Part shown: positions 1 to 64,000 of the stretch, in pieces
Layout of the letters: each line of letters opens with the position of its first letter
Position numbering within the stretch: the first letter of the stretch is position 1
DNA from: Chloroherpetonaceae bacterium
GTDB lineage: Bacteria > Bacteroidota > Chlorobiia > Chlorobiales > Thermochlorobacteraceae
NCBI GenBank assembly: GCA_033763895.1
Contig: JANRJQ010000004.1
Span: 669,001-733,000 of the forward strand
Reading direction: 5' to 3'
DNA: 64,000 nucleotides
The notes under the pieces: generated by a model
Told to the model about the DNA's origin: nothing
The model's database searches: none
Seen by the model: the letters and a program-made list of their open reading frames with translations, nothing else
Position numbers and translations under genes: made by a program

Positions 1-125
1 ATGAGTGGTTCACGACGCGGTGGTTTCGACAAGCTCAACCACCTCACATTGTGGCTTGCAGGATTCCGCAGAGAGCATGACGAGCATCATATAGCACCGG
101 AATGACAAAATGAAGGGACCATTTC
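1..125. repeat. Mosaic intergenic repeat with REP-like inverted repeat
   Basis: No gene is visible in the first 230 bases. Positions 19-43 form an inverted repeat with arms GGTGGTT and AACCACC around TCGACAAGCTC. The same 25-mer recurs at 12820-12844, 12972-12996 and 13988-14012. The following GCAGGATTCCG and CCGGAATGAC pieces recur near 12908-12945. The block therefore belongs to a dispersed, mosaic intergenic family; whether it is mobile or transcribed cannot be told from sequence. Confidence 0.7.
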
Positions 126-182
126 AAAAGGAAGGGGTGTAGGTTGTAAGTAAAATCACATTTAACAGAAACACTTTCAAAC

Positions 183-209
183 AAAAAAAGCCGCAAATGC
201 GGCTTTTTC
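183..209 (-). terminator. Intrinsic terminator of the histone H1-like gene
   Basis: GCCGC and GCGGC arms enclose an AAAT loop, with an A-run on one side and a T-run on the other. The hairpin lies 23 bases past the stop of the minus-strand gene ending at 232. It could work in both directions. Confidence 0.8.
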
Positions 210-231
210 AATTATTGTTTTGAAGCGAAAC

Positions 232-423
232 TTATTCCTCTTTGCCGGAATCGGTTTGTTTCAGGTTCTGAACCTCCGTTCGGATTTCTTGTGCTTTCCG
301 CTTGAGGTCGGCCATATGCTTACGGACGCGCGTGCCCGCAGATTTATTGCCCTTGTCGTAAAACTTCCGAAAATCTTCTTCCATTTCAGAAATCATTGCC
401 TTCAATTCTTCAAATCGTGTCAT
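232..423 (-). CDS. Histone H1-like protein (Hc1 family)
   Basis: This 63-residue, highly charged helical protein resembles the short Hc1/HctA-like histone family common in Bacteroidota and Chlorobiota. The tract FRKFYDKGNKSAGTRVRK (residues 18-35) is the recognisable part: it has the lysine/arginine pattern and the central GNKSAGTR motif of that family. It probably binds DNA or nucleoid material without sequence specificity. It sits 57 bases downstream of the transaldolase gene on the same strand and is followed by a strong hairpin, so it could end that transcript or be its own unit. The function is inferred from family resemblance only. Confidence 0.8.
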   Translation of the reverse strand: MTRFEELKAMISEMEEDFRKFYDKGNKSAGTRVRKHMADLKRKAQEIRTEVQNLKQTDSGKEE

Positions 424-480
424 TGTTGTACTGGTTTGATGTTTTTAAGGAGTTGGAAACTCAAAAATAGTACTTCTTAA

Positions 481-1155
481 TTAAACTTTTGCCGTTTTTT
501 CACGCATCGATTTCGCATCTTCCATAAACTTCTGAAGCCCTAAATCGGTCAGTGGATGCTTCACCAATTGCTCAATCACCTTAAGCGGAATAGTGGCAAC
601 ATCGGCGCCAAGCAGCGAAGCTTCAAGCACATGAACCGGATGGCGGATGCTCGCCGCCAAAACTTGTGTTGGTAAATCGTAGTTTCTGAAAACCGTGACA
701 ATCTGCTCAATCAACGCCATTCCGTCGGTGCTAACATCATCCAAGCGACCAATGAACGGGCTAACATAAGTTGCGCCGGCTTTTGCCGCAAGCAACGCTT
801 GATTGGCTGAAAAAACCAGCGTGAGATTGGTTTTTATCCCCTTGGTGCTAAAATACTTTGTGGCTTTAATTCCTTCGTAGGTCAATGGAACCTTTACCAC
901 AACATTTTCGTGAATATCTGCCAAGTGTTCGCCTTCGGCAATCATTTCATCGGCCTTAAGGGTTGTCACCTCAGCGCTGACCGGGCCATCTACCAATTGG
1001 CAGATTTTTAAAATATGATTGGTAAATGCGTCGTATGTCAGTGGTTTCAATTCCTTGGCGATTAGTGTCGGGTTGGTGGTTACACCATCCAACACACCAA
1101 GCGATTGCGCTTCCTTGATTTCTTCGAGATTGGCTGTATCAATAAAAAATTTCAT
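481..1155 (-). CDS. tal: Transaldolase, small fructose-6-phosphate-aldolase-like type
   Basis: The product is 224 residues, the size of the short TalC/Fsa subgroup rather than the ~320-residue classical transaldolase. It begins [16 protein letters not shown], carries GVTTNPTLI (residues 25-33) and has the Schiff-base lysine in VVKVPLT (near residue 88). [14 protein letters not shown] and AASIRHP also match the family. The expected reaction is transfer of dihydroxyacetone units in the non-oxidative pentose phosphate pathway, or fructose-6-phosphate cleavage; sequence alone does not separate these. It is a cytoplasmic protein of complete length. The neighbouring deoxyhypusine-synthase-like gene upstream has its own terminator, so the two are probably transcribed separately. 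Confidence 0.93.
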
Positions 1156-1261
1156 AGTTCGGCTGAGATAACAATTTCAAGTGTTGAAGAGTGCAAGCGA
1201 ATCGAACACTCAATGCGCTGCCAAAAAACTCCGTGATAACATCGTAATGTTGAAACTTACC

Positions 1262-1299
1262 AAAAAAAACAAAACCCCGCGAACTTTTTTTCACGGGGC
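1262..1299 (-). terminator. Intrinsic terminator of the deoxyhypusine synthase-like gene
   Basis: On the minus strand CCCCGTGAA pairs with TTCGCGGGG across an A-rich loop and is followed by a run of about nine T interrupted by a G. It lies just past the stop codon at 1330. Confidence 0.85.
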
Positions 1300-1329
1300 T
1301 TGAATTTTATTTCCCCAATTCATGAGTGC

Positions 1330-2379
1330 TTATTTGGCACCAACAGGTTCATGCTTTGTAGCGAGCATTTTATTGAAATTGCGCTCAGGGCGGCTCTTCC
1401 AATTCTTTTTATGATAAGCGTAGCCGGCAATCAATGGAAGGGTTACCGTGGCTTCACCAAAAACCATTTGTTCGTAAGTGGTATCCACTTTGCCCCACGA
1501 ACTGGCTTCTTTGAGCGTTGAGCCCGAAAGCGCCCCGTCGCGTTCATCCGCAACGGTGAGTTGAACGGCATATTTATGCATCGCAACATCTTCGTAACCT
1601 AATACTTCTGCCGCGACAACAATGTCTTGCGTAAAGTTTTTCGGAACGCCCCCACCAATCATAAAAATACCGGTGGTTGGATTTTCGATTTTCACGCGGG
1701 TGAGTTCTAAAAAGTCTTTTCCGCTATCGAAAGAAATATGCGACTCGGGGTTATTCCATTGATGATGAACAATACCGAAACCGGCGGAGCAATCGGAAAA
1801 TGCCGGAACGAAAATCGGCACGCCTTTCTTGAAGCACGAAAGAATAATCGAATTGGCGTTGGGATGATGTTCGTTGATATAACGGCCAAATTCAACGAGC
1901 AATTCGCGTGAAGAATAGGCTTTGTGCTCCAAAGATTTGAAAATATTGGCGGTGGTATCATCACAAACGCGAAGATCATCTTCATCGATGTAGGTATCGT
2001 AAATACGATCGATGTGCAAATCGCGAAGAATGGCATCATCAACAAACGGAGTACCTATGTAATGCTTAAAGCCTAATGCTTCGAAAAAGTCTTGATCGAT
2101 AATATTAGCGCCGGTTGAGACAATAGCATCAACCATATTGTTTTCAACCATATCAATAATGATTTGCTTGAGCCCGGCACTAATCAGAGAGCCGGCGAGC
2201 GTGAGAATCACGGCGCAATCTTTATCGGCTTGCATCATATCAAAATACTTGGCGGCTTTTGATAGGTTGCGGGCCTGAAAGGCCATTTTATCCATATCTT
2301 CAACCATAGAAACCACATCGTATTTTTTCATATCGATGTGCTGAATTGTTTCTTTCAAGAAATCGCTTTTCGAAGGCAT
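1330..2379 (-). CDS. Deoxyhypusine synthase family protein (probably polyamine biosynthesis)
   Basis: This is a full-length member (349 residues) of the NAD-dependent deoxyhypusine synthase family. The active-site lysine segment is conserved as EASSWGKVDTTYEQ near residue 300, equivalent to the SWGK motif of the human enzyme. STGANI and IGGGVPKN are NAD/spermidine-site motifs. Bacteria lack eIF5A, so a true hypusine role is unlikely; characterised bacterial relatives include homospermidine-forming enzymes, and a polyamine aminobutyl transfer is the best inference. Two ATG codons compete: GAGGAG abuts the first (at 2385) but lies six bases before the second (at 2379), so the second was chosen. 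A separate terminator follows the gene. Confidence 0.88.
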   Translation of the reverse strand: MPSKSDFLKETIQHIDMKKYDVVSMVEDMDKMAFQARNLSKAAKYFDMMQADKDCAVILTLAGSLISAGLKQIIIDMVENNMVDAIVSTGANIIDQDFFEALGFKHYIGTPFVDDAILRDLHIDRIYDTYIDEDDLRVCDDTTANIFKSLEHKAYSSRELLVEFGRYINEHHPNANSIILSCFKKGVPIFVPAFSDCSAGFGIVHHQWNNPESHISFDSGKDFLELTRVKIENPTTGIFMIGGGVPKNFTQDIVVAAEVLGYEDVAMHKYAVQLTVADERDGALSGSTLKEASSWGKVDTTYEQMVFGEATVTLPLIAGYAYHKKNWKSRPERNFNKMLATKHEPVGAK

Positions 2380-2457
2380 TGTCATCTCCTCTATTCAGTT
2401 TAACAGTTTATCAATTTAACAGAAATAATACCAACTTGTTTGTTATACCTTTGGGAA

Positions 2458-2561
2458 TAAAAAAAGGGCAAGCGATCTATATCACACGCCCGAACTACCG
2501 GATGCTGCTTCCTTCCGGACCTGACATGATTGGGTAGTCGGCCGCTGTATAGGACTTGCCC
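2458..2561 (-). ncRNA. ffs: Signal recognition particle RNA, small bacterial (4.5S) type
   Basis: On the minus strand the RNA opens with GGGCAAG (2561-2555) and closes with CTTGCCC (2472-2466), then a T-run to 2458 that makes the closing helix double as terminator. The diagnostic domain IV core is present: GTCAGGTCCGGAAGGAAGCA, with the GGAA tetraloop and the asymmetric and symmetric internal loops that bind Ffh. The mature size is about 96 nt. It forms the RNA part of SRP with Ffh and targets membrane proteins co-translationally. The Alu domain seen in Bacillus-type SRP RNA is absent. Confidence 0.95.
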
Positions 2562-2673
2562 ATAACCCCGCGCCTGATACAGTTTCCGACCAAAACCTTG
2601 ACCAAGAAACCTCTTTCATCTTTATCTTACCTACTCAACAAAACGAAATACATCACAAAAAAAATCAAGGGCG

Positions 2674-2704
2674 CAAATATACGGCATCTCACAAATCCTG
2701 CAAA
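2674..2704 (-). promoter_or_regulatory. Bacteroidetes-type promoter upstream of SRP RNA
   Basis: On the minus strand TTTG (2704-2701), 19 bases, then TATATTTG (2681-2674) match the Bacteroidetes consensus TTTG-N19-21-TAnnTTTG. The start point would lie about 105 bases before the mature SRP RNA end, implying a processed leader. A weaker alternative nearer the gene is TTGGTC-N18-TGTATC. Confidence 0.5.
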
Positions 2705-2784
2705 TTAATTTTTTATCTTGACCCCATAGAATTAGGAAATCTTTTTCGCCCTTCTTTCCTTTTCTTTTATTTCAGCTAAACTGT

Positions 2785-3540
2785 ATGACGAACGCTTATC
2801 CATTACCTCCAAGACCGGCCTTTTTAGGCTCGGCAATCGGGCTTCTTATCATCTTTTTGTGGTGCACGCATTTGGCGTATCTCTTTACGACTTTTGAGCC
2901 AAGCAATAGGCAAGGCGCTTTCATATTGACCGCGTTTTTTCACCTTGCGCTTCAAGGGTGGCTGACAACAGGGCTGTTTATCACCGCGCACGATGCAATG
3001 CACGGCACCGTAAGCCGCATAAAGTGGCTCAATCATTTGATTGGTGCAGTTGCCTCGTTTCTCTATGCAGCAATGAGCTACCCAATGCTGCGGCGAAATC
3101 ACTTTAAGCATCACGAAGGCCCTGCGACGCCTGAAGACCCTGATTTCAACGCTGCATCGCAAAATTTCTTTGTTTGGTTTGGCTCGTTTATTTGGCGGTA
3201 TAAAACGTGGTCGCAAATCATCCTAATGGCACTTCTCTACAACTTTTTTGAACGCGTTTTAGGGATTTCAGAAATCACCATTTGGTTGTTTTGGGTCATC
3301 CCTTCGCTTTGGGGTTCGTTACAACTCTTTTACTTCGGCACCTATCTGCCGCATCGATTGCCGCTCGAACCACAAATGCAACCGCATCGGGCGCGCTCGC
3401 AGGCGAAGAATCATCTCTGGTCTTTTTTTTCGTGCTACTTTTTTGGCTACCATTGGGAGCATCACGAGTCGCCGAGAACGGAGTGGTGGCGGCTTTGGGA
3501 ATTAAAAAATTTGTCGTTACCTAAAGCACAGGCCAAGTAG
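2785..3540 (+). CDS. crtW: Beta-carotene ketolase, CrtW type
   Basis: The product (251 residues) is a membrane di-iron oxygenase of the fatty-acid-desaturase superfamily. Its histidine clusters match CrtW: HDAMHGT (near residue 73), HFKHHEGP (near 110) and YHWEHHESP (near 222), plus FYFGTYLPHR. CrtW adds keto groups at C4/C4' of beta- or gamma-carotene rings using O2. Four or so hydrophobic segments place it in the cytoplasmic membrane. Typical length is 240-260 residues, so it is complete. No Shine-Dalgarno is evident before the ATG. No other carotenoid gene is nearby. An O2-dependent ketolase is unexpected in strict anaerobic green sulfur bacteria and suggests an oxygen-exposed lineage (inference). 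Confidence 0.9.
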   Translation: MTNAYPLPPRPAFLGSAIGLLIIFLWCTHLAYLFTTFEPSNRQGAFILTAFFHLALQGWLTTGLFITAHDAMHGTVSRIKWLNHLIGAVASFLYAAMSYPMLRRNHFKHHEGPATPEDPDFNAASQNFFVWFGSFIWRYKTWSQIILMALLYNFFERVLGISEITIWLFWVIPSLWGSLQLFYFGTYLPHRLPLEPQMQPHRARSQAKNHLWSFFSCYFFGYHWEHHESPRTEWWRLWELKNLSLPKAQAK

Positions 3541-3583
3541 AACTTTATCTATACTTTCTAGTAATACTTAAACCTATCGTTTC

Positions 3584-3946
3584 ATGAACCGTTTGCCTGC
3601 ATTTCTTTTCGCGGTATTTCTTATTCTAAGCTCGCTTTCCCTTTCTGCACAAAGCTTTGAAGGGACTTATCGGATTGGTAAAACGACCTTTCGGGCGCGA
3701 GTACTTTCAGAGGCTGACCGCGAAGCCGGGCTTTTTAACATCGTTTATTCCAAAGGCGATACGGTAGGGACTATGGCTTCACTCACCGAAGACCCCAAAT
3801 TTGAGTTTGTCTTTATGGAGCACGAAGGCGAAAAATTATTAGGCACTTTTTACTTCACGAAAGCGTGGAAAGGAAAACCGCTTGAAGGGTATTACATTCG
3901 TGAAAAGGACAAAAAAAGGTTTCCGGTGCGTTTTGTTAAGGAATGA
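3584..3946 (+). CDS. Hypothetical secreted protein
   Basis: The 120-residue product has a clear signal peptide (MNRLPAFLFAVFLILSS, cleavage likely after SLSAQ). The mature part of about 98 residues is predicted mostly beta, with alternating motifs such as GTYRIGKTTFRA, LLGTFYFT and LEGYYIRE, suggesting a small lipocalin- or barrel-like fold. No family is recognised. It follows crtW by 43 bases and its stop overlaps the start of the YqgE gene by four bases (ATGA), so it is probably co-transcribed and translationally coupled with YqgE. Confidence 0.7.
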   Translation: MNRLPAFLFAVFLILSSLSLSAQSFEGTYRIGKTTFRARVLSEADREAGLFNIVYSKGDTVGTMASLTEDPKFEFVFMEHEGEKLLGTFYFTKAWKGKPLEGYYIREKDKKRFPVRFVKE

Positions 3947-4515
3947 TTTCAAAGAAGATTATGGCATTTGAAATAGAAGCAGGAAAACTCCTCATCTCAA
4001 GCATTACCCTTGAAGATCAAAACTTTAAGCGAACAGCCGTGTTGCTTTGCGAGCATAATGAGAGCGGTACGTTCGGGCTTGTCTTAAACCGCGAGCTCAA
4101 TCTCACGGTAAGCGAGGTAATGGAAAATATTGAAGGCTGGGATGCCCCACTCTACTTGGGCGGGCCGGTTCAACCGAATACCATTCACTTCTTGCATCGT
4201 TTTGGAACCAAGGCGGGCAAGTGTCTTGAAATTAGCCCGGGAATATGGTGGGGCGGCGAGTATGAATTGGTCAAAACCCTCCTCGACTCAGGCATTGGCT
4301 CTCCCGATGACGTTCGTTTCTTTTTGGGTTACTCCGGATGGGGGGCAGGTCAACTTGCCGGTGAAATCACCGAATCTGCTTGGATTATGGGCGATATTTC
4401 CGACGCGCAACTTTTTGATGAACCTGCCGACCGCATCTGGAGCCGTGCGCTTAAGCGGCTTGGCGGAGATTTCGCGCTGCTCGCTAATTTTCCCGAAAAC
4501 CCGCAGTTGAATTAA
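3943..4515 (+). CDS. yqgE: YqgE/AlgH family protein (UPF0301)
   Basis: This 190-residue protein belongs to the conserved YqgE/AlgH family. Key matches are GKLLISS, RTAVLLCEHNESGTFGLVLN, YLGGPVQPNTIHFLH and FFLGYSGWGAGQL. The biochemical role of the family is not settled; AlgH was linked to alginate regulation in Pseudomonas. The start at 3943 overlaps the preceding stop by four bases; an internal ATG at 3961 (MAFEIEAGKLL) is an equally good biological start because family members begin only 8-12 residues before GKLL. It appears complete. Confidence 0.92.
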   Translation: MISKKIMAFEIEAGKLLISSITLEDQNFKRTAVLLCEHNESGTFGLVLNRELNLTVSEVMENIEGWDAPLYLGGPVQPNTIHFLHRFGTKAGKCLEISPGIWWGGEYELVKTLLDSGIGSPDDVRFFLGYSGWGAGQLAGEITESAWIMGDISDAQLFDEPADRIWSRALKRLGGDFALLANFPENPQLN

Positions 4516-4665
4516 CTCTTCTCGTCATTGCATTCCTTCATTAGTTTCCACAACATTGATTTCTTCAACGAATTATCTCTTTTTTCTTTCGCATTCCTTT
4601 CCTCAAACGGCAATTTCAGATGTATCTTCTTTTTTTATCAACAACATCTCAAGCAACACGTTTTT

Positions 4666-6375
4666 ATGGCTTCATCGTCATCCGATTCCACTCCACCCTT
4701 TTTTCAATCGCTTCTTCAAAAGAAAATTATTGCACCGCCCGAAAAGCACGGTGAAAACAGCCTCAATCGGGTGCTTACGACCTTTGACCTTACCTCGCTT
4801 GGTGTGGCGGCCATTATCGGTGCAGGGATTTTTTCAACCATCGGGAATGCAAGTTTCAACGGGGGCCCCGCCATTTCGATTCTATTCATTGTGATGGCCA
4901 TTGCTTGTGTATTCACGGCGCTTTGCTATGCGCAGTTTGCCTCTACAGTTCCCGTGAGTGGCAGTGCTTATACTTACGCCTATGTTTCGCTCGGTGAAAT
5001 GACAGCGTGGATGATTGGCTGGGCATTGATTTTAGAATATGCCGTGAGCAATATGGTGGTGGCCATTTCGTGGTCGGAGTATTTCACGTCGATGCTTTCG
5101 GGATTTGGCTTGCATGTGCCCGAATACTTAGCAATGGACTTCGGAACGGCAAGCAAGTCTTTTGCAGATGTGCAAGCGGCACTTGCTTCAGGAAAGCCGC
5201 TCAGTGATTTTCCTTCTTCCGTTCTCACGGCGGCAAAGGCCTACGAGTCCGCACCTTCTTTTTTAGGATTGAAATTCATCGCCGATTTCCCTGCACTTCT
5301 TATCGTTCTTCTTATCACCGCGCTTGTTTATGTCGGGATTAAGGAATCGCGCACCGCCAGCAATGCGCTTGTGGTGTTTAAGGTTGGGGTAATCATTTTT
5401 GTGATTGTGGCCGGCGTCTTTTTTGTGACGCCCGAAAACTGGACGCCCTTTGCGCCGAATGGGGTGGGCGGTGTGCTCAGCGGTGTCGCGGCGGTGTTTT
5501 TCGCGTTTATCGGTTTCGATTCCGTTTCGACGACTGCGGAGGAGTGCAAAGACCCACAGCGCGATTTGCCCAAAGCGATGATTTACTCGCTCATTATTTG
5601 CACTGTGCTCTATGTCGCGATTACAATGGTGCTTACAGGAATGGTGCCTTATAAAGAGCTTGGCGTCTCTGACCCACTTGCGTATGTCTTTGCAAAGGTT
5701 GGGATGCATTTTATATCGGGCGTGATTGCCGTAAGCGCGGTGGTTGCGATCACGAGCGCGATATTGGTGTATCAATTGGGCCAGCCGCGAATTTGGATGG
5801 CAATGAGCCGCGATGGGCTTTTGCCGAAAATCTTTTCACGCATTCACCCGAAGTATAAAACACCCGACTTTTCGACGATTCTCACCGGTTTTCTTGTTGG
5901 CGTTCCCGCACTTTTCTTGAATATGCAAGTGGTTACCGACCTTACAAGTGTGGGCACGTTCTTCGCGTTTATTTTGGTGTGTGGTGGTGTGCTCGTTTTG
6001 GATCCGGAAGGGAAAAACACGGCGGCGAAATTCCGTGTGCCGTATGTGAATGGGCAAGTGATTATTCCGGTGCTATTGGTGCTTTCGCTTGCTGTTGCCT
6101 TTACCCAAATGGAGGGTTACACAGCGTCTTTTTTTGAGAAACCGCAGCAACTCATTTTTTGGATAGTCTTTTTCGGTCTTGCCGTGCAGAGTGTGAGGCT
6201 TCGGCTTTCTTTAATACCGCAGCTTGGGATTTTGGTCAATCTCTTTTTGATGACTGAGCTTGGGGTTGAAAATTGGATTCGATTTTTGGTGTGGGTCGGG
6301 GTTGGACTTGTGATTTACTTCGGATATGGCTACCGCAATAGCAAGCTGAGAAATGAAAGTTCAGGGAAGAGCTAA
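4666..6375 (+). CDS. APC-family amino acid permease (cationic amino acid transporter type)
   Basis: The product of 569 residues has about 13 hydrophobic segments and belongs to the amino acid-polyamine-organocation superfamily. The first helix carries GVAAIIGAGIF, the substrate-site motif, followed by GPAISILFIVMAIACVF; FFAFIGFDSVSTTAEE in helix 6 is typical of the YfnA/CAT subgroup. It probably imports amino acids by H+ symport or exchange. An open frame extends upstream to 4528, but that part is Phe-rich with no start signal, and family alignment favours the ATG at 4666. A longer loop between helices 5 and 6 (residues ~130-195) is noteworthy. The specific substrate cannot be assigned. Confidence 0.9.
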   Translation: MASSSSDSTPPFFQSLLQKKIIAPPEKHGENSLNRVLTTFDLTSLGVAAIIGAGIFSTIGNASFNGGPAISILFIVMAIACVFTALCYAQFASTVPVSGSAYTYAYVSLGEMTAWMIGWALILEYAVSNMVVAISWSEYFTSMLSGFGLHVPEYLAMDFGTASKSFADVQAALASGKPLSDFPSSVLTAAKAYESAPSFLGLKFIADFPALLIVLLITALVYVGIKESRTASNALVVFKVGVIIFVIVAGVFFVTPENWTPFAPNGVGGVLSGVAAVFFAFIGFDSVSTTAEECKDPQRDLPKAMIYSLIICTVLYVAITMVLTGMVPYKELGVSDPLAYVFAKVGMHFISGVIAVSAVVAITSAILVYQLGQPRIWMAMSRDGLLPKIFSRIHPKYKTPDFSTILTGFLVGVPALFLNMQVVTDLTSVGTFFAFILVCGGVLVLDPEGKNTAAKFRVPYVNGQVIIPVLLVLSLAVAFTQMEGYTASFFEKPQQLIFWIVFFGLAVQSVRLRLSLIPQLGILVNLFLMTELGVENWIRFLVWVGVGLVIYFGYGYRNSKLRNESSGKS

Positions 6376-6416
6376 GAGTGTTCAGTTATGAGTTAAGGGT
6401 GAATCTTTCCTTACAT

Positions 6417-6570
6417 GTCATCCCCGCAAGTCGCTTTAGCGACGCGTCGGGAATCTGTGAACCCTTCATTTGAAGGAGTCATTTCGAGCGAAGCGAGAAA
6501 TCACAGATTTTCTGCACACCAGAGATTTCCCAAAATTCTTCAAACCGCTTCGCTCCGTTCGAAATGACCA
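6417..6570. repeat. Mosaic intergenic repeat block
   Basis: The 278-base gap between the permease and the T9SS gene holds a repeat block. Segments such as GAGATTTCCC...TTCAAACCGCTTCGCTCCGTTCGAAATGACC (read in parts) are the reverse complement of the block at 14045-14100, and the CATTTCGAGCGAAGCGAG part resembles repeats near 12719, 12871 and 14108. No ORF is convincing here. Confidence 0.65.
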
Positions 6571-6601
6571 TAAGTTTATTCAATAGTAGGTGTCATTAAA
6601 T

Positions 6602-6636
6602 AAAAAGAGCGCAAGTCTTTTCACTTGCGCCTTTTA
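6602..6636. terminator. Bidirectional intrinsic terminator
   Basis: GCGCAAGT and ACTTGCGC arms enclose a six-base loop, with A-rich sequence on one side and CTTTT on the other. It lies 18 bases beyond the stop of the minus-strand gene and could also end permease transcripts. Confidence 0.8.
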
Positions 6637-6653
6637 CTAAAATGACCGCCTGA

Positions 6654-9137
6654 CTACTTGATAAGAATCATCTTTTTGGTTTCAATAAATCCAGTTGATG
6701 ACTTCAACCGATAAAAATAAACGCCACTTGCAACGCCACTCGCTCGAAATACAACCGAGTAGCTTCCCATTTCTTTCACGCCTTGATCTAAAATCGCGAC
6801 CCTTCTTCCCAACACATCAAATACTTCCAATTCAATGTTGCTCCGACTTGGCACGCGGTATTGAATCGTTGTGGCAGGGTTGAATGGATTGGGATAGTTT
6901 TGCTGAAGCGCGATTTGGCTTAATTGTATCGCTTTGGTTTCTTTAGTGGATAAAAGGTTAGTGTTAATTCCAGCAAAATTTGCTTGCGGAATGTTTTTGA
7001 CTGCCTTGAAACTGCCGCCCGCATAAACCGCGTTGTCCGAAACTGCCAGCGCTCTGACTTCACCGTTCACATTGAGAGTCCAAGCCATAGCTGCGCCATT
7101 CACAAGGTCATACGCCGCCAAGGTGTTAAAACTGCTGGCGTAGATTGTGCCGCCTGAAACCGCCAGAGCATTGACAATGCCACTCGCATTCGGATTCCAC
7201 ACCGTTGCGGTGCCATCGTTTGTATTAAACGCTGCCATTCTGTTACGAGATGTGCTGCCATTAACCGCTGTGAATAATCCACCCGCATAGACCGTATTGC
7301 CCGTGACGGTCAGTGCAAAGACAGTGTTATTCACATTCGGATTCCACGCAGTTACGGTGCCATCTTTCATATTAAATGCTGCCAAGTTGTTTCGCGTCGT
7401 GCTGCCATTGACTAAGGTGAAATTCCCGCCCACATAGACTGTGCTGTCTAAGACGGCCAGTGCACTGATAAAAGGACAACAGCCATTTCTTAAGTGGCTC
7501 ACATTAGGATTCCATTCAATTGCTGTGCCGGTGGTCAGGTCAAACGCAGCCAAATTGTTTCGCGCGACGCTGTCATTGACCCTGCTGAAATAGCCGCCTG
7601 CATAAACCGCACTGCCAGTGACAGCAAACGCGCTAACATCTCCATTTACATTCGGATTCCACGATGTAACCGTACCTGTTTTGAGGTCAATTGCTGCTAT
7701 AAATATACGACGGACATTTTCATTAACCTTTGTAAACATACCGCCGGCATAGAGGGTGCTGCCCGAGACAGCCAAAGCGCTGACATCTCCATTAACATTC
7801 GGATTCCACGATGTAACCGCACCTGTTTTGAGGTCAATTGCTGCCAAATTATTTCGCTCGATAATGCTATTAACCATCGTAAAATTTCCACCCGCATAAA
7901 CCGAGTTGCCCGAAACGGATAGAGAACTGACATAGAGTTTAGAATCCGGCGTAATTCCCTTAGAAAATAAATTGCCGCCGCTCGCATTCGGATTCCACAC
8001 CGTTGCCGTACCGTCGTTAGTATTGAACGCCGCCAAATAGTTGCGCTTGACACTGTCATTGACAATTGTGAAATCACCCCCGGCATAGATTGTGCTGCCA
8101 GAGACCGCCAGTGCATTGACATTGGGAAAATAGCCACCGCTTACATTCGGATTCCACTCCTTCACCGTGCCGTTAGTCGTATCGAACGCCGCCAAAAATT
8201 TGCGATCGACACTACCATTGACCATCCTAAAATTTCCGCCTGCATAAACCGTGTTGCCTGAAACGGCCAGACTCCGGATTATAGGATAATTTTCACCGGC
8301 GCTTACATTTGGATTCCACTCCTTCACCGTGCCTTTTGTGTGGTCAAATGCCGCCAAGTTATTGCGACCTACATTGCCGTTGACGATCTTAAATTCACCG
8401 CCCGCATAAACCGTGTTGCCTGAAATCGCTAGTGCCCGGACAGTAGGATAAATAACGCCGCTCAATTCCGGATTCCATTCCTTTGCCACTCCTGTAGTCA
8501 AGTCAAAAGCCGCTAAATAATTGCGCGGTGTGCTGCCATTGACCATTATGAAATCGCCGCCTGCATACACCGTATTGCCCAAAACCGCTAGCGCATAGAC
8601 ATTACTATTAGCATTCGGATTCCACCCGGTTGCTGTTCCTGTGGTCAAGTCAAACGCCGCTAAATAATTGCGCGGTGTGCTGCCATTGACTGTCGTAAAA
8701 TTTCCGCCTGCATAAACCGTGCTTCCCGAGATTGCCAGAGAATAGACAATGTTATTCACATTCGGATTCCAAGTCGGGTCAAGCGTTTTATCTTCCTTAA
8801 TTCGAGCCAGCCTATTTCTTGGCTCACCGCCTACCGCCGTAAATTCTCCTCCGATAATCCAGCCACCGGTGCCATCGGCAACTACAGTTAGAACTACGCC
8901 TACAACTTTTGGAAACTTATCATCTCTAAGACCTAAACTCGTATCCAAAACCACTCCTTGTCCCGAAGCAGGACCAACTATTGTAAAATTACCACCGATG
9001 AATGCAGTATCACCCACGATAGCTATAGCATTCACTTGACCATTTGTAGTCCAAAGGTTTTCATTCACGGTTTGTGTTAAACCATTTCCAGTTCCGCATA
9101 ACACAGAGAGAATTAAGAGATTCAATGTTTTTTTCAT
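6654..9137 (-). CDS. Secreted beta-propeller repeat protein with T9SS sorting domain
   Basis: The product (827 residues) has a signal peptide (MKKTLNLLILSVLCG), about 14 tandem repeats of ~45-50 residues and a C-terminal type IX sorting domain. Each repeat has the pattern VYAGGNFTxVNGSxxRNxLAAFD followed by WNPN, typical of delta-60/DUF5122-like propellers. The final ~80 residues (NYPNPFNPATTIQYRVP... GVYFYRL... KKMILIK) are a type A sorting domain for export through the outer membrane. The start at 9137 was preferred over 9188 because it places the signal peptide first. Function is unknown; surface adhesion or display is plausible. Repeats are also alike at DNA level, suggesting recent expansion. 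Confidence 0.85.
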   Translation of the reverse strand: MKKTLNLLILSVLCGTGNGLTQTVNENLWTTNGQVNAIAIVGDTAFIGGNFTIVGPASGQGVVLDTSLGLRDDKFPKVVGVVLTVVADGTGGWIIGGEFTAVGGEPRNRLARIKEDKTLDPTWNPNVNNIVYSLAISGSTVYAGGNFTTVNGSTPRNYLAAFDLTTGTATGWNPNANSNVYALAVLGNTVYAGGDFIMVNGSTPRNYLAAFDLTTGVAKEWNPELSGVIYPTVRALAISGNTVYAGGEFKIVNGNVGRNNLAAFDHTKGTVKEWNPNVSAGENYPIIRSLAVSGNTVYAGGNFRMVNGSVDRKFLAAFDTTNGTVKEWNPNVSGGYFPNVNALAVSGSTIYAGGDFTIVNDSVKRNYLAAFNTNDGTATVWNPNASGGNLFSKGITPDSKLYVSSLSVSGNSVYAGGNFTMVNSIIERNNLAAIDLKTGAVTSWNPNVNGDVSALAVSGSTLYAGGMFTKVNENVRRIFIAAIDLKTGTVTSWNPNVNGDVSAFAVTGSAVYAGGYFSRVNDSVARNNLAAFDLTTGTAIEWNPNVSHLRNGCCPFISALAVLDSTVYVGGNFTLVNGSTTRNNLAAFNMKDGTVTAWNPNVNNTVFALTVTGNTVYAGGLFTAVNGSTSRNRMAAFNTNDGTATVWNPNASGIVNALAVSGGTIYASSFNTLAAYDLVNGAAMAWTLNVNGEVRALAVSDNAVYAGGSFKAVKNIPQANFAGINTNLLSTKETKAIQLSQIALQQNYPNPFNPATTIQYRVPSRSNIELEVFDVLGRRVAILDQGVKEMGSYSVVFRASGVASGVYFYRLKSSTGFIETKKMILIK

Positions 9138-9248
9138 AGCGCAATATGAGTTGTGGACATGAATAAAATCAGGTTGCTTTAGACCCATTCATTCAAAAAA
9201 AATGAATGATACTCACCCCATATAAATTCCATAAAATGAATCAAGACC

Positions 9249-11936
9249 TCATTTCACCAATATCATCTTTTTGGTTTCAATAAATCCAGTTGATGACTTC
9301 AAACGGTAAAAATAAACGCCACTTGCAACGCCACTCGCTCGAAATACAACCGAGTAGCTTCCCATTTCTTTCACGCCTTGATCTAAAATCGCGACCCTTC
9401 TTCCCAAGACATCAAATACTTCCAACTCGATATTGCTCCGATTGGGAACACGGTATTGAATCGTTGTGGCAGGGTTGAACGGATTGGGATAGTTTTGCAT
9501 GATTTCAAACCGCTCAACACCTTGTTTCGGTTTTTGAACGCTAAGTGGGGCATCGACGGGATTTCCATTCATTACAGAATCATACGCACTTTGAATCGCA
9601 ATGGAATTGGCAACAAGCTTATCATAATTTTCACCAAATACGATGGCATACGCATATCGCTTTGTTGTACCGGCATTCAGGGTAAAGTAACCTGTCCCTT
9701 GCGTATAATCGCCATCTCTGGGATCGGGGATTAATTCATCAAAAGTTCCCGGTTTTGATATTTCCCATAGGTTATCAGATTCCCCCATTCTTGGCAAAGA
9801 GGACAAATCAAATTTCCAACTGGTTAACCCTAATTGATTAGGCGTTTCAAGAAGTTTTAAGCCCACATATCCAACAGGATATCTCTTATCCCAAGAGGCA
9901 TCAACTTCTGAACCCGGATTATAGGAATAAGTTAAATTCAACGTTTTGTTGTAAAGTGAAGTATTTAGATTAAACATCCTTCCTACAGCAGTTCCCACCA
10001 CATTACCGATTACCACTTTTTGCATCGGTGACGCGGTGTTATTCTTAATGTCATACGCAAAGACAATCGCATCCTGCAAATCGCTACGAGTAAATTGCAA
10101 ATAGCGCGCGGATACGGTAAAACCAACTCCGTAAATGCCTGCCTTATTAAATGGAAGGTAGCCATACTGCTCGAACCAACGCCCGTCTGTGGCATCATCC
10201 AAGACAAAGTATGTTTCTTCATTCGCATCCGAAACGCCGTCATTTCTGCGGGTTTTCCATTTCCCACCCCACGATGCAGGGTAAGTTGTGGGGTCTGATT
10301 TCAATGCCGGGCTTGCGCTTAACGGATTAAAATCGGTGCTTTGAGGTTGCAACCCTTCAAAATTTCCATTGATAATTCGATAAACTCCGCTCCTTGGACC
10401 TTGATGAGTGGTGACATAGACGGCGGTATCGGTTACATCAAAAGCATCTTTACCTTGATAAGTCAACGGCAAAATGACCCTTCTCGGGTTGGGTTGTGGT
10501 GCTGGAACCGACTTGTTGTCTCTTAAACGAGTATAGTTTGAGCTTCCAACAAAGGGTAGCACTAATGTATCTCTGAAGACGCGTTCCGTTCCAAGAATCA
10601 AACTTAAATCATAAATGTATTCATTGGCTTCTACCGGCCACGAAAGCGAAGGAAGTAAAGGTGAAATGTATGTTTTACCTCCAATCAATCCGTCGTTTTG
10701 GAACTTGGTTTTCACGCGATTCGCAGCGAGATATCCAACTCTTCGGTTCAATTTCTCCGATCCCACGACTTCAACCGTAAATGTATGGGATCGGGAAGAA
10801 ATCGCGGGCTGAAGAGTATCTCGTTTTATGCTTATGGTTAATGAATACTCGCCTTTTGGTAGTCCGGTGATGGGGTTGAATACCACCGTGTCTTCATCCC
10901 AATTGCCTAAGGGCTTTGGCCGCTTGGTGGATTTATAAATGCTTTGATTTTGAGAATTTTTTATTTCTAATTCTGCATAAATGCTATCAACAAAAAAGTA
11001 GGTTTGATTTCTAACCGTGTATATAGGGGTAAATCCTTTATCAGCATTGATTGGCGCGTTGAACGTGGGTGAAATGGGTTGAATCGGGTCATATTGAAAA
11101 TCATTTTGCGAGGGGTCAAATACTTTTACTTTCCCACTTCTTTGTGCGACAACAAGCAGCGCCGTTTTGCCTGCCGCAGTATCGCCGGTTGGGACGAAAG
11201 TAATTCCGGTAATAGGAGTCGCGTTTGTTTCATAGTTTACGTCATTAATAATAAACTGCCTTTTGGGCCTTTGAAAGCTTGAATCGATATTCACCACAAC
11301 GCCCTTTCTGCTACTACCCAAATAGCAAGTACTGGCAAACCAATATCGGTTTGTTTGGATTTCTTGCGGCTCTATCGTTACAGAGGGAAGATTTAACGTC
11401 AATATGAAATAAGGTGGAAATTGCTTTTCAAATGTGTATTGGTTTGAAATCGTATCTGATGATACGAGAAACATTGAAGTATTCGGCGTAGTTGATAAAT
11501 CAATGTAACGAAGTACCCCTTTTTCATTTGCTACACTAACGACACCAATATTTTTGTTCTTTACATTTAAAGTCGCTTGAATGGAAAAAGTAGCCGTATC
11601 TAATTCATACAAGCCCTTGAAAAGTGGCGAGGTTTTTGCGGCAAATAGCCTACCGTTGCTGTTGGTCAAATTGGCTTGAAAACTTCCACTTCTGCTGCTA
11701 TCTAAGATTTTCCCAAATCGGTCGGTAATGAGCCATTTCGTTTTGGTTGAGAACAGCAGATTCCCCTTAAACTCGGTTACACCATAAACTTCCATCGGTA
11801 GATTAAAAGTGTAAAGTGAGGCGGTGGTATCAAAAGGGGGAATAGGTTGGGCGTCAAGTATTTGTAATGAGAAAATTCCCGTTAATAACACAAAAGTTAA
11901 GGCGAATCGGCGAGATAAATTAAGGATAGGTTTCAT
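9249..11936 (-). CDS. Large secreted protein with T9SS sorting domain
   Basis: The 895-residue product starts with a signal peptide (MKPILNLSRRFALTFVLLTG...LDAQ) preceded by a good GGAGT ribosome site, which decides the start at 11936. The body is beta-rich and resembles no family I can name; residues ~320-385 look like an Ig-like segment (YAELEIKNSQNQSIYKS, GEYSLTISIKRD). The last ~80 residues are a type IX secretion sorting domain nearly identical to that of the next gene (two substitutions seen). It is probably cell-surface or secreted. It lies 111 bases upstream of the propeller gene on the same strand, but no shared operon signal is visible. Confidence 0.8.
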   Translation of the reverse strand: MKPILNLSRRFALTFVLLTGIFSLQILDAQPIPPFDTTASLYTFNLPMEVYGVTEFKGNLLFSTKTKWLITDRFGKILDSSRSGSFQANLTNSNGRLFAAKTSPLFKGLYELDTATFSIQATLNVKNKNIGVVSVANEKGVLRYIDLSTTPNTSMFLVSSDTISNQYTFEKQFPPYFILTLNLPSVTIEPQEIQTNRYWFASTCYLGSSRKGVVVNIDSSFQRPKRQFIINDVNYETNATPITGITFVPTGDTAAGKTALLVVAQRSGKVKVFDPSQNDFQYDPIQPISPTFNAPINADKGFTPIYTVRNQTYFFVDSIYAELEIKNSQNQSIYKSTKRPKPLGNWDEDTVVFNPITGLPKGEYSLTISIKRDTLQPAISSRSHTFTVEVVGSEKLNRRVGYLAANRVKTKFQNDGLIGGKTYISPLLPSLSWPVEANEYIYDLSLILGTERVFRDTLVLPFVGSSNYTRLRDNKSVPAPQPNPRRVILPLTYQGKDAFDVTDTAVYVTTHQGPRSGVYRIINGNFEGLQPQSTDFNPLSASPALKSDPTTYPASWGGKWKTRRNDGVSDANEETYFVLDDATDGRWFEQYGYLPFNKAGIYGVGFTVSARYLQFTRSDLQDAIVFAYDIKNNTASPMQKVVIGNVVGTAVGRMFNLNTSLYNKTLNLTYSYNPGSEVDASWDKRYPVGYVGLKLLETPNQLGLTSWKFDLSSLPRMGESDNLWEISKPGTFDELIPDPRDGDYTQGTGYFTLNAGTTKRYAYAIVFGENYDKLVANSIAIQSAYDSVMNGNPVDAPLSVQKPKQGVERFEIMQNYPNPFNPATTIQYRVPNRSNIELEVFDVLGRRVAILDQGVKEMGSYSVVFRASGVASGVYFYRLKSSTGFIETKKMILVK

Positions 11937-12189
11937 AATCACTCCTTTTTTGGGTTTGAAAGCGAACTTCACAGAACTTCGTAAAGTTACCCTTTTATCC
12001 ACCCGCAAACGTCGCTTTCTCGAAAATTCAAAAGTTGATTTGGACGATTTTTGACCCTAAACAATTCTTCAAACCTTGAACATGTCTTCAACACACCTTT
12101 ACACTTATACCAGTGAAGTTCACCTATTCATAACATAATTCCAACGCCGAAATTTTCCTTGAAAACGAATCCTCTTATTAAAAATCAAA

Positions 12190-12651
12190 TTCTTATGGCC
12201 GATAAATCGAAAGCACTGAACATATAATCGAAAGCACCACACTGCTTATCGAAAACACGACTTCAATAATTAAAATCACTGCAATAAATATTGAAAGCAC
12301 CTGATAAATATCGATTTCTTTTGACAAAATATTGATTTTGATACGACTGATTTCGAATCAAGAGCCTAAAATATTGAATCAGACGCCTCCGATTACGAAT
12401 CAGATGCTTTAAATATCGAATCAGACGCCCCTGATTTCGAATCAGAGCCACCTAATTTCGAATCAGACGCCCCTGATTTCGAATCAGATACTTCAAATAT
12501 TGAATCAGACGCCCCTGATTTCGAATCAGAGCCACCTAATATCGAATCAGATGCTTCAAATATCGAATCAGACACCCCTGATTTTGAATCAGATGTTTCA
12601 AATATCGAATCAGACGCGAATAGTTATGAAAACGAACGATTTTCGGCTTAA
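12190..12651. repeat. 21-bp minisatellite array with degenerate flank
   Basis: From about 12355 to 12620 the sequence is a tandem array of 21-base units, such as GAATCAGACGCCCCTGATTT plus C, in about 12 copies of three or four alternating variants (GACGCCCCTGATTTC, GAGCCACCTAATTTC, GATGCTTCAAATATC after GAATCA). Because 21 is a multiple of three, it is open in one frame on both strands: ESDAPDF-type heptads on plus (12370-12651, no ATG) and SDSKSGA-type heptads on minus. Upstream, ATCGAAAGCAC-like units at 12200-12300 look like an older, degenerate array of ~22 bases. No start codon, ribosome site or partner domain supports translation. Confidence 0.8.
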
Positions 12652-12659
12652 AATCTGTC

Positions 12660-13000
12660 AATTAGAAAGGCTTGAAGCGGTTTGAAGAAGGTTGGAAAAT
12701 CTCAAGCGTGCGGAAGGTCGGAGATTTCTCGCTGCAAGCTTGGCGAGCACATTTAAGCCTCGAAATGACAAAGTGAAGGGGGGTCATTGAGCCTGTCGAA
12801 ATGCCCCCCTACACGTCGCGGTGGTTTCGACAAGCTCAACCACCTCAATTTTGAAGCTTGTTAAGAGTCTGAGATTTCTCACTGCGCTCGAAATGACATG
12901 CGGTTGGTGAGTGGCGTGCAGGATTCCGGACAAGCCGGAATGACTTGCTGCGGAAGTGTGGTGCACGACACGGTGGTTTCGACAAGCTCAACCACCACTC
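12660..13000. repeat. Mosaic cluster of dispersed intergenic repeats
   Basis: This stretch is assembled from short modules found elsewhere in the window: GAGATTTCTCGCTGC (12720), GTCATTGAGCCTGTCGAAATG (12783, again 13949), the GGTGGTT...AACCACC inverted repeat (12820-12844 and 12972-12996) and GCAGGATTCCGGACAAGCCG (12908). Short open frames exist across it but change with module order. From 13000 to 13275 I see only AT-rich sequence and the presumed hicBA promoter region. Confidence 0.7.
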
Positions 13001-13275
13001 TTGGTTGTATTAATCCTGTTCATCCTTTAATCCTAAGAATCACGGTTCAGACAGAGTTTTGTGGCGTGCGGTACAGTGATTTATATATGCTCAATTCTTT
13101 GCTCTTTCCAACGATCTAAATCTCCTCCATTTGAAGGGTTCTTTATACCCTTTTTTCTCCTTTCATGAAATTGAATAAAACATCTCTCTTTATCTTTACT
13201 TGAAAATATTCATCGTTATATTTGAATTAGGAATTAGTTGTATAAGACCAGTATCATTCATTATCCATAAGCACG

Positions 13276-13530
13276 ATGGAAATTCTTATTGATTTACAAA
13301 TTGAAGCCTTAGACGAAGGTGGGTTTTTAGCTACGAGCAGTGATCTTCAAGGCTTTTTGGCACAAGGCAGAACTTATGCCGAAACCATTGAAATCGCGCA
13401 AGATGTCGCCCGAAAACTGATTGAATCATACCTTGAACACGGCGACGCCTTACCGGACAAGATCAAAGCTCAATTTGCCCATCCCAATCGTGAAATCACG
13501 CTTAAAATCCCCGTTGCGATTTCACAATGA
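13276..13530 (+). CDS. hicB: HicB family antitoxin
   Basis: The 84-residue product has the HicB partial RNase-H-like fold signature: a beta strand pair, then GGFLATSSDLQGFLAQGRTYAETIEIAQDVA in pieces matching the family pattern (G-[FY]-[VL]-A-x-[SC]-x-[DE]-L-x-G-x-x-[SA]-x-G-x-[TS]). It neutralises HicA by direct binding. The C-terminal ~20 residues are short and carry no evident DNA-binding domain, so autoregulation is uncertain. Its stop overlaps the hicA start by four bases, indicating translational coupling. The antitoxin-first order is the less common one. The pair sits inside a repeat-rich island, as mobile toxin-antitoxin modules often do. Confidence 0.9.
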   Translation: MEILIDLQIEALDEGGFLATSSDLQGFLAQGRTYAETIEIAQDVARKLIESYLEHGDALPDKIKAQFAHPNREITLKIPVAISQ

Positions 13531-13751
13531 GTAAGCTACCCACCCTCACCTACAAAGAGTTGATTCAAAAGCTTCGCAAAGCAGGCTTTGAATTTGACCG
13601 ACAAGCGAAGGGAAGTCATGAAATTTGGTATAACCCCAAAACAAAAAAAAGAACAACGATTCCTCATCACGCAGGCTCAATTCCTAGGGGAACGCTCCGC
13701 GCCATTCTGAATCAATGTGATATATCTGTTGAAGATATCAGTTTGCTTTAA
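13527..13751 (+). CDS. hicA: HicA toxin (mRNA interferase)
   Basis: The 74-residue product matches HicA: LTYKELIQKLRKAGFEFDRQAKGSHEIW in parts, with the catalytic histidine in GSHEIW (near residue 28) on a double-stranded-RNA-binding-like fold, then TIPHHAGSIPRGTLRAIL. HicA cleaves mRNA during stress when HicB is degraded. Length and motifs are complete, so the toxin should be active. It overlaps hicB by ATGA. Confidence 0.92.
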   Translation: MSKLPTLTYKELIQKLRKAGFEFDRQAKGSHEIWYNPKTKKRTTIPHHAGSIPRGTLRAILNQCDISVEDISLL

Positions 13752-13797
13752 TGAAAATCCACCTTTGCGGCTTTGCGAGAACCCGTAGCCTCATATA

Positions 13798-14135
13798 GTG
13801 GTTTCGACAGGCTCAACCGGTGATTCATTTCCTCTTCGCGGCATGTCAGATACCGAACAAGTCGGTATGACATGCCGGATGATTAGCGAGCTGGATTCCG
13901 CGGCGAGCTTGACGAGCAGATTTAAGCCTCGAAATGACAAAGTGAAGGGGGTCATTGAGCCTGTCGAAATGACTCCCTTCACGACACGGTGGTTTCGACA
14001 AGCTCAACCACCTTGATTTGCGTAGCCTTCTCATTTAACGCTTGTCATTTCGAACGGAGCAACGCGGTTTGAAGAGGGTTGGGAAATCTCTGGTGTGCGG
14101 AAGTTCCGAGATTTCTCGCTGCGCTCGAAATGACA
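13798..14135. repeat. Mosaic cluster of dispersed intergenic repeats
   Basis: The 415-base gap after hicA is filled by the same modules as the other repeat clusters: a GTGGTTTCGACAGGCTCAAC variant at 13798, GTCATTGAGCCTGTCGAAATG at 13949, the GGTGGTT...AACCACC element at 13988-14012, and an ATTTCGAACGGAGC...GGGAAATCTCTGG block at 14045-14100. Together with 12660-13000 it brackets the hicBA pair. Confidence 0.7.
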
Positions 14136-14166
14136 GCCAACTGAAACTTAACTCTTAAATCTTAAC

Positions 14167-16332
14167 TCACTCCATCCACTCCGGCATTCCCGTACTGAGG
14201 CTTTGGTTGATTTTGAAGGTTGCGAGAGTTGTCATGACTTGACTTTCGAATGAAATGGGTGCGCCGCCCTTTTGAATCGCATTCAGAAACGCCGCGACTT
14301 CCTCACGGTGGCCTTTCAATCCCGAAAACTCCCGCACCCGCTGCGCCCCTTGCTCCGAAAGTGTCACGGTTTTGAAATTATCCATCATCCCAATTCGCGC
14401 ACCGCCAAAAATTTCAATCCGCTCTTTCGGGAAAAGCTTATCGCCATTCGAGAGATAATGCACACACCCCACACTGCCATTTTTAAACCGCAGCGTAATC
14501 ACCAAGTTTTCACGCACGGCCGTCGGCAAAAGCTCGGCATAGACTTTTTCAATCGCCGAGCCAATGAGGAATTGAAGCGTATCGATAAAATGGCACCCTT
14601 CGCCAATGAGCCTGCCGCCGCCTTCACTGAGATCTTGTGTCCAATGGTCGGGCGGAAGCGGGCCGGCATTCACGCGGTAATGCACGGAAATTGGTTCTTT
14701 CAATGCTGAAAAATACGATTGAAGTGCGCGAACCGGCTCACTGAAGCGGCGGTTAAATCCGGTGAGCACCACCAAATTCGGATGTTTGGCTTTGGCTTCC
14801 ACAATCGCGCGAAGCCCGTTTTCATCAATTGAAAGTGGCTTTTCGACAAACACATGCTTGCCGGCTTCAAGCGCAGCAACCACCATCTCGGCATGCAGAT
14901 TGTGGCGGGTAGCAATCAAAACGGCGTCAATCGCGTCGTTCTCTAAAACGGCTTTGATCTCCGAAGTCGATTTCGCGAAGCCAAATTTCGATTTCACATT
15001 TTCCGCCGTGACTCCCGTAGCATTGCAAACGGTTTCTAAGCGCACCACTTCCGACGCTTTCAGCGCCGGAATCAAATAGCCTTGCGCAAAACTGCCCGCA
15101 CCGATAAAGCCGATGCCAAGTTTACCTTCCATTGGCTTTGGCTTCGTGGTTGATTTAGTGGATGAATCGTGTTTCGCTTTTTCCCAATAACCATCGGTGG
15201 AGTCGAAAGTCCCATAATCAAGCAGAATGCCGATGTAACGCTCTTTCACCTCACCACTGATGAGTTTATAAGCATCCGCGCCCGATTCAATCGGGAAGCG
15301 ATGCGTGGTGAGTTTATCGGTATTCATTCGTCCGGCGGCGCAAAGGTCAAGGAAGGCTTGCATATTGCGCTGCTCTGTCCAGCGGACATACCCGATGGGG
15401 TAATCAATTCCCTTTTCTTCGTAATTGGTATCGTAGCGGCCTGCGCCGTAAGAGCGCGACAGGCGAAAGTCTAATTCCTTCATATAATATGGGCCGCGGG
15501 GCAAGTTCATTCCCGTAACGCCAACCATCACCACGCGGCCACGGTCGCGCATGATTTCGGCGGCGAATTCGACGGGATCGTTTTGCGAAGTCGAAGCGGT
15601 AATAATAACGGCATCCACCCCAAAGCCATTGGTAAAGCCTTTGATTTCTTCCAAGATGGTTTCGCTTGAACGCGTTAGTGCAAGGTCAGCGCCGAGTTCC
15701 TTGGCAAGCCTTACGGAATCGGGATTGACATCGACGCCTATAACTTTTGCGCCGGAGGCTTTGAGCGATTGCAAAAGCAATTGCCCCACAAGTCCCAAAC
15801 CCAGCACAAGCACCGTTTCACCGAGTGTGACATTGGCTTGACGAAGCCCTTGTATGGCAATCGCGCCCAAAGTGGTGTAAGATGCGGCATCTTCGCCGAC
15901 GCCTTCAGGAATTTTCACACACAAGTTTTTTGGCACCACCACGAATTCGGCATGTGAAGCGTAGCCTTGCCCGGCGCACGCCACTTTATCGCCGGGGCGA
16001 ATGCCTGCAACGTCATCCGCCACTTCAAGCACGGTACCGGCGGTGGCATAACCCATTGCGGTATCGCTATTGAGCTTATTGAAGGCGCGGTCCAATGTTT
16101 CCAATATGCCTTGTTCTTTCATTTGTTTGAGCACAAGCTTCACAAGGTCGGGGCGAGAGCGTGCTTTTTCGAGCAAAGATTTTTTTCCGAAATCCACTTT
16201 CGTGCGTTCGGTTCCGGCACTGATTAAACTGTATCGGTTTCGAACCAAAATCATTCCGGGTTTGAGCGCGGGCATCGGAACTTCTTTGACTTTAATGGTG
16301 CCGCTTTGGGCATTTTGAACAAGCTGTTGCAT
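14167..16332 (-). CDS. Bi-domain oxidoreductase (zinc-type alcohol dehydrogenase plus Gfo/Idh/MocA)
   Basis: The 721-residue product fuses two NAD(P)-binding enzymes. Residues ~1-370 are a medium-chain dehydrogenase (SAGTERTKVDFGKKS, TAMGYATAGTV, GDKVACAGQGYASHAEF, and VLGLGLVGQLL as nucleotide site). Residues ~385-721 are a Gfo/Idh/MocA oxidoreductase (IGFIGAGSFAQGYLIPAL, then VEKPLSIDENGL and GEGCHFIDTLQFLIG). Such fusions occur in polysaccharide or glycan gene clusters, but the substrate is unknown and no such cluster is present here. It is divergent from bchF across 226 bases; any link with bacteriochlorophyll synthesis is speculative, although BchC next door is also a medium-chain dehydrogenase. 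Confidence 0.85.
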   Translation of the reverse strand: MQQLVQNAQSGTIKVKEVPMPALKPGMILVRNRYSLISAGTERTKVDFGKKSLLEKARSRPDLVKLVLKQMKEQGILETLDRAFNKLNSDTAMGYATAGTVLEVADDVAGIRPGDKVACAGQGYASHAEFVVVPKNLCVKIPEGVGEDAASYTTLGAIAIQGLRQANVTLGETVLVLGLGLVGQLLLQSLKASGAKVIGVDVNPDSVRLAKELGADLALTRSSETILEEIKGFTNGFGVDAVIITASTSQNDPVEFAAEIMRDRGRVVMVGVTGMNLPRGPYYMKELDFRLSRSYGAGRYDTNYEEKGIDYPIGYVRWTEQRNMQAFLDLCAAGRMNTDKLTTHRFPIESGADAYKLISGEVKERYIGILLDYGTFDSTDGYWEKAKHDSSTKSTTKPKPMEGKLGIGFIGAGSFAQGYLIPALKASEVVRLETVCNATGVTAENVKSKFGFAKSTSEIKAVLENDAIDAVLIATRHNLHAEMVVAALEAGKHVFVEKPLSIDENGLRAIVEAKAKHPNLVVLTGFNRRFSEPVRALQSYFSALKEPISVHYRVNAGPLPPDHWTQDLSEGGGRLIGEGCHFIDTLQFLIGSAIEKVYAELLPTAVRENLVITLRFKNGSVGCVHYLSNGDKLFPKERIEIFGGARIGMMDNFKTVTLSEQGAQRVREFSGLKGHREEVAAFLNAIQKGGAPISFESQVMTTLATFKINQSLSTGMPEWME

Positions 16333-16386
16333 TGCGTATGAATTAAATCAATGATGAAACTTTTATCGGAGGAGAAAAAGAGCGGG

Positions 16387-16412
16387 CAAAGATACGTGAA
16401 TCGTGGCGATTC
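16387..16412 (-). promoter_or_regulatory. -7-like box and inverted repeat between divergent genes
   Basis: On the minus strand TATCTTTG (16394-16387) resembles the Bacteroidetes -7 box and lies about 55 bases before the oxidoreductase start. Immediately beside it GAATCG-TGG-CGATTC (16398-16412) is a perfect six-base-arm inverted repeat that could be an operator. A matching -33 TTTG is not evident. Confidence 0.3.
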
Positions 16413-16558
16413 TCTTTGATTGAGTAAGTATTTTGAGCTATCGACGGTTTGTGACGTATAAGGGAATTTTTTTTCTTTTGAAGCCGAATCCCTTTTGCTT
16501 AGATTTATAGCAGTGTGAGTGAAGTTTTAGCTCAATATTTGAAAAAGGAATCATAACA

Positions 16559-17029
16559 ATGCCACGCTATACACCGGAGCAACTCCGTTTGCGCAACGCA
16601 TCGATTTGGACAAAAATTCAAATCATTCTTGCCCCGATTCAATTTTTTGTTTTCCTCGGCGGCTTGGTCATTACCTACCTCTATTACATCGATCAAATAC
16701 ACGATTTCTATTGGGTTACCATTGGTGTAGCTGTCAAAACACTCTTTTTCATCATACTCTTTGTAACCGGTGCCTTTTTTGAAAAGGAGGTCTTCGGCGA
16801 GTGGGTTTTTTCGCCGGAGTTTTATTGGGAAGATGTCGGCAGTTCAATTGCAATGGGTATTCACTTTTTGTATTTCATTTTGGCAATTTTTATTCACGAT
16901 CGAGAAGTATTGGTTTGGGCTGCATTTGCCGCTTACATCAGCTACCTCTTGAATGCATTGCAATATTTGATACGGATTTATTTAGAGAAACGAAACGAAA
17001 AACGCCTGCAAGCCCAAGGGTTGGTATAG
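16559..17029 (+). CDS. bchF: 3-vinyl bacteriochlorophyllide hydratase
   Basis: The 156-residue membrane protein matches BchF: it starts MPRYTPEQLRLRNASIWTKI, then ILAPIQFFVFLGGLVITYLY, VKTLFFIILFVTGAFFEKEV and FGEWVFSPEFYWEDVGSS, in the family order. Four transmembrane segments are seen. BchF hydrates the C3 vinyl group of chlorophyllide a (or the bacteriochlorin) to 3-hydroxyethyl on the way to bacteriochlorophyll a. It has an AAGGA ribosome site. The stop lies 17 bases before bchC, and bchX follows, so the three form one operon. Confidence 0.92.
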   Translation: MPRYTPEQLRLRNASIWTKIQIILAPIQFFVFLGGLVITYLYYIDQIHDFYWVTIGVAVKTLFFIILFVTGAFFEKEVFGEWVFSPEFYWEDVGSSIAMGIHFLYFILAIFIHDREVLVWAAFAAYISYLLNALQYLIRIYLEKRNEKRLQAQGLV

Positions 17030-17046
17030 GTCGAAAGGAGTAAAGG

Positions 17047-18012
17047 ATGAGAACGAAAGCCGTGGTATTTACAGGCCCCAACCAAATTGAAATTCAAGAT
17101 GTTGGCTTGCGCGAAATGACGGATGAAGATGTGTTGGTGCGAACCGTTTGGTCAAGCGTCAGCGCAGGAACGGAAAAAATGCTTCTTTCGGGGAAATTGC
17201 CCACAATGCAAATGACCCAATTCCCCGTAATTCCGGGTTATGAAACCGTCGGAAAAATCATCGGTCGCGGCGATCATGTTCCCGAAGAGCTTTTAGGAAA
17301 GTATGTTTATGTTTCAGGCTCTTTCGGTTATGTGGGCGTCAATGCAGCCTTTGGCGGTGCCTCTCATAATTTGGTTTCGCCGGCGCATAAAGTCACACTT
17401 CTTGATTCACTTGAAAATCCAATGCTTGGCATTCTCCTTCCCCTTGCATCAACCGCGCTTCATATCATCGATCTCGCGGCAGTTAGGAACAAGCGCATTC
17501 TCATTTTAGGGCAAGGGGCGGTTGGGCTTTTAGTGGCTGAATTTGCGCGGCTTTTTGGCGCAAGTTTTATTGCCGCCACGGATCTCAATGCCGCCCGATT
17601 GGAAAAATCCGCCGCGCATTTACGAATCAACCTCACCGAAACCGGCAGTGCCGATGTCTTGATGGCAACACCCTTTGACGCAGTTATCGACTGCACGGGC
17701 TCAATGAATGCAATAGCTGAAAGCCTTCGCTATCTCAAAATGAATGCCGCTGTCATTCTTGGCGGATATTATGAAAAAATTGACTTGCCCTACAATATGG
17801 CCTTTATGAAAGAGCTACGCTTTCTCGTCGCGAAGCAGTGGGCAATGGGCGATCTCGACCGCGCACTCGATGTTATGGCAAAGCGCGAAATCGGGTTTGA
17901 AAAGATTATCACACATCAAAAGAGCGTTTGGACAGACATTGCACACAGTTATGATGCCGCTTTTCACGATTCCTCTTGCCTGAAATTGGTACTGGAGTGG
18001 GAAGCCGATTAA
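17047..18012 (+). CDS. bchC: 3-hydroxyethyl bacteriochlorophyllide a dehydrogenase
   Basis: The 321-residue product is a medium-chain dehydrogenase-like protein of the BchC type: KAVVFTGPNQIEIQDVGL at the start, WSSVSAGTEKMLLSG, PVIPGYETVGKI and the nucleotide-binding ILGQGAVGLLVAEF (near residue 155). Length equals that of known BchC. It oxidises the C3 hydroxyethyl group to acetyl, the last ring-side-chain step toward bacteriochlorophyllide a. A GGAG ribosome site stands eight bases before the ATG. It lies between bchF and bchX in the same direction. Confidence 0.93.
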   Translation: MRTKAVVFTGPNQIEIQDVGLREMTDEDVLVRTVWSSVSAGTEKMLLSGKLPTMQMTQFPVIPGYETVGKIIGRGDHVPEELLGKYVYVSGSFGYVGVNAAFGGASHNLVSPAHKVTLLDSLENPMLGILLPLASTALHIIDLAAVRNKRILILGQGAVGLLVAEFARLFGASFIAATDLNAARLEKSAAHLRINLTETGSADVLMATPFDAVIDCTGSMNAIAESLRYLKMNAAVILGGYYEKIDLPYNMAFMKELRFLVAKQWAMGDLDRALDVMAKREIGFEKIITHQKSVWTDIAHSYDAAFHDSSCLKLVLEWEAD

Positions 18013-18101
18013 CTGTGTGAAGAACTTTGACGGGTGCAATGAATTTGCACTCTCATCAATCATCTTTGATCATCGCATTGACCGTTTGCAATGCACAAAT
18101 T

Positions 18102-19487
18102 ATGAATCCAATGCCTGCGAGAACGATCGCCATCTATGGAAAAGGCGGAATCGGTAAAAGTTTTACCACCACCAACTTAACAGCAACTTTTGCCAAATCG
18201 GGCAAACGCGCCCTTCAACTTGGCTGCGACCCAAAGCACGACTCCACAACCACCCTATTCGGCGGACTCTCATTGCCCACCGTTACTGAAGTCTTTGGCG
18301 AACGCACTATGAAACACGAAAAAGTGCAAGTGGAAGACATCGTCTTCAAACGCCACCCCGATTCGCTCACCGATTCGTGGGGCGATATTTTTGGCATCGA
18401 ACTCGGCGGCCCTGAAGTGGGGCGAGGCTGCGGCGGCAGAGGCATTATTTCAGGCTTTGATGTGCTCGAAAAGCTCGGTCTTTTCAAATGGGATTTGGAT
18501 GTGATTTTAATGGATTTTCTTGGGGATGTCGTATGCGGCGGCTTTGCAACACCACTCGCGCGTTCGCTTTGCGAAGAAGTGATTTTGGTGGTTTCGAATG
18601 ACCGGCAATCCATCTTCGCCGCCAATAATATTTGCATCGCCAATAATCACTTCAAAACCGTTGGCGGAACTTCGCGGCTATTGGGGCTCATCGTTAACCG
18701 CGATGATGGCAGCGGCATTGCCGATCGCTACGCCGAAGCCGCAGGGATTAATATTCTGATGAAATTGCCTTACAACTCCGAAGCGCGAGATAAAGCCGAT
18801 GGATTTGATTTAGCAATTCATTTGCCCGAAGTCGGGGAAAAGTACCATAGGCTTTGCGATCAAATTTGGAATCGCGAAGTGCCATATTGCGAAGCGAAAG
18901 GGCTGAATTATGATGATTTTATGAGGCTTTTCGGCGAAGTTGATTCCCGCAAACCAGACCCCGCTCATCCCGAAGACTTGCGGCTCTCCAAAAATTTAGA
19001 TCTCGATGCCGCAGCAATGGTCAAAGAGAAATTGGAAAAGGAAGCCGCGAAGGAAGCATTTATCGCAAACGGATTTAAGGCCGAAGGTAGCGGATTGATT
19101 TCGATTCAATTGCCAAAAGCTGAAAATACAATGGGCGATAAAGTGGCGATTGGCAGCAATGCGGCATCGCTTCCAGAAACAGATGAATTCATCAAAAAAG
19201 CTCCTGCAAAAAAATTGCCACCGATGGCCGCAAGAAAATTGGCGTCGCGCGCTGAGAACCCTTTGGCCGAAAAGCCAGCACCGCCGCCGAAGACAGACCA
19301 CGAGCGGCTTTTGGCTTGCATTGATGCCTTGCCGAAAGTCGAGCGCGAAATCATTACGCTTTTTGAGATTCGCAAAAAATCTTTAAGTGAAATTGCCATT
19401 GAACAGCATATAGAACAACGAGAAATTGAAACACATTTAAATAATGCTCGGTCTCGATTGAAATCGCTATTTTTCCAACTGGATTAA
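18102..19487 (+). CDS. bchX: Chlorophyllide reductase iron protein BchX with C-terminal sigma-70 region 4-like domain
   Basis: Residues ~1-290 are a NifH/BchL-type ATPase: P-loop YGKGGIGKSFTTTNL (the F after GKS is typical of BchX rather than BchL), CDPKHDSTT switch, and [4Fe-4S] cysteines in GRGCGGRG and DVVCGGF. It feeds electrons to BchYZ, which reduces the C7=C8 bond of chlorophyllide a. After a lysine/proline/alanine-rich linker, residues ~400-461 (from 19299) read DALPKVEREIITLFE then SLSEIAIEQHIEQREIETHL and NNARSRLKSLF, closely matching the sigma-70 region 4 helix-turn-helix. BchX is normally about 330-360 residues; here 461. Start chosen at 18102 (a second ATG at 18111); an earlier ATG at 18039 gives an unlikely leader. 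bchY and bchZ do not follow. Confidence 0.93.
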   Translation: MNPMPARTIAIYGKGGIGKSFTTTNLTATFAKSGKRALQLGCDPKHDSTTTLFGGLSLPTVTEVFGERTMKHEKVQVEDIVFKRHPDSLTDSWGDIFGIELGGPEVGRGCGGRGIISGFDVLEKLGLFKWDLDVILMDFLGDVVCGGFATPLARSLCEEVILVVSNDRQSIFAANNICIANNHFKTVGGTSRLLGLIVNRDDGSGIADRYAEAAGINILMKLPYNSEARDKADGFDLAIHLPEVGEKYHRLCDQIWNREVPYCEAKGLNYDDFMRLFGEVDSRKPDPAHPEDLRLSKNLDLDAAAMVKEKLEKEAAKEAFIANGFKAEGSGLISIQLPKAENTMGDKVAIGSNAASLPETDEFIKKAPAKKLPPMAARKLASRAENPLAEKPAPPPKTDHERLLACIDALPKVEREIITLFEIRKKSLSEIAIEQHIEQREIETHLNNARSRLKSLFFQLD

Positions 19488-19508
19488 ATACTGTAAACAA
19501 CAATACCG

Positions 19509-19823
19509 ATGAATACCACCACATTAACGGCTGAAGAACTTCAAAGGCTTCATCAAGTCATTGGCGAAGTGCTCTCAGAAAAATTATTAAGCTTGCGCTC
19601 AAAAGCGGCCGATGACACCGCAACCAATGCAGATCGAGTAAATCTGAATTTTGCCGAAGAGGTTTTTGCGCTTGCTCGAAATCGATTTTCTGTTACCAAC
19701 AACGAAGCAAGCCATATGCAGGGCGGCGATGTTTGGGTTGAAAGAACAGGCGCTCATTACCCGCATATACGATTGCACGGCGGTGCACGCGATGAAGACG
19801 TTCCGCCTGCCTCAAAATCCTAA
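19509..19823 (+). CDS. Hypothetical protein downstream of bchX
   Basis: This 104-residue soluble protein follows bchX by 21 bases and probably shares its transcript. The N-terminal half is helical (LTAEELQRLHQVIGEVLSEK), the C-terminal half is polar with HYPHIRLHGG. I recognise no family. Codon usage resembles its neighbours and the frame is the only long one at this place. Its position suggests a role linked to bch genes, but nothing in the sequence confirms that. Confidence 0.6.
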   Translation: MNTTTLTAEELQRLHQVIGEVLSEKLLSLRSKAADDTATNADRVNLNFAEEVFALARNRFSVTNNEASHMQGGDVWVERTGAHYPHIRLHGGARDEDVPPASKS

Positions 19824-20005
19824 TCTTTTCGATTGATTGCTCCAACCCCCGCTTTTCCCGCCTTCTCGCCCTGAATTCGGCTAAATCGGCTTTTACTTAA
19901 TTTGTTTTAGAGAAAATTGCGCATCTCCTTTGGGTAAATTACACTGTTCCGTACATACGGTTTTTCTGACGTTTTTATTTTTCATTTATCTGTAAGGAGT
20001 TCAAC

Positions 20006-23000
20006 ATGTCTGCATTACTCGACCCTGTTGCAAAAGACTTAAGTTTTAAAACGATGGACGGTAACGAAGCGGTTTCACACATCGCCTACCGCACCAACGA
20101 AGTTATCGCCATTTATCCGATTACGCCCGCCTCTGCGATGGGTGAACTCTCCGATGAATGGGCAAGCAAAGAAATCGTGAATGTTTGGGGCACGGTTCCC
20201 AGTGTGGTTGAAATGCAATCCGAAGGCGGCGCAGCGGGCGCTGTTCACGGGGCATTACAAACCGGTTCACTCACGACCACATTTACGGCATCCCAAGGGC
20301 TATTGCTGATGATTCCAAACATGTATAAAATTGCCGGCGAACTCTCACCCTTCGTTTTGCATGTTGCCGCACGCTCTTTAGCTACGCAAGCCCTTTCCAT
20401 TTTTGGCGATCATAGCGATGTCATGTCGGTTCGCTCAACAGGCTTTGCGATGCTCTCTTCAAGCTCAGTGCAAGAAGCTCATGATTTTGCCTTGATTGCT
20501 CAAGTGGCCACACTAAAATCTCGCGTGCCAATTTTGCACTTCTTTGATGGCTTCCGCACCTCGCACGAGATTCAAAAAATTTCGGTTATTTCGGATGACA
20601 TCATCCGTCAGATGCTGCCTGAGTCACTCATTCGCACCCATCGCGAGCGGCGACTTGCTCCCGAGCATCCGGTGATTCGCGGTACGGCGCAAAATCCCGA
20701 TGTCTATTTCCAAGGCCGCGAAACCGCAAATCCTTTTTATGCTGCCGCTTCCGACATCATTCAAAAAACAATGAATGAATTTGCTGACCTCACCGGGCGC
20801 AGCTATCATATTTTCAACTACTTCGGGGCACTCGATGCCGAGCATATTATTATCATGATGGGCTCCGGTAACGAAACCGTCCGCGAGACCATCGCTGTTC
20901 TTAACAAGCAAGGGGAAAAGTATGGGCTTGTGACTTCGCATCTCTATCGCCCGTTTGATGTCAAAAAGTTTGTGGAATCTTTGCCCGCCACAACTAAAAC
21001 GATTGCCGTGCTTGACCGTACCAAAGAACCCGGCAGCACCGGCGAGCCGCTTTATCTTGATGTCATTAGCGCTCTTTATGAAGGGATGCAAAATGAATAC
21101 GGGAAAATTCGCCGGATGCCGAAAGTCGTTGGCGGCCGCTATGGCCTTTCTTCAAAAGAATTCACACCTGCAATGGTAAAAGGGGTTTATGAAAATCTGA
21201 AATCCGTTCAACCCAAAAATCACTTTACGATTGGCATCAACGACGATGTCTCGCATACCAGCCTTCCTTATGATGCCTCATTTTCAACTGAACCCGATAC
21301 GGTTGTCCGCGCTCTCTTTTTTGGATTAGGCGCCGATGGAACCGTGGGAGCCAATAAAAATTCGATTAAGATTATCGGTGAAAACACCGATCTCTACGCG
21401 CAGGGCTACTTTGTCTACGACTCAAAGAAATCAGGGTCAATGACAATTTCTCACCTGCGATTTGGCAGCTCGCCAATTCAATCGACTTATTTGGTAAGCC
21501 GCGCTAATTTTCTTGCATGCCATCAATGGGTTTTTCTTGATCGCTATGACATGCTCAAATTGCTCGTCAAAGGCGGCACTTTCCTCTTGAATTCTGCTTA
21601 CTCGGCTGAAGAGGTTTGGGATAAATTGCCCGCCAAAGTTCAAGAAGCCTTGATTGAAAAAGAAGCGAAGTTTTATGTGATTGATGCCTATAAAGTGGCG
21701 CGAGATAACGGAATGACCGGCAGAATCAATACGGTGATGCAAACCTGTTTCTTTGCCATTTCAGGAGCATTACCCAAAGACGAGGCAATCCATCAAATCA
21801 AAGATTCGATTAAAAAAACCTATCAAAAAAAGGGGGATGCTGTCGTGGCAAAAAATATTGCAGCGGTTGATGACACCTTGGCACATTTATATCAAGTGGC
21901 TATCAAAAAGGAAATCACCAGCAATATTCCAATGCGACACGCCGTTACAGAAGACGCACCCGATTTTGTTTGCGATGTACTTGGGAACATCATCAGCGGC
22001 TTAGGCGATGATTTGCCTGTAAGCGTCTTTCCTGTTGACGGGACTTATCCTGTTGGCACAGCTCGTTATGAAAAACGCAACCTTGCCGAAAACATCCCGG
22101 TGTGGGATATGGATCTCTGCATTCAATGCGGCAAGTGCTCAATGATTTGCCCGCACGCCGCCATCCGCGTTAAAGTCTATGAACCTGAACTGGTGGCCAA
22201 TGCGCCTGAAACCTTCAAATCTACGGCCGGAAAAGACCGCTCGTGGCAAGGGCTGAATTATACCATTCAAGTCGCACCTGAAGATTGCACCGGCTGTACG
22301 CTTTGCGTGGATATTTGCCCCGCGAAGAGCAAAACCGACCCCAATCATCATGCCTTGAATATGTCGCCTCAGGCAGCCCTTTTGGAAGCTGAAAAGAAAA
22401 ACTGGTCTTACTTCCTAAACTTACCCGAGTATGACCGCCGCAAAATCAATGTGAGTGCCATTAAACAACAGCAGTTGCAAGAGCCGCTCTTTGAATTCTC
22501 CGGTGCTTGTTCCGGCTGTGGCGAAACACCATATCTGAAACTTCTTACACAACTCTTTGGCGACCGTGCCGTTGTGGCCAACGCCACCGGCTGCTCTTCC
22601 ATTTTTGGTGGAAATTTACCCACCACACCGTGGAGCAAAAATGCACAAGGCTTAGGGCCGGCGTGGGCAAATTCGCTCTTCGAAGACAATGCGGAGTTTG
22701 GTTTCGGATTCCGTGTTTCGATTGATAAACAAGAAGATCGTGCGAAATATCTCTTAAGAAGCATTGCCTCAGAAATTGGAGATGATCTAGCAACAGCCAT
22801 TCTCAACGCTTCGCAAAAAACCGAAGCCGAAATTTATGATCAACGCACCCGTGTGGACATTTTGAAAGAGAAGCTTGCTGTTTCAACTACACCGAATGCC
22901 ATTGAACTTCGATTCCTTGCCGATATGCTCGTGAAGAAATCGGTTTGGATTGTCGGCGGCGACGGCTGGGCGTATGACATCGGCTACGGCGGGCTTGATC

Positions 23001-23596
23001 ATGTTCTTGCAAGCGGCAAGAATGTCAATATTCTTGTGCTTGATACCGAAGTCTATTCCAACACCGGCGGTCAAGCCTCGAAAGCTACACCGCGCAGCGC
23101 GGTCGCGAAATTTGCTTCTGGCGGGAAACCCGGCCGAAAGAAAGATTTGGGGCTGATTGCAATGACGTATGAAAATGTGTATGTCGCCTCGGTAGCAATG
23201 GGCGCCCGCGATGAACATACGCTTAAGGCCTTCTTGGAAGCTGAGCAATATGAAGGGGTTTCGATAATCATTGCTTATTCGCATTGCATCGCGCACGGAA
23301 TGGAAATGTCGGAGTCGCTCGGGCATCAAAAAGCAATTGTTGATTCTGGTCAATGGCTGCTTTATCGCTACAACCCCGATTTCATCGCAAAAGGTGAAAA
23401 CCCGTTGAAGTTGGATAGCAAACCGCCGAAGATACAAGCGTCGGATTTCTTGCATCTTGAAAACCGCTTTAATGCGCTTGAAAAATTGAACCCGAAGGAG
23501 GCCGAGCATCTCTTCAAAGAGGTTCAGAACGATATAACCGTTCGGTATCAATTGTACGAATTCTTGGCATCACGAAAACCAACACCATTGGGATAA
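20006..23596 (+). CDS. nifJ: Pyruvate:ferredoxin (flavodoxin) oxidoreductase
   Basis: The 1196-residue single-chain enzyme has the full domain order: N-terminal pyruvate-binding domain (YPITPASAMGELSDEW), central domain, a two-cluster ferredoxin domain (CIQCGKCSMICPHA near residue 703 and CTGCTLCVDICPAKS near 763), and the TPP domain with ACSGCGETPY, NATGCSSIFGG and GDGWAYDIGYGG plus DTEVYSNTGGQ. It interconverts pyruvate + CoA and acetyl-CoA + CO2 with ferredoxin. In green bacteria it can work in either direction. An ideal AAGGAG stands eight bases before the ATG. It is transcribed alone or after the bch operon; 182 bases separate them. The enzyme is usually O2-sensitive, which contrasts with the O2-requiring CrtW. 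Confidence 0.97.
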   Translation: MSALLDPVAKDLSFKTMDGNEAVSHIAYRTNEVIAIYPITPASAMGELSDEWASKEIVNVWGTVPSVVEMQSEGGAAGAVHGALQTGSLTTTFTASQGLLLMIPNMYKIAGELSPFVLHVAARSLATQALSIFGDHSDVMSVRSTGFAMLSSSSVQEAHDFALIAQVATLKSRVPILHFFDGFRTSHEIQKISVISDDIIRQMLPESLIRTHRERRLAPEHPVIRGTAQNPDVYFQGRETANPFYAAASDIIQKTMNEFADLTGRSYHIFNYFGALDAEHIIIMMGSGNETVRETIAVLNKQGEKYGLVTSHLYRPFDVKKFVESLPATTKTIAVLDRTKEPGSTGEPLYLDVISALYEGMQNEYGKIRRMPKVVGGRYGLSSKEFTPAMVKGVYENLKSVQPKNHFTIGINDDVSHTSLPYDASFSTEPDTVVRALFFGLGADGTVGANKNSIKIIGENTDLYAQGYFVYDSKKSGSMTISHLRFGSSPIQSTYLVSRANFLACHQWVFLDRYDMLKLLVKGGTFLLNSAYSAEEVWDKLPAKVQEALIEKEAKFYVIDAYKVARDNGMTGRINTVMQTCFFAISGALPKDEAIHQIKDSIKKTYQKKGDAVVAKNIAAVDDTLAHLYQVAIKKEITSNIPMRHAVTEDAPDFVCDVLGNIISGLGDDLPVSVFPVDGTYPVGTARYEKRNLAENIPVWDMDLCIQCGKCSMICPHAAIRVKVYEPELVANAPETFKSTAGKDRSWQGLNYTIQVAPEDCTGCTLCVDICPAKSKTDPNHHALNMSPQAALLEAEKKNWSYFLNLPEYDRRKINVSAIKQQQLQEPLFEFSGACSGCGETPYLKLLTQLFGDRAVVANATGCSSIFGGNLPTTPWSKNAQGLGPAWANSLFEDNAEFGFGFRVSIDKQEDRAKYLLRSIASEIGDDLATAILNASQKTEAEIYDQRTRVDILKEKLAVSTTPNAIELRFLADMLVKKSVWIVGGDGWAYDIGYGGLDHVLASGKNVNILVLDTEVYSNTGGQASKATPRSAVAKFASGGKPGRKKDLGLIAMTYENVYVASVAMGARDEHTLKAFLEAEQYEGVSIIIAYSHCIAHGMEMSESLGHQKAIVDSGQWLLYRYNPDFIAKGENPLKLDSKPPKIQASDFLHLENRFNALEKLNPKEAEHLFKEVQNDITVRYQLYEFLASRKPTPLG

Positions 23597-23685
23597 GCAT
23601 TTTTTTCTTTTTTGATTTGCCTCTGCGGCCTTTTGGGGCTGTGGGGGCTTTTTTTTTGAGAACACATTTTAAATTGCATTTCATT

Positions 23686-24366
23686 ATGTCTGGTTTATCA
23701 ATTTTCACCTCCGAAACCGCCGCCGACCGCCGCTTAAAATATTCCCTCGAATTGATGCTCACGGTTTGGGTATTGGGGTTCATCGGCCACTTCACTCCGT
23801 TGAAAGAATGGCCTGCATTGTTTTTATATGTGCTTGGCGCAATTGGGCTTGCGTTTTATGTCGCTCGATTGGAAGGCTCTTGGAAACCGTCATTTATCAC
23901 TTCCGAAAACTTCGGTGAAGTTCTAAAATGGAGTCTTTCAATTGGCTTCTTTCTTTTTGCGATGGATATTGTGAACACCTTCTTTTATCTCAAGCGAGGC
24001 GGTGCACCGATGGGGCAAATGGAAGAAATCCTTGTCGGGATGAATTTTCTTTATCTCTTTCCAATTCTCATCATTGGTGAAGAATTTTTGTGGCGAGGCC
24101 TGATGCTTTCGTCATTACTTGAGCGGGGCATGAATAAGCATTGGGCAATTTTACTGACAACCTTATTATTTGTGGTCAATCATTTTGCGGTTGCGCCGGT
24201 TGGGTTTAAGGAGCGAGGAATGCTGGCAATGATGGCCTTACCCTTGGGAATCATCAACGGCTATGTGATCGCAAAAACGAAGAATGTATGGGCAGGCGTT
24301 CTGATTCACGGCATTTCGATGCTGGCAATGGTCATTGACATTTTTGTGATTCCAAGGTTGGTGTAA
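23686..24366 (+). CDS. CPBP family intramembrane glutamic endopeptidase
   Basis: The 226-residue protein has about six hydrophobic segments and the CAAX-protease/bacteriocin-processing motifs: EEFLWRGLMLSSL (near residue 142), HFAVAPVGF and WAGVLIHG. The paired glutamates and the histidines form the Abi-family active site. The substrate is unknown. The frame is open further upstream to 23617, but the ATG at 23686 gives a normal N-terminus. It lies 89 bases after nifJ. Confidence 0.82.
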   Translation: MSGLSIFTSETAADRRLKYSLELMLTVWVLGFIGHFTPLKEWPALFLYVLGAIGLAFYVARLEGSWKPSFITSENFGEVLKWSLSIGFFLFAMDIVNTFFYLKRGGAPMGQMEEILVGMNFLYLFPILIIGEEFLWRGLMLSSLLERGMNKHWAILLTTLLFVVNHFAVAPVGFKERGMLAMMALPLGIINGYVIAKTKNVWAGVLIHGISMLAMVIDIFVIPRLV

Positions 24367-24380
24367 AAAAATTGTACGGG

Positions 24381-25184
24381 ATGGATAAATTTCGTAACAA
24401 ATACCGGATTCCTTCAGCGCGTGCCTCTTGGTGGGATTATGGCAATCATGCCGCCTATTTTATCACCATTTGCACGCACAATAGGGTTCATCATTTTGGG
24501 GAAATTGTTCCTATTCATCCATCACCGAATAATTTTGTTGCGAATCGTGAATATCAGTTAGCAAAACGATTCATACAAAAGGAATTGAATCTAACCCCGG
24601 CAGGTAAGGTTGCTGAAAAATTCTGGGCCGAAATTCCTCACCAATTTCCCTATGCGGCTTTAGGGGCGTTTGTTGTGATGCCTAATCATATTCACGGAAT
24701 AATCATTATCAATAATCCGAATAAACCCCATCCACCAAAACCCAACGGTGAAACCACGGAATTTGATGGGAATGGGGATACCGTTGTTAACGCCAATATC
24801 GTTGATGACGCGGATATTGTTGATGACGCCAATATCGTTGATAACGCGGATATTGTAGAGACGCGATTAATCGCGTCTCTACGGGACGAAACCCCTGACG
24901 ATAACGCAAACAATAACGGGAACAAAATATCCGGCGGGATTACCGGCGATAAAAATCCAATGAATCATGATAATTTATCCCGAATCATCCGATGGTATAA
25001 AGGCCGGTGTTCATTTGAAATCCGAAAAATCAATCCTGATTTTCAATGGCAATCGCGTTTTCACGATCATATTATTCGTAACCCAAAGGAATACACACGC
25101 ATCCATCATTATATCATCGCCAACCCCTTGAATTGGGAAAATGATTCTTTTTATCAATCAGACAATCCATTCACCCGCAAATAA
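24381..25184 (+). mobile_element. REP-associated tyrosine transposase (RAYT, TnpA_REP) carrying a REP-like palindrome
   Basis: The 267-residue ORF is a Y1 HUH transposase of the RAYT group: FRNKYRIPSARASWWDYGNH, AYFITICTHNR, the HUH pair in MPNHIHGII, and HDHIIRNPKEYTRIHHYIIANPLNW with the likely catalytic tyrosine in HHYIIANP. RAYTs act as single-domesticated genes that mobilise REP palindromes. Between residues ~130 and ~185 an insertion is encoded by 18/36-base tandem repeats (NIVDDADIVDDANIVD) and by a perfect 28-bp palindrome at 24855-24882, all in frame. The first ATG is at 24381; TTG at 24372 is an alternative. The core motifs are intact, so activity is possible. Confidence 0.85.
24797..24882. 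repeat. In-frame tandem repeat and 28-bp palindrome inside the RAYT gene
   Basis: AATATCGTTGATGACGCGGA-type 18-base units alternate about four times, then GTAGAGACGCGATT joins its exact reverse complement AATCGCGTCTCTAC (24855-24882). The palindrome would form a 12-14-bp hairpin. A near-identical palindrome is familiar to me as a repeated intergenic element in other phyla such as cyanobacteria (from memory, to be verified). Confidence 0.85.
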
Positions 25185-25241
25185 CCTTTTTTTTAAATAG
25201 GTGAAAAATCAATATTCATTAGGTGTTGTGGGTGCCTTGAT

Positions 25242-25784
25242 TTAATCCAGCAAATTCCCTTTCGGGTCGATTTCAACCGTTGTCACCATTGTCTTCCCGT
25301 TAAAATCTTGTTTCAATTGAACTTTGGCGCGTCCGTGGTCGAATTCGCTTGCGATTTGAAACTTCGGTTCAATCGCGACCTTTCCCGTGGTATCGATATA
25401 GCCCCACAAGTCGCCCAATTTCACCGCGGCAAGTCCTTCCGAAAAATCACGCGCATCCACAAATTCGCTTTGAATTGCAACGCGGCCAGTGGCATCGATG
25501 TAAATAAACGGGTCATTTTGATTTCGCCTCACGCGGCCTCGGCCACTTGAAAACTTTCCTGCCTCAAAGTAAATCGGTTGAACCACTGTATTTCCGTTAC
25601 TATCCATATAGCCGTATTTACCGCTTTCCTTCTCTTTCATCAAGACAAGGTACTCCGCAACCGCCGGTTTATCGGATTTTTGATTCTCCTTTTTACCGCA
25701 ACTTACGATAAAGAGAACAGTTAGGGAGAAAATTAATAGAGTAAACAGGGAAGCCCTTTTCGGGTCTCGAATGTTTTGCAGCAT
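25242..25784 (-). CDS. WG-repeat lipoprotein
   Basis: The 180-residue product has a lipoprotein signal (TLLIFSLTVLFIVSCGKK, lipobox cysteine near residue 29). The mature part contains about three WG-type repeats of the form GYMDSNGNTVVQPIYFEAG, FIYIDATGRVAIQSEF and LWGYIDTTGKVAIEPKF. WG repeats form beta structures of unknown function, often in surface or periplasmic proteins. It is expected to be membrane-anchored, facing the periplasm. It lies 53 bases downstream of plsX but likely has its own role. Confidence 0.85.
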   Translation of the reverse strand: MLQNIRDPKRASLFTLLIFSLTVLFIVSCGKKENQKSDKPAVAEYLVLMKEKESGKYGYMDSNGNTVVQPIYFEAGKFSSGRGRVRRNQNDPFIYIDATGRVAIQSEFVDARDFSEGLAAVKLGDLWGYIDTTGKVAIEPKFQIASEFDHGRAKVQLKQDFNGKTMVTTVEIDPKGNLLD

Positions 25785-25837
25785 ATGTCAATGTTGTTTT
25801 GTTGATAGGGGGAAGATAAAGAGTTTCCGTTTAATAA

Positions 25838-26851
25838 TTAAACTTTCTCTTTCCTTAATGCTTCGGCAATTTTTTTGGTGACTTCCAAGTTCACCACTTC
25901 CTCGGCACGAAAGATCATGTTCATAATTCCTCGTGGTGAAGATTTTCCGTGCGAAATCAGCGAAACTCCGTTCAGCCCTAAAAGCGGAACGCCTCCAAAT
26001 TCATTCGGATCCCAAGTGCGAAACATTGCGCGTAGCGGCTGGCGCATGAGGCCAATCAAGAGTTTATTGAAGAGGCTCTTTTTAGCAAATTCCGCGAATC
26101 GCGCCTTGAGGAATTTCGGAACGCTTTCGCCAAATTTGAGCACAATGTTCCCGACAAAGCCGTCGCAAAGAATAATCTCTGCGGAGCCCATCAAAATGTC
26201 GCGCCCTTCGATATTTCCCACAAAATTGATTTTTCCTTTTTCAGAGGCTTCCTTTAACAAGCCGTAGGTTTCTTGAATCAAATCCGTTCCCTTTGTTTCT
26301 TCTTCGCCGATATTCAATAAACCCACACGCGGCGCCGGGTTGCCATAGACGAGTTTCTGATAAATGCTGCCCATTTCGGCATATTGCAATAGGTGTTCGG
26401 GTTTGCTATCAACATTCGCACCGGCATCGAAAATCATCATATTCTTCGCTTCACTTGGGAAAGGCGTTCCGATGGTTGGCCGCAAGACGCCTTGGCTTCG
26501 ACCCAAAATGAAGAGTGAACAGGCCATTTGTGCGCCCGTGTTCCCACAACTGACAAAAGCATCTCCATTTCCTTCTTTGCAAAGCGTGAGACCTCGAACC
26601 ATTGAGGAATCTTTCTTTTGCTTCATTGCAAGTGCCGGTGAATCCGACATTGTAATGACCTCGGAAGCGTGAACCACTGTAAGTTTTTCGTTCGAATATC
26701 CATTCTCTTGGAGAAGTGGCCGAAGCTTTGCCTCATCTCCAACAAGCAAAACTTCAAAGCGATTCGATGCGGCACGGAGCGCCATTAATGCCCCTTGCAC
26801 TTCATTCTTCGGCGCAAAGTCGCCTCCCATTGCATCCAAGACAATTTTCAT
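25838..26851 (-). CDS. plsX: Phosphate acyltransferase PlsX
   Basis: The 337-residue protein matches PlsX from end to end: MKIVLDAMGGDFAPKNEVQGA, HASEVITMSDSPALAMKQKKDSSM, FVSCGNTGAQMA and LLNIGEEETKGTD. It converts acyl-ACP and phosphate to acyl-phosphate, the acyl donor for PlsY in phospholipid synthesis, as a peripheral membrane enzyme. The yceD-rpmF-plsX order is the conserved one, but a strong hairpin at 26960-26994 separates rpmF from plsX. A TAACTTTG box (26942-26935) just before the gene suggests its own promoter. Confidence 0.97.
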   Translation of the reverse strand: MKIVLDAMGGDFAPKNEVQGALMALRAASNRFEVLLVGDEAKLRPLLQENGYSNEKLTVVHASEVITMSDSPALAMKQKKDSSMVRGLTLCKEGNGDAFVSCGNTGAQMACSLFILGRSQGVLRPTIGTPFPSEAKNMMIFDAGANVDSKPEHLLQYAEMGSIYQKLVYGNPAPRVGLLNIGEEETKGTDLIQETYGLLKEASEKGKINFVGNIEGRDILMGSAEIILCDGFVGNIVLKFGESVPKFLKARFAEFAKKSLFNKLLIGLMRQPLRAMFRTWDPNEFGGVPLLGLNGVSLISHGKSSPRGIMNMIFRAEEVVNLEVTKKIAEALRKEKV

Positions 26852-26934
26852 ACTTGTGGTTTTCGCTTGATGGTTAAAGCCGCCGCATTTTGAAATGACT
26901 TCAAAAGGGCTTCACATTTTTTTGAATCAAGGCG

Positions 26935-26942
26935 CAAAGTTA
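26935..26942 (-). promoter_or_regulatory. Putative -7 box of the plsX promoter
   Basis: On the minus strand TAACTTTG followed by CGCC matches TAnnTTTG. It lies between the rpmF terminator and the plsX start, 84 bases before the ATG. No matching -33 TTTG is clear at 19-21 bases. Confidence 0.35.
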
Positions 26943-26959
26943 TAAAAGCCGCTCAATAA

Positions 26960-26994
26960 AAAAAGCTCAATACCCGAGGGTATTGAGCTTTTTG
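26960..26994 (-). terminator. Intrinsic terminator between rpmF and plsX
   Basis: AAAGCTCAATACC and GGGTATTGAGCTTT form a 12-13-bp stem around CGA, followed by T-rich sequence on the minus strand. This should end much of the yceD-rpmF transcription before plsX. Confidence 0.85.
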
Positions 26995-27042
26995 GTCGAA
27001 TACGTTGCGCCATTTGGGGTTAAAACCCACAAAAGTTAAACC

Positions 27043-27255
27043 TTACTTGGTTTCTTTATTGACCTTGCTCTTATCCATTACCACTTGGCCTTTGTAGTAA
27101 AGCTTATCGCCAACCCAATGCGCATGATGCGGACGGTGTGCTTCACCGGTTGCGCTATCAACGGCGAGCGCCGGTGCAACACTGTGCTTGGCATTAAATT
27201 GGGCGCGGCGTTTATCGCGGCGAGATGCCGACATGCGGCGTTTCGGATTTGGCAT
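27043..27255 (-). CDS. rpmF: 50S ribosomal protein L32, zinc-free form
   Basis: The 70-residue protein begins MPNPKRRMSASRRDKRRAQF, the conserved basic start of L32. The four cysteines of the zinc-ribbon form are absent, and HWVGDKLYYKG replaces the second finger, as in many Bacteroidota/Chlorobiota. It binds 23S rRNA in the large subunit. It lies 120 bases after yceD and 191 bases before plsX, the usual cluster. Confidence 0.95.
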   Translation of the reverse strand: MPNPKRRMSASRRDKRRAQFNAKHSVAPALAVDSATGEAHRPHHAHWVGDKLYYKGQVVMDKSKVNKETK

Positions 27256-27375
27256 TGTTTCCTCTTTTAGTTTTAGTTATGAATAATCTTTTGCTGCTTT
27301 TCAGTTTGCGTTGACCATCGATTTCTCAATCATGAAATCACGACACCCAACTTTTCGTCACTTAAATCTTCTCTC

Positions 27376-28062
27376 TTAATTCTTTTTTAACTGTTTTAAG
27401 GCTTTTAACCATTCGCTTTCAACGGCGGCTTCACGATTGCGGTCTTGCAATTCCTTACGCCATTTTTCTGACTCTTCGTAGCGGCAGTCCGGTATGATAA
27501 ATTCTTCTGCTTCTTCAATCTCTTCATCGTCTGCTTCCGGGTCTTCGGCCAAAACTTTCGGGCAGACATTTCGCATCGGTATCGAAAGCAGCAGGGCTTC
27601 ACGGACATCCCTTGTCAAGTCAATTTCCGAATCGTTCTTTTTCATCAAGCGAACATCATCGGCAATCGATTCTTCCTCTTTGGTCAGTTTGGCGTCTTGA
27701 TGCAAGAGAATCGCAACAGAACATTCACTGTAGAGCGGTCTTTGAATTGGTGAAAGGCATCGATTGCACGGAACACATCCCTCGGCCTCTACCCAAACTT
27801 CAGCGAAAATGGCATCCTGCATTTTCGATAACGCCACCGAAACGAAAATTTCGCCCGGAAAGGCTTCTTCTGAGATTTCTTGATCTCCGAATTCGACGGC
27901 TTTGAGCACAAATTCATAAGTATGCTTGCCAAGGCTTAGGCCGGTGATTTTGATTTTCACTAACGGCGGAAAAGATTGAACTTCCTTTGGCACGCGGGCA
28001 TCTCCGCTATGTTTCTCAGAACTCTTCTCCTTTTCTCTCTCGCTATCTCTCTCTTGTTTCAT
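27376..28062 (-). CDS. yceD: YceD family protein (DUF177)
   Basis: The 228-residue product matches YceD/DUF177: a central VPCNRCLSPIQRPLYSE (near residue 95), the acidic IDLTRDVREALLLSIPMRNVC and ILPDCRYE-like terminal region (FIIPDCRYEE). The family is found next to rpmF and is linked to 23S rRNA or ribosome maturation. The N-terminal 30 residues are very polar (EREKEKSSEKHSG) and may be a longer start than needed. It is the first gene of yceD-rpmF; a TATATTTG box stands at 28129-28122. Confidence 0.85.
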   Translation of the reverse strand: MKQERDSEREKEKSSEKHSGDARVPKEVQSFPPLVKIKITGLSLGKHTYEFVLKAVEFGDQEISEEAFPGEIFVSVALSKMQDAIFAEVWVEAEGCVPCNRCLSPIQRPLYSECSVAILLHQDAKLTKEEESIADDVRLMKKNDSEIDLTRDVREALLLSIPMRNVCPKVLAEDPEADDEEIEEAEEFIIPDCRYEESEKWRKELQDRNREAAVESEWLKALKQLKKN

Positions 28063-28121
28063 CGCTTCACGCCACCCGTCTGAATCGTTCTTTTCTCAAC
28101 ATCGATTGGAGAAAAGAGCCG

Positions 28122-28129
28122 CAAATATA
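28122..28129 (-). promoter_or_regulatory. Putative -7 box of the yceD-rpmF promoter
   Basis: On the minus strand TATATTTG followed by CGGC lies 60 bases upstream of the yceD ATG. It matches TAnnTTTG, and TTTTC about 18 bases upstream is a weak -33 candidate. Confidence 0.35.
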
Positions 28130-28253
28130 CAAGAAACACGGGTATTTGAAAATAGATTTTTTTTGTTTCTCGCCCTTCCTCTTGCTCACCTCAAGGCTTT
28201 CCCGCGTTGTTTTTAAGGCAAAAGTGACTTTTTCAGAAGGCTTCGGAAAAGTG

Positions 28254-28327
28254 TTTTTAAGCTTAAAACAAAAAATTTATAGGCATAAAACAAATTGTTT
28301 TAAGGTTAAAAACAAAATGTTTTTAAC
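28254..28327. repeat. Three consecutive AT-rich inverted repeats
   Basis: The 346-base gap between yceD and the HU-like gene holds TTTTAAGCTTAAAA (28254-28267), AAAACA-AAT-TGTTTT (28287-28301) and GTTAAAAACA-AAA-TGTTTTTAAC (28305-28327). They lie 82-155 bases past the stop of the minus-strand HU-like gene. They lack GC stems, so they are poor intrinsic terminators and might instead be protein-binding or nucleoid sites. Nothing else is visible in this gap except the yceD promoter box. Confidence 0.5.
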
Positions 28328-28408
28328 TTAAAAATAGCTTTAGAATAGCCTTTTTTCTGCTTTTGGAAGCCTTGATTTTTGGTTGACTTTGAGGCTTTGC
28401 AGCGCCCT

Positions 28409-29122
28409 TTAAGGCAAATTGTTGGGGAGCAAGACTTGCAAGGGTTTGACCATTGTTCCTGTGCGAATTGCTTTTGCTTTGGTGTAGGCACGCCGCACCT
28501 CGAGCCAATACTTTCCGGGCTTGAGCGCAGGAATTTGAAAGATGAGTTTCGATTCGGTGCGTGTGGCAACAGTGGTTGCTTTCGTTTCGGTGTTGGATTC
28601 ACTGATGAAGAAGATTCCCTCCTCTGCGTTCTTTGGATCAAACTTCAACCGTTTTCCTCTGATTTTCCCAATTTCTTTAGGCGTAAGAATTTGGTTTTGA
28701 GATTCTGAGGCGATATCAAGAAATTCTAAAATTTCTGGTGCCGCCGGCGCTTGGGATTCCTTTTCTGCCGTGAGGGTTTCCATTTTGCTATAAAGCAGCT
28801 TTCCGGCAGAAAGGGTTGCTTTCACTTTATGCCGCTTTGCATTGAATCGATCAGTGCTTCTATCGAACACCCCTGAAACTCCCACGCGAATATTGACGAG
28901 CGGAAGGTTCACAAAATTCCCATCTGCCACAACTTCTGTGACCACATGAAAAAATAAATCCAATACCGCCTTTGCATCCGCTTCGGAGACCATTGTTCCG
29001 TAGGATTTCATTTCACGGATAATTTTTTCAGTGTTATAGACATGATTGGGACGAACTCGTGCAATGAATTCCTTGCGTTTACGCGAGACGTGATTGAACT
29101 GTAAGTTGTATTTGACCGGCAT
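28409..29122 (-). CDS. HU-like DNA-binding protein with C-terminal DUF4469-like domain
   Basis: The 237-residue protein begins with a HU/IHF-like fold variant seen in Bacteroidota (MPVKYNLQFNHVSRKRKEF, IIREMKSYGTMVSEADAKAVLDLF, FVNLPLVNIRVGVSGVFD). Residues ~130-230 form a second, beta-rich domain (LTPKEIGKIRGKRLKFDP, then LKPGKYWLEVRRAYTKAKAIRTG) resembling the DUF4469 Ig-like domain usually attached to such HU proteins. DNA binding is inferred from family; the target is unknown. It is transcribed alone; the two small RNA genes lie upstream. Confidence 0.75.
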   Translation of the reverse strand: MPVKYNLQFNHVSRKRKEFIARVRPNHVYNTEKIIREMKSYGTMVSEADAKAVLDLFFHVVTEVVADGNFVNLPLVNIRVGVSGVFDRSTDRFNAKRHKVKATLSAGKLLYSKMETLTAEKESQAPAAPEILEFLDIASESQNQILTPKEIGKIRGKRLKFDPKNAEEGIFFISESNTETKATTVATRTESKLIFQIPALKPGKYWLEVRRAYTKAKAIRTGTMVKPLQVLLPNNLP

Positions 29123-29310
29123 TGCTGTGAGTAATTTCTACTGAAGAATTAACGGTTGATACCCTTTTGTGAAGAGAACCCTCGCCCTCGTAGGGTCTTC
29201 ATTTTGTAACTGTTGAATTACAGAGAGGGCATCAGATAAATTCAATGTGATTCCTTCGAAGTCTCTTCGATTTACAATGGTGGAAAAGAACTGCTGCGAA
29301 ACGAGTTTGT

Positions 29311-29416
29311 TAAAAAAAATGCCGCACCATCTCAAAAGTGCGGCATCCCTCCAATAAAACGCACTGACCAACCACATTCAGTGCATTTTTCCTACATAAC
29401 ATATACCAATAGAAAA
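29311..29416 (-). ncRNA. Small RNA A of a tandem pair
   Basis: The predicted RNA is ~106 nt on the minus strand. From the promoter at 29452-29423 it would start near 29416. It then has a leader (CTATTGGTATATG...GTAGGAAAA), a hairpin GCACTGA-N10-TCAGTGC (29384-29361, extendable by A-T pairs), a GGAGG-containing linker, and a terminator TGCCGCAC-N10-GTGCGGCA followed by eight T. The second copy at 29487-29594 shares every element at the same spacing. GGAGG is followed by a four-codon frame (MPHF, stop), but only one base separates them, so translation is doubtful. It may belong to the Chlorobi-1 RNA motif; that is not established here. Confidence 0.65.
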
Positions 29417-29422
29417 CACCGA

Positions 29423-29452
29423 AATATAAAAAGCGAACCGAATTCTTGTCAA
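29423..29452 (-). promoter_or_regulatory. Promoter of small RNA A
   Basis: TTGACA (29452-29447), 18 bases, TATATT (29428-29423) on the minus strand. The flanking AAAAAAGGAC upstream of TTGACA and the TATATTTC extension are shared with copy B. The element also fits the Bacteroidetes TTG...TAnnTTT arrangement. Confidence 0.7.
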
Positions 29453-29486
29453 GTCCTTTTTTCTATTTTTGTTTCATTGGTGGGAA

Positions 29487-29594
29487 CAAAAAAAATGCCG
29501 CACTTTTTACAAGTGCGGCATCTCCTCCACCATCCGCGCATTGACACCCAGCAATCAATGCGCTTCCCTATGCCTTATGCCAGTAGTTACCCTA
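29487..29594 (-). ncRNA. Small RNA B of a tandem pair
   Basis: The predicted RNA is ~108 nt on the minus strand, from near 29594 to the T-run at 29488. It has a leader (CTACTGGCATAAGGCATAGG), a hairpin GCGCATTGA-N10-TCAATGCGC (29563-29536), a GGTGGAGGAG linker and a terminator with the same TGCCGCAC/GTGCGGCA stem as copy A. Compared with copy A, the fourth pair of the first hairpin changes from C-G to T-A on both sides, a compensatory change that supports RNA structure. A four-codon frame (MPHL, stop) follows GGAGG here too. The target is unknown. Confidence 0.65.
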
Positions 29595-29600
29595 CAATGA

Positions 29601-29630
29601 AATATAAAAAGAGAAACAAATTCTTGTCAA
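29601..29630 (-). promoter_or_regulatory. Promoter of small RNA B
   Basis: TTGACA (29630-29625), 18 bases, TATATT (29606-29601) on the minus strand, the same boxes and spacing as copy A, with the same AAAAAAGGAC upstream. Confidence 0.7.
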
Positions 29631-29716
29631 GTCCTTTTTTTAATTCAGATCGTGTAATGAATAAAAAAATCAACAGGTCTGAAGTGGAAAAGCCGCCTTT
29701 TCTGATCAATTTTTCT

Positions 29717-30184
29717 TTATTTCGCTTTTTCTAACTGACCAATCTTTTTCCAGCCGGGCTCAGTTTTCAAAACGATTGAAATGTAAAGATCGGCATCGGG
29801 GATTGCCCCAATCTCTTCCTTTTTCATTTCTGCATTAATGATATTCGGCTCAAGGGAATACATCGCGCCGGTGATGGCATCAATCGCAAGCCCAATCAAT
29901 CCTCCAAACAGAATATTTCCCCAAACCCATCCGTTGCTTGAAGTTGTAAGAACAACTTCATAAGGTAAAAATCCCGCGAGATCGAGTTTAATTTTATGTT
30001 CGTCTTTTCGTTTTAATTTTACTTTTGCGGGTGTTTTGGCGAGTATCACATTATTAACCGTAATCGAAGCTCCGCTCGGTGTGCTTGAAATTGCAATGTC
30101 TTGCGAGCTTCCACTCATTATCGACGCACAGCCGGTGAAAGTCAAAAACACAGTTGCCGCTGTAAGAATAACAATCGATTTCAT
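29717..30184 (-). CDS. PEGA-domain lipoprotein
   Basis: The 155-residue product has a lipoprotein signal with lipobox TGCA near residue 19 (MKSIVILTAATVFLTFTGCA). Residues ~27-80 fit the PEGA domain (ISSTPSGASITVNNVILAKTP), a small beta-sandwich found on surface proteins. A hydrophobic glycine-rich stretch (WGNILFGGLIGLAIDAITGAMY, residues ~88-109) could be a second membrane or outer-membrane contact. A GGAG ribosome site stands six bases before the ATG. Function is unknown. Confidence 0.8.
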   Translation of the reverse strand: MKSIVILTAATVFLTFTGCASIMSGSSQDIAISSTPSGASITVNNVILAKTPAKVKLKRKDEHKIKLDLAGFLPYEVVLTTSSNGWVWGNILFGGLIGLAIDAITGAMYSLEPNIINAEMKKEEIGAIPDADLYISIVLKTEPGWKKIGQLEKAK

Positions 30185-30493
30185 TTTTTCTCCTTTATTT
30201 TAGTGCCCAAATTTTCAACTTCGAGCAGGGGCACTTGTTAACTACCCGATAGTCGTTTTTGATTTTCTCCCAATCGCATTGAACTCTTTGACCAAAGTTC
30301 TGACAATACTAACGAGTGAATTGAATACCGATGAATTGAAACTTTTGGAGAGTTTGGGCAGATTGTGAGAGAACATTTTTAAAAATACTAAGTGGTTTCG
30401 GGGGGAACAAATACCATATAGAAATTTAATATTGGCAAGAATTGATGGGGGATTTTCAAGTATCACATCAACATGTATTTCCTTATGAATATT
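30185..30493. other. Intergenic gap without convincing gene
   Basis: The 309 bases between the PEGA lipoprotein and the small membrane protein are AT-rich. A 74-codon minus-strand frame is present but has no start signal, no recognisable family and poor codon pattern. I see no repeat, tRNA or hairpin terminator. Confidence 0.5.
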
Positions 30494-30910
30494 TCAATTC
30501 GGCTTTTTGGCGGAGAGGAAATAACCGAAATAAGCCATTGGAAAGTAGGCGACAGCAAGGTCAAGGATGGTAAACCACAACGGAGAGGGCAACACGGCCA
30601 CATTGAATGCGCCTCCCGCAAAGAACAATGCGCCGATACCAATGGCCAAATAAAGCGTGACTTTCTCGCCAAATTTCCCAACGATAAATCCACCCACCAG
30701 CGAACCCACTGCGTGCGCTAAAAAGGGAAAAAGAAAATGCTGCGGCCCCATTTGACTCATCACGGCTTTTAAGCCTTCCATTGTTGTGGTGTCGCCGCCT
30801 GCCGGAGAGGGAATCAATACACCACCCAATAAAATCAATGCCATATTCGCGATGCTGCCCAAGACAAAGGCAAGAATGAAAACGAGGGCGTTTTTAAGGA
30901 TGATGTTCAT
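30494..30910 (-). CDS. Small polytopic membrane protein, unknown function
   Basis: The 138-residue protein has four hydrophobic segments (about residues 7-30, 60-80, 86-106 and 112-131). A short extracytoplasmic loop after the first helix holds PSPAGGDTTTMEGLKAV. Glycine-rich helices such as LAHAVGSLVGGFIVGKFG suggest tight helix packing. I cannot name the family. It lies 85 bases downstream of the uvrA stop on the same strand and could share the transcript. Confidence 0.65.
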   Translation of the reverse strand: MNIILKNALVFILAFVLGSIANMALILLGGVLIPSPAGGDTTTMEGLKAVMSQMGPQHFLFPFLAHAVGSLVGGFIVGKFGEKVTLYLAIGIGALFFAGGAFNVAVLPSPLWFTILDLAVAYFPMAYFGYFLSAKKPN

Positions 30911-30995
30911 AATTTTTCGGTTTTTAACTATTGAAAATTCTTTTCATTTTCTCTTTACTAAAACTTACAGTTAGAAGGAAAGTATGCCAAAAGTA

Positions 30996-33902
30996 TTAGT
31001 CTTGCGTTTGCTTTTCCGATTGTTCTAATTCGCTCTTGAGAAATTTCCCGGTAATTGATTTTTCCTCCAAAGCAACCTGTTCGGGTGTACCTGCAATGAC
31101 AATCTCACCACCGCCTGCACCGCCTTCAGGGCCTAAGTCGATTATCCAATCTGCTTGTTTAATAACATCCAAATTATGCTCAATCACAACCACCGTGTTT
31201 CCTTTTTCAACAAGGCGTTGCAAAACATCGAGCAAGAGCTGAATATCTTGAAAATGGAGACCGGTTGTAGGCTCATCTAAAATATACAGTGTTTTACCTG
31301 TTTGAATTTTCGCGAGTTCGGTTGAAAGTTTCACGCGTTGTGCTTCACCGCCGGAGAGGGTGGTTGACGATTGCCCGAGCCTTAAATAGCCAAGTCCAAC
31401 ACTTTCCATTGTTGAAAGAATTCGGCGGATTCGTGGGAAATCTTGAAAGAAATTGGCGGCCTCTTCGATGGTCATATCCAACACATCGGCAATGGATTTG
31501 CCTTTATAATGCACTTGCATCGTTTCGCGGTTGTAGCGTTTTCCTTTGCAAACATCACAGAGGACATAGACATCCGGAAGGAAGTTCATTTCGATTTTCT
31601 TCATTCCATCGCCTTCGCACACTTCGCAGCGGCCACCGGCGACATTAAAACTAAATCGCCCAGCTTTATACCCACGAATTTGCGCTTCTGGCAAAGTGGC
31701 AAAGAAATCGCGAATGAGAGTAAAAACGCCCACATAGGTTGAGGGATTTGAGCGCGGCGTTCGGCCAATCGCCGATTGATCAATATCAATGACTTTATCG
31801 ATTTCCTTTAATCCTTCTATCCCTTTGTGAGGCAAGGTGAGCATTCGGGAGCGGTAGAAGTGATTGGCCAAAATTGGGTAAAGCGTTTCATTGATGAGCG
31901 AGGATTTCCCACTTCCGCTGACACCCGTTACGGCAATAAGCTTCCCAAGCGGCACTTCGAGAGTCACATTTTTCAGGTTGTGACCGGTGCACCCCTTCAG
32001 TATAATTTTCTTTCCATTTCCTTCACGCCTTGAGAGTGGCACATCAATCCGTCGTGTGCCATTGAGATAGCCGATGGTTGATGATTTCTTTTCTCCGATT
32101 TCAGCAAGGGTTTGCATTGTACCAAGAGCCACCACTTCGCCGCCGTGTTCTCCGGCGCCCGGGCCCATATCGATGATATGATCGGCATAAAGCATTGTTT
32201 CTTTATCGTGCTCCACAACGAGAACACTATTACCAAGGTCGCGAAGGTCAAGCAATGAACGAATGAGTTTGATGTTATCGCGCTGATGAAGGCCGATAGA
32301 TGGCTCATCTAAAATATAAAGCACACCCGTTAGTTGAGAGCCCAACTGTGATGCCAAGCGAATTCGCTGTGCTTCACCGCCCGAAAGGGTTGCTGCAGAG
32401 CGTGAAAGGGAAAGGTAACCGAGCCCGACATTGAGCAGGAATCCAAGCCTTTTGGTGATTTCAGCAATAATTGGCTCAGCAATGGTTTTCTCTGTTCCCG
32501 AAATTGTTTCGGGAAGCGATTCAAAAAATTCCTTGGCTTCACCAATGGAATAGTCAGAAATTTCAGAAATATTTTTCCCTTTGATTTTCACAAAGAGGCT
32601 TTCTTTGCGAAGCCTTGCCCCGCCGCACTCCGGGCAAGCTTCTTTTTGCATAAAGCCTTCTGCCCACTCGCGGACACTGGTGGATTGGGTTGTAGTATGA
32701 ATTTGACGGACATAGTCAATCATGCCTTTCCACTCTTGTGGGTACTTAAATTCTCTTGCGCCGTAATTGTAAGTAACATCAATCGATTCCTTCGCCCCTT
32801 TCATCAGAATATCATAAACCGATTTGGGCAAATCTTCAATTGGGGTGTCAATGGCAAACTTATATTTTTTTGACAAGGCTTTGATCAATTGCCAAGTATT
32901 GTCTCGCCCTTCTTTGCCGAGCGGAGCCAATGCACCATTGGCAATGGTTTTGGTTAAATCGGGAATGATGAGCGATTCCGAAAGTTCCATTACTTCGCCC
33001 AAGCCTTCGCAGCGAGGGCAAGCACCATAGGGCGAGTTAAAACTGAAATTGTTTGGGGCTAAATCTTGCAGGGAGCTAGAGCCATCGGAATAAGCAAAAT
33101 TTTTGCTGAAGTAGAGATCTTTATTTTCAAGTTCTCCTAAAGTCTCGCAGATGATTGACGCTTTATTTTCGGAGAGTTTCATCGTCAAGGTGATTGCATC
33201 TTTCAACCTATCTTTGATATCGGGAGCAATAATGAAGCGATCAACAACCAGCGCGATGTCGTGGATTTTATACCTATCGACCTTCAGTCCTTTCTTAAGT
33301 TCCACTGTTTCGCTATCGATTCTCACCCTTGTGAAGCCGCGCTTCATCACATCTTCAAAAAGCTCGCGGTAGTGTCCTTTTCTTCCCGAAACAAGCGGGG
33401 CTAAGAGTTGAACTTTAGTGCCTTTTGTCAAAGAAAGAATCGCGGAGAGAATATCTGCTTCACTTTGCTTTTCAAGTTTCCGGCCGGTTTTGGGGTCGTA
33501 ACGGGTTCCGGCACGGGCATACAAGAGCCTCATGAAATCATAGATTTCAGTAATTGTTCCAACTGTTGAACGCGGCGAACGGGAAGTGGTTTTTTGTTCA
33601 ATCGAAATCACGGGTGAAAGTCCATCGATATACTCGACATCGGGGCGTTCGATTGCGCCGACGAATTGTTTAGCGTACGACGAAAGTGTTTCCATAAACC
33701 GCCGTTGCCCTTCGGCATAGATGGTATCAAAGGCGAGGCTTGATTTCCCAGACCCCGAAAGCCCGGTAATTACCACCAATTTGTTTCTTGGGATTTCAAC
33801 ACTGACATTTTTCAGGTTGTGCACTTTTGCCCCGCGCACAATAATGTTTTCCATTTCAGTGGTTGAGCTTTCTATTTCCTTTTGATGACTAAATTCAGGC
33901 AT
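30996..33902 (-). CDS. uvrA: Excinuclease ABC subunit A
   Basis: The 968-residue protein is a complete UvrA. It has two ABC ATPase modules with Walker A motifs [14 protein letters not shown] (near residue 45) and [14 protein letters not shown] (near 657), two LSGGEAQR signatures, and zinc-binding cysteine motifs ([21 protein letters not shown] with [10 protein letters not shown]). The UvrB-interaction region follows the first Walker A. It recognises bulky DNA lesions with UvrB in nucleotide excision repair. The first ATG gives a short extra N-terminus; [17 protein letters not shown] at residue 17 is an alternative start closer to the family norm. Confidence 0.98.
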
Positions 33903-34042
33903 TCAATTTGCAATTAGCTGATTGATTTCGGGAGAGACCGTTAAAACGATTAAACCGCGTAATATACACGTTGCGTTTCAAACCATTTTTTATCCTTTTC
34001 CTTTTCTAATTTCATTCGTCAATTCATTCCTCAATTCATTCT

Positions 34043-34366
34043 TTACTCCATTTTTGAGAAGAGCGGCATTGCGATGATTTCCGCGGGGTGGAGTTTGAAT
34101 TTGATTCCACGTTTTGATTCAAATTTATCGCGATACCTCGTTTCAAGGGCATGAATAAATCGAGATGCCTTTTCTCTCATTTTCTCAACTGAGCTTTCGC
34201 CTCTGATCCACTTTTTGCGTTCAATCATAAGTTCATATTGAAGATGAATCAACGCATCGCGCCTTGGCGTTGCGGTTTTGATCTCAATTTCTTTTGGTTT
34301 TCGGTTTGAGCCTTTTGCTTTTTTGTTTGTCGCCTTCCTTTTCTGACTTCTTTTTTGTTCTTCCAT
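34043..34366 (-). CDS. Hypothetical basic protein
   Basis: The 107-residue product has a lysine-rich N-terminus (KRSQKRKATNKKAKGSNRK) and a mixed helical C-terminus (DALIHLQYELMIERKKW, EKMREKASRFIHALETRY). A nucleic-acid-binding role would fit the charge but no family is recognised. The ATG at 34366 was preferred over a GTG at 34414 because GGGAA lies upstream of it. It is divergent from the nucleotidyltransferase gene. Confidence 0.5.
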   Translation of the reverse strand: MEEQKRSQKRKATNKKAKGSNRKPKEIEIKTATPRRDALIHLQYELMIERKKWIRGESSVEKMREKASRFIHALETRYRDKFESKRGIKFKLHPAEIIAMPLFSKME

Positions 34367-34492
34367 CTTGGAATTCCCTTCATCGTTTTGGCGAACGGTT
34401 GATGATTTCCTCACATTGTGGCTTCGGTTTTTTTCTTAATTTGAAGTTCAATGTTCATTTTCGCGCAATGCGCACAATTCTCTTTATTTTTT

Positions 34493-35467
34493 ATGAAAGC
34501 AATTATTCCTGTTGCCGGAGTTGGAAGCCGGCTTCGCCCTCATACTTATACATTACCAAAAGTTCTGTTAAATGTCGCCGGAAAGCCGATCATCGGACAT
34601 ATTATCGATAAAATCATTGAAGAAGGTATTCGAGAAGCAGTAGTGATTGTCGGTTATTTAGGCGATATGATTCAAGATTACCTGACACAAAATTACGACA
34701 TCAAATTTACTTTTATTGAGCAAGAAGAGCGACAAGGGCTTGGCCACGCCATTTGGATGACGCGTGAGCATCTTGGAAATGATCCTGTCTTTATCATTTT
34801 AGGCGATACAATTTTTGAGGTTGAACTCTCCTCGGTGTTTAAGCGAGAGCATTCTTCATTGGGTGTTAAAGAAGTAGAGGATCCCCGTCGATTTGGCGTG
34901 GCCGAAGTACAGGACGGCTTCGTTAAAAAACTTGTCGAAAAGCCTGAAGTTCCAATTTCAAACCTTGCGATTGTTGGACTTTATTATATCAAGAATCCGA
35001 ATCTCCTGATTGAAACGCTTCAGCATAACATTGATCGTAATATTCGCACCAAAGGTGAAATTCAATTAACGGATGCCTTGCAACTGATGATTGAACGGGG
35101 GGAGAAATTTTCCACCTTCCCTGTTAGTGGCTGGTACGACTGTGGCAAGCCGGATACTTTGCTTTACACTAACGAAAAGCTTTTGAATCATAAGCCGCGG
35201 CATCGTGAGTTTTTTGGTTGCATCGTGAACCCGCCGGTTTACATTGCAGAGGATGCCGTTATCACCAATTCAATTATTGGTCCTTATGCAACAATTGCCA
35301 GCAAAGCGATGGTGAAGGATTCAATGATTCAGAATTCGATTATTGGTGAAAACGCGAAAGTTGAGGGGCTATTGATGAAGCAATCGATTGTTGGCAACAA
35401 TGCAACCATTGTCGGTAATTTCAGAAGAGTGAATGTGGGCGATTCCTCAGAGGTGGATTACCGTTAA
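34493..35467 (+). CDS. Sugar-phosphate nucleotidyltransferase with hexapeptide-repeat tail
   Basis: The 324-residue enzyme begins MKAIIPVAGVGSRLRPHT, the GxGxRLxP nucleotide-binding signature, then TLPKVLLNVAGKPII. LGDTIFEVEL holds the metal-binding aspartate and VEKPEVP the lysine motif. The last ~75 residues are a left-handed beta-helix (ITNSIIGPYATIASKA, IQNSIIGENAKVEG). This is the architecture of glucose-1-phosphate thymidylyl- or uridylyltransferases and GlmU/MPG-like enzymes; sugar and nucleotide cannot be fixed. It supplies an activated sugar for envelope polysaccharide. An upstream extension of the frame to 34451 lacks start signals. Confidence 0.88.
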   Translation: MKAIIPVAGVGSRLRPHTYTLPKVLLNVAGKPIIGHIIDKIIEEGIREAVVIVGYLGDMIQDYLTQNYDIKFTFIEQEERQGLGHAIWMTREHLGNDPVFIILGDTIFEVELSSVFKREHSSLGVKEVEDPRRFGVAEVQDGFVKKLVEKPEVPISNLAIVGLYYIKNPNLLIETLQHNIDRNIRTKGEIQLTDALQLMIERGEKFSTFPVSGWYDCGKPDTLLYTNEKLLNHKPRHREFFGCIVNPPVYIAEDAVITNSIIGPYATIASKAMVKDSMIQNSIIGENAKVEGLLMKQSIVGNNATIVGNFRRVNVGDSSEVDYR

Positions 35468-35484
35468 CAGCGAAAGAATAGAAT

Positions 35485-35517
35485 GAAAAAGGTCGGATTG
35501 TTCCGACCTTTTTTTTA
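35485..35517. terminator. Bidirectional intrinsic terminator
   Basis: AAAGGTCGGA and TCCGACCTTT form a stem around TTGT with flanking A and T runs, between the converging nucleotidyltransferase and cheA-like genes. Confidence 0.88.
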
Positions 35518-35527
35518 CCGATTGTGT

Positions 35528-38500
35528 TTAGGCGATATAATTTTCGATCGTTTCAATAAGTTGCTGCGGGTCGAAGGGTTTATTGAGGAATGAATTCGCT
35601 CCCAATTCAAGACCGGTACGGCGGTGTTTATCGCCGGCACGAGCAGAGACGATGATGATGGGAATATCTTTGTATTCGGGCATTTTTCGAATTTCCGAGA
35701 CCAATTCGAAGCCGTTCATACGAGGCATTTCGAGGTCGGTAATAATAATATCGGCGGGTGTTTTCGGAAGGCGTGTAAGCGCATTGAGCCCGTCATCGCA
35801 GGAAACGACATCAATCCCGGCTTGAGTAAGAACGGACGAGGCATATTTGCGTACGGAGGGTGAGTCGTCGGCATGCAGCACCAAGATGCGTTCGCCTTTT
35901 CTCTTTTTGCGTACCACTTGCGGTGTATCCGGTTCTACTTCAACCGGTGCAGTTTCAACAGAAACACCCACATCTGCACGTGCGGCTTCAGACTTGAGGA
36001 GATACTCCATATCTAAAATGATAACCACTTGACCATCGCCCAAAATGGTAGAACCAATAACGCCCTTAACATTTCGAAGATGTTTGCCGAGTGACTTAAC
36101 AACGATTTCTTCTTTATTTCCAAGCTTTTCAACAGCAATCGCAAATTTACCCACATCTTCAATTTCCACGACGACCACAGCAACTTTTGCCTTAAACTGC
36201 ATCGCATCTGAGGAATCACCTAAGATGGCGTTGAGATAGCGAAGTTCAATTTGGTCCCCACGAAGGTTAATCCATTTTTTTCCATCCTCATCCGTTTCAA
36301 CGGTTTCGGTTAAAACGAACGCAGTCTCTGTGACAATTTCAAGCGGAATGGCATAAGTAAGATTCATTGCACCTACCAAAAGCGCTTGACCGATTGCAAG
36401 CGTAAGGGGCAGTGAAATCATAAATTTAGTTCCCTTTCCTTCAACAGAATCGATATGCACACTGCCTTTTAATTTTCTGATGGTATTGGCAACGACATCA
36501 AGCCCGACGCCCCGTCCTTGAAGTTCGGTAATTTTATCTGCCGTGCTAAATCCAGCTTTGAAAATGAGCGCGGAGGCTTCGGCGGTTGACATCCGGTCGG
36601 CTTCTTCCTGTGTAATAATTCCTTGCTTTAAGGCCTTTGCTTTTACTTTAGCCACTTTAATTCCGCCGCCATCATCTTCAATTTCAAGAATAAATCGGCT
36701 TCCTTTTTGGTAGGCACGCATTGATAAATTTCCCATCGGGTCTTTACCGTTATCGAGCCGGACTTCTGGCGTTTCAATTCCGTGGCCAATGGCATTACGG
36801 ACGATGTGCATCACGGGCTCGATAACTTCTTCCATCACGTTTTTATCGAGCTTTGTTTCTTCGCCTTCCGTTGTGAAGTTGAGTTCCTTTCCTTCTGTTT
36901 TAGCGATATCGCGAACGGAACGGTTGAAGCGCGTAAACATTTGCTTGACGGGCACCATACGCATCGTCACAACTTCGCGGTTGAAGTCGTTGGCAAGTGT
37001 GGTAACCTTTGCAATATTTTGGTTAAATGTGGATGTGATATCGCGAAGGTCTGAAATCGAGTCGTCTAAGTTGAGCATTGTCGATTTCAAATCGCGATTA
37101 ATGATATCCATATCACTAAATCGATCGAACTCTGTATCAGAGAACTCTCTAAGCACTTCGCTGCTGAAAGCTTGGGCTTTTTCAAGTTCCTTGCTTTCAT
37201 TTGACTTCTGAATCATCGTATTGACCTTTTTTGCAACTTGGGTAAGTTGCGTACGGTCTTTAATCACACGATTGATAAACTTTTGGAGTGTGTGCAATTC
37301 ATTATTCAACCGGTTACGTGAAATAACCAATTCTGCAGAGAGGTTCACGAGCGAGTTCAGCGATTTGATATCGATACGAACGGTTTGTTCTGCCGCAATC
37401 GCCGGTCGTTTTCCTTGACCACCTTCGGCTTCTTGCCCTTGGCTTTGCAAGGTTTCTGAACCTGATTTTTTTAATTCAGTAATATTGATAGGCGTAGTAA
37501 TCTTTCCTACTGTTTTCAACTGCTCCGTGTAGTTCCCAAGTGCTTTTACAAACGGAGCTTGCTTGCCCCCTGAATCACCGCCGGTCTCGCGAAAATCTTT
37601 AAGCAATGTTGCAATCATATCGCTGCAAGGCAGGAGCAGGTCGATAACTTCACGAGAAACTTTCAAATTTCTATCGCGCATCACTTGCAAGCAATCCTCC
37701 ATATGATGCCCAAGTTCGCTGATATTCTTAAGACCCACCATTGCTGCAGAGCCTTTCAGGGTGTGTGAACTGCGCAAGACACGATTGACCAATTCAGGCT
37801 GTTCGGTACCAATCAGCTTATCCAATTCTAAAACATCCTGACTTAGCTTTTCGAGGTATTCTTTGGCTTCATCTAAAAAGATCTGTTGGATTTCATCGGG
37901 AACAAATTTTTTGGCAGGAGCCTGTGCTACTTCTTTTTGGGCACTTGTTGCTACTGAAATTTTACCGCTCTTTTGCAATTCTTGAGTGTAACCAGCAAGA
38001 ACTTGGGTAATTTCATCGAGATGATCGAAATCATCTTTTCCTGTTTCTTTGAATTCATTCACCATAAAGGTGAGCGCATCGGTGGCCTGAAACAAGGCAT
38101 CCAAAAGAACTTTCTGAGCCGGAAGATTTCCATCGCGAACCACTTGCAAGCAGTCTTCCATTTTGTGGCCAAGTGTTGCAATATTTTTAAGTCCAACCAT
38201 CGCAGCAGAGCCTTTCAAGGTGTGAGACCCTCTCATAATACGGTGGACCAAATCGGTTTGAACCGTCTCTGCGACTTTATCCAACGCGAGCAAGTCTTCA
38301 TTCAGCTTTTCGAGATATTCTTTTGCTTCTTCCAAAAATATCTGCTGGATTTCGTCAGGAACGAAATTTGTATTGCGTTCTCTTTTTTCCGGTTGTGGAT
38401 TTAGGCTGGAGAGAATCGCATCCTTAATGGCATTGAGTTCGATATTCTCATCCGAAAGGTCGGAGAGTTGGATGTCGGCATTTAGTGTACTAAAATCCAA

Positions 38501-41500
38501 TCCGTTATTTTGAACCGGCGCCGTTTCTTGTTCAAGTTCGGTGGTAGTAAAATTTAAATCCGGTTCATTGGTATCAAAGGATAACTCGGTTTCGGGTAAA
38601 AGGTCGCTAACTGGATCTAAACCAGAAAGAATTTCTTCTTGTTTTGGACTTTCCTTTTCTGAAGCTGTCTCGATTTCGGGATTCCCTAAAAGCTCATCAT
38701 CAGTTTCTTTTAAGAGAAATCCTTCATCAAAATCAAGCACTAAATCCTCGCCCATTGCCAAATCTTCAGCATTCGATTCGGTGGATTTATCAGAGAGTTT
38801 ACTGATTGATTTCAATTCATTTCTTTGTTTTGTATCGGTTTGCTCTTGAGACAGCGGGGCTTGTTCGGCAATGTCATCAAAAAGCATATCTTCATTTGAA
38901 AGCAACGAATCTGCAAATGCATCGTTTGTCAGCTGAGTTTCCGTGGAAAGAAGAGGCAAATCTTCCAGCATTTCATCTTGAATTTCAGGCATCGATTCAA
39001 GGGGAGATTCCTCTAATACTTCTGTTGTTTCAAAAGAAAGTTCATCTTTCTCAGCAAATGAGAGTGATGGAGTTTCACTGAGTTCGTAAGTTAAATCAAA
39101 TGCAGGCAAGGAGTTTTGTTGTTCCCACTCGTTTTGCAAACTTGATTCGCTTTCTTGATTCGAGTCTTTAGCGAGTAGATTTTCTTCGGGTGTGCTCAGT
39201 GTAAATACATCATCCTCGGGCAATAGCAAATCGGCACCCAATGAATCAACACCAAGATTTTGGTCACTTTGCTCCGGCGTTGCTTTTGAAAGAAGCGATG
39301 AAAGGGGGTCTTTTGATTTTGATTCGCTTGGTTGATCAAGCGCAGAATCACTTAAGGTTAGTGAAGAATCATCGAGAATAAAGTTGTCATCAATCCCAAA
39401 AAGCTCGTCATTTGCTTGGCTTAGTTCAGATATCGTTTCAGATTCAGGACTTTGATGGAGCCGTTCATCATCGGGATTTGGTTTTTCGGTAGAGAGCGAT
39501 TCCTCAGGTTCTGAAACAGTTCCCTTCGACGGCATTTTTTTTACGGTGAGAATATCATCATCATAATCATCAAAGTCAAGATGATTGCTTTGAGGAGGTT
39601 GAATTGCAATTGGTGCAGTTTCAACGACCATCTCATCTGATTCATCGGTGAGGTTTGGCAAATTGTCATCAGATTCAGGAGTTGCGATAAAATCACCTAT
39701 ACTGAAACCGGTTTCTTCCAATTCTGAATCGGCAACTTCATTTTTTGCATAAAACGCCAGTAACTCACCCGAAAGCATCACACCCAGTTCTTCGGCAGGC
39801 TTCGCAAGCGATACCGGCGATTGGCCTTTGCTTTTTGCAGTTATAAATAATTCGTAGAGTGCTTTTGTTCCACGGTAGGGTTCTTCCTCGAGCGTGTTAA
39901 GCAGATTGTCATCCTCTTGAAGGTTTTGCAAATAATCAATGGCCTTCAATCCATACTGTGAGCGAGGAATTCTTGATTGCGATTTTCGAATCGCCTCTTT
40001 GAGGATTGCCGAATATTGAAGATCTGAATATGCTTTCGCTTGAGGCGAAGGAGGGACATCATCTCTGAGAAAAATATTATCCGTTGTCAGAAGCATAGAG
40101 GTATTATCCGAAGGCGTATCGCTTTGAGTTTCTTCAAGCGGCTTTCCTTCAAAGTCATCTTCAAAGATGTTGGTTAATTCCGGTAACGAACTTAATGAAG
40201 ATGTGTTCTCGTCACTTTCTTTTTGAAGTTGAGATGGCTCATTCAAGAGAGATGTATGAAGCGGTTCTGCTATTTGATTTGAACTTTGATCAACTACATC
40301 TAAACTTTCGGTGAGGTCACCCAACGAAATCAATGGTAAATCATCCGCTTTTTCTTCGAGCGAAGCGGTGTTATGACTAAACGCTTCAATCACTGAATCC
40401 ACCTCAAATGACTCAGTGAGATTTAAATCATCGAGTGGTGGTAGTTCAACTGGCTCATGCAACTCGCTCAATGGCTCAAGGATTTTAATTTCCTCGCTTG
40501 TTTGTGCCATAAATTCTTGCTGAACCGCTCGTAACAACCGAGTCACCCATTCGCTTTTTCTAATTTCTAATTGATCAAGTGTCGCCTTCTTCAGCCAAGA
40601 TTCTCCTAAATAATCACCGAAGAGGGAAAATTCCCCGATACCGGATTCAGCAATAGCGGTGAGGACATCACTCGCTTTTAGCATTGTATTCACGAACGAT
40701 TTCGCAGCAGCACTTTCAGAGGGTAATTGTGAAGCGACTTGCTCCAGCATTGCTTTTGCGAATTGCGCATAGTTTTGCTCTGACGGTTCTGTTGAAAGCG
40801 TGGAATTCGATTCGAGGTCAAAGGTTAAGTCATCTAAATCAAATGTAGGTAAAGCCTCAACAGATTCTTTCAGTGGTTCGGTATGGCTTAAAACTTCTAA
40901 GGCTGACTCGGTTTCGCTGAGCGATGTGAAATCGGGTAATGAAACGCCTTGCGGAAATAGGATGGATTCAATTTGAAGTTTCGTCGCGGAGTGGTCGAGT
41001 ACAGATTCGAAAATTGAGATAAGATGAGCGCTCACTTGTTCAGTCAATTCTCGTGAAATCGAAGCCCGTGATACGCCTTCGTTTGAATGGAGGAAATCAA
41101 TGAAATCTAAAATGCCATCAATAAATTGAAACTGCTTTAGGTATTGATAAAGGCTTTCTGCACTGCCTACCTTTTGCCCTTGTCGAAACACCTCTGCGAT
41201 TATATCCGATTTATTCTTCTTTAAGCAAATATGATCAATGGTTTCAGCAATCACGACATACAAATCGTGGAAAGTCGGTGCTTGCAAAATCTCAGGCTGC
41301 TTTAAGACGGGCGCTTTTACAGCAGGTTGTGGAATATCATCATAAGTACCGTTCGTTCCGTTTTCAAATAATTCAGCGAGAGAGAACCCAAAGGGTTCGG
41401 GTGGGCGAAAATTTGTTACGATTGGTTCAATCGGTTTTAAGGCCGGTATTTCAAAGGAATCTGCTTCTTCTACAACCGGCTCCGTTTTCCGAAGTGTTTC

Positions 41501-41941
41501 ACTGACATAATCGTCAAGTCGCAATAAGGCTGTTGAATTCTGATAAACTCCTGAAAGAATCTCATTTATATATTCAGCCGTTGATTCTAAATTTTCGGTG
41601 AGTGTTTGATAGACTGCCGGTGAAGATTCGGTTACAAATTCTTCTTGAAGTTTATCACGAGTAGCCCTAAGGAATTGCAATAAATCTGAAAATTCACTTA
41701 AATCAATGAGTTCAAGGTCACTTACCGGATTTTGACTTGATGAAAGTTTGGAGAGAAACTCGAGAATAATGGAATTGTTTTGGGTATTGTAATAACGGCG
41801 AAGTTCGCGAATTCGCTCACCAATATCGGAGATAAAAAGCCGAAGTGTTTCATTTGCCAAGGCATAAGGCTGAGCAGTCGCAGTTTTCTTGACTGCTTTT
41901 TCGCCTCGCACCGGTAATGTCCCTAATCCAAAATATCCCAT
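35528..41941 (-). CDS. Giant CheA-type hybrid histidine kinase with two HPt domains
   Basis: This 2137-residue protein has, in order: an N-terminal helical part; a long acidic, Ser/Glu/Leu-rich region (~280-1180); two HPt domains with SHTLKGSAAMVGLKNI (phospho-His near 1240 and 1394); a dimerisation helix region (~1510-1600); a CheA catalytic domain (HIVRNAIGHGIETPE near 1710, DDGGGI, GRGVGLDVV near 1809); a CheW-like domain (~1845-1985); and a C-terminal receiver (VLHADDSPSVRKYA, with phospho-Asp in IIITDLEMP near 2068). This order resembles PilL/ChpA/FrzE kinases of twitching or gliding systems. The MCP gene upstream should be its receptor. The two HPt domains are close duplicates. No cheW, cheY, cheR or cheB is nearby, so the integrated domains may replace them. 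Confidence 0.92.
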   Translation of the reverse strand: MGYFGLGTLPVRGEKAVKKTATAQPYALANETLRLFISDIGERIRELRRYYNTQNNSIILEFLSKLSSSQNPVSDLELIDLSEFSDLLQFLRATRDKLQEEFVTESSPAVYQTLTENLESTAEYINEILSGVYQNSTALLRLDDYVSETLRKTEPVVEEADSFEIPALKPIEPIVTNFRPPEPFGFSLAELFENGTNGTYDDIPQPAVKAPVLKQPEILQAPTFHDLYVVIAETIDHICLKKNKSDIIAEVFRQGQKVGSAESLYQYLKQFQFIDGILDFIDFLHSNEGVSRASISRELTEQVSAHLISIFESVLDHSATKLQIESILFPQGVSLPDFTSLSETESALEVLSHTEPLKESVEALPTFDLDDLTFDLESNSTLSTEPSEQNYAQFAKAMLEQVASQLPSESAAAKSFVNTMLKASDVLTAIAESGIGEFSLFGDYLGESWLKKATLDQLEIRKSEWVTRLLRAVQQEFMAQTSEEIKILEPLSELHEPVELPPLDDLNLTESFEVDSVIEAFSHNTASLEEKADDLPLISLGDLTESLDVVDQSSNQIAEPLHTSLLNEPSQLQKESDENTSSLSSLPELTNIFEDDFEGKPLEETQSDTPSDNTSMLLTTDNIFLRDDVPPSPQAKAYSDLQYSAILKEAIRKSQSRIPRSQYGLKAIDYLQNLQEDDNLLNTLEEEPYRGTKALYELFITAKSKGQSPVSLAKPAEELGVMLSGELLAFYAKNEVADSELEETGFSIGDFIATPESDDNLPNLTDESDEMVVETAPIAIQPPQSNHLDFDDYDDDILTVKKMPSKGTVSEPEESLSTEKPNPDDERLHQSPESETISELSQANDELFGIDDNFILDDSSLTLSDSALDQPSESKSKDPLSSLLSKATPEQSDQNLGVDSLGADLLLPEDDVFTLSTPEENLLAKDSNQESESSLQNEWEQQNSLPAFDLTYELSETPSLSFAEKDELSFETTEVLEESPLESMPEIQDEMLEDLPLLSTETQLTNDAFADSLLSNEDMLFDDIAEQAPLSQEQTDTKQRNELKSISKLSDKSTESNAEDLAMGEDLVLDFDEGFLLKETDDELLGNPEIETASEKESPKQEEILSGLDPVSDLLPETELSFDTNEPDLNFTTTELEQETAPVQNNGLDFSTLNADIQLSDLSDENIELNAIKDAILSSLNPQPEKRERNTNFVPDEIQQIFLEEAKEYLEKLNEDLLALDKVAETVQTDLVHRIMRGSHTLKGSAAMVGLKNIATLGHKMEDCLQVVRDGNLPAQKVLLDALFQATDALTFMVNEFKETGKDDFDHLDEITQVLAGYTQELQKSGKISVATSAQKEVAQAPAKKFVPDEIQQIFLDEAKEYLEKLSQDVLELDKLIGTEQPELVNRVLRSSHTLKGSAAMVGLKNISELGHHMEDCLQVMRDRNLKVSREVIDLLLPCSDMIATLLKDFRETGGDSGGKQAPFVKALGNYTEQLKTVGKITTPINITELKKSGSETLQSQGQEAEGGQGKRPAIAAEQTVRIDIKSLNSLVNLSAELVISRNRLNNELHTLQKFINRVIKDRTQLTQVAKKVNTMIQKSNESKELEKAQAFSSEVLREFSDTEFDRFSDMDIINRDLKSTMLNLDDSISDLRDITSTFNQNIAKVTTLANDFNREVVTMRMVPVKQMFTRFNRSVRDIAKTEGKELNFTTEGEETKLDKNVMEEVIEPVMHIVRNAIGHGIETPEVRLDNGKDPMGNLSMRAYQKGSRFILEIEDDGGGIKVAKVKAKALKQGIITQEEADRMSTAEASALIFKAGFSTADKITELQGRGVGLDVVANTIRKLKGSVHIDSVEGKGTKFMISLPLTLAIGQALLVGAMNLTYAIPLEIVTETAFVLTETVETDEDGKKWINLRGDQIELRYLNAILGDSSDAMQFKAKVAVVVVEIEDVGKFAIAVEKLGNKEEIVVKSLGKHLRNVKGVIGSTILGDGQVVIILDMEYLLKSEAARADVGVSVETAPVEVEPDTPQVVRKKRKGERILVLHADDSPSVRKYASSVLTQAGIDVVSCDDGLNALTRLPKTPADIIITDLEMPRMNGFELVSEIRKMPEYKDIPIIIVSARAGDKHRRTGLELGANSFLNKPFDPQQLIETIENYIA

Positions 41942-41994
41942 TCCTTTTTATCTCTAAATTTCAAGATTAGCCGTGTTTTTCAAAAAGACGGCAG

Positions 41995-44634
41995 TTACTT
42001 CAAGTTTGGAATATCATCTTCCAAAAATAAATCATCGGCGGTTTGAAGCGGAGGAAGGTTCGAATCATCTCCCGCTGAAGCACCGGAAGATTTAAATACA
42101 CCGTCGCTTACCCCTTGATTTGCCGCCTGACGCATCATTTCAAGCGGAGACTCTCCAATCTTTTCTTGCGTTAGGCGAGATTGAGGAATTCTAAACCGAG
42201 CCACAGATCGAGAGAGCTGCTGAGTAATAGAATTGAGCCGCATCGCAAGTTGAGCGGATTGTTTTGACCCTAAAAGCGATTGCTTTGCAATCTGAGATAC
42301 TTCCGCCATTGCGCTCACAACCCCCGATGAAGCAATATCTTGCTGTTTAGCTGCCAAGGAGATTTCTTGAATCAATTCTGTCGATTGATTGACCACGTTT
42401 CGAATTTCTTCAAGGGCCTTTTGCGCGGAGTCTGCAAGTTTTGTCCCACGTTCCACTTCAAGCGTTCCGCGTTCCATTGCTGACACAGCGTCTTGCGTTT
42501 CCGATTGAATCGTTTGCACCAGCTGAGAGATATCGTTAGTTGCTTTTCCGGAGCGTTCTGCAAGTTCGCGAACCTGATCGGCAACGACAGCGAAACCGCG
42601 CCCGGCTTCACCGGCTCGTGCAGCTTCGATTGTCGCATTTAGCGCCAAAAGGTTTGTTTGGTTTGCAATGTCTTCGATGGTTTGAACAATCTTGGAAATT
42701 TCGAGTGATGATTCCCCAAGTGATTTAATTTTTTGTGCTGAATCTTGCACGGTTGTACGAATGCGTCTCATCCCTTCGATGGTTTCCACAACGGTATTAC
42801 CCCCCGTTTGTGCCACTTGCACAGCACGCTGAGCGGCTTCTGCTGCAGAGTCAGCGTTCATCGCAACCTGCCGAATAGACGCCGCCATTTCTTCTACGGC
42901 CGCCGACGCGTTCGCAACCTGAACTGACTGCTCTTCTGCCCCACGCGACATTTGTTCCGTTGAAGATAAAATTTCCGATGCTGCTTCACGCACTTGCTCC
43001 GCGGCCGTTTGAACTTCCGAGATTAGATTTCCAAGGTCATCGACCATCAGGTTAAATGAATCGGCCAATGCTCCTAAGGCACCCTCGGTCACAATTGCTC
43101 GCTGAGTAAAGTCACCTTCTGCGGAGTTCGACACAACGATAAGCAAATCCGTTAGCTGCTTTTGCATCGCATCTCGCTCAGTTTCTGTTTCGATCAGGGC
43201 CGAAAGACGTCGAATCATTTCGTTGAATTGCTCAGAGATTTCTTCGAATTCATCACCAGACGAAATGTTTGACCTTGCGTTAAAGTCTCCTGCCAAAACG
43301 CTTTTCATCAAATTCTTGATGTCTTCAAGTGAAGCAGAAATTCGATTGGTTTGGCGACGTGCAAAGGAGTAACTCACAAAGGCCGCTGAGCCAATTACAA
43401 TAAGAAACAATATGGCGGCATAAAGCATCAGGGCTTTGTAGCTTTGAGATTCTTCTTCGATCGCTTTATTGAAAAACTCATAATCGCTTGCCACCATTAA
43501 AGTTCCGATCGAGCTTCCAAGACTATTTTTAATTCCAACGTATTGTGAAAATGCTTTCTGCATCACATTGGTACTTGCACCGCGGGAGAAATATTCCTTT
43601 TCTGAGCCAAGTTTATTCCAAATTTCTTCAGGAATTCTAAATCCTTCTGCGGCAGCATTATTTTCCGCGGTTTCAGAAGTAATAATGCGCATATCGTCAA
43701 CCGTAATACCTGCTTTTGAAATATCTTCAGGAACAATTTGATGATACTCGCTGAGTACATATTTCGGATTTCGGTTCAATAATTTTGCTGCAATCGCGCA
43801 GCCAACGATTTGCCCCTCGATATTTCGAATAGGTTGAACCGTGCTTAGCATTAACCCTCGGTCATCTTTGGTGACTTGACCTTGTAAGGCTGTTGCATCA
43901 ATTTTTGCTTGGTCGGCCAAAGTGTTTTTTTGAGGCGTTGTTACACCCGGAATCATGTTTTCGTTAATGACCAGCTCAGTGCTTAAAAGTTCAGAGGGAT
44001 ATAATTCGAAAGAAGTTGTTGTTCTTCCATTTTGAAGCGAAGTTTCTACAAGCTTTAACATTGCAACGGCGCCCTTTGTTGTCCTTGAATAATCAATTCG
44101 GAAGACATCGTCGCCGTAACGGGTAGAATCCGTTGCTCGTAAAACCACATTTCCATTTTTATCTAAAAGCGTAAACATACTTAAACCATAAGTGGTCATC
44201 GCTTTACGCATTTGAGCATATAAAAAATCTTTTGCTGATTTTCCGCGAGGACTTGAGACCTCTTCTTTTGGCGCGGTTTTTTGTGCTTTCTTATCTTTTG
44301 TATCAGCAGGATTCAAAGCATTTTGTTTTGGTGAAACAATGAGGGCGTAATAATCATTGCTGATTTCGCTAGCAACATTTTCTTGTATGGATTGCAATTT
44401 TTGTGTTACAATATTCTGTAGAACTCGTGAGTGTTCTTGAAGTCGGCCCTGACTCTGACGATCTGTTTCGCGGCTTGATTGATCAACAAGCAGCCCTGCG
44501 AAGTAAAGCATCACAAGAACCAAAAGCAATCCTCCAACAAAGGCAGGGATTGTGGCTGCAAGAATAAAATCGCGAGTGAGTTTTTTTCCTACACCCGATT
44601 TTACTGAAAGATCTGTTGTTGTATTTTCTGCCAT
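41995..44634 (-). CDS. Methyl-accepting chemotaxis protein
   Basis: The 879-residue receptor has a first membrane helix (~residues 27-50), a ~355-residue periplasmic sensor, a second helix (~405-425), a HAMP domain ([20 protein letters not shown]), a second HAMP/PilJ-like linker with [16 protein letters not shown], and the cytoplasmic signalling hairpin with the tip [20 protein letters not shown] and [16 protein letters not shown]. The sensor has double-Cache-like spacing, with [18 protein letters not shown] and [15 protein letters not shown]. It signals to the CheA-type kinase whose gene starts 53 bases downstream, so the two form an operon. No CheR-binding pentapeptide is seen; it ends in an acidic tail. 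Confidence 0.93.
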
Positions 44635-44988
44635 ACCGGTTTCAATCGATAAAGTTCAAACGAGACGAATTAAAATGGGAAACCCATTTCTACTTTGCTT
44701 CCACTGTATTCCTTTGATTTCTCAAGTGAATCCACGCTTTAGGGTTATTCATTCTTGCAAAATTAATGAAAAGACGGTCATCAATTTGACTTTCTTTTCA
44801 ACATTAAAATTGAGCGAAGCATCACATAAATGGTAAAAACCCTTGTAAACAAAGCAAAATTCAAAATAACATAACAAAAGCATTGCGTTTTTACAAAGAA
44901 AATAAGGCTTTTGAATGGACTCTGTGGCTATTTCTTGCTATGATTGTAAATTAAATTTCAATAATTGTTTGTAATACTTTCTTCAAAT
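44635..44988. other. Divergent intergenic region
   Basis: The 354 bases between the MCP gene and lptB are AT-rich and should hold both promoters. I see no conserved box at a confident spacing, no repeat and no RNA gene. Confidence 0.5.
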
Positions 44989-45765
44989 ATGTCCACACTC
45001 AAAGCTAAAGGCCTTAAGAAAGTTTATAAGAAACGAACGGTGGTAGGGCTGCAGGGTGAGTATGATACGATTGAAGTTTCACAAGGTGAAATTGTGGGGT
45101 TGCTTGGCCCGAACGGTGCCGGAAAAACAACCTCGTTTTATATGATTGTCGGATTCATTCAACCCGAAGGGGGAACGGTTTATCTGGATGAACGAAATAT
45201 TACCTCCTTGCCAATGTACAAACGGGCTCGACTTGGGATAGGATATTTACCCCAAGAGGCCTCGGTGTTTCGAAAGTTAACCGTAGAAGAAAATATTCTC
45301 AGTATTCTTGAATTTTCTCCCTTAACAAAAAAAGAACGACTCGAGCGAACAGAAATTTTGCTCCACGATTTCGGAATGACCCACAAGCGTAAGTTATACG
45401 GGTATGGCCTTTCGGGTGGAGAGCGCCGAAGAACTGAAATCGCAAGGGCTCTCGCCATTGAACCGAAATTTATTTTATTAGATGAACCCTTTGCCGGTAT
45501 TGACCCTAAGGCCGTTGAAGACATTATGGAAATTGTTCGAAAATTGAAAGAGCGTGGAATTGGCGTTCTCATCACAGACCATAATGTTCACGAAACCCTT
45601 TCCATCACGGACCGCTCGTATCTTCTCTTTGAAGGAAAGATCTTAATGCAAGGTAGCGCTGAAGACTTGGCTTCGAGCGAAGAAGCCCGCCGCCTTTATT
45701 TTGGCGAAAGTTTTACACTTGAGCGATATCAACCCAAGTCAACGAAATCAACCGAAGTAGAATAG
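44989..45765 (+). CDS. lptB: LPS export ABC transporter ATP-binding protein
   Basis: The 258-residue ATPase has Walker [18 protein letters not shown], signature [17 protein letters not shown], Walker [14 protein letters not shown] and the H-loop DHNVHET. The pattern [21 protein letters not shown] is diagnostic for LptB. With LptFG it powers extraction of lipopolysaccharide from the inner membrane. The ATG at 44989 ([16 protein letters not shown]) matches family starts; the upstream frame to 44965 is not needed. Its stop directly touches the next ATG, so it is coupled to the class II aldolase gene. Confidence 0.96.
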
Positions 45766-46539
45766 ATGCAAAAGCAGCTTCAAGAATCCCTTTCCCACTT
45801 TTCAAGACTTTGTGCTGAAAAAAATTTTGTCGCGGCTTATGATGGAAATCTAAGTATCCGAAGCGCCGAAGGGATTTATATCACTTCTACCCGAACATTG
45901 AAGAGCAATGCTACGGCTCAAGATATTTGTCTTGTTTCACCTGATGGTCGTTTTATAGAAGGCTTGCGACCGGCCTCTACCGAAACTGCGATGCATTTAT
46001 TGATTTATGCAATGCGCCCCGATGTTAACGCAATTGTTCACGCACATCCTCCAGCTACAACGGCTTTTGCGGTCGCTCGTCTTAGCCTTGAAGCCGCACT
46101 CTTTCCGGAAGTTATTTTGGATATTGGCCCCGTACCACTAGCTGCATATGCAACCCCGAGTACCGAAGAAGTTCCAAATTCACTAAAGCCTTTTGTTGGC
46201 TCCGCAAATGCAATTTTACTGGCCAATCACGGCTTAGTAACTTATGCAGAGAATCTACAAGACGCATTTTATAGGATGGACAAATTAGAGCACGCGGCAA
46301 AAACCGTTCTTTACGCCAAGATTATAGGGGGCTCTGTACCGCTTTCGAAAAAGGAAATTGATTACTTATACGAGACTCACCCGGTGTATCGAAAGGAAGG
46401 AAAACTATTAGATTGTGAAACGGCTATTGAGCAATCCTCGTCCTTCGATTCAGATTGTGCCTGCAAAAATACCTCTTACTTGAATCCGCTTGAGTGTCAA
46501 TTGATTGCTCAAGAAGTTCGAAAAAAGCTCTCTTTGTAA
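45766..46539 (+). CDS. Class II aldolase/adducin family protein
   Basis: The 257-residue protein fits the fuculose-phosphate aldolase-like fold: AAYDGNLSIR, TSTRTLKSNATAQDICLV, a zinc-binding VHAHPPATTAFAV (near residue 92), LANHGLVTYAENLQDAFYRM with another His. Possible activities are fuculose/rhamnulose-phosphate aldolase, ribulose-phosphate epimerase-like or methylthioribulose-phosphate dehydratase; the sequence does not decide. A cysteine-containing C-terminal extension (DSDCACKN) is unusual. It starts on the base after the lptB stop, implying co-translation, though the functional link with LPS export is unclear. Confidence 0.85.
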   Translation: MQKQLQESLSHFSRLCAEKNFVAAYDGNLSIRSAEGIYITSTRTLKSNATAQDICLVSPDGRFIEGLRPASTETAMHLLIYAMRPDVNAIVHAHPPATTAFAVARLSLEAALFPEVILDIGPVPLAAYATPSTEEVPNSLKPFVGSANAILLANHGLVTYAENLQDAFYRMDKLEHAAKTVLYAKIIGGSVPLSKKEIDYLYETHPVYRKEGKLLDCETAIEQSSSFDSDCACKNTSYLNPLECQLIAQEVRKKLSL

Positions 46540-46662
46540 TTCAATCTAGATATCATTTCTTTCGACCATCTCTATTTGCTTCAATTGAATAAATCCAATT
46601 TTCTCTTTCGACTTTCCTAACTTACACACGGTATTTTTGAATCCATTCCAATTCATTTGATC

Positions 46663-48330
46663 ATGCACAGTCAGACTTCTGAAGTCCACCACACCTTGCC
46701 ACATCCACCTGAATTCTACCGAAGAGAAGATCTTCTTAAAACACTTTTACAAAAGCTCTCTCATGAGTCTTCTATCGTCAAATTAGGCGGCGGTGAAAAG
46801 GCTTTGAAAAAAATGAAAGAGAAAGGCAAACTTCCTGCACGCGAAAGAATCAAGTTGCTATTAGACACTGATTCTGAATTTCTTGAAATAGGGCTTTTTG
46901 CTGCGAAGGGAATGTATGAAGCAGAAGGCGGTTGTCCCTCGGCAGGTGTGGTTGTAGGTATTGGGAAAATTCACGGAAAGTGGGTTATGATTGTTGCCGG
47001 AGATGCCACGGTCAAAGCTGGTGCGTGGTTTCCGATGACAGCAAAAAAGAACATGCGGGCTCAGGAGATTGCAATGGAAAATTGGCTTCCGGTGATTTAT
47101 CTCGTCGATTCCGCCGGTGTGTTTCTCCCAATGCAAGATGAAATTTTCCCTGATAAAGAACATTTCGGAAGGCAGTTTCGGAATAATGCAAAACTGAGTG
47201 CAATGGGTATTCCACAAATCGCCGCCGTGATGGGTTCTTGTGTAGCGGGTGGCGCTTATTTACCAATTATGTGCGATGAAAGCCTTATCGTGGATGGTAC
47301 GGGCAGCATATTTCTCGCAGGGTCACATTTGGTTAAAGCGGCAATTGGCGAAGTAATCGATAATGAAACACTTGGCGGTGCCACCACTCAAACAGAAATT
47401 TCAGGCAACATTGATTATAAAGTTCCAACCGATGAGGCATGTATTGAAAAAATTCGGGAACTTGTTTCTCACTTTCCAAAGCCGCAGTCAGCAGGGTTTA
47501 CAAGGCTTAAGGCGCGAAGCCCAAAATATCCGCCGGATGAATTGCTTGGCATTTTGCCCGAAGACCGCGCCAAGCCTTATGATATGATGGGCGTATTAGA
47601 ACGAATCTGCGATGAAGATTCTATTACTGAATTCAAATCCTCATATGGGAAAACAATCATTACCGCGTATGCCCGTATAAATGGTTGGGCTGTTGGTATT
47701 GTGGCGAATCAACGGTTAGTTGTAAAAAATGCGAAAGGGGAAGTGCAAATTGGTGGTGTAATTTATTCTGATAGTGCCGATAAAGCCGCCAGATTTATCA
47801 TGAATTGCAATCAAAGAAAAATCCCTCTTTTATTTTTACAAGATGTTACTGGTTTTATGGTTGGCTCACGTGCAGAACACGGAGGAATCATTAAAGATGG
47901 TGCAAAACTTGTCAATGCGATTTCTAACACTGTAGTACCCAAAATTACAATCATTGTTGGCAATAGCTACGGTGCCGGCAATTATGCAATGTGCGGTAAG
48001 GCGTATGACCCTCGGTTTATTTTTGCTTGGCCGACTGCGCAGATTGCGGTGATGGGGGGCAAACAAGCCTCTGAAACCTTGCTCTCCATAAAACTTGGGC
48101 AATTAGAGAAAAAGGGGCAAAGTATTGGTGAAGAGGAAAAGGGAAAGTTTTTAAGAGAAATCTCTGCCCGGTACGAATCGCAAATGAACCCAATGTACGG
48201 GGCTTCAAAATTATGGATCGATGGCATTATTGACCCGCGAGAGACTCGCAAAATTGTTGCTGAGTGCCTTGAAATCGCCGATATGAATCCAGAAATCCCC
48301 CCATTTCGGGTTGGGGTGTTGCAAACATAA
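46663..48330 (+). CDS. Acyl-CoA carboxylase carboxyltransferase (beta) subunit, methylcrotonyl-CoA carboxylase-like
   Basis: The 555-residue protein is a biotin-dependent carboxyltransferase: GGEKALKKMKEKGKLPARERI, CPSAGVVVGIGKIHGKW, LVDSAGVFLPMQDEIFPDKE, SCVAGGAYLPIMCDE, and C-terminal LFLQDVTGFMVGS and GNSYGAGNYAMCG. The VFLPMQDEIFPD signature is typical of methylcrotonyl-CoA or geranyl-CoA carboxylase beta chains, so leucine breakdown is likely. It needs a biotin carboxylase/BCCP alpha chain that is not in this window. The ATG at 46663 is used; a TTG at 46657 is possible. Confidence 0.9.
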   Translation: MHSQTSEVHHTLPHPPEFYRREDLLKTLLQKLSHESSIVKLGGGEKALKKMKEKGKLPARERIKLLLDTDSEFLEIGLFAAKGMYEAEGGCPSAGVVVGIGKIHGKWVMIVAGDATVKAGAWFPMTAKKNMRAQEIAMENWLPVIYLVDSAGVFLPMQDEIFPDKEHFGRQFRNNAKLSAMGIPQIAAVMGSCVAGGAYLPIMCDESLIVDGTGSIFLAGSHLVKAAIGEVIDNETLGGATTQTEISGNIDYKVPTDEACIEKIRELVSHFPKPQSAGFTRLKARSPKYPPDELLGILPEDRAKPYDMMGVLERICDEDSITEFKSSYGKTIITAYARINGWAVGIVANQRLVVKNAKGEVQIGGVIYSDSADKAARFIMNCNQRKIPLLFLQDVTGFMVGSRAEHGGIIKDGAKLVNAISNTVVPKITIIVGNSYGAGNYAMCGKAYDPRFIFAWPTAQIAVMGGKQASETLLSIKLGQLEKKGQSIGEEEKGKFLREISARYESQMNPMYGASKLWIDGIIDPRETRKIVAECLEIADMNPEIPPFRVGVLQT

Positions 48331-48420
48331 GAATGCGAGGTAAGATTAAATTTATCGTTACCCACTTCTGTTTAGAGTGTATGCCTTAGAATGGCTTAGA
48401 CTTGAATTGAGAAAAGCCTT

Positions 48421-48609
48421 ATGAATCTCAAAAAGCGATACACAAAATCTACTTTGCCCGAAAAAATCTGTCTTGTTTGTCAGCGCCCGATGGTGTGGCG
48501 AAAGTCTTGGGAAAAGAATTGGGAGCAAGTAAAGTACTGTTCAGACCGGTGCCGAAACGCATCTTCTCAACTTAAGAAAAAAAGTCACCTTAGCAACAAA
48601 ACATTATAA
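48421..48609 (+). CDS. DUF2256 domain-containing protein
   Basis: The 62-residue protein matches DUF2256: [20 protein letters not shown] and [16 protein letters not shown], a four-cysteine small zinc-binding pattern. The family is often found near photolyase/cryptochrome genes, but none is seen here. Biochemical function is unknown. It precedes the next small gene by ten bases and may form an operon with it. Confidence 0.88.
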
Positions 48610-48619
48610 ATCGAATTTA

Positions 48620-48943
48620 ATGGAACATCCTTATGCGAAACAGCCCACCCCAATGGAGGTTGAGAATCTCATTTATGAGGTTGCCTTGAACCGTGCACTA
48701 ATATTAATTCTACTTTCTGAATTGGAAAAAACTCAAGCGGGCATTACAGAGCGGGTTCAGGATGTTTTAAATTCCGACTCGAAGAAAATCTTTGGTCTTG
48801 TTTCTCAATTTGTTGAGGAGCCCTCTCCATATTATGCCCCATTGCTCAGTGTGAGGGAAGATTATGCGAAAGCTGATAAAACCGCTGAAGCTCTTAAGGC
48901 CTTGCTGAATGGATTAGGCAATAAAGGTTCTGAACAACCTTGA
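48620..48943 (+). CDS. Hypothetical small helical protein
   Basis: The 107-residue protein is predicted all-helical (VENLIYEVALNRALILILLSELEKT, TERVQDVLNSDSKKIFGLVSQF, KADKTAEALKALLNGL). No family is recognised. It follows the DUF2256 gene closely and ends before a strong bidirectional terminator, so the pair is probably co-transcribed. Confidence 0.6.
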   Translation: MEHPYAKQPTPMEVENLIYEVALNRALILILLSELEKTQAGITERVQDVLNSDSKKIFGLVSQFVEEPSPYYAPLLSVREDYAKADKTAEALKALLNGLGNKGSEQP

Positions 48944-48954
48944 AAATATTGACC

Positions 48955-48996
48955 AAAACAAAAAAGCCTTGCCTCTATGCAAGGCTTTTTTGTTTT
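48955..48996. terminator. Bidirectional intrinsic terminator
   Basis: AAAAAAGCCTTGC and GCAAGGCTTTTTT form a 12-13-bp stem around CTCTAT, between the small-gene pair and yidC, which converge here. Confidence 0.9.
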
Positions 48997-49011
48997 GTAA
49001 CTTACTTTTAA

Positions 49012-50745
49012 TTACTTCTTCTTCTTCTTTTTTGGCTCATGAACATGATGAACCACAGGTGCGGGTGGAGTGGTTTTATTGATATAAATCTGCTGAACAA
49101 TACCGAAAACATTAAACATTAGGTAATAAAGCCCAAGCCCTGCCGGCATATTATTAAAAAAGAGAAGCATCATTGCTGGAAAGATGTACATAAAGATTTT
49201 CATTTGCTCGGTTGGTGCAGTCGTGGGCGTTACCTTTTGCTGTACCCAAATCGTTACACCCATTAGAATTGGGTAGACCGCGATGTGATCGCCATAAATT
49301 GGAATAGAAAAGGGGAAATCGAAAATTGAATCCGGTACAGAAAGATCTTGTGCCCAAAGAAAGCTCTGTTGCCGTAATTGAATCGACGCCTTAAATACAT
49401 TATAGAGTGCATATAAAAGCGGCAATTGAAGCAACACCGGCAAACACCCGCTTACGGGATTGACACCCGCATCTCGATAGACCTTTCCAAGTTCCGATTG
49501 TAATTTAGTTGGGTTATCCTTAAATCGCTCTTGAATTTCTTGCAATTGTGGCTGCAGCGATGCCATTTTTTTCATTGAGTTCGTTGAGGCAATCGTCAGC
49601 GGGTAGGTCACTAGTTTGATAAATAGGGCGAAGATGATAATGATTAGTCCGAAACTCGGAATGTACTCGCGCATAAAATTGAATACAGGGAGAATCAGCC
49701 ATTCAGCGAACGGTCTTGTAACCCACTCCCATCCAAAATCCATCGTCTTCTCCAAATCAACACCTAAAGCCTTCATTGGTTTATAGTCTAACGGGCCGAG
49801 ATAGATGGTGAAATTTTCTTTCATTTCTAGATTTGGCACCAAAGGCTGACGAAGAGCAACCGTATAATCTTCAAAAACATCCTTTTCCGATTTTGCAATA
49901 TGCTTTCCTTCAAGGTAGGCACCGGTTCCATCACTACCTGAAATCAATGCCGCGCAGAAAAATTTACTTTGAACCGACACCCACTTTGTTTTTCCACTCG
50001 GCTGCTCTTTATACTTTTCATCTTTGCTTGATGCATCAAGCTTTACCAATGAGCCTGCTTGATAGGCATTCGCATAGGAATTTGCGGATTCATCCACTTT
50101 ATCCTTTTCGGACGACATGATTCCGCCGGCCCACTCAACTTGAATTTCATTGCCGAAAATACCGTTTTCAAAGCCCTTGAAAAGTGGCGTATAACCAATA
50201 GTGTAGCCGGCTGAGTTAAAGGAGTATGTTATTTGAATCGATTTCCCGTTATCCAGATTCAAAATAAAGGGAAGTTCAAGTTTGGCATTGCCAGAAACGG
50301 TGAAGATTGAATCTTCAGCGAGTAAAGTAAAGTAGAGGTCTGCCGTGCGGATATTTCGCCCATCATTACTTTGAAAAAAGATTGAAGTTGCCCCGCTTGG
50401 AGAAGAGACGAGATTAAATGGTTCCTTTTTGTAATTCAAATGATGCTTTTGCACATACGAAATGAGTGAGGCGCCTTTGGTTGAGATTTTGGCGGTAAAA
50501 TCATCCGTTTCAACGGTAATCAAGCGCTCTACCCCTGCTGCAGCTGCACCGAATTCCCCCATCGAGCGAAGTGTTTCTGCTTGCTTTTTGGCATTGAAAA
50601 CCGAATCTTCATGAATAACAACGGACGAATCAATTGGCGCGAAGCGCGTTTTTTCGGGCGGTTTCGGCGGCGGAGAAATGAGTTGCATCCACACCAAGAC
50701 AATAAGAGCGATGAGCAAAAGCCCGATAAAAGTATTTCTATCCAT
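49012..50745 (-). CDS. yidC: Membrane protein insertase YidC
   Basis: The 577-residue protein is a Gram-negative-type YidC: an N-terminal anchor ([17 protein letters not shown]), a large periplasmic beta domain (~residues 70-340), and the conserved C-terminal core with five membrane segments ([25 protein letters not shown] in pieces, [23 protein letters not shown]). It ends with a run of lysines, as in ribosome-binding tails. It inserts and folds inner-membrane proteins, alone or with SecYEG. Its start overlaps the end of yidD by eight bases. Confidence 0.97.
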
Positions 50746-51115
50746 TGTTTGAATTTCGATTGATAATTTCTCCGCTTAACGATTCGTGATGGTGATTACA
50801 AGTGTGCTTTTTACCATTGCTGCCCGAAGGTACAGGATCGTAACCCCCGCGAACAAAAGGATTGCACCTCAACACTCGCCAAACCGTTAATCCAAAGGCC
50901 TTAAAAAAATGATGAGACTGAAAGGCCTCAAGTGCATATTGTGAACAAGAAGGTTGAAAACGGCAAGAAGGCGGCAAATACGGCGAAATTGCCGCCTTGT
51001 AAAAGCGAATCAAAACGACCGGAATACTATTGATAATCTGCCAAATGAGTGGGAGACGATAACTCTCTGAAGAATTGGATTCCGTATTGGGATTGCTTTC
51101 CTGCACTTCTAACAC
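50738..51115 (-). CDS. yidD: Membrane protein insertion efficiency factor YidD
   Basis: The 125-residue protein has the YidD core: [50 protein letters not shown], including the conserved cysteines. It aids YidC-dependent insertion. It extends beyond the usual ~80 residues with a histidine-rich tail ([11 protein letters not shown]) whose end overlaps yidC. The start is a GTG at 51115; no ATG exists before the core. A TTG-N20-TAACTTCG arrangement upstream (51147-51140 for the box) may be its promoter. Confidence 0.93.
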
Positions 51116-51181
51116 TTCTTTGTGACTCTTTTTGCGCCGCGAAGTTACGGCAATTGTTCGGTGTTATCAATTTTTCTTTAC

Positions 51182-51224
51182 ACCAAAAAAGAAACGCTTA
51201 AACCTAATGGAAAGATTTAAGCGA
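51182..51224 (-). terminator. Intrinsic terminator of the hrcA-grpE-dnaJ operon
   Basis: CGCTTAAA and TTTAAGCG arms separated by 13 bases, followed by TTTCTTTTTT on the minus strand, lie eight bases past the dnaJ stop at 51232. Confidence 0.75.
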
Positions 51225-51231
51225 TCGAATT

Positions 51232-52422
51232 TCAAAACATTCCAAAAATGTCTTTCACTTTATCAAAAGTCCCTTTACGTGAAGTTTTATTTTCAGGCGT
51301 GAAGGTCTCAGACTGCCTCATTTTTTTAAGCAATTCTTTATCGGAACTTGAGACTTTTGTTGGAACAGCCACCGTCACTCTCACAATTTGATCGCCTCGA
51401 CCATAGCCATTAAGACTTTTAATTCCTTTGCCTTGAAGTTTGAACATCTTTCCGGAAGGCGTTCCTGCGGGGATATCAAGAGGCGCTTTTCCCTCTAAGG
51501 TAGGCACTTCGATTTCCGCACCCAAAACGGCATCCGGGAAACTGACCAAGACATCACAAAGAATATTGTCTTCATCGCGTGTGAAAATGTCGTGAGGTGC
51601 TTCTTCAATGATGACCAAAAGATCGCCGGCGGAACCGCCACGAATTCCGGCATTTCCTTGACCGCGAATAGGAATGTAATTGCCTTCGGCAACGCCTGCC
51701 GGAATATTCACTTTTAGCGTTGTTTCACCAACCACGCGTCCCTCACCGTGGCACGAAGTACATTTATTTTTGATGATGCGACCCTCGCCGTGGCAGGTTG
51801 GGCAAGTTGAAATATTGACAAATTGACCAAACATCGAGCGCGAGACTTGCCGAATTTCGCCTGTTCCGTTACAAGTCGGGCAAGTATCAAAGCCTCCGCC
51901 TTTTGAGCCGCTGCCTTCACAAGTTTCGCATTTAATTTGCTTTTTTATTTTCAATGTTTTTTCCACTCCGGCGGCTATCTCTTCAAGCGTTAGTTTCAAC
52001 TTGATTTTGAGATCATCACCCGGTACGCCTTGCTGACGGCGTTGTCGTGAACGGCCGGTACTTCCAAATCCCGATTGCGGATCGAACCCTCCGCCGAACA
52101 TTTCACTAAATGCGCTGAAAATATCATTTACATCGCCACTACGCCCTGCGAAGGGATTTCCACCGTCGGAGGCGGCTGAAGTGCCCACACCGGCATGTCC
52201 GAATTGATCGTAACGACGGCGTTTTTCTTCGTTGCTCAAGACCTCATACGCTTCATTGATTTCTTTAAATTTCTCTTCGGCTTGCTTGTTGTTTGGGTTC
52301 CGATCGGGGTGATATTGCATTGCAAGCTTCCGATACGCCTTTTTGATATCTTCGGCTCCGGCCGACTTTGCAACTCCTAAAACCTCGTAAAAATCCCTTT
52401 TTTGTGACATTGTCTTTGGCAT
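51232..52422 (-). CDS. dnaJ: Chaperone DnaJ
   Basis: The 396-residue protein has all DnaJ domains: J-domain with the HPD motif (YHPDRNPNN near residue 38), Gly/Phe-rich linker, four zinc motifs ([32 protein letters not shown]) and the two C-terminal beta-barrels. It delivers unfolded protein to DnaK and stimulates its ATPase. [12 protein letters not shown] at residue 5 is an alternative start. It follows grpE by 23 bases. dnaK is not in the window. Confidence 0.98.
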
Positions 52423-52445
52423 TTCTCAAACTGCATTATTAAAAT

Positions 52446-53036
52446 TTATTCTGCTTTTTTTGCTACGACGACTTTCGCGTGGCGAATGACTTTATCGTGA
52501 AGCACATACCCCGGTTCAAATTCTTGAATGACACTTTCAGGTGGGGCTTCAGAAACTTGCTCCATCAAGGCTTCATGAAATGCGGTGTCGAAAGGTTTTC
52601 CAACGGCGTCGATTTTCTTAATCCCACGCTCTTCGAGCACTTTTAGAAATTTTTGATGAACCAATCGCACCCCATCAACATATATTTTGTTTTCGGGCTT
52701 TTCCTGTAAAAATTTATCGGCATTGACAATCACTCGCTCAAGATCATCGATTACAGGAAGAAGTTTTTTTACGACACCTTCATCGGCATACTTCAAAACT
52801 GATTGTACTTCTTTTTCTTTTTGCCGACGAAAATTTTCAAACTCTGCTGCTTTGCGCAGCAAGGAATCTTTGAATTGATCGCGCTCTTCTTGAAGTGAGA
52901 GAATTTTTTCTTGAAACTGTTCACTTTCTGTTTTCTCACCAATTCTTTCAGCTTTATTCTCTGAAAGCGCATTTGCAGCAGTTAGCTCGCTTTTGTTTTC
53001 TGCTTGAACTGAGTCTGTCTTAATATCTTCCGTCAT
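52446..53036 (-). CDS. grpE: Nucleotide exchange factor GrpE
   Basis: The 196-residue protein matches GrpE: a charged N-terminus, long coiled helix (LQEERDQFKDSLLRKAAEFENFRRQ in parts), LLPVIDDLERVI and the C-terminal beta part DTAFHEALMEQVSE with GYVLHDKVIRHAKVVVAK. It releases ADP from DnaK. The ATG at 53036 is chosen; the frame also has a GTG four codons earlier. It lies in the hrcA...grpE-dnaJ cluster. Confidence 0.97.
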   Translation of the reverse strand: MTEDIKTDSVQAENKSELTAANALSENKAERIGEKTESEQFQEKILSLQEERDQFKDSLLRKAAEFENFRRQKEKEVQSVLKYADEGVVKKLLPVIDDLERVIVNADKFLQEKPENKIYVDGVRLVHQKFLKVLEERGIKKIDAVGKPFDTAFHEALMEQVSEAPPESVIQEFEPGYVLHDKVIRHAKVVVAKKAE

Positions 53037-53059
53037 TTCAAATCTCACTTTATTATTAT

Positions 53060-53365
53060 TTAGAAAGTAAAAACGTTTGTCAAATTCAACTGGTCTTCAT
53101 TTTCCTTACAAAACTCTATCCCTCTATCAGTTAGACCAAACTGCATTGTTTTATAATCAAAAAAAACATATCCCATTTCGGCCAATTCTTTAATTGCAGA
53201 TTCAAAACCAAATGCTTCAGGATGAAACCGTCCAACCGTAAAAGTCCACCTTTTGCTTGTTATTTCTCTTCCAAAATGCTCTTGTTGATACTTCCAAAAA
53301 GTGCTCAAAATTTTATTGATGATATAAACTTTCAATCTTTCCTTTCCGGTTTCAAGCTGAATCAT
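53060..53365 (-). CDS. Hypothetical protein with winged-helix-like C-terminus
   Basis: The 101-residue protein lies between hrcA and grpE. Its body (AIKELAEMGYVFFDYKTMQFGLTDRGIEF in pieces) resembles a winged helix, where LTDRGIEFC fits the wing of many small regulators. The N-terminus (MIQLETGKERLKVYIINKIL) is helical. It overlaps the preceding membrane protein gene by four bases. Function is unknown; a role tied to that membrane protein is likely from coupling. Confidence 0.6.
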   Translation of the reverse strand: MIQLETGKERLKVYIINKILSTFWKYQQEHFGREITSKRWTFTVGRFHPEAFGFESAIKELAEMGYVFFDYKTMQFGLTDRGIEFCKENEDQLNLTNVFTF

Positions 53366-53766
53366 AATTCTGTTTCTCCTTTCATTGCCTTTTCTGAATT
53401 CGGCAAATTGACCGTTAAATTAACTTGCTGCTTCAATGAAGTATTCACAGTATTTGAAAGCATTGAAACGGTTTGCCGAATCTCACTTTTAAAGTCTTTC
53501 ATTTCTGCTTTAGTTTCCTTCACTTCCCTCGAAATTTCAATCCAATTAGAAATTTTAACTGTTTTCAAAAAAGGCAGCAAAACCAATCCGATTCCCAAAA
53601 AGAAAAACACGAGATGATTAAGATGAATTTTTTCGGGTTGTTGAAAATCTAAATAAAAATGCAGTCTCCAAATTAAAGGCAACCCCATCACCCAAGAAAT
53701 CATTATCAAGGCGAATGTGGATTTGTTATCAAGAATGTCACGAATAATATCCCAAGCATTTTTCAT
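53362..53766 (-). CDS. Hypothetical membrane protein with coiled-coil tail
   Basis: The 134-residue protein has two hydrophobic segments (~residues 17-38 and 48-68) followed by a polar, helical tail (REVKETKAEMKDFKSEIRQTVSMLS) likely to be a cytoplasmic coiled coil. It starts 18 bases after hrcA and overlaps the next small gene by four bases, so it is part of the heat-shock operon. I do not recognise a family. Confidence 0.6.
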   Translation of the reverse strand: MKNAWDIIRDILDNKSTFALIMISWVMGLPLIWRLHFYLDFQQPEKIHLNHLVFFFLGIGLVLLPFLKTVKISNWIEISREVKETKAEMKDFKSEIRQTVSMLSNTVNTSLKQQVNLTVNLPNSEKAMKGETEL

Positions 53767-53784
53767 CTTTACTCAACTCGTTTT

Positions 53785-54858
53785 TTAATACTGAGATAAA
53801 GTTGATGACAGTCTTTGCGCGACATAATCAATAACCCGAACCACTTTCGAATAGTCCATTCGGGTTGGGCCGATAACACCTACCGTTCCAACTGTTCCGC
53901 CAACCGCATATTGAGCTGTGATTATACTGCAATTATTCATTTTGCTATTCATATTCTCTTTTCCAATCGTAATTCGTACACCACTTTCTCCAAATACTTC
54001 CGATTCTCTTCCTTGAATTGCGCTTCGCCCCTCTTCAAGCAAATGCACAATAACATTTTCATTTTCAATAAATTCAAAAATTCCGCGAATTTTATCCTTT
54101 TCCTCAAACTCTGGATGTGAAAGAATATTTTCCTTTCCACCAATATGAATCCGTTCAACCTCTGGCTGTTCATCAAATAACCTATCGGTTGCATCAATAA
54201 ATATTCGTATAAGCCCTGTTTCGTCATTTTCTCCGGCGACACGCTCAGCAAAGCTTTGACGAATTTCTTGGAGGGTCAATCCAGCAATACGCTCATTGAT
54301 AAACCGCGCCAAATCCTCAAGTTTAGACCGTGGAATTTCAGAGCGTACTTCCAACATAATGGTTTTAACAAGCCCCGCTTGAAGCGATAAAATGACCATT
54401 ATTTTGCTTGAGCTAAGCGGTACAATTTCAAGCTTTTCAAAAATACCGCGAGAAAGGCTTGGCGATAGTACAACCCCAATTTGCCTTGATATTCTTCCTA
54501 AAAGCCGCGACGATTCTCTTAAAATATCATCAGATTGACCCGCAAGCGCAGAAATCTGACCAATGTTTCGATCAATTTTAAGTCTTTCATCTTTAGCCAA
54601 TTTGCCGATGTGCATCATTGAATCGACATAAAACCGATACCCCTTATCGGTAGGAACACGCCCCGCTGAGGTATGTGGATGCGTGATATAGCCCTCGCTT
54701 TCCAAATCAAACATCACGTTTCGGATGGTTGCGTCAGAAAGTTTTAAGTCGCTTTTCTTAGAAAGAAATCGCGAGCCTACCGGTGTTGCCGTGAGAATGA
54801 AATTTTGAATGATGAGCTCTAAAACTTCTCGCTCTCTTTCTGTTAATTCTCTCGCCAT
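53785..54858 (-). CDS. hrcA: Heat-inducible transcription repressor HrcA
   Basis: The 357-residue protein has the HrcA layout: N-terminal winged helix (LTEREREVLELIIQNFILTATPVGSRFLSKKS in pieces, then ATIRNVMFDLESEGYITHPHTSAGR), a GAF-like middle and the C-terminal GTVGVIGPTRMDYSKVVRVID block. It represses chaperone operons by binding CIRCE and is released on heat shock. I found no canonical CIRCE (TTAGCACTC-N9-GAGTGCTAA) upstream; an inverted repeat of another sequence is listed separately. Confidence 0.96.
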   Translation of the reverse strand: MARELTEREREVLELIIQNFILTATPVGSRFLSKKSDLKLSDATIRNVMFDLESEGYITHPHTSAGRVPTDKGYRFYVDSMMHIGKLAKDERLKIDRNIGQISALAGQSDDILRESSRLLGRISRQIGVVLSPSLSRGIFEKLEIVPLSSSKIMVILSLQAGLVKTIMLEVRSEIPRSKLEDLARFINERIAGLTLQEIRQSFAERVAGENDETGLIRIFIDATDRLFDEQPEVERIHIGGKENILSHPEFEEKDKIRGIFEFIENENVIVHLLEEGRSAIQGRESEVFGESGVRITIGKENMNSKMNNCSIITAQYAVGGTVGTVGVIGPTRMDYSKVVRVIDYVAQRLSSTLSQY

Positions 54859-54908
54859 TCTTTTTTATCCGATTCTTTATGGCCTAAAAGCCGTTATTTT
54901 TTGAAAAA

Positions 54909-54936
54909 ATGTCATCTTTGGTAGCAATAATGACAT
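54909..54936. promoter_or_regulatory. Inverted repeat upstream of hrcA
   Basis: ATGTCAT-N14-ATGACAT, seven-base arms, lies 51 bases before the hrcA ATG. It is not CIRCE, but the spacing would suit a dimeric regulator. The chance level is not negligible in this AT-rich stretch. Confidence 0.3.
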
Positions 54937-55244
54937 AATAGTCGATTTAGTCCTGACAAATCTTCAGTTTTTTCTTCATCAAATCTTCTTTAGCCTATTG
55001 ATGCTCGGCGCTACATTATTATTTCGCTGTTGGCATTGGTTTTTGAAACAAGTGTCATAAAAAATCGGAAATGCCTTGCACTATCACTATCCAAATCTTG
55101 TGCCAGTTTTGCTAAAGTATTAAAAGTATGAACGGCGGAGGTGAAATGGAAGTTTCCCTTGCATCAAGTCATGCAGTTCATCTGATTCCTTTAATCACTA
55201 ATTTTTTGACCATTCAAGGTCATTAAAATGATTGAATGAACCGT
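54937..55244. other. Intergenic gap between hrcA and the NHL lipoprotein
   Basis: About 300 bases without a recognised gene. A 32-codon frame at 55128-55226 contains GGAGGTGAA before an internal ATG, so a tiny peptide cannot be excluded. No repeat or terminator is obvious. Confidence 0.45.
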
Positions 55245-56360
55245 TTACAAAGGAGAGAACTGAATTTTACGAATACGATTGGAAATGCCATCAGCGATGA
55301 TAAAATTTCCATTTGCATCGATGGCTACATCGCGCGGAGCATTCAATCGAATATCTTTGCCTCGTCCGTCTGAAAAACCTTGAGCACTGCACCCTGCAAT
55401 GGTTGATACTCTTCCATCAAGTGAAATTTTTCTAAATAAGTTGTTTCCGCGATCGCAAACCCAAACAGCACCTGCGGAATCGACAGTAATTCCATCGGGA
55501 GAATTGAATTGAGCCGAGGAACCGCTTCCATCGGCGAAGCCTGCAGAGGTACCCCCTGCAAATACGCGAACAGATTGGTCGGGTGAAATTTTGCGAATTC
55601 GATTGCTTAGAAATTCGCTTACATAGAGATTTCCGCTTTTATCGATTGCGACATCTGAAGGGCCTAAAAATTGGGCTGAGATCCCAATGCCATCGGCGAA
55701 ACCTGAAATCCCGCTTCCGGCATAAGTGGTTACTTTTCGATCAGGTGTGATTTTACGAACACGATGCCCGTTGAAGTCCGTCACGTATAGGATTAAGCCG
55801 GGCGCAAGACAGATTCCGGCGGGGCTATAAAACTGCGCTTGAGTTGAATCGCCATCGGCAAAGCCTGCAACGCCACTGCCTGCATAAACGCTTGACACGC
55901 CATCCGGTGTCACTTTGCGGATGACGTTGTTATTAAAATCGGCAACATAAACATTGCCTAAGCTATCAACCGCCAAACGAATTGGAGAGTTAAACCGAGT
56001 TGAGTCAGGTAAACCATTTTGGCTTCCTGAACTTCCATTTCCTGAAAGCGTTTGAACGACCCCTGTTGGCAATATTTTTCTGATCACATGATTGCCGTTA
56101 TCTGAAACATAAATGACCCCATCGTTTCCTATTGTAATACCGTAAGGGTTATTAAAAGAAGCATTTTCGACAGCCCCATTCACAAACCCTAATGTTCCGT
56201 TACCCGCAACAGTAGATGCGACATAATTGCTATCGCCCAAACAGAATACCGGCTGCTCAAAAGTCACGGGTTGATTACAAGCATTCGAGATAAATATGCA
56301 TCCGATGAAAGCGATTATGAAGGCGAAATTTTCTACAACTTTTCTCAATGGCTTAAACAA
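55245..56360 (-). CDS. NHL-repeat lipoprotein
   Basis: The 371-residue protein has a signal sequence ending in a lipobox-like SNAC (cysteine near residue 28) and six NHL repeats of the type FNNPYGITIGNDGVIYVSDN, GNHVIRKI, each followed by a GFADGxGxxAxF turn. This predicts a six-bladed beta-propeller anchored in the envelope. The repeats are of high similarity. The start is a TTG at 56360, as no suitable ATG precedes the signal. Function is unknown; ligand or protein binding is typical for NHL propellers. Confidence 0.85.
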   Translation of the reverse strand: MFKPLRKVVENFAFIIAFIGCIFISNACNQPVTFEQPVFCLGDSNYVASTVAGNGTLGFVNGAVENASFNNPYGITIGNDGVIYVSDNGNHVIRKILPTGVVQTLSGNGSSGSQNGLPDSTRFNSPIRLAVDSLGNVYVADFNNNVIRKVTPDGVSSVYAGSGVAGFADGDSTQAQFYSPAGICLAPGLILYVTDFNGHRVRKITPDRKVTTYAGSGISGFADGIGISAQFLGPSDVAIDKSGNLYVSEFLSNRIRKISPDQSVRVFAGGTSAGFADGSGSSAQFNSPDGITVDSAGAVWVCDRGNNLFRKISLDGRVSTIAGCSAQGFSDGRGKDIRLNAPRDVAIDANGNFIIADGISNRIRKIQFSPL

Positions 56361-56392
56361 AAAGGGTTAAATAAAAAATTTTAAAACGCCAG

Positions 56393-57175
56393 TCAGATTA
56401 ACTCAGGGAGATGAACAGAAAGCGGTGGGACGGCAAGCCGTTCGTCAATCATCCTCTGGTCAAATACAAAATGCTCACCGGGCTTAATACTCCATCGATT
56501 GCCGTGCCTTTTGTTAAGCGCTGTTGCGATTTCGTAAAAAGACGATTTCCGATTTGAATCTATCAAATACAAGCCCGGCGGAAAATCCATCAATTTAGCC
56601 AAGGCATGAACCGTATCAATTTGAAACGAGCAAGCCGGAAGCCATTTCTTACTTGCTACAATTTCACCATCTGTTTTCATTTTACGATCAAAAAAATCAA
56701 TCATATTATTTGTTCCAGCCTTTTCTCCGATTTGCCAACCTAAGCGAGCCACAATTGTTGAAGGATTTTGAAATACCGAGCGAGCTTCGGCTAATCGCTT
56801 TTCATAACCATAGCCGCTCTCTGCATCAGGCTTTGATTGAATTGTAAAAGGCCCTTTTGCTGCGTCAGAGAAAACCATTGCCGTGCTCGTAAAAATGAAC
56901 TTGATTTGAAAGATTTTGGTAATCCAAGCAAGTTCACTTGTCCATTCATAATTGACAAGCCACGATTCATTTTCGCGGCCGGTATGGGTTGATGGGATGG
57001 CTAAGTGATAAAGCACGTTGGGCTTTATTTGCCGAACAAAATCTTCCATCGGTTGGTATTCCAAAATTGGAACTTCTTTTCGATTCCAACCGATCACTTC
57101 GTGCCCCTGTGATTCAAAATAGGCTTTGAGTGGCGCACCAACCGTACCGTTGGCACCGGTCATTAATATTCGCAT
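56393..57175 (-). CDS. NAD-dependent epimerase/dehydratase family protein
   Basis: The 260-residue extended SDR has MRILMTGANGTVGAPLKAYF as NAD site, FTSTAMVFS (serine region) and YGYEKRLAE with the catalytic Tyr-Lys pair. It is close to RmlD/dTDP-4-dehydrorhamnose-reductase-like proteins. It probably acts on a sugar nucleotide, but the substrate cannot be fixed. It stands 32 bases upstream of the NHL gene on the same strand. Confidence 0.85.
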   Translation of the reverse strand: MRILMTGANGTVGAPLKAYFESQGHEVIGWNRKEVPILEYQPMEDFVRQIKPNVLYHLAIPSTHTGRENESWLVNYEWTSELAWITKIFQIKFIFTSTAMVFSDAAKGPFTIQSKPDAESGYGYEKRLAEARSVFQNPSTIVARLGWQIGEKAGTNNMIDFFDRKMKTDGEIVASKKWLPACSFQIDTVHALAKLMDFPPGLYLIDSNRKSSFYEIATALNKRHGNRWSIKPGEHFVFDQRMIDERLAVPPLSVHLPELI

Positions 57176-57265
57176 AAAAGCGCGATTGTGTTTATTGATA
57201 AAAAGGTGATGAAATGTATTTTAAGATAATAAGGAATCTTAGCTTTTTTATCCAAAAAAATTGGA

Positions 57266-57469
57266 CTACGATGCTTTTACCTCGGAAACAAAATTGCATC
57301 CTTTATGCGCTCCATCGCAAAAGGGTTTTTTAGCGCTTTCTCCGCATCGGCAAAGGTGAATGGTTGTTTTTCCTTTCAAATCAAATTTATCTCCGTTCAT
57401 ATCTAAAACTTCAATTTCCCCTTCGATTTTGATTGAACCATTGTTCAGAATTGTAATTTTTGTTGGCAT
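57266..57469 (-). CDS. CDGSH iron-sulfur domain protein
   Basis: The 67-residue protein has CRCGESAKKPFCDGAH (residues ~40-55), the C-x-C...C-x3-H ligand set of a [2Fe-2S] CDGSH (mitoNEET-like) centre. It is the short single-domain bacterial form with an N-terminal beta strand (KITILNNGSIKIEGEIEVLD). Such proteins take part in redox or iron handling; the role here is unknown. Confidence 0.92.
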   Translation of the reverse strand: MPTKITILNNGSIKIEGEIEVLDMNGDKFDLKGKTTIHLCRCGESAKKPFCDGAHKGCNFVSEVKAS

Positions 57470-57552
57470 AAAATTTTTGAATTGTTTTTTTGAAATCGTT
57501 GAACTACAAGGTTAATTATACGACAAGGAATATTATTTATTGATTAAACCGG

Positions 57553-58095
57553 ATGAGAAACATTGAAATAAAAGCAAGAATAGGTTCTTTAAGTAAATCG
57601 AAAGATGATTTGATAGACTTATTTAAGAGAAATGCCATTGACATTTCTCCTGAAACTCACTTTTCAATATTTCAACGAGATATTTTTTTTCGTTCAGAAA
57701 AGGGGCGTCTTAAAGCTCGTGTCATAAATAATCATTCCGCAGAACTTATTTTTTATGTTCGTGAAAATTCACCTCAAAGCAAACTTTCAACTTATTGGCG
57801 TTCACCGTTACAGGATTTCGCTTCAATGGAACAGATTCTGACAGAACTTCACGGGAAATTAGGTGAGGTTAGTAAAGCGCGAGAAGTATATCTATTTAAA
57901 AACACCCGCATTCATTTGGATCAAGTTGCTGGCTTAGGTGATTTCCTCGAATTAGAGGTTGTGCTGAAGCCTGAAGAAACTGAAGAAGAAGGGCATCAAA
58001 CAGTTGCTTGGTTTATGCAACAATTGGGAATCAACCCAAGCGATTTGCTGAGCAAGTCTTACTTTGAGATGCTTTCCGAACACTCCAACATTTGA
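57553..58095 (+). CDS. CYTH-domain protein (class IV adenylate cyclase-like)
   Basis: The 180-residue protein starts MRNIEIKARI, carrying the EIKAR form of the CYTH ExExK motif. RLKARVINNHSAELIFY, TRIHLDQVAGLGDFLELEVVL and SKSYFEMLSE match class IV adenylate cyclase/CYTH proteins. It may make cAMP or hydrolyse a triphosphate; the subfamily with LGDFLELE is often annotated as class IV cyclase. It lies between CDGSH and the phosphatase, which points the other way. Confidence 0.85.
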   Translation: MRNIEIKARIGSLSKSKDDLIDLFKRNAIDISPETHFSIFQRDIFFRSEKGRLKARVINNHSAELIFYVRENSPQSKLSTYWRSPLQDFASMEQILTELHGKLGEVSKAREVYLFKNTRIHLDQVAGLGDFLELEVVLKPEETEEEGHQTVAWFMQQLGINPSDLLSKSYFEMLSEHSNI

Positions 58096-58118
58096 ATAAG
58101 ACTTTACTTTCGCACTCT

Positions 58119-60194
58119 TCAAGTGGCCTTTAGCACAACAAGAGTAATATCATCATTAATGCTCTTCTTCTCAACCCAAGATTCGGCCCAAGCGGCTAAG
58201 TGATTAATTATCATTGAGGCACTTTGATCCCCCACCTCTAAAAATTTTTCTTCAACCCTTTCATATCCGAGCAGTTCGCGTTGAGGGCTAAAAAGCTCGG
58301 GCAATCCATCGGTCATCATTAAGAGTGTATCTCCGGGGTGAAGTGTAAACACCTCTTTTGGATAGGGGAAATATTCAACACTTCCCAGCGGCATCGATTT
58401 GATGATCACTTTCTCAACCTTTCTTTCTGCAGCTCGGAAAATCATTGCGGGCGGCATTCCTGCCGAAACCATTATCACCTTACCTTGATCGTATTTCAAT
58501 AACTGAAGGCCTAAATACAACGCACGAAGATTCAGCGTTCGAATCCCGTGAGACATTCGATGCAAAATATCCAGCGGCTCAGGCTCGGCAGCCAGTGTTT
58601 GAAAATAGCTTTTTGCAATCGTTACCATCATCCCAGCTTTGGTTCCGTGACCGGTAGCGTCGCCAAGCGCAACTGTCAGAACGCCTTTCTCGGATAATTG
58701 AAAATCGTAATAATCTCCTCCAACTTCAGCCGCTGTCTTCATAAAGACCGCAATATCAAGCCCTAAAATATTGGGGATTTCTTTCGGCAACATTGAAAGC
58801 TGTAGAGATCGAGCAGATTCTAACTCATCAGACTTGCGTTTATTTTCAGCCTCTAAAAGTTTTTTTTCTACCTCTTGTTGCAGACTTTTTTCTGAGAGTT
58901 CTTTCACCTCAACAAGTTTCATTTCTAGGTCGGTATTTGTGCGAGCCACTCTTCGCGCAAGATAAATCGTTACTGCAACGAGCACACCGAGAGTTGACGC
59001 CAATCGTACAGAATCGGCCATATCTTGACCCATACTGATTCCAAAATATTCGAAGCCTAAACGAGAGACATTGATGGAGTGGCAAACCGTGCCGACAAAT
59101 AGAATCCAAGTATCACGCCTTCCCTTTTGGTAAGCTGCAATCAAAATGTAAAGGCAATGAATGGCAGAAAAAATAATTGTGATGGCGAAGTATAAAGTGA
59201 ACCATCGCATCCAAGGCACAATCAGAGATAAGGCTGACAAGGCAAGCATCACCGGATAAAACCAAAATATTTTTGGGAGGTGATCATAAAACTCTTTATA
59301 GAGAAACAGTAAAAATGAAATGCTGATAAGACCAATAGTTAATGAGGCAACGATTTTGAGAATCTCAATTTCATAAAAATTGAGATTAAAGAGGCTTTGT
59401 GATATTGAACCGGCAATATTTATTGCAAGCGCAAAGGCATAGAGACTGAAATAAAGACTAGAATTTTGCCTTGGATAAAAGAGATAGAGAAGAAGAAAAA
59501 GAAGCCCTAAGGTTGCGTAAAGCGAAAGACGCCCAATTGAGAAACTCACTTGAGAGACAAGGTCTCGTTGCCACTCCATTAGCGTTGCATTCACAGGCCA
59601 AATGGTGACATTGACATCTGCAAAAGCTTGTGGTTTGATATTTCGAATCGCAGCAAGTCCGGATTTTGTGAACTCGCGATAATTCATTTCTGAATATCGA
59701 ACGGCCAACACATGCCTGCCTGTAAGCGAAATAATGGTTGGGGTAATGTTTGAGAGATCTGGCTCTTCCGATTCGGGCAAATCCGAAACTTCTCCAATTT
59801 TGCGGATCAACTTGCCATCAAGATAAACTTCCATTGCGCCACTGTGTCTGAATACAAATGCAAGCGGTTGGCCCGAGAGCACCGAATCGACTTCGAGGTA
59901 AAGACGAAACCAACCAATACCTTCCCACTTCGCGCTATCGATTTCATTTGGCAAAATGAACCACTCGGTATCATTATAATTTGGAGCTGCAAATTCAGTC
60001 GAGCCGAAACCCGGCTTGTATGCCCACCACAGGTTGTCAATTTCGGAAAGCGAAATCAAACCCGATTGCAAATCTTTTGCAGAAATTCGGATAGGGGCAT
60101 CGGCTTTAAGACCGCTGCTTTGAAAATGCATCGCAATGATGACTATGAGAAGCGAAAAAATTGTGCGACGAATGTGTGATTGGTAATGACTCAA
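58119..60194 (-). CDS. Membrane-bound SpoIIE/RsbU-type serine phosphatase
   Basis: The 691-residue protein has a signal-like N-terminus, a periplasmic beta-sandwich (~residues 30-200, with GWFRLYLEVD and HSGAMEVYLDGKLIRKIGE), seven membrane helices (~215-420; a 7TM-DISM-like layout), a coiled-coil and a C-terminal PP2C-like domain (ARSLQLSMLPKEIP, EVGGDYYDF, GDATGHGTKAGMM, MTDGLPELFS, NDDITLVVL). It should dephosphorylate an anti-sigma-factor antagonist in a partner-switching pathway after sensing an extracellular signal. No STAS or anti-sigma gene is adjacent. The start is TTG at 60194; no earlier ATG fits the signal region. Confidence 0.9.
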   Translation of the reverse strand: MSHYQSHIRRTIFSLLIVIIAMHFQSSGLKADAPIRISAKDLQSGLISLSEIDNLWWAYKPGFGSTEFAAPNYNDTEWFILPNEIDSAKWEGIGWFRLYLEVDSVLSGQPLAFVFRHSGAMEVYLDGKLIRKIGEVSDLPESEEPDLSNITPTIISLTGRHVLAVRYSEMNYREFTKSGLAAIRNIKPQAFADVNVTIWPVNATLMEWQRDLVSQVSFSIGRLSLYATLGLLFLLLYLFYPRQNSSLYFSLYAFALAINIAGSISQSLFNLNFYEIEILKIVASLTIGLISISFLLFLYKEFYDHLPKIFWFYPVMLALSALSLIVPWMRWFTLYFAITIIFSAIHCLYILIAAYQKGRRDTWILFVGTVCHSINVSRLGFEYFGISMGQDMADSVRLASTLGVLVAVTIYLARRVARTNTDLEMKLVEVKELSEKSLQQEVEKKLLEAENKRKSDELESARSLQLSMLPKEIPNILGLDIAVFMKTAAEVGGDYYDFQLSEKGVLTVALGDATGHGTKAGMMVTIAKSYFQTLAAEPEPLDILHRMSHGIRTLNLRALYLGLQLLKYDQGKVIMVSAGMPPAMIFRAAERKVEKVIIKSMPLGSVEYFPYPKEVFTLHPGDTLLMMTDGLPELFSPQRELLGYERVEEKFLEVGDQSASMIINHLAAWAESWVEKKSINDDITLVVLKAT

Positions 60195-60260
60195 AGTGAA
60201 TTACTTGACCGGTTTTTGGGAAAAATTTTTTTCTACATGAATTTATCCTTTTTTGACGGC

Positions 60261-60268
60261 TATCTTTG
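60261..60268 (+). promoter_or_regulatory. Putative -7 box
   Basis: TATCTTTG followed by CGCC, about 79 bases before the ATG of the small membrane protein. It matches TAnnTTTG; a -33 TTTG is not clear. Confidence 0.3.
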
Positions 60269-60346
60269 CGCCATTTATTTCAAAGAATAGATTTAAATCT
60301 ATTGAATTCGTCATAAGATAAAAATCGCATTTGATAGTCGTAACTC

Positions 60347-60787
60347 ATGAATCCATATTACGGGAATCCTTGGGAAAAAGATATTGATGGTTACAAGCTT
60401 GTTGGCGGTGCAATTCGCGCGGCAGCAATCTCGATTCTAGGAAATCTTGCCCTCTATGTTATTTTTCACTTTTTCGGCAATTTTCCGCCTGCTATACTAG
60501 CAGCTTCAGAAACTGAGGCGATTGATCCATTCCGCATTATTCTTGCATCGTTTCTACCGATACCGCTTGCAACCGGCATTTTTGCATTTGCTATTCAATT
60601 TTTGCCTTCTCCTAGAGTCGCTTTTTTTGGTGCAATTTCTCTTTTGTTATTGGTTTCGTTTTTGGCTCCCTTGCTGCTGCTTTCGCTTTCAGTTACCGAT
60701 TTCTTAAAGATGATCTCGTTTCATTTTCTCACATTTGCTTCTGTGGTATGGGGGCTAGGATTTTATCCCCTCCGAAAAAAAAATTAA
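60347..60787 (+). CDS. Small polytopic membrane protein
   Basis: The 146-residue protein has four hydrophobic segments (~residues 21-43, 62-83, 90-112, 118-139) and a polar N-terminus (MNPYYGNPWEKDIDG). The general layout recalls DUF6069-like proteins, but I am not certain. It precedes the large membrane protein gene by 13 bases and may be co-transcribed with it. Confidence 0.65.
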   Translation: MNPYYGNPWEKDIDGYKLVGGAIRAAAISILGNLALYVIFHFFGNFPPAILAASETEAIDPFRIILASFLPIPLATGIFAFAIQFLPSPRVAFFGAISLLLLVSFLAPLLLLSLSVTDFLKMISFHFLTFASVVWGLGFYPLRKKN

Positions 60788-60800
60788 CTCAATTCTAATC

Positions 60801-62429
60801 ATGTCGAAAAAAGGTAAGCTTAAAAGCACGATCGTCGCGATAGAAATCAATGAGGTATCACTTTCTTGGCAACAAATTCTTTTTACTTGTCTTGGATTTG
60901 GAATCTTATTTTTTATTTACAGTTATCAATCCACCGGATTTTATCAGGATGATGAGATTGGCCATTTTCAGCGTGCGCAAACTTTTTTTGAAAACCCTTT
61001 GGATCATATCGGAAACTGGTCAAAGTTTGGTTTTAAGCTCATTTATTCGATTCCCTCTCTTTTTGGTTTTCAAGCAGTGATGGTGTTTAACATTTTTATA
61101 ACGATAGCTGGTGCTTTTGTTGCCTATTTGGCCGCGAAGGAGTTTAAGCTTTCCAATGCTCCCCTTGCTGCCATATTCGCTTTGCTTCAGCCAATGCTAA
61201 TCGATCTTTCCTTCCGAACCTATTCAGAATTGCTCACCGGCTTGCTCTTTGCACTTTTGTGCTTGGTTTATCAACGCAAGAATTACCTTTTGACCGCTTT
61301 TATTTCATCTTACCTTTTTATGATTCGTCAAGAAACGGCAATCATGTCGCTCATTCTTGGCGGGATTTTCATATATCGAAAGCAACTCATTCCTTTTTTT
61401 GTTTTGGGCTTTTCCCCAATTCTCCTTGTGATATTAGGATTTATGAAAACAGGGGATTGGTTTTACATTTTCAAAGATGCTTATGCCGCAGGCGTAGAGG
61501 CGAAGTTTCAGCGAACCGGATTCGAGCATTATATCATTATGTTGATTTCGATTATCGGCTCTATTCCTTTCTCTCTTTTCTTAATGGGGTTGTTTTCCTT
61601 TAGTTTTAATAGCGAAAGCAATGCCCCACTTGTATCACGAATCAAGGCAGCATTTGAGAAATATGAGATTTTATATCTCATCTTTATCCCTTTCTTTCTT
61701 TTTCAATGTCTTTCTACTTCTAAATTTTTAGATAGCGGTGTTAACCCCGGCAATCTTCGATATATGGCGTGCCTTTATACCATTTTCGGAATTTTCTCCC
61801 TTATTGGGTTAAATGAAATTTTGCAGCATCGTTCTTCAAAACTTCCTCTCATTTGGATGGGTGCTATTGGACTGTTTACCCTTTTCTTTTGTTCTTACCA
61901 ATCAAACCTTTTTGTTTATACCAATGAGCCTGAATATTCAAAGCTCCTTTTTGTGGGTATTTTCTTCGTGATTATTTATTTGTATCACACCTCGGCGATC
62001 TCCCTTCGGTTTATGATGCTTAGCACTTTATTTTGTTTACTTCTTTCAGTTCCATTTTTATTGTCTCCTTTGAAACTCAATTCAGAAAATAAGTGCATTC
62101 AAACCTATACGGCTTGGGCGAAAGAATCTTATCCAGAGCGTATTTGGCTTACAAATCATAATCTGGTTCAATTTTTTGGGGGCATTCGAATCACGGATAC
62201 AACCCGCGTCCGTTCAATGCGTCAGGCGGATATTGCCAAGGCACCCATTGGATCAATAATTTTGTGGGATACCCATTATGGATTCAGACCGGAGTACAAA
62301 ATGGATGTGGCTTATGAATATTTTCAAAAGAACGAGCGTTCATTCAAATTGCTTCAACAATTTAATTCGGAAGACAATCGGTTTATTTGTTTAGCCTTTG
62401 AAAAAATAGGCGAAGTTCCATCGCCTTAA
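60801..62429 (+). CDS. Polytopic membrane protein, possible GT-C-fold glycosyltransferase
   Basis: The 542-residue protein has about 12 hydrophobic segments. Near the N-terminus FYQDDEIGHFQRAQ (residues ~50-63) in the first external loop holds acidic pairs like the DD/DE catalytic motif of GT39/GT83-type lipid-linked glycosyltransferases. A soluble C-terminal part (~450-542) contains IGSIILWDTHYGFRPEYK. It may transfer sugars from polyprenyl phosphate on the outer face. The assignment is from topology and motif only. Confidence 0.6.
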   Translation: MSKKGKLKSTIVAIEINEVSLSWQQILFTCLGFGILFFIYSYQSTGFYQDDEIGHFQRAQTFFENPLDHIGNWSKFGFKLIYSIPSLFGFQAVMVFNIFITIAGAFVAYLAAKEFKLSNAPLAAIFALLQPMLIDLSFRTYSELLTGLLFALLCLVYQRKNYLLTAFISSYLFMIRQETAIMSLILGGIFIYRKQLIPFFVLGFSPILLVILGFMKTGDWFYIFKDAYAAGVEAKFQRTGFEHYIIMLISIIGSIPFSLFLMGLFSFSFNSESNAPLVSRIKAAFEKYEILYLIFIPFFLFQCLSTSKFLDSGVNPGNLRYMACLYTIFGIFSLIGLNEILQHRSSKLPLIWMGAIGLFTLFFCSYQSNLFVYTNEPEYSKLLFVGIFFVIIYLYHTSAISLRFMMLSTLFCLLLSVPFLLSPLKLNSENKCIQTYTAWAKESYPERIWLTNHNLVQFFGGIRITDTTRVRSMRQADIAKAPIGSIILWDTHYGFRPEYKMDVAYEYFQKNERSFKLLQQFNSEDNRFICLAFEKIGEVPSP

Positions 62430-62437
62430 GCTTTTTG

Positions 62438-63217
62438 TTAGTACAGCATTCTTCCACCATCCACGGTTATAATTTGGCCGGTGATGTAATCGGAACTGAC
62501 CAAAAACATAAGCGCTTTCACCACATCCTCAGGTGAGCCCAATCGTTGCAAAGGAATTTTTTGAAGAATGGCATCTTCGAAAGGTTTATCGCGCTGTTCA
62601 TGAAGCAGAAGCGTTCCGGGCGCAATTCCATTGACAAGAATTTCAGGAGCAAATTCTTTCGCAAACACGCGAATTAGGTTTTCTATTCCTGCTTTCGCGG
62701 CTGTGTATGGCGCATACCGCCGCCACGAGAGCCTCGCCGAGACATCGGTCATCACCACAATATGTTTATGCAAATGCCCGGTTGAATCAAGAATGTTCTT
62801 CTTTTTTGCCCTGCTTTCCGTTTTCGACATTTCATGCATCCATTTGGCTGCTTCTTGCATTGTAAAGAAAGTCCCTTTCAGATTTGTATCCACCAAGGCA
62901 TCGAAGTCTTTTTCTGTCACATCAGGCAAGGGTGTAGGAAAAAAATTAGACGCATTGCATATCGCCAAGTGGAGTTCATTTGTTTCAGAGCGGCATGCCC
63001 TAAAAACACGCGTTATTTCTTTTGGGCGTGAGATATCGCATTTGTAACACTCGGAGTTTACACCATACCTTCTTATTTCATCTCGGGTTGATTTCGCTTC
63101 TCTTATTGAATTTCTAAAAGTGAAGAAAACTGACCATCCTTCACGAGCCAATGCAATTGCAGAGGCTTTGCCCAGTCTTCCCGAAGCACCGGTGATAAAA
63201 CATGATTTTGGATTCAT
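62438..63217 (-). CDS. SDR family oxidoreductase, pteridine reductase-like
   Basis: The 259-residue short-chain dehydrogenase has TGASGRLGKASAIAL (NADP-type site), NASNFFPTPLPD, the active-site tyrosine/lysine in YAPYTAAKAG and GIAPGTLLL, with LVSSDYITGQIITVDGG at the end. NASNF and the FFTFRNS cofactor loop resemble FolM/PTR1 pteridine reductases. An insert of about 15 residues (ESRAKKKNILDSTGH) precedes the catalytic serine region. The likely reaction is NADPH-dependent reduction of dihydropterins; uncertain. Confidence 0.8.
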   Translation of the reverse strand: MNPKSCFITGASGRLGKASAIALAREGWSVFFTFRNSIREAKSTRDEIRRYGVNSECYKCDISRPKEITRVFRACRSETNELHLAICNASNFFPTPLPDVTEKDFDALVDTNLKGTFFTMQEAAKWMHEMSKTESRAKKKNILDSTGHLHKHIVVMTDVSARLSWRRYAPYTAAKAGIENLIRVFAKEFAPEILVNGIAPGTLLLHEQRDKPFEDAILQKIPLQRLGSPEDVVKALMFLVSSDYITGQIITVDGGRMLY

Positions 63218-63403
63218 TGAAGTTCGGTTGTTGTGTTAATCTTGGATAATTTTTTCATAAATGAATCATGAACTTACACGCAAAAAATTGAAGTGCTATT
63301 CCCAAAATATTATGACACCCACCAATTTATTTGTCAGTAATTGATCACCTTTTCATCTGCATATTATGTTTTAACTTTGCAGACTTTGTGTAAAGACGCA
63401 ATG

Positions 63404-63411
63404 TAACTTTG
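63404..63411 (+). promoter_or_regulatory. Putative -7 box of nadA
   Basis: TAACTTTG lies 24 bases before the nadA ATG, a good distance for a start site with a short leader. A TTTG 15 bases upstream is too close for the consensus; the earlier TAACTTTG near 63372 is a second candidate. Confidence 0.35.
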
Positions 63412-63435
63412 TAAAATGAAATTCATTTGGCTGCA

Positions 63436-64000
63436 ATGACGATTGACATAGATTCAGAAATGAAACCCTCTTCTCTTTCAACACTTGATTTATTTGAAGA
63501 AATCGAGAAGCTCAAGAAATCGATGAATGCCGTTGTGCTGGCGCATTATTATCAAGAGCCGGATATTCAGGATGTTGCCGACTTTTTGGGCGATAGCCTT
63601 CAGCTTGCGCAAGCCGCAAAAAAAACCAATGCGGATGTCATTGTCTTTGCCGGCGTTCATTTTATGGCTGAAACGGCGAAGATTCTAAACCCCAATAAGC
63701 AAGTGCTTTTGCCCGACCTTGCCGCAGGCTGTTCTCTTGCCGATAGTTGTCCGCCGCCGCTTTTCAAAACGTTTAAAGAATTGCATCCTGAGGCCGTGGT
63801 GATTAGTTATATCAACTGTACGGCAGAAATCAAAGCGCTTTCAGATATTATTTGCACTTCATCGAATGCGGAAAAAATTGTGCGCTCAATACCGCTGGAA
63901 CAAAAAATTATATTTGCACCAGATAAAAATCTTGGTGGTTACTTAATGAAGAAGCTGAATCGGCCGATGATTTTATGGGATGGGGCATGCTTTGTTCATG
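63436..64000 (+). CDS. nadA: Quinolinate synthase NadA, partial (runs off the window)
   Basis: From ATG at 63436 the frame stays open for 188 codons to the window end. The visible part matches Nad[52 protein letters not shown] (first cluster cysteine), [13 protein letters not shown] and [10 protein letters not shown]. It condenses iminoaspartate with dihydroxyacetone phosphate to quinolinate in NAD synthesis and carries a [4Fe-4S] cluster. The remaining third with the last two cysteines lies outside. Confidence 0.96.

Follow-up and report, generated by a model that had tools for sequence, protein, structure and literature searches.

PhyR has a sigma-derived domain that binds protein, not DNA; this domain has σ2-like and σ4-like parts and is joined to a receiver. 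Region 4 of the ECF sigma factors is a helix-turn-helix, and its contact residues are known from SigE and SigW region 4 structures with the -35 element bound (PMC6713349). A regulatory terminal extension has precedent on an iron protein of the COR/DPOR type. BchL of the DPOR from Rhodobacter sphaeroides has a flexible N-terminal tail that shields the 4Fe-4S docking face as long as ATP is not bound, mutating this tail makes the enzyme about two-fold faster, and a tail of the BchL type is reported to be absent from BchX (PMC7948495). The BchX of Pseudomonadota, in five records of 328-341 aa, has an N-terminal extension, a NifH-type core and a short C-terminus (...PSLEV.YDD.), and has no σ4 domain. 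Among open-licence papers, none was found about a C-terminal sigma-like domain in BchX, although it may be described elsewhere.

The window analysed here is a stretch of 64,000 nucleotides from a Chloroherpetonaceae bacterium (C4:669001-733000, where C4 is the contig of the window). The bchX gene lies at 18102..19487 on the + strand as a single uninterrupted frame of 461 codons and a stop, and encodes the iron protein of chlorophyllide a reductase (COR) followed by a σ4-like C-terminal domain. Residues 7-266 are assigned to BchX by the NCBI equivalog TIGR02016 (400.3 bits against a cutoff of 331.2, E 4.8e-120), and residues 7-259 match Fer4_NifH (PF00142, E 1e-73). The NifH/BchX P-loop ATPase core (residues 7-260, 18120..18881, +) is 44-51% identical to that of Pseudomonadota. 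It has a mostly invariant P-loop, GKGGIGKS (18138-18161, +), and the two cysteines that ligate the 4Fe-4S cluster, C110 (18429-18431, +) and C145 (18534-18536, +), are both preserved and invariant in the same comparison. In both groups the gene adjoins bchC. The genome also encodes BchY (533 bits, C4:613860-615065) and a BchZ-type protein (C4:919157-920098), the latter assigned from its sequence and a weak BchB match. Together the equivalog match, the P-loop, the two cysteines and the encoded BchY and BchZ-type partners indicate that the window protein is a member of the BchX family. Unlike its Pseudomonadota counterparts, Chlorobiales BchX lacks the N-terminal extension and has a folded domain at the opposite end.

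This domain, a σ70 region-4-like helix-turn-helix with four model helices, spans residues 401-453 (19302..19460, +). The PF08281 profile (Sigma70_r4_2), with a gathering score of 25.7 bits, scores 30.5 bits on the full protein (E 2.8e-7) and 35.8 bits on the last 62 aa (E 6.2e-9); the match of PF04545 to the tail falls below the cutoff of that profile. The initial annotation had read an extra C-terminal region-4-like domain from 19299 (residue 400) and named these two profiles as its check; it placed the start and the helices correctly, and the first profile bears it out. All 27 divergent Chlorobiales tail representatives match PF08281 by themselves, the best at E 1.5e-13, and one complete BchX from another family (f3) scores 43.5 bits. 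Against the PDB, a profile made from the 27 representatives matches SigE region 4 (2h27, E 7e-7) along with further sigma factors; its top match is a repeat protein, of which single repeats score just ~15 bits. With ECF region 4 (PF08281; SigE 2h27, SigW 6jhe) the tail shares the helix-turn-helix profile, the core hydrophobics, Glu430 and the Ala-Arg pair at 449-450, and the profile matches indicate that the two are homologous. It differs in being joined to an ATPase, in its closing Leu-Phe-Phe and in the loss of most -35 contacts. Profile searches of the full protein gave no match to sigma region 2 anywhere, in agreement with the earlier remark that BchX is not itself a sigma factor; with region 4 unpaired, the window protein is not an ECF sigma factor. 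By its architecture it is not a PhyR-type sigma mimic either, since it has a σ4-like part alone and neither the σ2 part nor the receiver of PhyR.

The core and the domain are connected by a linker at residues 293-397 (18978..19292, +), placed by alignments and predicted to be disordered, with a pLDDT of ~30. Its length and content vary between homologues. It had been described as rich in Lys, Pro and Ala, which is true of the tether at about residues 364-397 but not of residues 333-363 (19098-19190). The latter form a block (IxIxLP...N.xGDKxAIGxNAxSLPExDEF) that is conserved in the window's family and in family f4, and is missing from Chlorobiaceae-type BchX. The full-length AlphaFold model, made from three sequences, is poor overall, with a mean pLDDT of 46, and the tail is its confident part, with helices at 399-408, 412-423, 428-435 and 439-459 (pLDDT 78-89). 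A Foldseek search with this model returned NifH-like chains that match the core only. Modelled alone, also from three sequences, the tail becomes one long helix (pTM 0.47) with no significant Foldseek match, and this second model was discarded. The fold assignment rests on the sequence profiles, not on the AlphaFold models.

Among 297 genomes searched throughout the phylum, 75 from Chlorobiales gave a BchX match; these represent four GTDB families (f1, the window's family, and f2-f4). One match outside Chlorobiales (E 2.2e-42) was left out, its strength being like that of NifH/BchL-type paralogues. Read directly at their C-termini, all 75 proteins end in the domain, ~58 residues in the same frame as the core, and the tail closes with Leu-Phe-Phe in 73 and with Leu-Tyr-Phe in one. 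The initial annotation had asked whether other Chlorobiota BchX share the tail, and the alignment of tails across families answers that every one examined does. The tail first looked restricted to the window's family because BLAST covered it in f1 and f4 only, the Chlorobiaceae alignment ending near residue 293. That restriction is wrong, since the tails of f2 and f3 have diverged yet match PF08281. Presence in every examined Chlorobiales BchX is most simply explained by inheritance from a common ancestor. The same one-frame fusion in 75 separate genomes also disposes of an early concern that an assembly or sequencing frameshift had joined bchX to a neighbouring sigma gene; nothing was found in favour of this, its chance is practically negligible, and it was rejected. 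A search for BchX in viral contigs gave nothing, and a Chlorohelix plasmid match was rejected as BchX because it is NifH.

The tail can be aligned with SigE without gaps through the helix-turn-helix, which gives eight contact positions to compare. In the former recognition helix of the window protein (residues 439-455, 19416..19466, +), SigE T169, R171, S172, R173, F175 and R176 are replaced by E, E, T, H, N and N, so that two of the listed contacts are now Glu, and R178, present as R450, is the sole one retained. Most of the 75 tails have E/A/D at the T169 position, E/A at S172, L at R173, A/S at F175 and S/N/A at R176. The R171 position is K or R in 43 of them, and the Arg equivalent to R178, a phosphate contact in SigE, is retained in 70. 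Averaged over the BchX tails, the recognition helix has a net charge of +0.25, and the mean for 20 ECF domains from the same family is +3.4 (Mann-Whitney P 5e-9, indicative only because the sequences are related). Contact positions in the tails have a mean entropy of 2.07 bits, against 1.66 bits elsewhere. The control was one ECF sigma factor present in 92 of 98 Chlorobiales genomes, of which 30 were compared at the same positions, and seven of its eight contact positions are invariant; since the control is more conserved overall, the lost chemical types weigh as much as the variability. The window tail lacks most of the -35 binding residues of the PF08281 type, and with contacts and charge lost in the tails and the contacts invariant in the control, DNA binding in the usual mode is unlikely.

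These comparisons bear on the idea that the tail is a working DNA-binding domain and that BchX also serves as a regulator responding to redox state or ATP, somewhat as P1 ParA-type ATPases carry a helix-turn-helix. The clear σ4 homology agrees with it, as do the widely kept Arg at the R178 position and the basic residue that many tails have at R171. The equivalents of T169, S172, R173, F175 and R176 are mostly gone, however, the contact positions are no better conserved than the rest of the tail, and E441 and E443 of the window protein would face the DNA in a helix that has lost its positive charge. This reading is decidedly improbable, and the proposal in the initial annotation that a DNA-binding module ties pigment synthesis to transcription is not supported.

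The tail changes roughly four times as fast as the core, and its divergence tracks that of the core pairwise (r = 0.66). By the Nei-Gojobori method on close pairs, dN/dS is ~0.27 for the tail and 0.07 for the core, with dS near saturation in many pairs, and the tail is under purifying selection. Several tail residues are near-fixed among the 75 sequences: C406 (71), L410 (75), A449 (75), R450 (70), L456 (75), F457 (74) and F458 (74). Cys406 is in the first helix of the domain (19317..19319, +), and the closing motif L456-F457-F458 (19467..19475, +) lies at and past the end of the σ4 profile. The conserved residues make up the packing stripe of the domain together with the closing motif, away from the DNA face, and the conserved Phe-Phe past the profile end suggests a contact surface. 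The tail could instead be a passive appendage, acquired by chance and kept as a cap that aids folding or solubility but has no specific partner. Its higher dN/dS and the variable linker are what such an appendage would show, but there are zero losses in 75 genomes and C406, L410, A449, L456, F457 and F458 are near-invariant; F457 and F458, being past the matched profile, should drift if they were useless. A passive appendage is unlikely.

The explanation that we favour, with modest confidence, is that BchX acquired an ECF σ4 module in a single ancestral capture and that this module was later turned into a handle for protein docking or regulation of the COR reductase. The capture would have taken place at the 3' end of bchX, and subsequent loss of DNA recognition would have left a tethered handle on the iron protein. 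Because the DNA-reading residues are lost and the domain is kept by selection, the tail is probably such a docking or control handle and not a transcription switch. Binding may occur through the conserved non-DNA face (Cys406, Leu410, Ala449/Arg450 and the closing Leu-Phe-Phe), the candidate targets being the BchX dimer, BchYZ or some other partner, and it would regulate docking, stability or the delivery of electrons as bacteriochlorophyll a is made. For such a role the closest working analogy is the N-terminal tail of BchL, a terminal extension that sits on a homologous iron protein and could govern its docking to the catalytic subunit, although it is at the other end, unstructured and unrelated in sequence. 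Some observations sit less well with a docking handle. No complementary extra domain or receptor segment was seen in the BchY of the family, which makes self-docking or another partner as likely; Arg450 and the K/R at the R171 position leave room for weak DNA contact; and the structural models are those made from three sequences, in which the isolated tail is one long helix.

Seven of the 27 tails weakly match the PhyR sigma-like profile, and since PhyR binds protein, this is consistent with a docking handle. It is equally what would be expected of sigma mimicry, in which the tail, bound to an anti-sigma factor or to the β flap of RNA polymerase, would link the state of COR to transcription with no contact to DNA, as in the PhyR-NepR pair. 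The retention of the σ4 fold residues with loss of the DNA contacts also fits mimicry, but PhyR also uses its σ2-like domain, which BchX does not have, and the gene neighbourhood offers no obvious partner. The bchF gene (16559..17029, +; BCHF, PF07284, E 1.8e-53) is the first of a bchF-bchC-bchX cluster whose order is the same in the four families, and bchC (17047..18012, +; TIGR01202, E 7.7e-93) is directly upstream of bchX and adjacent to it in every Chlorobiales locus compared. No regulator or anti-sigma gene is conserved near this cluster in these loci, which argues against mimicry, and we consider mimicry quite improbable; the same result agrees with the docking handle. Taken broadly, the possibility that the Chlorobiales COR iron protein moonlights in gene regulation, with the tail bound to RNA polymerase, to an anti-sigma factor or, in some unusual mode, to DNA, is clearly unlikely. 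If it were true, a bacteriochlorophyll enzyme would tune transcription directly through its nucleotide or redox state.

Two genes downstream of the cluster are not shared in this way. A 104-aa ORF with no family assigned (19509-19823) lies just downstream of bchX and is absent beside bchX in the relatives compared. Also downstream is a pyruvate:ferredoxin oxidoreductase of the nifJ type (20006-23596, 1196 aa), which does not occupy this position in the relatives compared. On the - strand, 14167-16332 encodes a 721-aa protein in which a zinc-type alcohol dehydrogenase is fused to a GFO/IDH/MocA oxidoreductase. The locus has no relationship to defence systems.

A domain of the promoter-recognition type has become fixed in a nitrogenase-like reductase throughout an entire phototroph order. 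Domain databases will show the combined architecture implicitly. The tail appears to be a clean case of a DNA-binding domain that loses DNA recognition and yet is retained, and it points to a step of control or assembly in bacteriochlorophyll a synthesis that has gone unrecognised. Since purple-bacterial BchX does not have the domain, COR biochemistry learned there may not transfer to green sulfur bacteria.

A separate observation on the window's genome may be a more consequential lead than the σ4 tail. In this genome (G000, 99% complete) and in its relatives of g2 and g4, searches for BchL, BchB and BchN gave nothing above the level of paralogues, and light-dependent POR had no match above cutoff. 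The relatives that share these absences are G079, G133, G233, G285 and G297, the last of which is incomplete. BchX, BchY and the bacteriochlorophyll a-binding FMO protein are retained in all near-complete genomes of this set; in G297, BchX is present, BchY is only a fragment and FMO is not present. Candidate routes from protochlorophyllide are BchXYZ doing both steps, an unidentified enzyme, or chlorophyllide uptake. Three genomes of genus g3 in the same family retain BchL and BchB, with BchL split in G269. The BchX of G269 (L006) also ends differently, with ...LKELF followed by ~20 unrelated residues in place of F-QxE; a frameshift or misassembly of this last stretch is the likely cause.

Follow-up and report, generated by a model that had tools for sequence, protein, structure and literature searches.

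A tandem pair of candidate small RNA genes in a Chloroherpetonaceae genome in which no Hfq or CsrA was found

OmrA and OmrB are adjacent paralogous genes for trans-acting small RNAs (sRNAs) that have separate promoters and separate terminators, and both are dependent on Hfq; Hfq and CsrA are the commonest two protein partners of sRNAs. Within the Chlorobiales, the described RNA of closest design is Chlorobi-1 (Rfam RF01696; Weinberg et al. 2010, PMC2864571), which has two hairpins with the loop signatures ACGCC (hairpin 1) and TGGGGGAC (hairpin 2). Narrow searches of the open-access literature returned, for Chlorobi RNAs, nothing beyond this bioinformatic description of motifs from 2010, and no study of a transcriptome. 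The window analyzed here is a 64,000-nt stretch of a Chloroherpetonaceae genome (assembly GCA_033763895.1, contig JANRJQ010000004.1), in which two related minus-strand units lie 178 nt apart from copy to copy, a spacing also recovered by automatic repeat detection. Like OmrA and OmrB, they adjoin each other, have a promoter and a terminator each, and are partly conserved and partly diverged in sequence; unlike OmrA and OmrB, they reside in a genome in which no Hfq was found, and no sequence relation to that pair was seen, Rfam giving no match.

Each unit consists, in order, of TTGACA-N18-TATATT, a leader of ~30-35 nt, a first hairpin, a GGAGG linker of 12-14 nt and an intrinsic terminator. In copy B, the promoter occupies 29601..29630 (-35 element at 29630-29625, -10 element at 29606-29601; 11 of 12 consensus positions) and is followed by a predicted RNA of ~107 nt (29488..29594), with its start placed 7 nt past the -10 element and its end at the last T of the T-run (29488). 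The predicted fold of this RNA comprises hairpin 1 (GCGCATTGA / TCAATGCGC, with the 10-nt loop TTGCTGGGTG; 29536..29563), the linker GGATGGTGGAGGAG (29522..29535) and the terminator (29488..29521). In copy A, the promoter lies at 29423..29452 (-35 element at 29452-29447, -10 element at 29428-29423; likewise 11 of 12 positions), and the predicted RNA of ~105 nt (29312..29416, start and T-run end at 29312 assigned in the same manner) comprises hairpin 1 (ATGCACTGA / TCAGTGCGT, with the 10-nt loop ATGTGGTTGG; 29359..29386), the linker TTTATTGGAGGG (29347..29358) and the terminator (29312..29346). Both terminators have the form ATGCCGCAC / GTGCGGCAT plus eight T, with arms of 9 bp if the A-T closing pair is counted and a stem identical between the copies. 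Direct reading of the sequence thus bears out the anatomy given in an earlier, sequence-only reading of this DNA. The pair is flanked by a PEGA-domain lipoprotein gene (29717-30184, minus strand) and an HU-like/DUF4469 gene (28409-29122, minus strand), the proteins of which had no match in eight other family genomes at the thresholds applied.

A search of the 3.55 Mb genome for exact TTGACA-N18-TATATTT gave two sites, those of copies A and B, versus no occurrence of the reversed control pattern. Promoter-like sites are present in the region at background frequency, and a scan placed the promoters of the two copies as its top two; their promoter blocks are identical at 40 of 48 positions. CTTGACA-N17/18-TATATT is also found upstream of the SRP RNA (two loci), the 16S rRNA and rplU (the ribosomal protein L21 gene) within the same family, so that this form probably represents a strong housekeeping promoter class. 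Its remaining occurrences lie ahead of, or inside, ordinary open frames, and the promoter alone is therefore no marker of an RNA gene. All 21 matches to CTTGACA-N17/18-TATAWT in family genomes read TATATT and none reads TATAAT, a hint of a -10 preference particular to the lineage.

The predicted RNAs fold far better than their shuffled counterparts (z = -5.83 for copy A and -5.25 for copy B, with 0/200 shuffles equally good), and together with the promoter counts this agrees with the earlier argument that the pair is more than a chance repeat. Hairpin 1 has a 9-bp stem in both copies, in which 5 of 18 positions differ with no pair broken. The sequence-only reading had reported one compensatory C-G to T-A change in a 7-bp stem; this change (C-G/U-A, inside the stem) is present, but the longer stem also holds a second two-sided change, A-U/G-C at its base, together with one one-sided change, U-G/C-G. 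Divergence elsewhere amounts to 6 of 10 positions in the loop, 7 of 14 linker columns with 2 more gapped, and 12 of 40 positions plus 7 gapped columns in the leader, versus 0 of 18 in the terminator stem. The equal lengths and spacing claimed earlier hold only as a net result, because the alignment contains 10 gapped columns (indels of 4, 3, 2 and 1 nt), and these indels argue against coding on either strand; no common reading frame beyond four codons was found in both copies. In simulations with five random stem substitutions, all nine pairs were kept in ~0.3-1.3% of cases at ordinary transition fractions, and in up to ~7% when 90% of the substitutions were transitions. A column-shuffle test gave 126/500, significance being out of reach from two sequences alone. 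The pair-preserving changes in stem 1 are thus good but not overwhelming evidence, from two sequences only, for selection on RNA structure, and two small RNA genes with a pair-preserving hairpin, as first proposed, are still the best reading of the anatomy.

The earlier reading had left two options for the identity of the pair, a known motif such as Chlorobi-1 or a new one. The window pair resembles Chlorobi-1 in being a short hairpin RNA in tandem units with an intrinsic terminator in the same bacterial order, although tandem units ahead of an intrinsic terminator, while common to both, are not specific. RF01696 has a membership cut-off of at least 50 bits in covariance-model score, and it had no match in the window pair at the gathering threshold, nor any up to E 10 in a 501-bp region with permissive filters; neither ACGCC nor TGGGGGAC occurs in the window copies. 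On both grounds the Chlorobi-1 identity was rejected, and Chlorobi-1 is a separate family of similar design. Rfam as a whole, searched at gathering thresholds and at E 10, yielded nothing credible, only chance matches, the best being rli43 at 21.5 bits (cut-off 100), which corresponds to the terminator. The window genome has a Chlorobi-1 match of its own on another contig (G000:C11:10424-10490), scoring 24.2 bits against the cut-off of 50. A second Chlorobi-1-like unit directly follows it (the pair at L076:1501-1625), with one terminator 3' of the second unit, and both units show the two-hairpin fold with ACGCC- and GGGGGAC-type loops. Chlorobi-1 exceeded the cut-off in 17/41 genomes and 0/14 controls, and sub-threshold matches similar to this second pair were found in most other family genomes, so the RF01696 threshold misses the lineage. 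Tandem Chlorobi-1 arrays of 2-4 copies, spaced by ~145-570 nt, were observed in many Chlorobiales genomes.

A covariance model built from the window pair recovered both copies (131.5 and 127.7 bits) but no credible further member, whether in 101 relatives, in a sample of 395 genomes from the phylum or in 98 genomes from the order (its own included). Matches outside its own genome were weak (27-38 bits), and the seven that were inspected, the best at 38 bits, owed their alignment essentially to a terminator of generic type and to an A/T-rich leader; their hairpin 1 was absent or ill-formed. A DNA similarity search in relatives found no homologue, phage, plasmid and viral collections gave no match, and a pattern scan of GTDB contigs returned a single Clostridia terminator that reached merely 14 bits in the model. 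The pair was not seen in eight other family genomes; in seven of the family genomes the region upstream of yceD-rpmF was not alike in a synteny comparison, and the model had no match there even with filters off. The window pair is therefore new, as the second option had it, without an Rfam family or a relative in any genome searched. Since the window genome is the sole representative of its genus in the genome set, other members of the genus may carry the pair as well.

Each unit carries its own promoter, by sequence, and a stable predicted fold that closes with a rho-independent terminator, the features of the sRNA gene class, and we consider it likely that the two are independently transcribed, intrinsically terminated sRNA genes. 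A tandem duplication would have given rise to two sibling genes for non-coding RNAs of ~105-107 nt, and transcription of both is expected from their promoters to be strong and largely constitutive. The stable 9-bp hairpin would display a 10-nt G/U-rich loop for Hfq-free pairing to target RNAs, and divergence of this loop on a conserved scaffold would give the siblings different or partly different targets. The predicted fold pairs the purines of GGAGG with the U-tail, and the linker would most likely serve mainly as the terminator side of this pairing. Hfq (PF17209) had no match in the window genome or 20 relatives, and CsrA (PF02599) had none in the window genome, while positive controls matched in both searches; the two commonest protein partners are thereby removed. 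The sRNA pair is probably lineage-specific and Hfq-independent. Action in trans by loop pairing is the mechanism that we favor, but as a tentative inference, less likely than not: targets predicted among the 44 start regions of the window did not outscore shuffled controls.

The several GGA motifs, the strong promoters and the tandem copies would also suit RNAs that bind a protein, as CsrB- or 6S-type sponges or scaffolds do, through the GGA motifs or hairpin 1. This is unlikely, as CsrA was not found in the window genome, the RNAs are far shorter than 6S RNA and match no Rfam family, and the loop is their most divergent part, unlike a conserved protein site. Still less probable is a cis-acting leader or attenuator, in which premature termination would govern read-through into the HU-DUF4469 gene. 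That gene lies on the same strand with its start codon ~190 nt downstream of the copy A terminator, and no further strong promoter was seen in between; however, neither unit lacks a promoter or a complete terminator of its own, what comes after copy B is the promoter of copy A and not a gene, and removal of the terminator 3' arm revealed no single alternative antiterminator common to both copies, all of which make such a role unlikely. The element was also missing upstream of the HU-DUF4469 paralogues of the same genome. A recent tandem duplication without present function, retained by chance, would fit the finding of no relatives outside the window genome, but it is very improbable given that divergence is uneven and spares the -35 and -10 elements, the terminator and the pairing of stem 1. 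Least plausible of all are tiny mRNAs in which GGAGG precedes ATG CCG CAC (TTG/TTT) and a stop, for although this four-codon MPHL/MPHF frame is present with its stop in both copies and a standard 16S tail can pair with either linker at -11.9 kcal/mol, the GGAGG-ATG spacing of 1-2 nt is too near for normal initiation, and an SD-like motif precedes just 9 of the 44 start regions in the window. The frame is moreover part of the terminator's 5' arm; this accounts for its conservation and, with the spacing, makes it probably a by-product.

As sibling sRNA genes, the window pair is a sequence-based orphan prediction of a familiar kind, that of bacterial small RNAs. The fuller picture is less likely than not: an undescribed, lineage-specific family of sRNAs with rRNA/SRP-class promoters, in a branch of the Chlorobiales lacking Hfq and CsrA, in which the siblings would control different targets by means of their diverged loops and with no known chaperone. 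A sibling pair with strong predicted promoters, in a genome in which neither Hfq nor CsrA was found, would offer a clean system for studying how sRNAs reach their targets in the absence of both.

Two further observations concern the surroundings. A gene for the bacterial small SRP RNA, scoring 66.9 bits with Rfam model RF00169, lies at 2463-2561 of the window on the minus strand. Arrays of short degenerate repeats, e.g. CTATAAGGCATAA and ACCGTGATTATGC, flank the HU-DUF4469 paralogues (at L023 downstream of 2205 and at L024 upstream of 1501).
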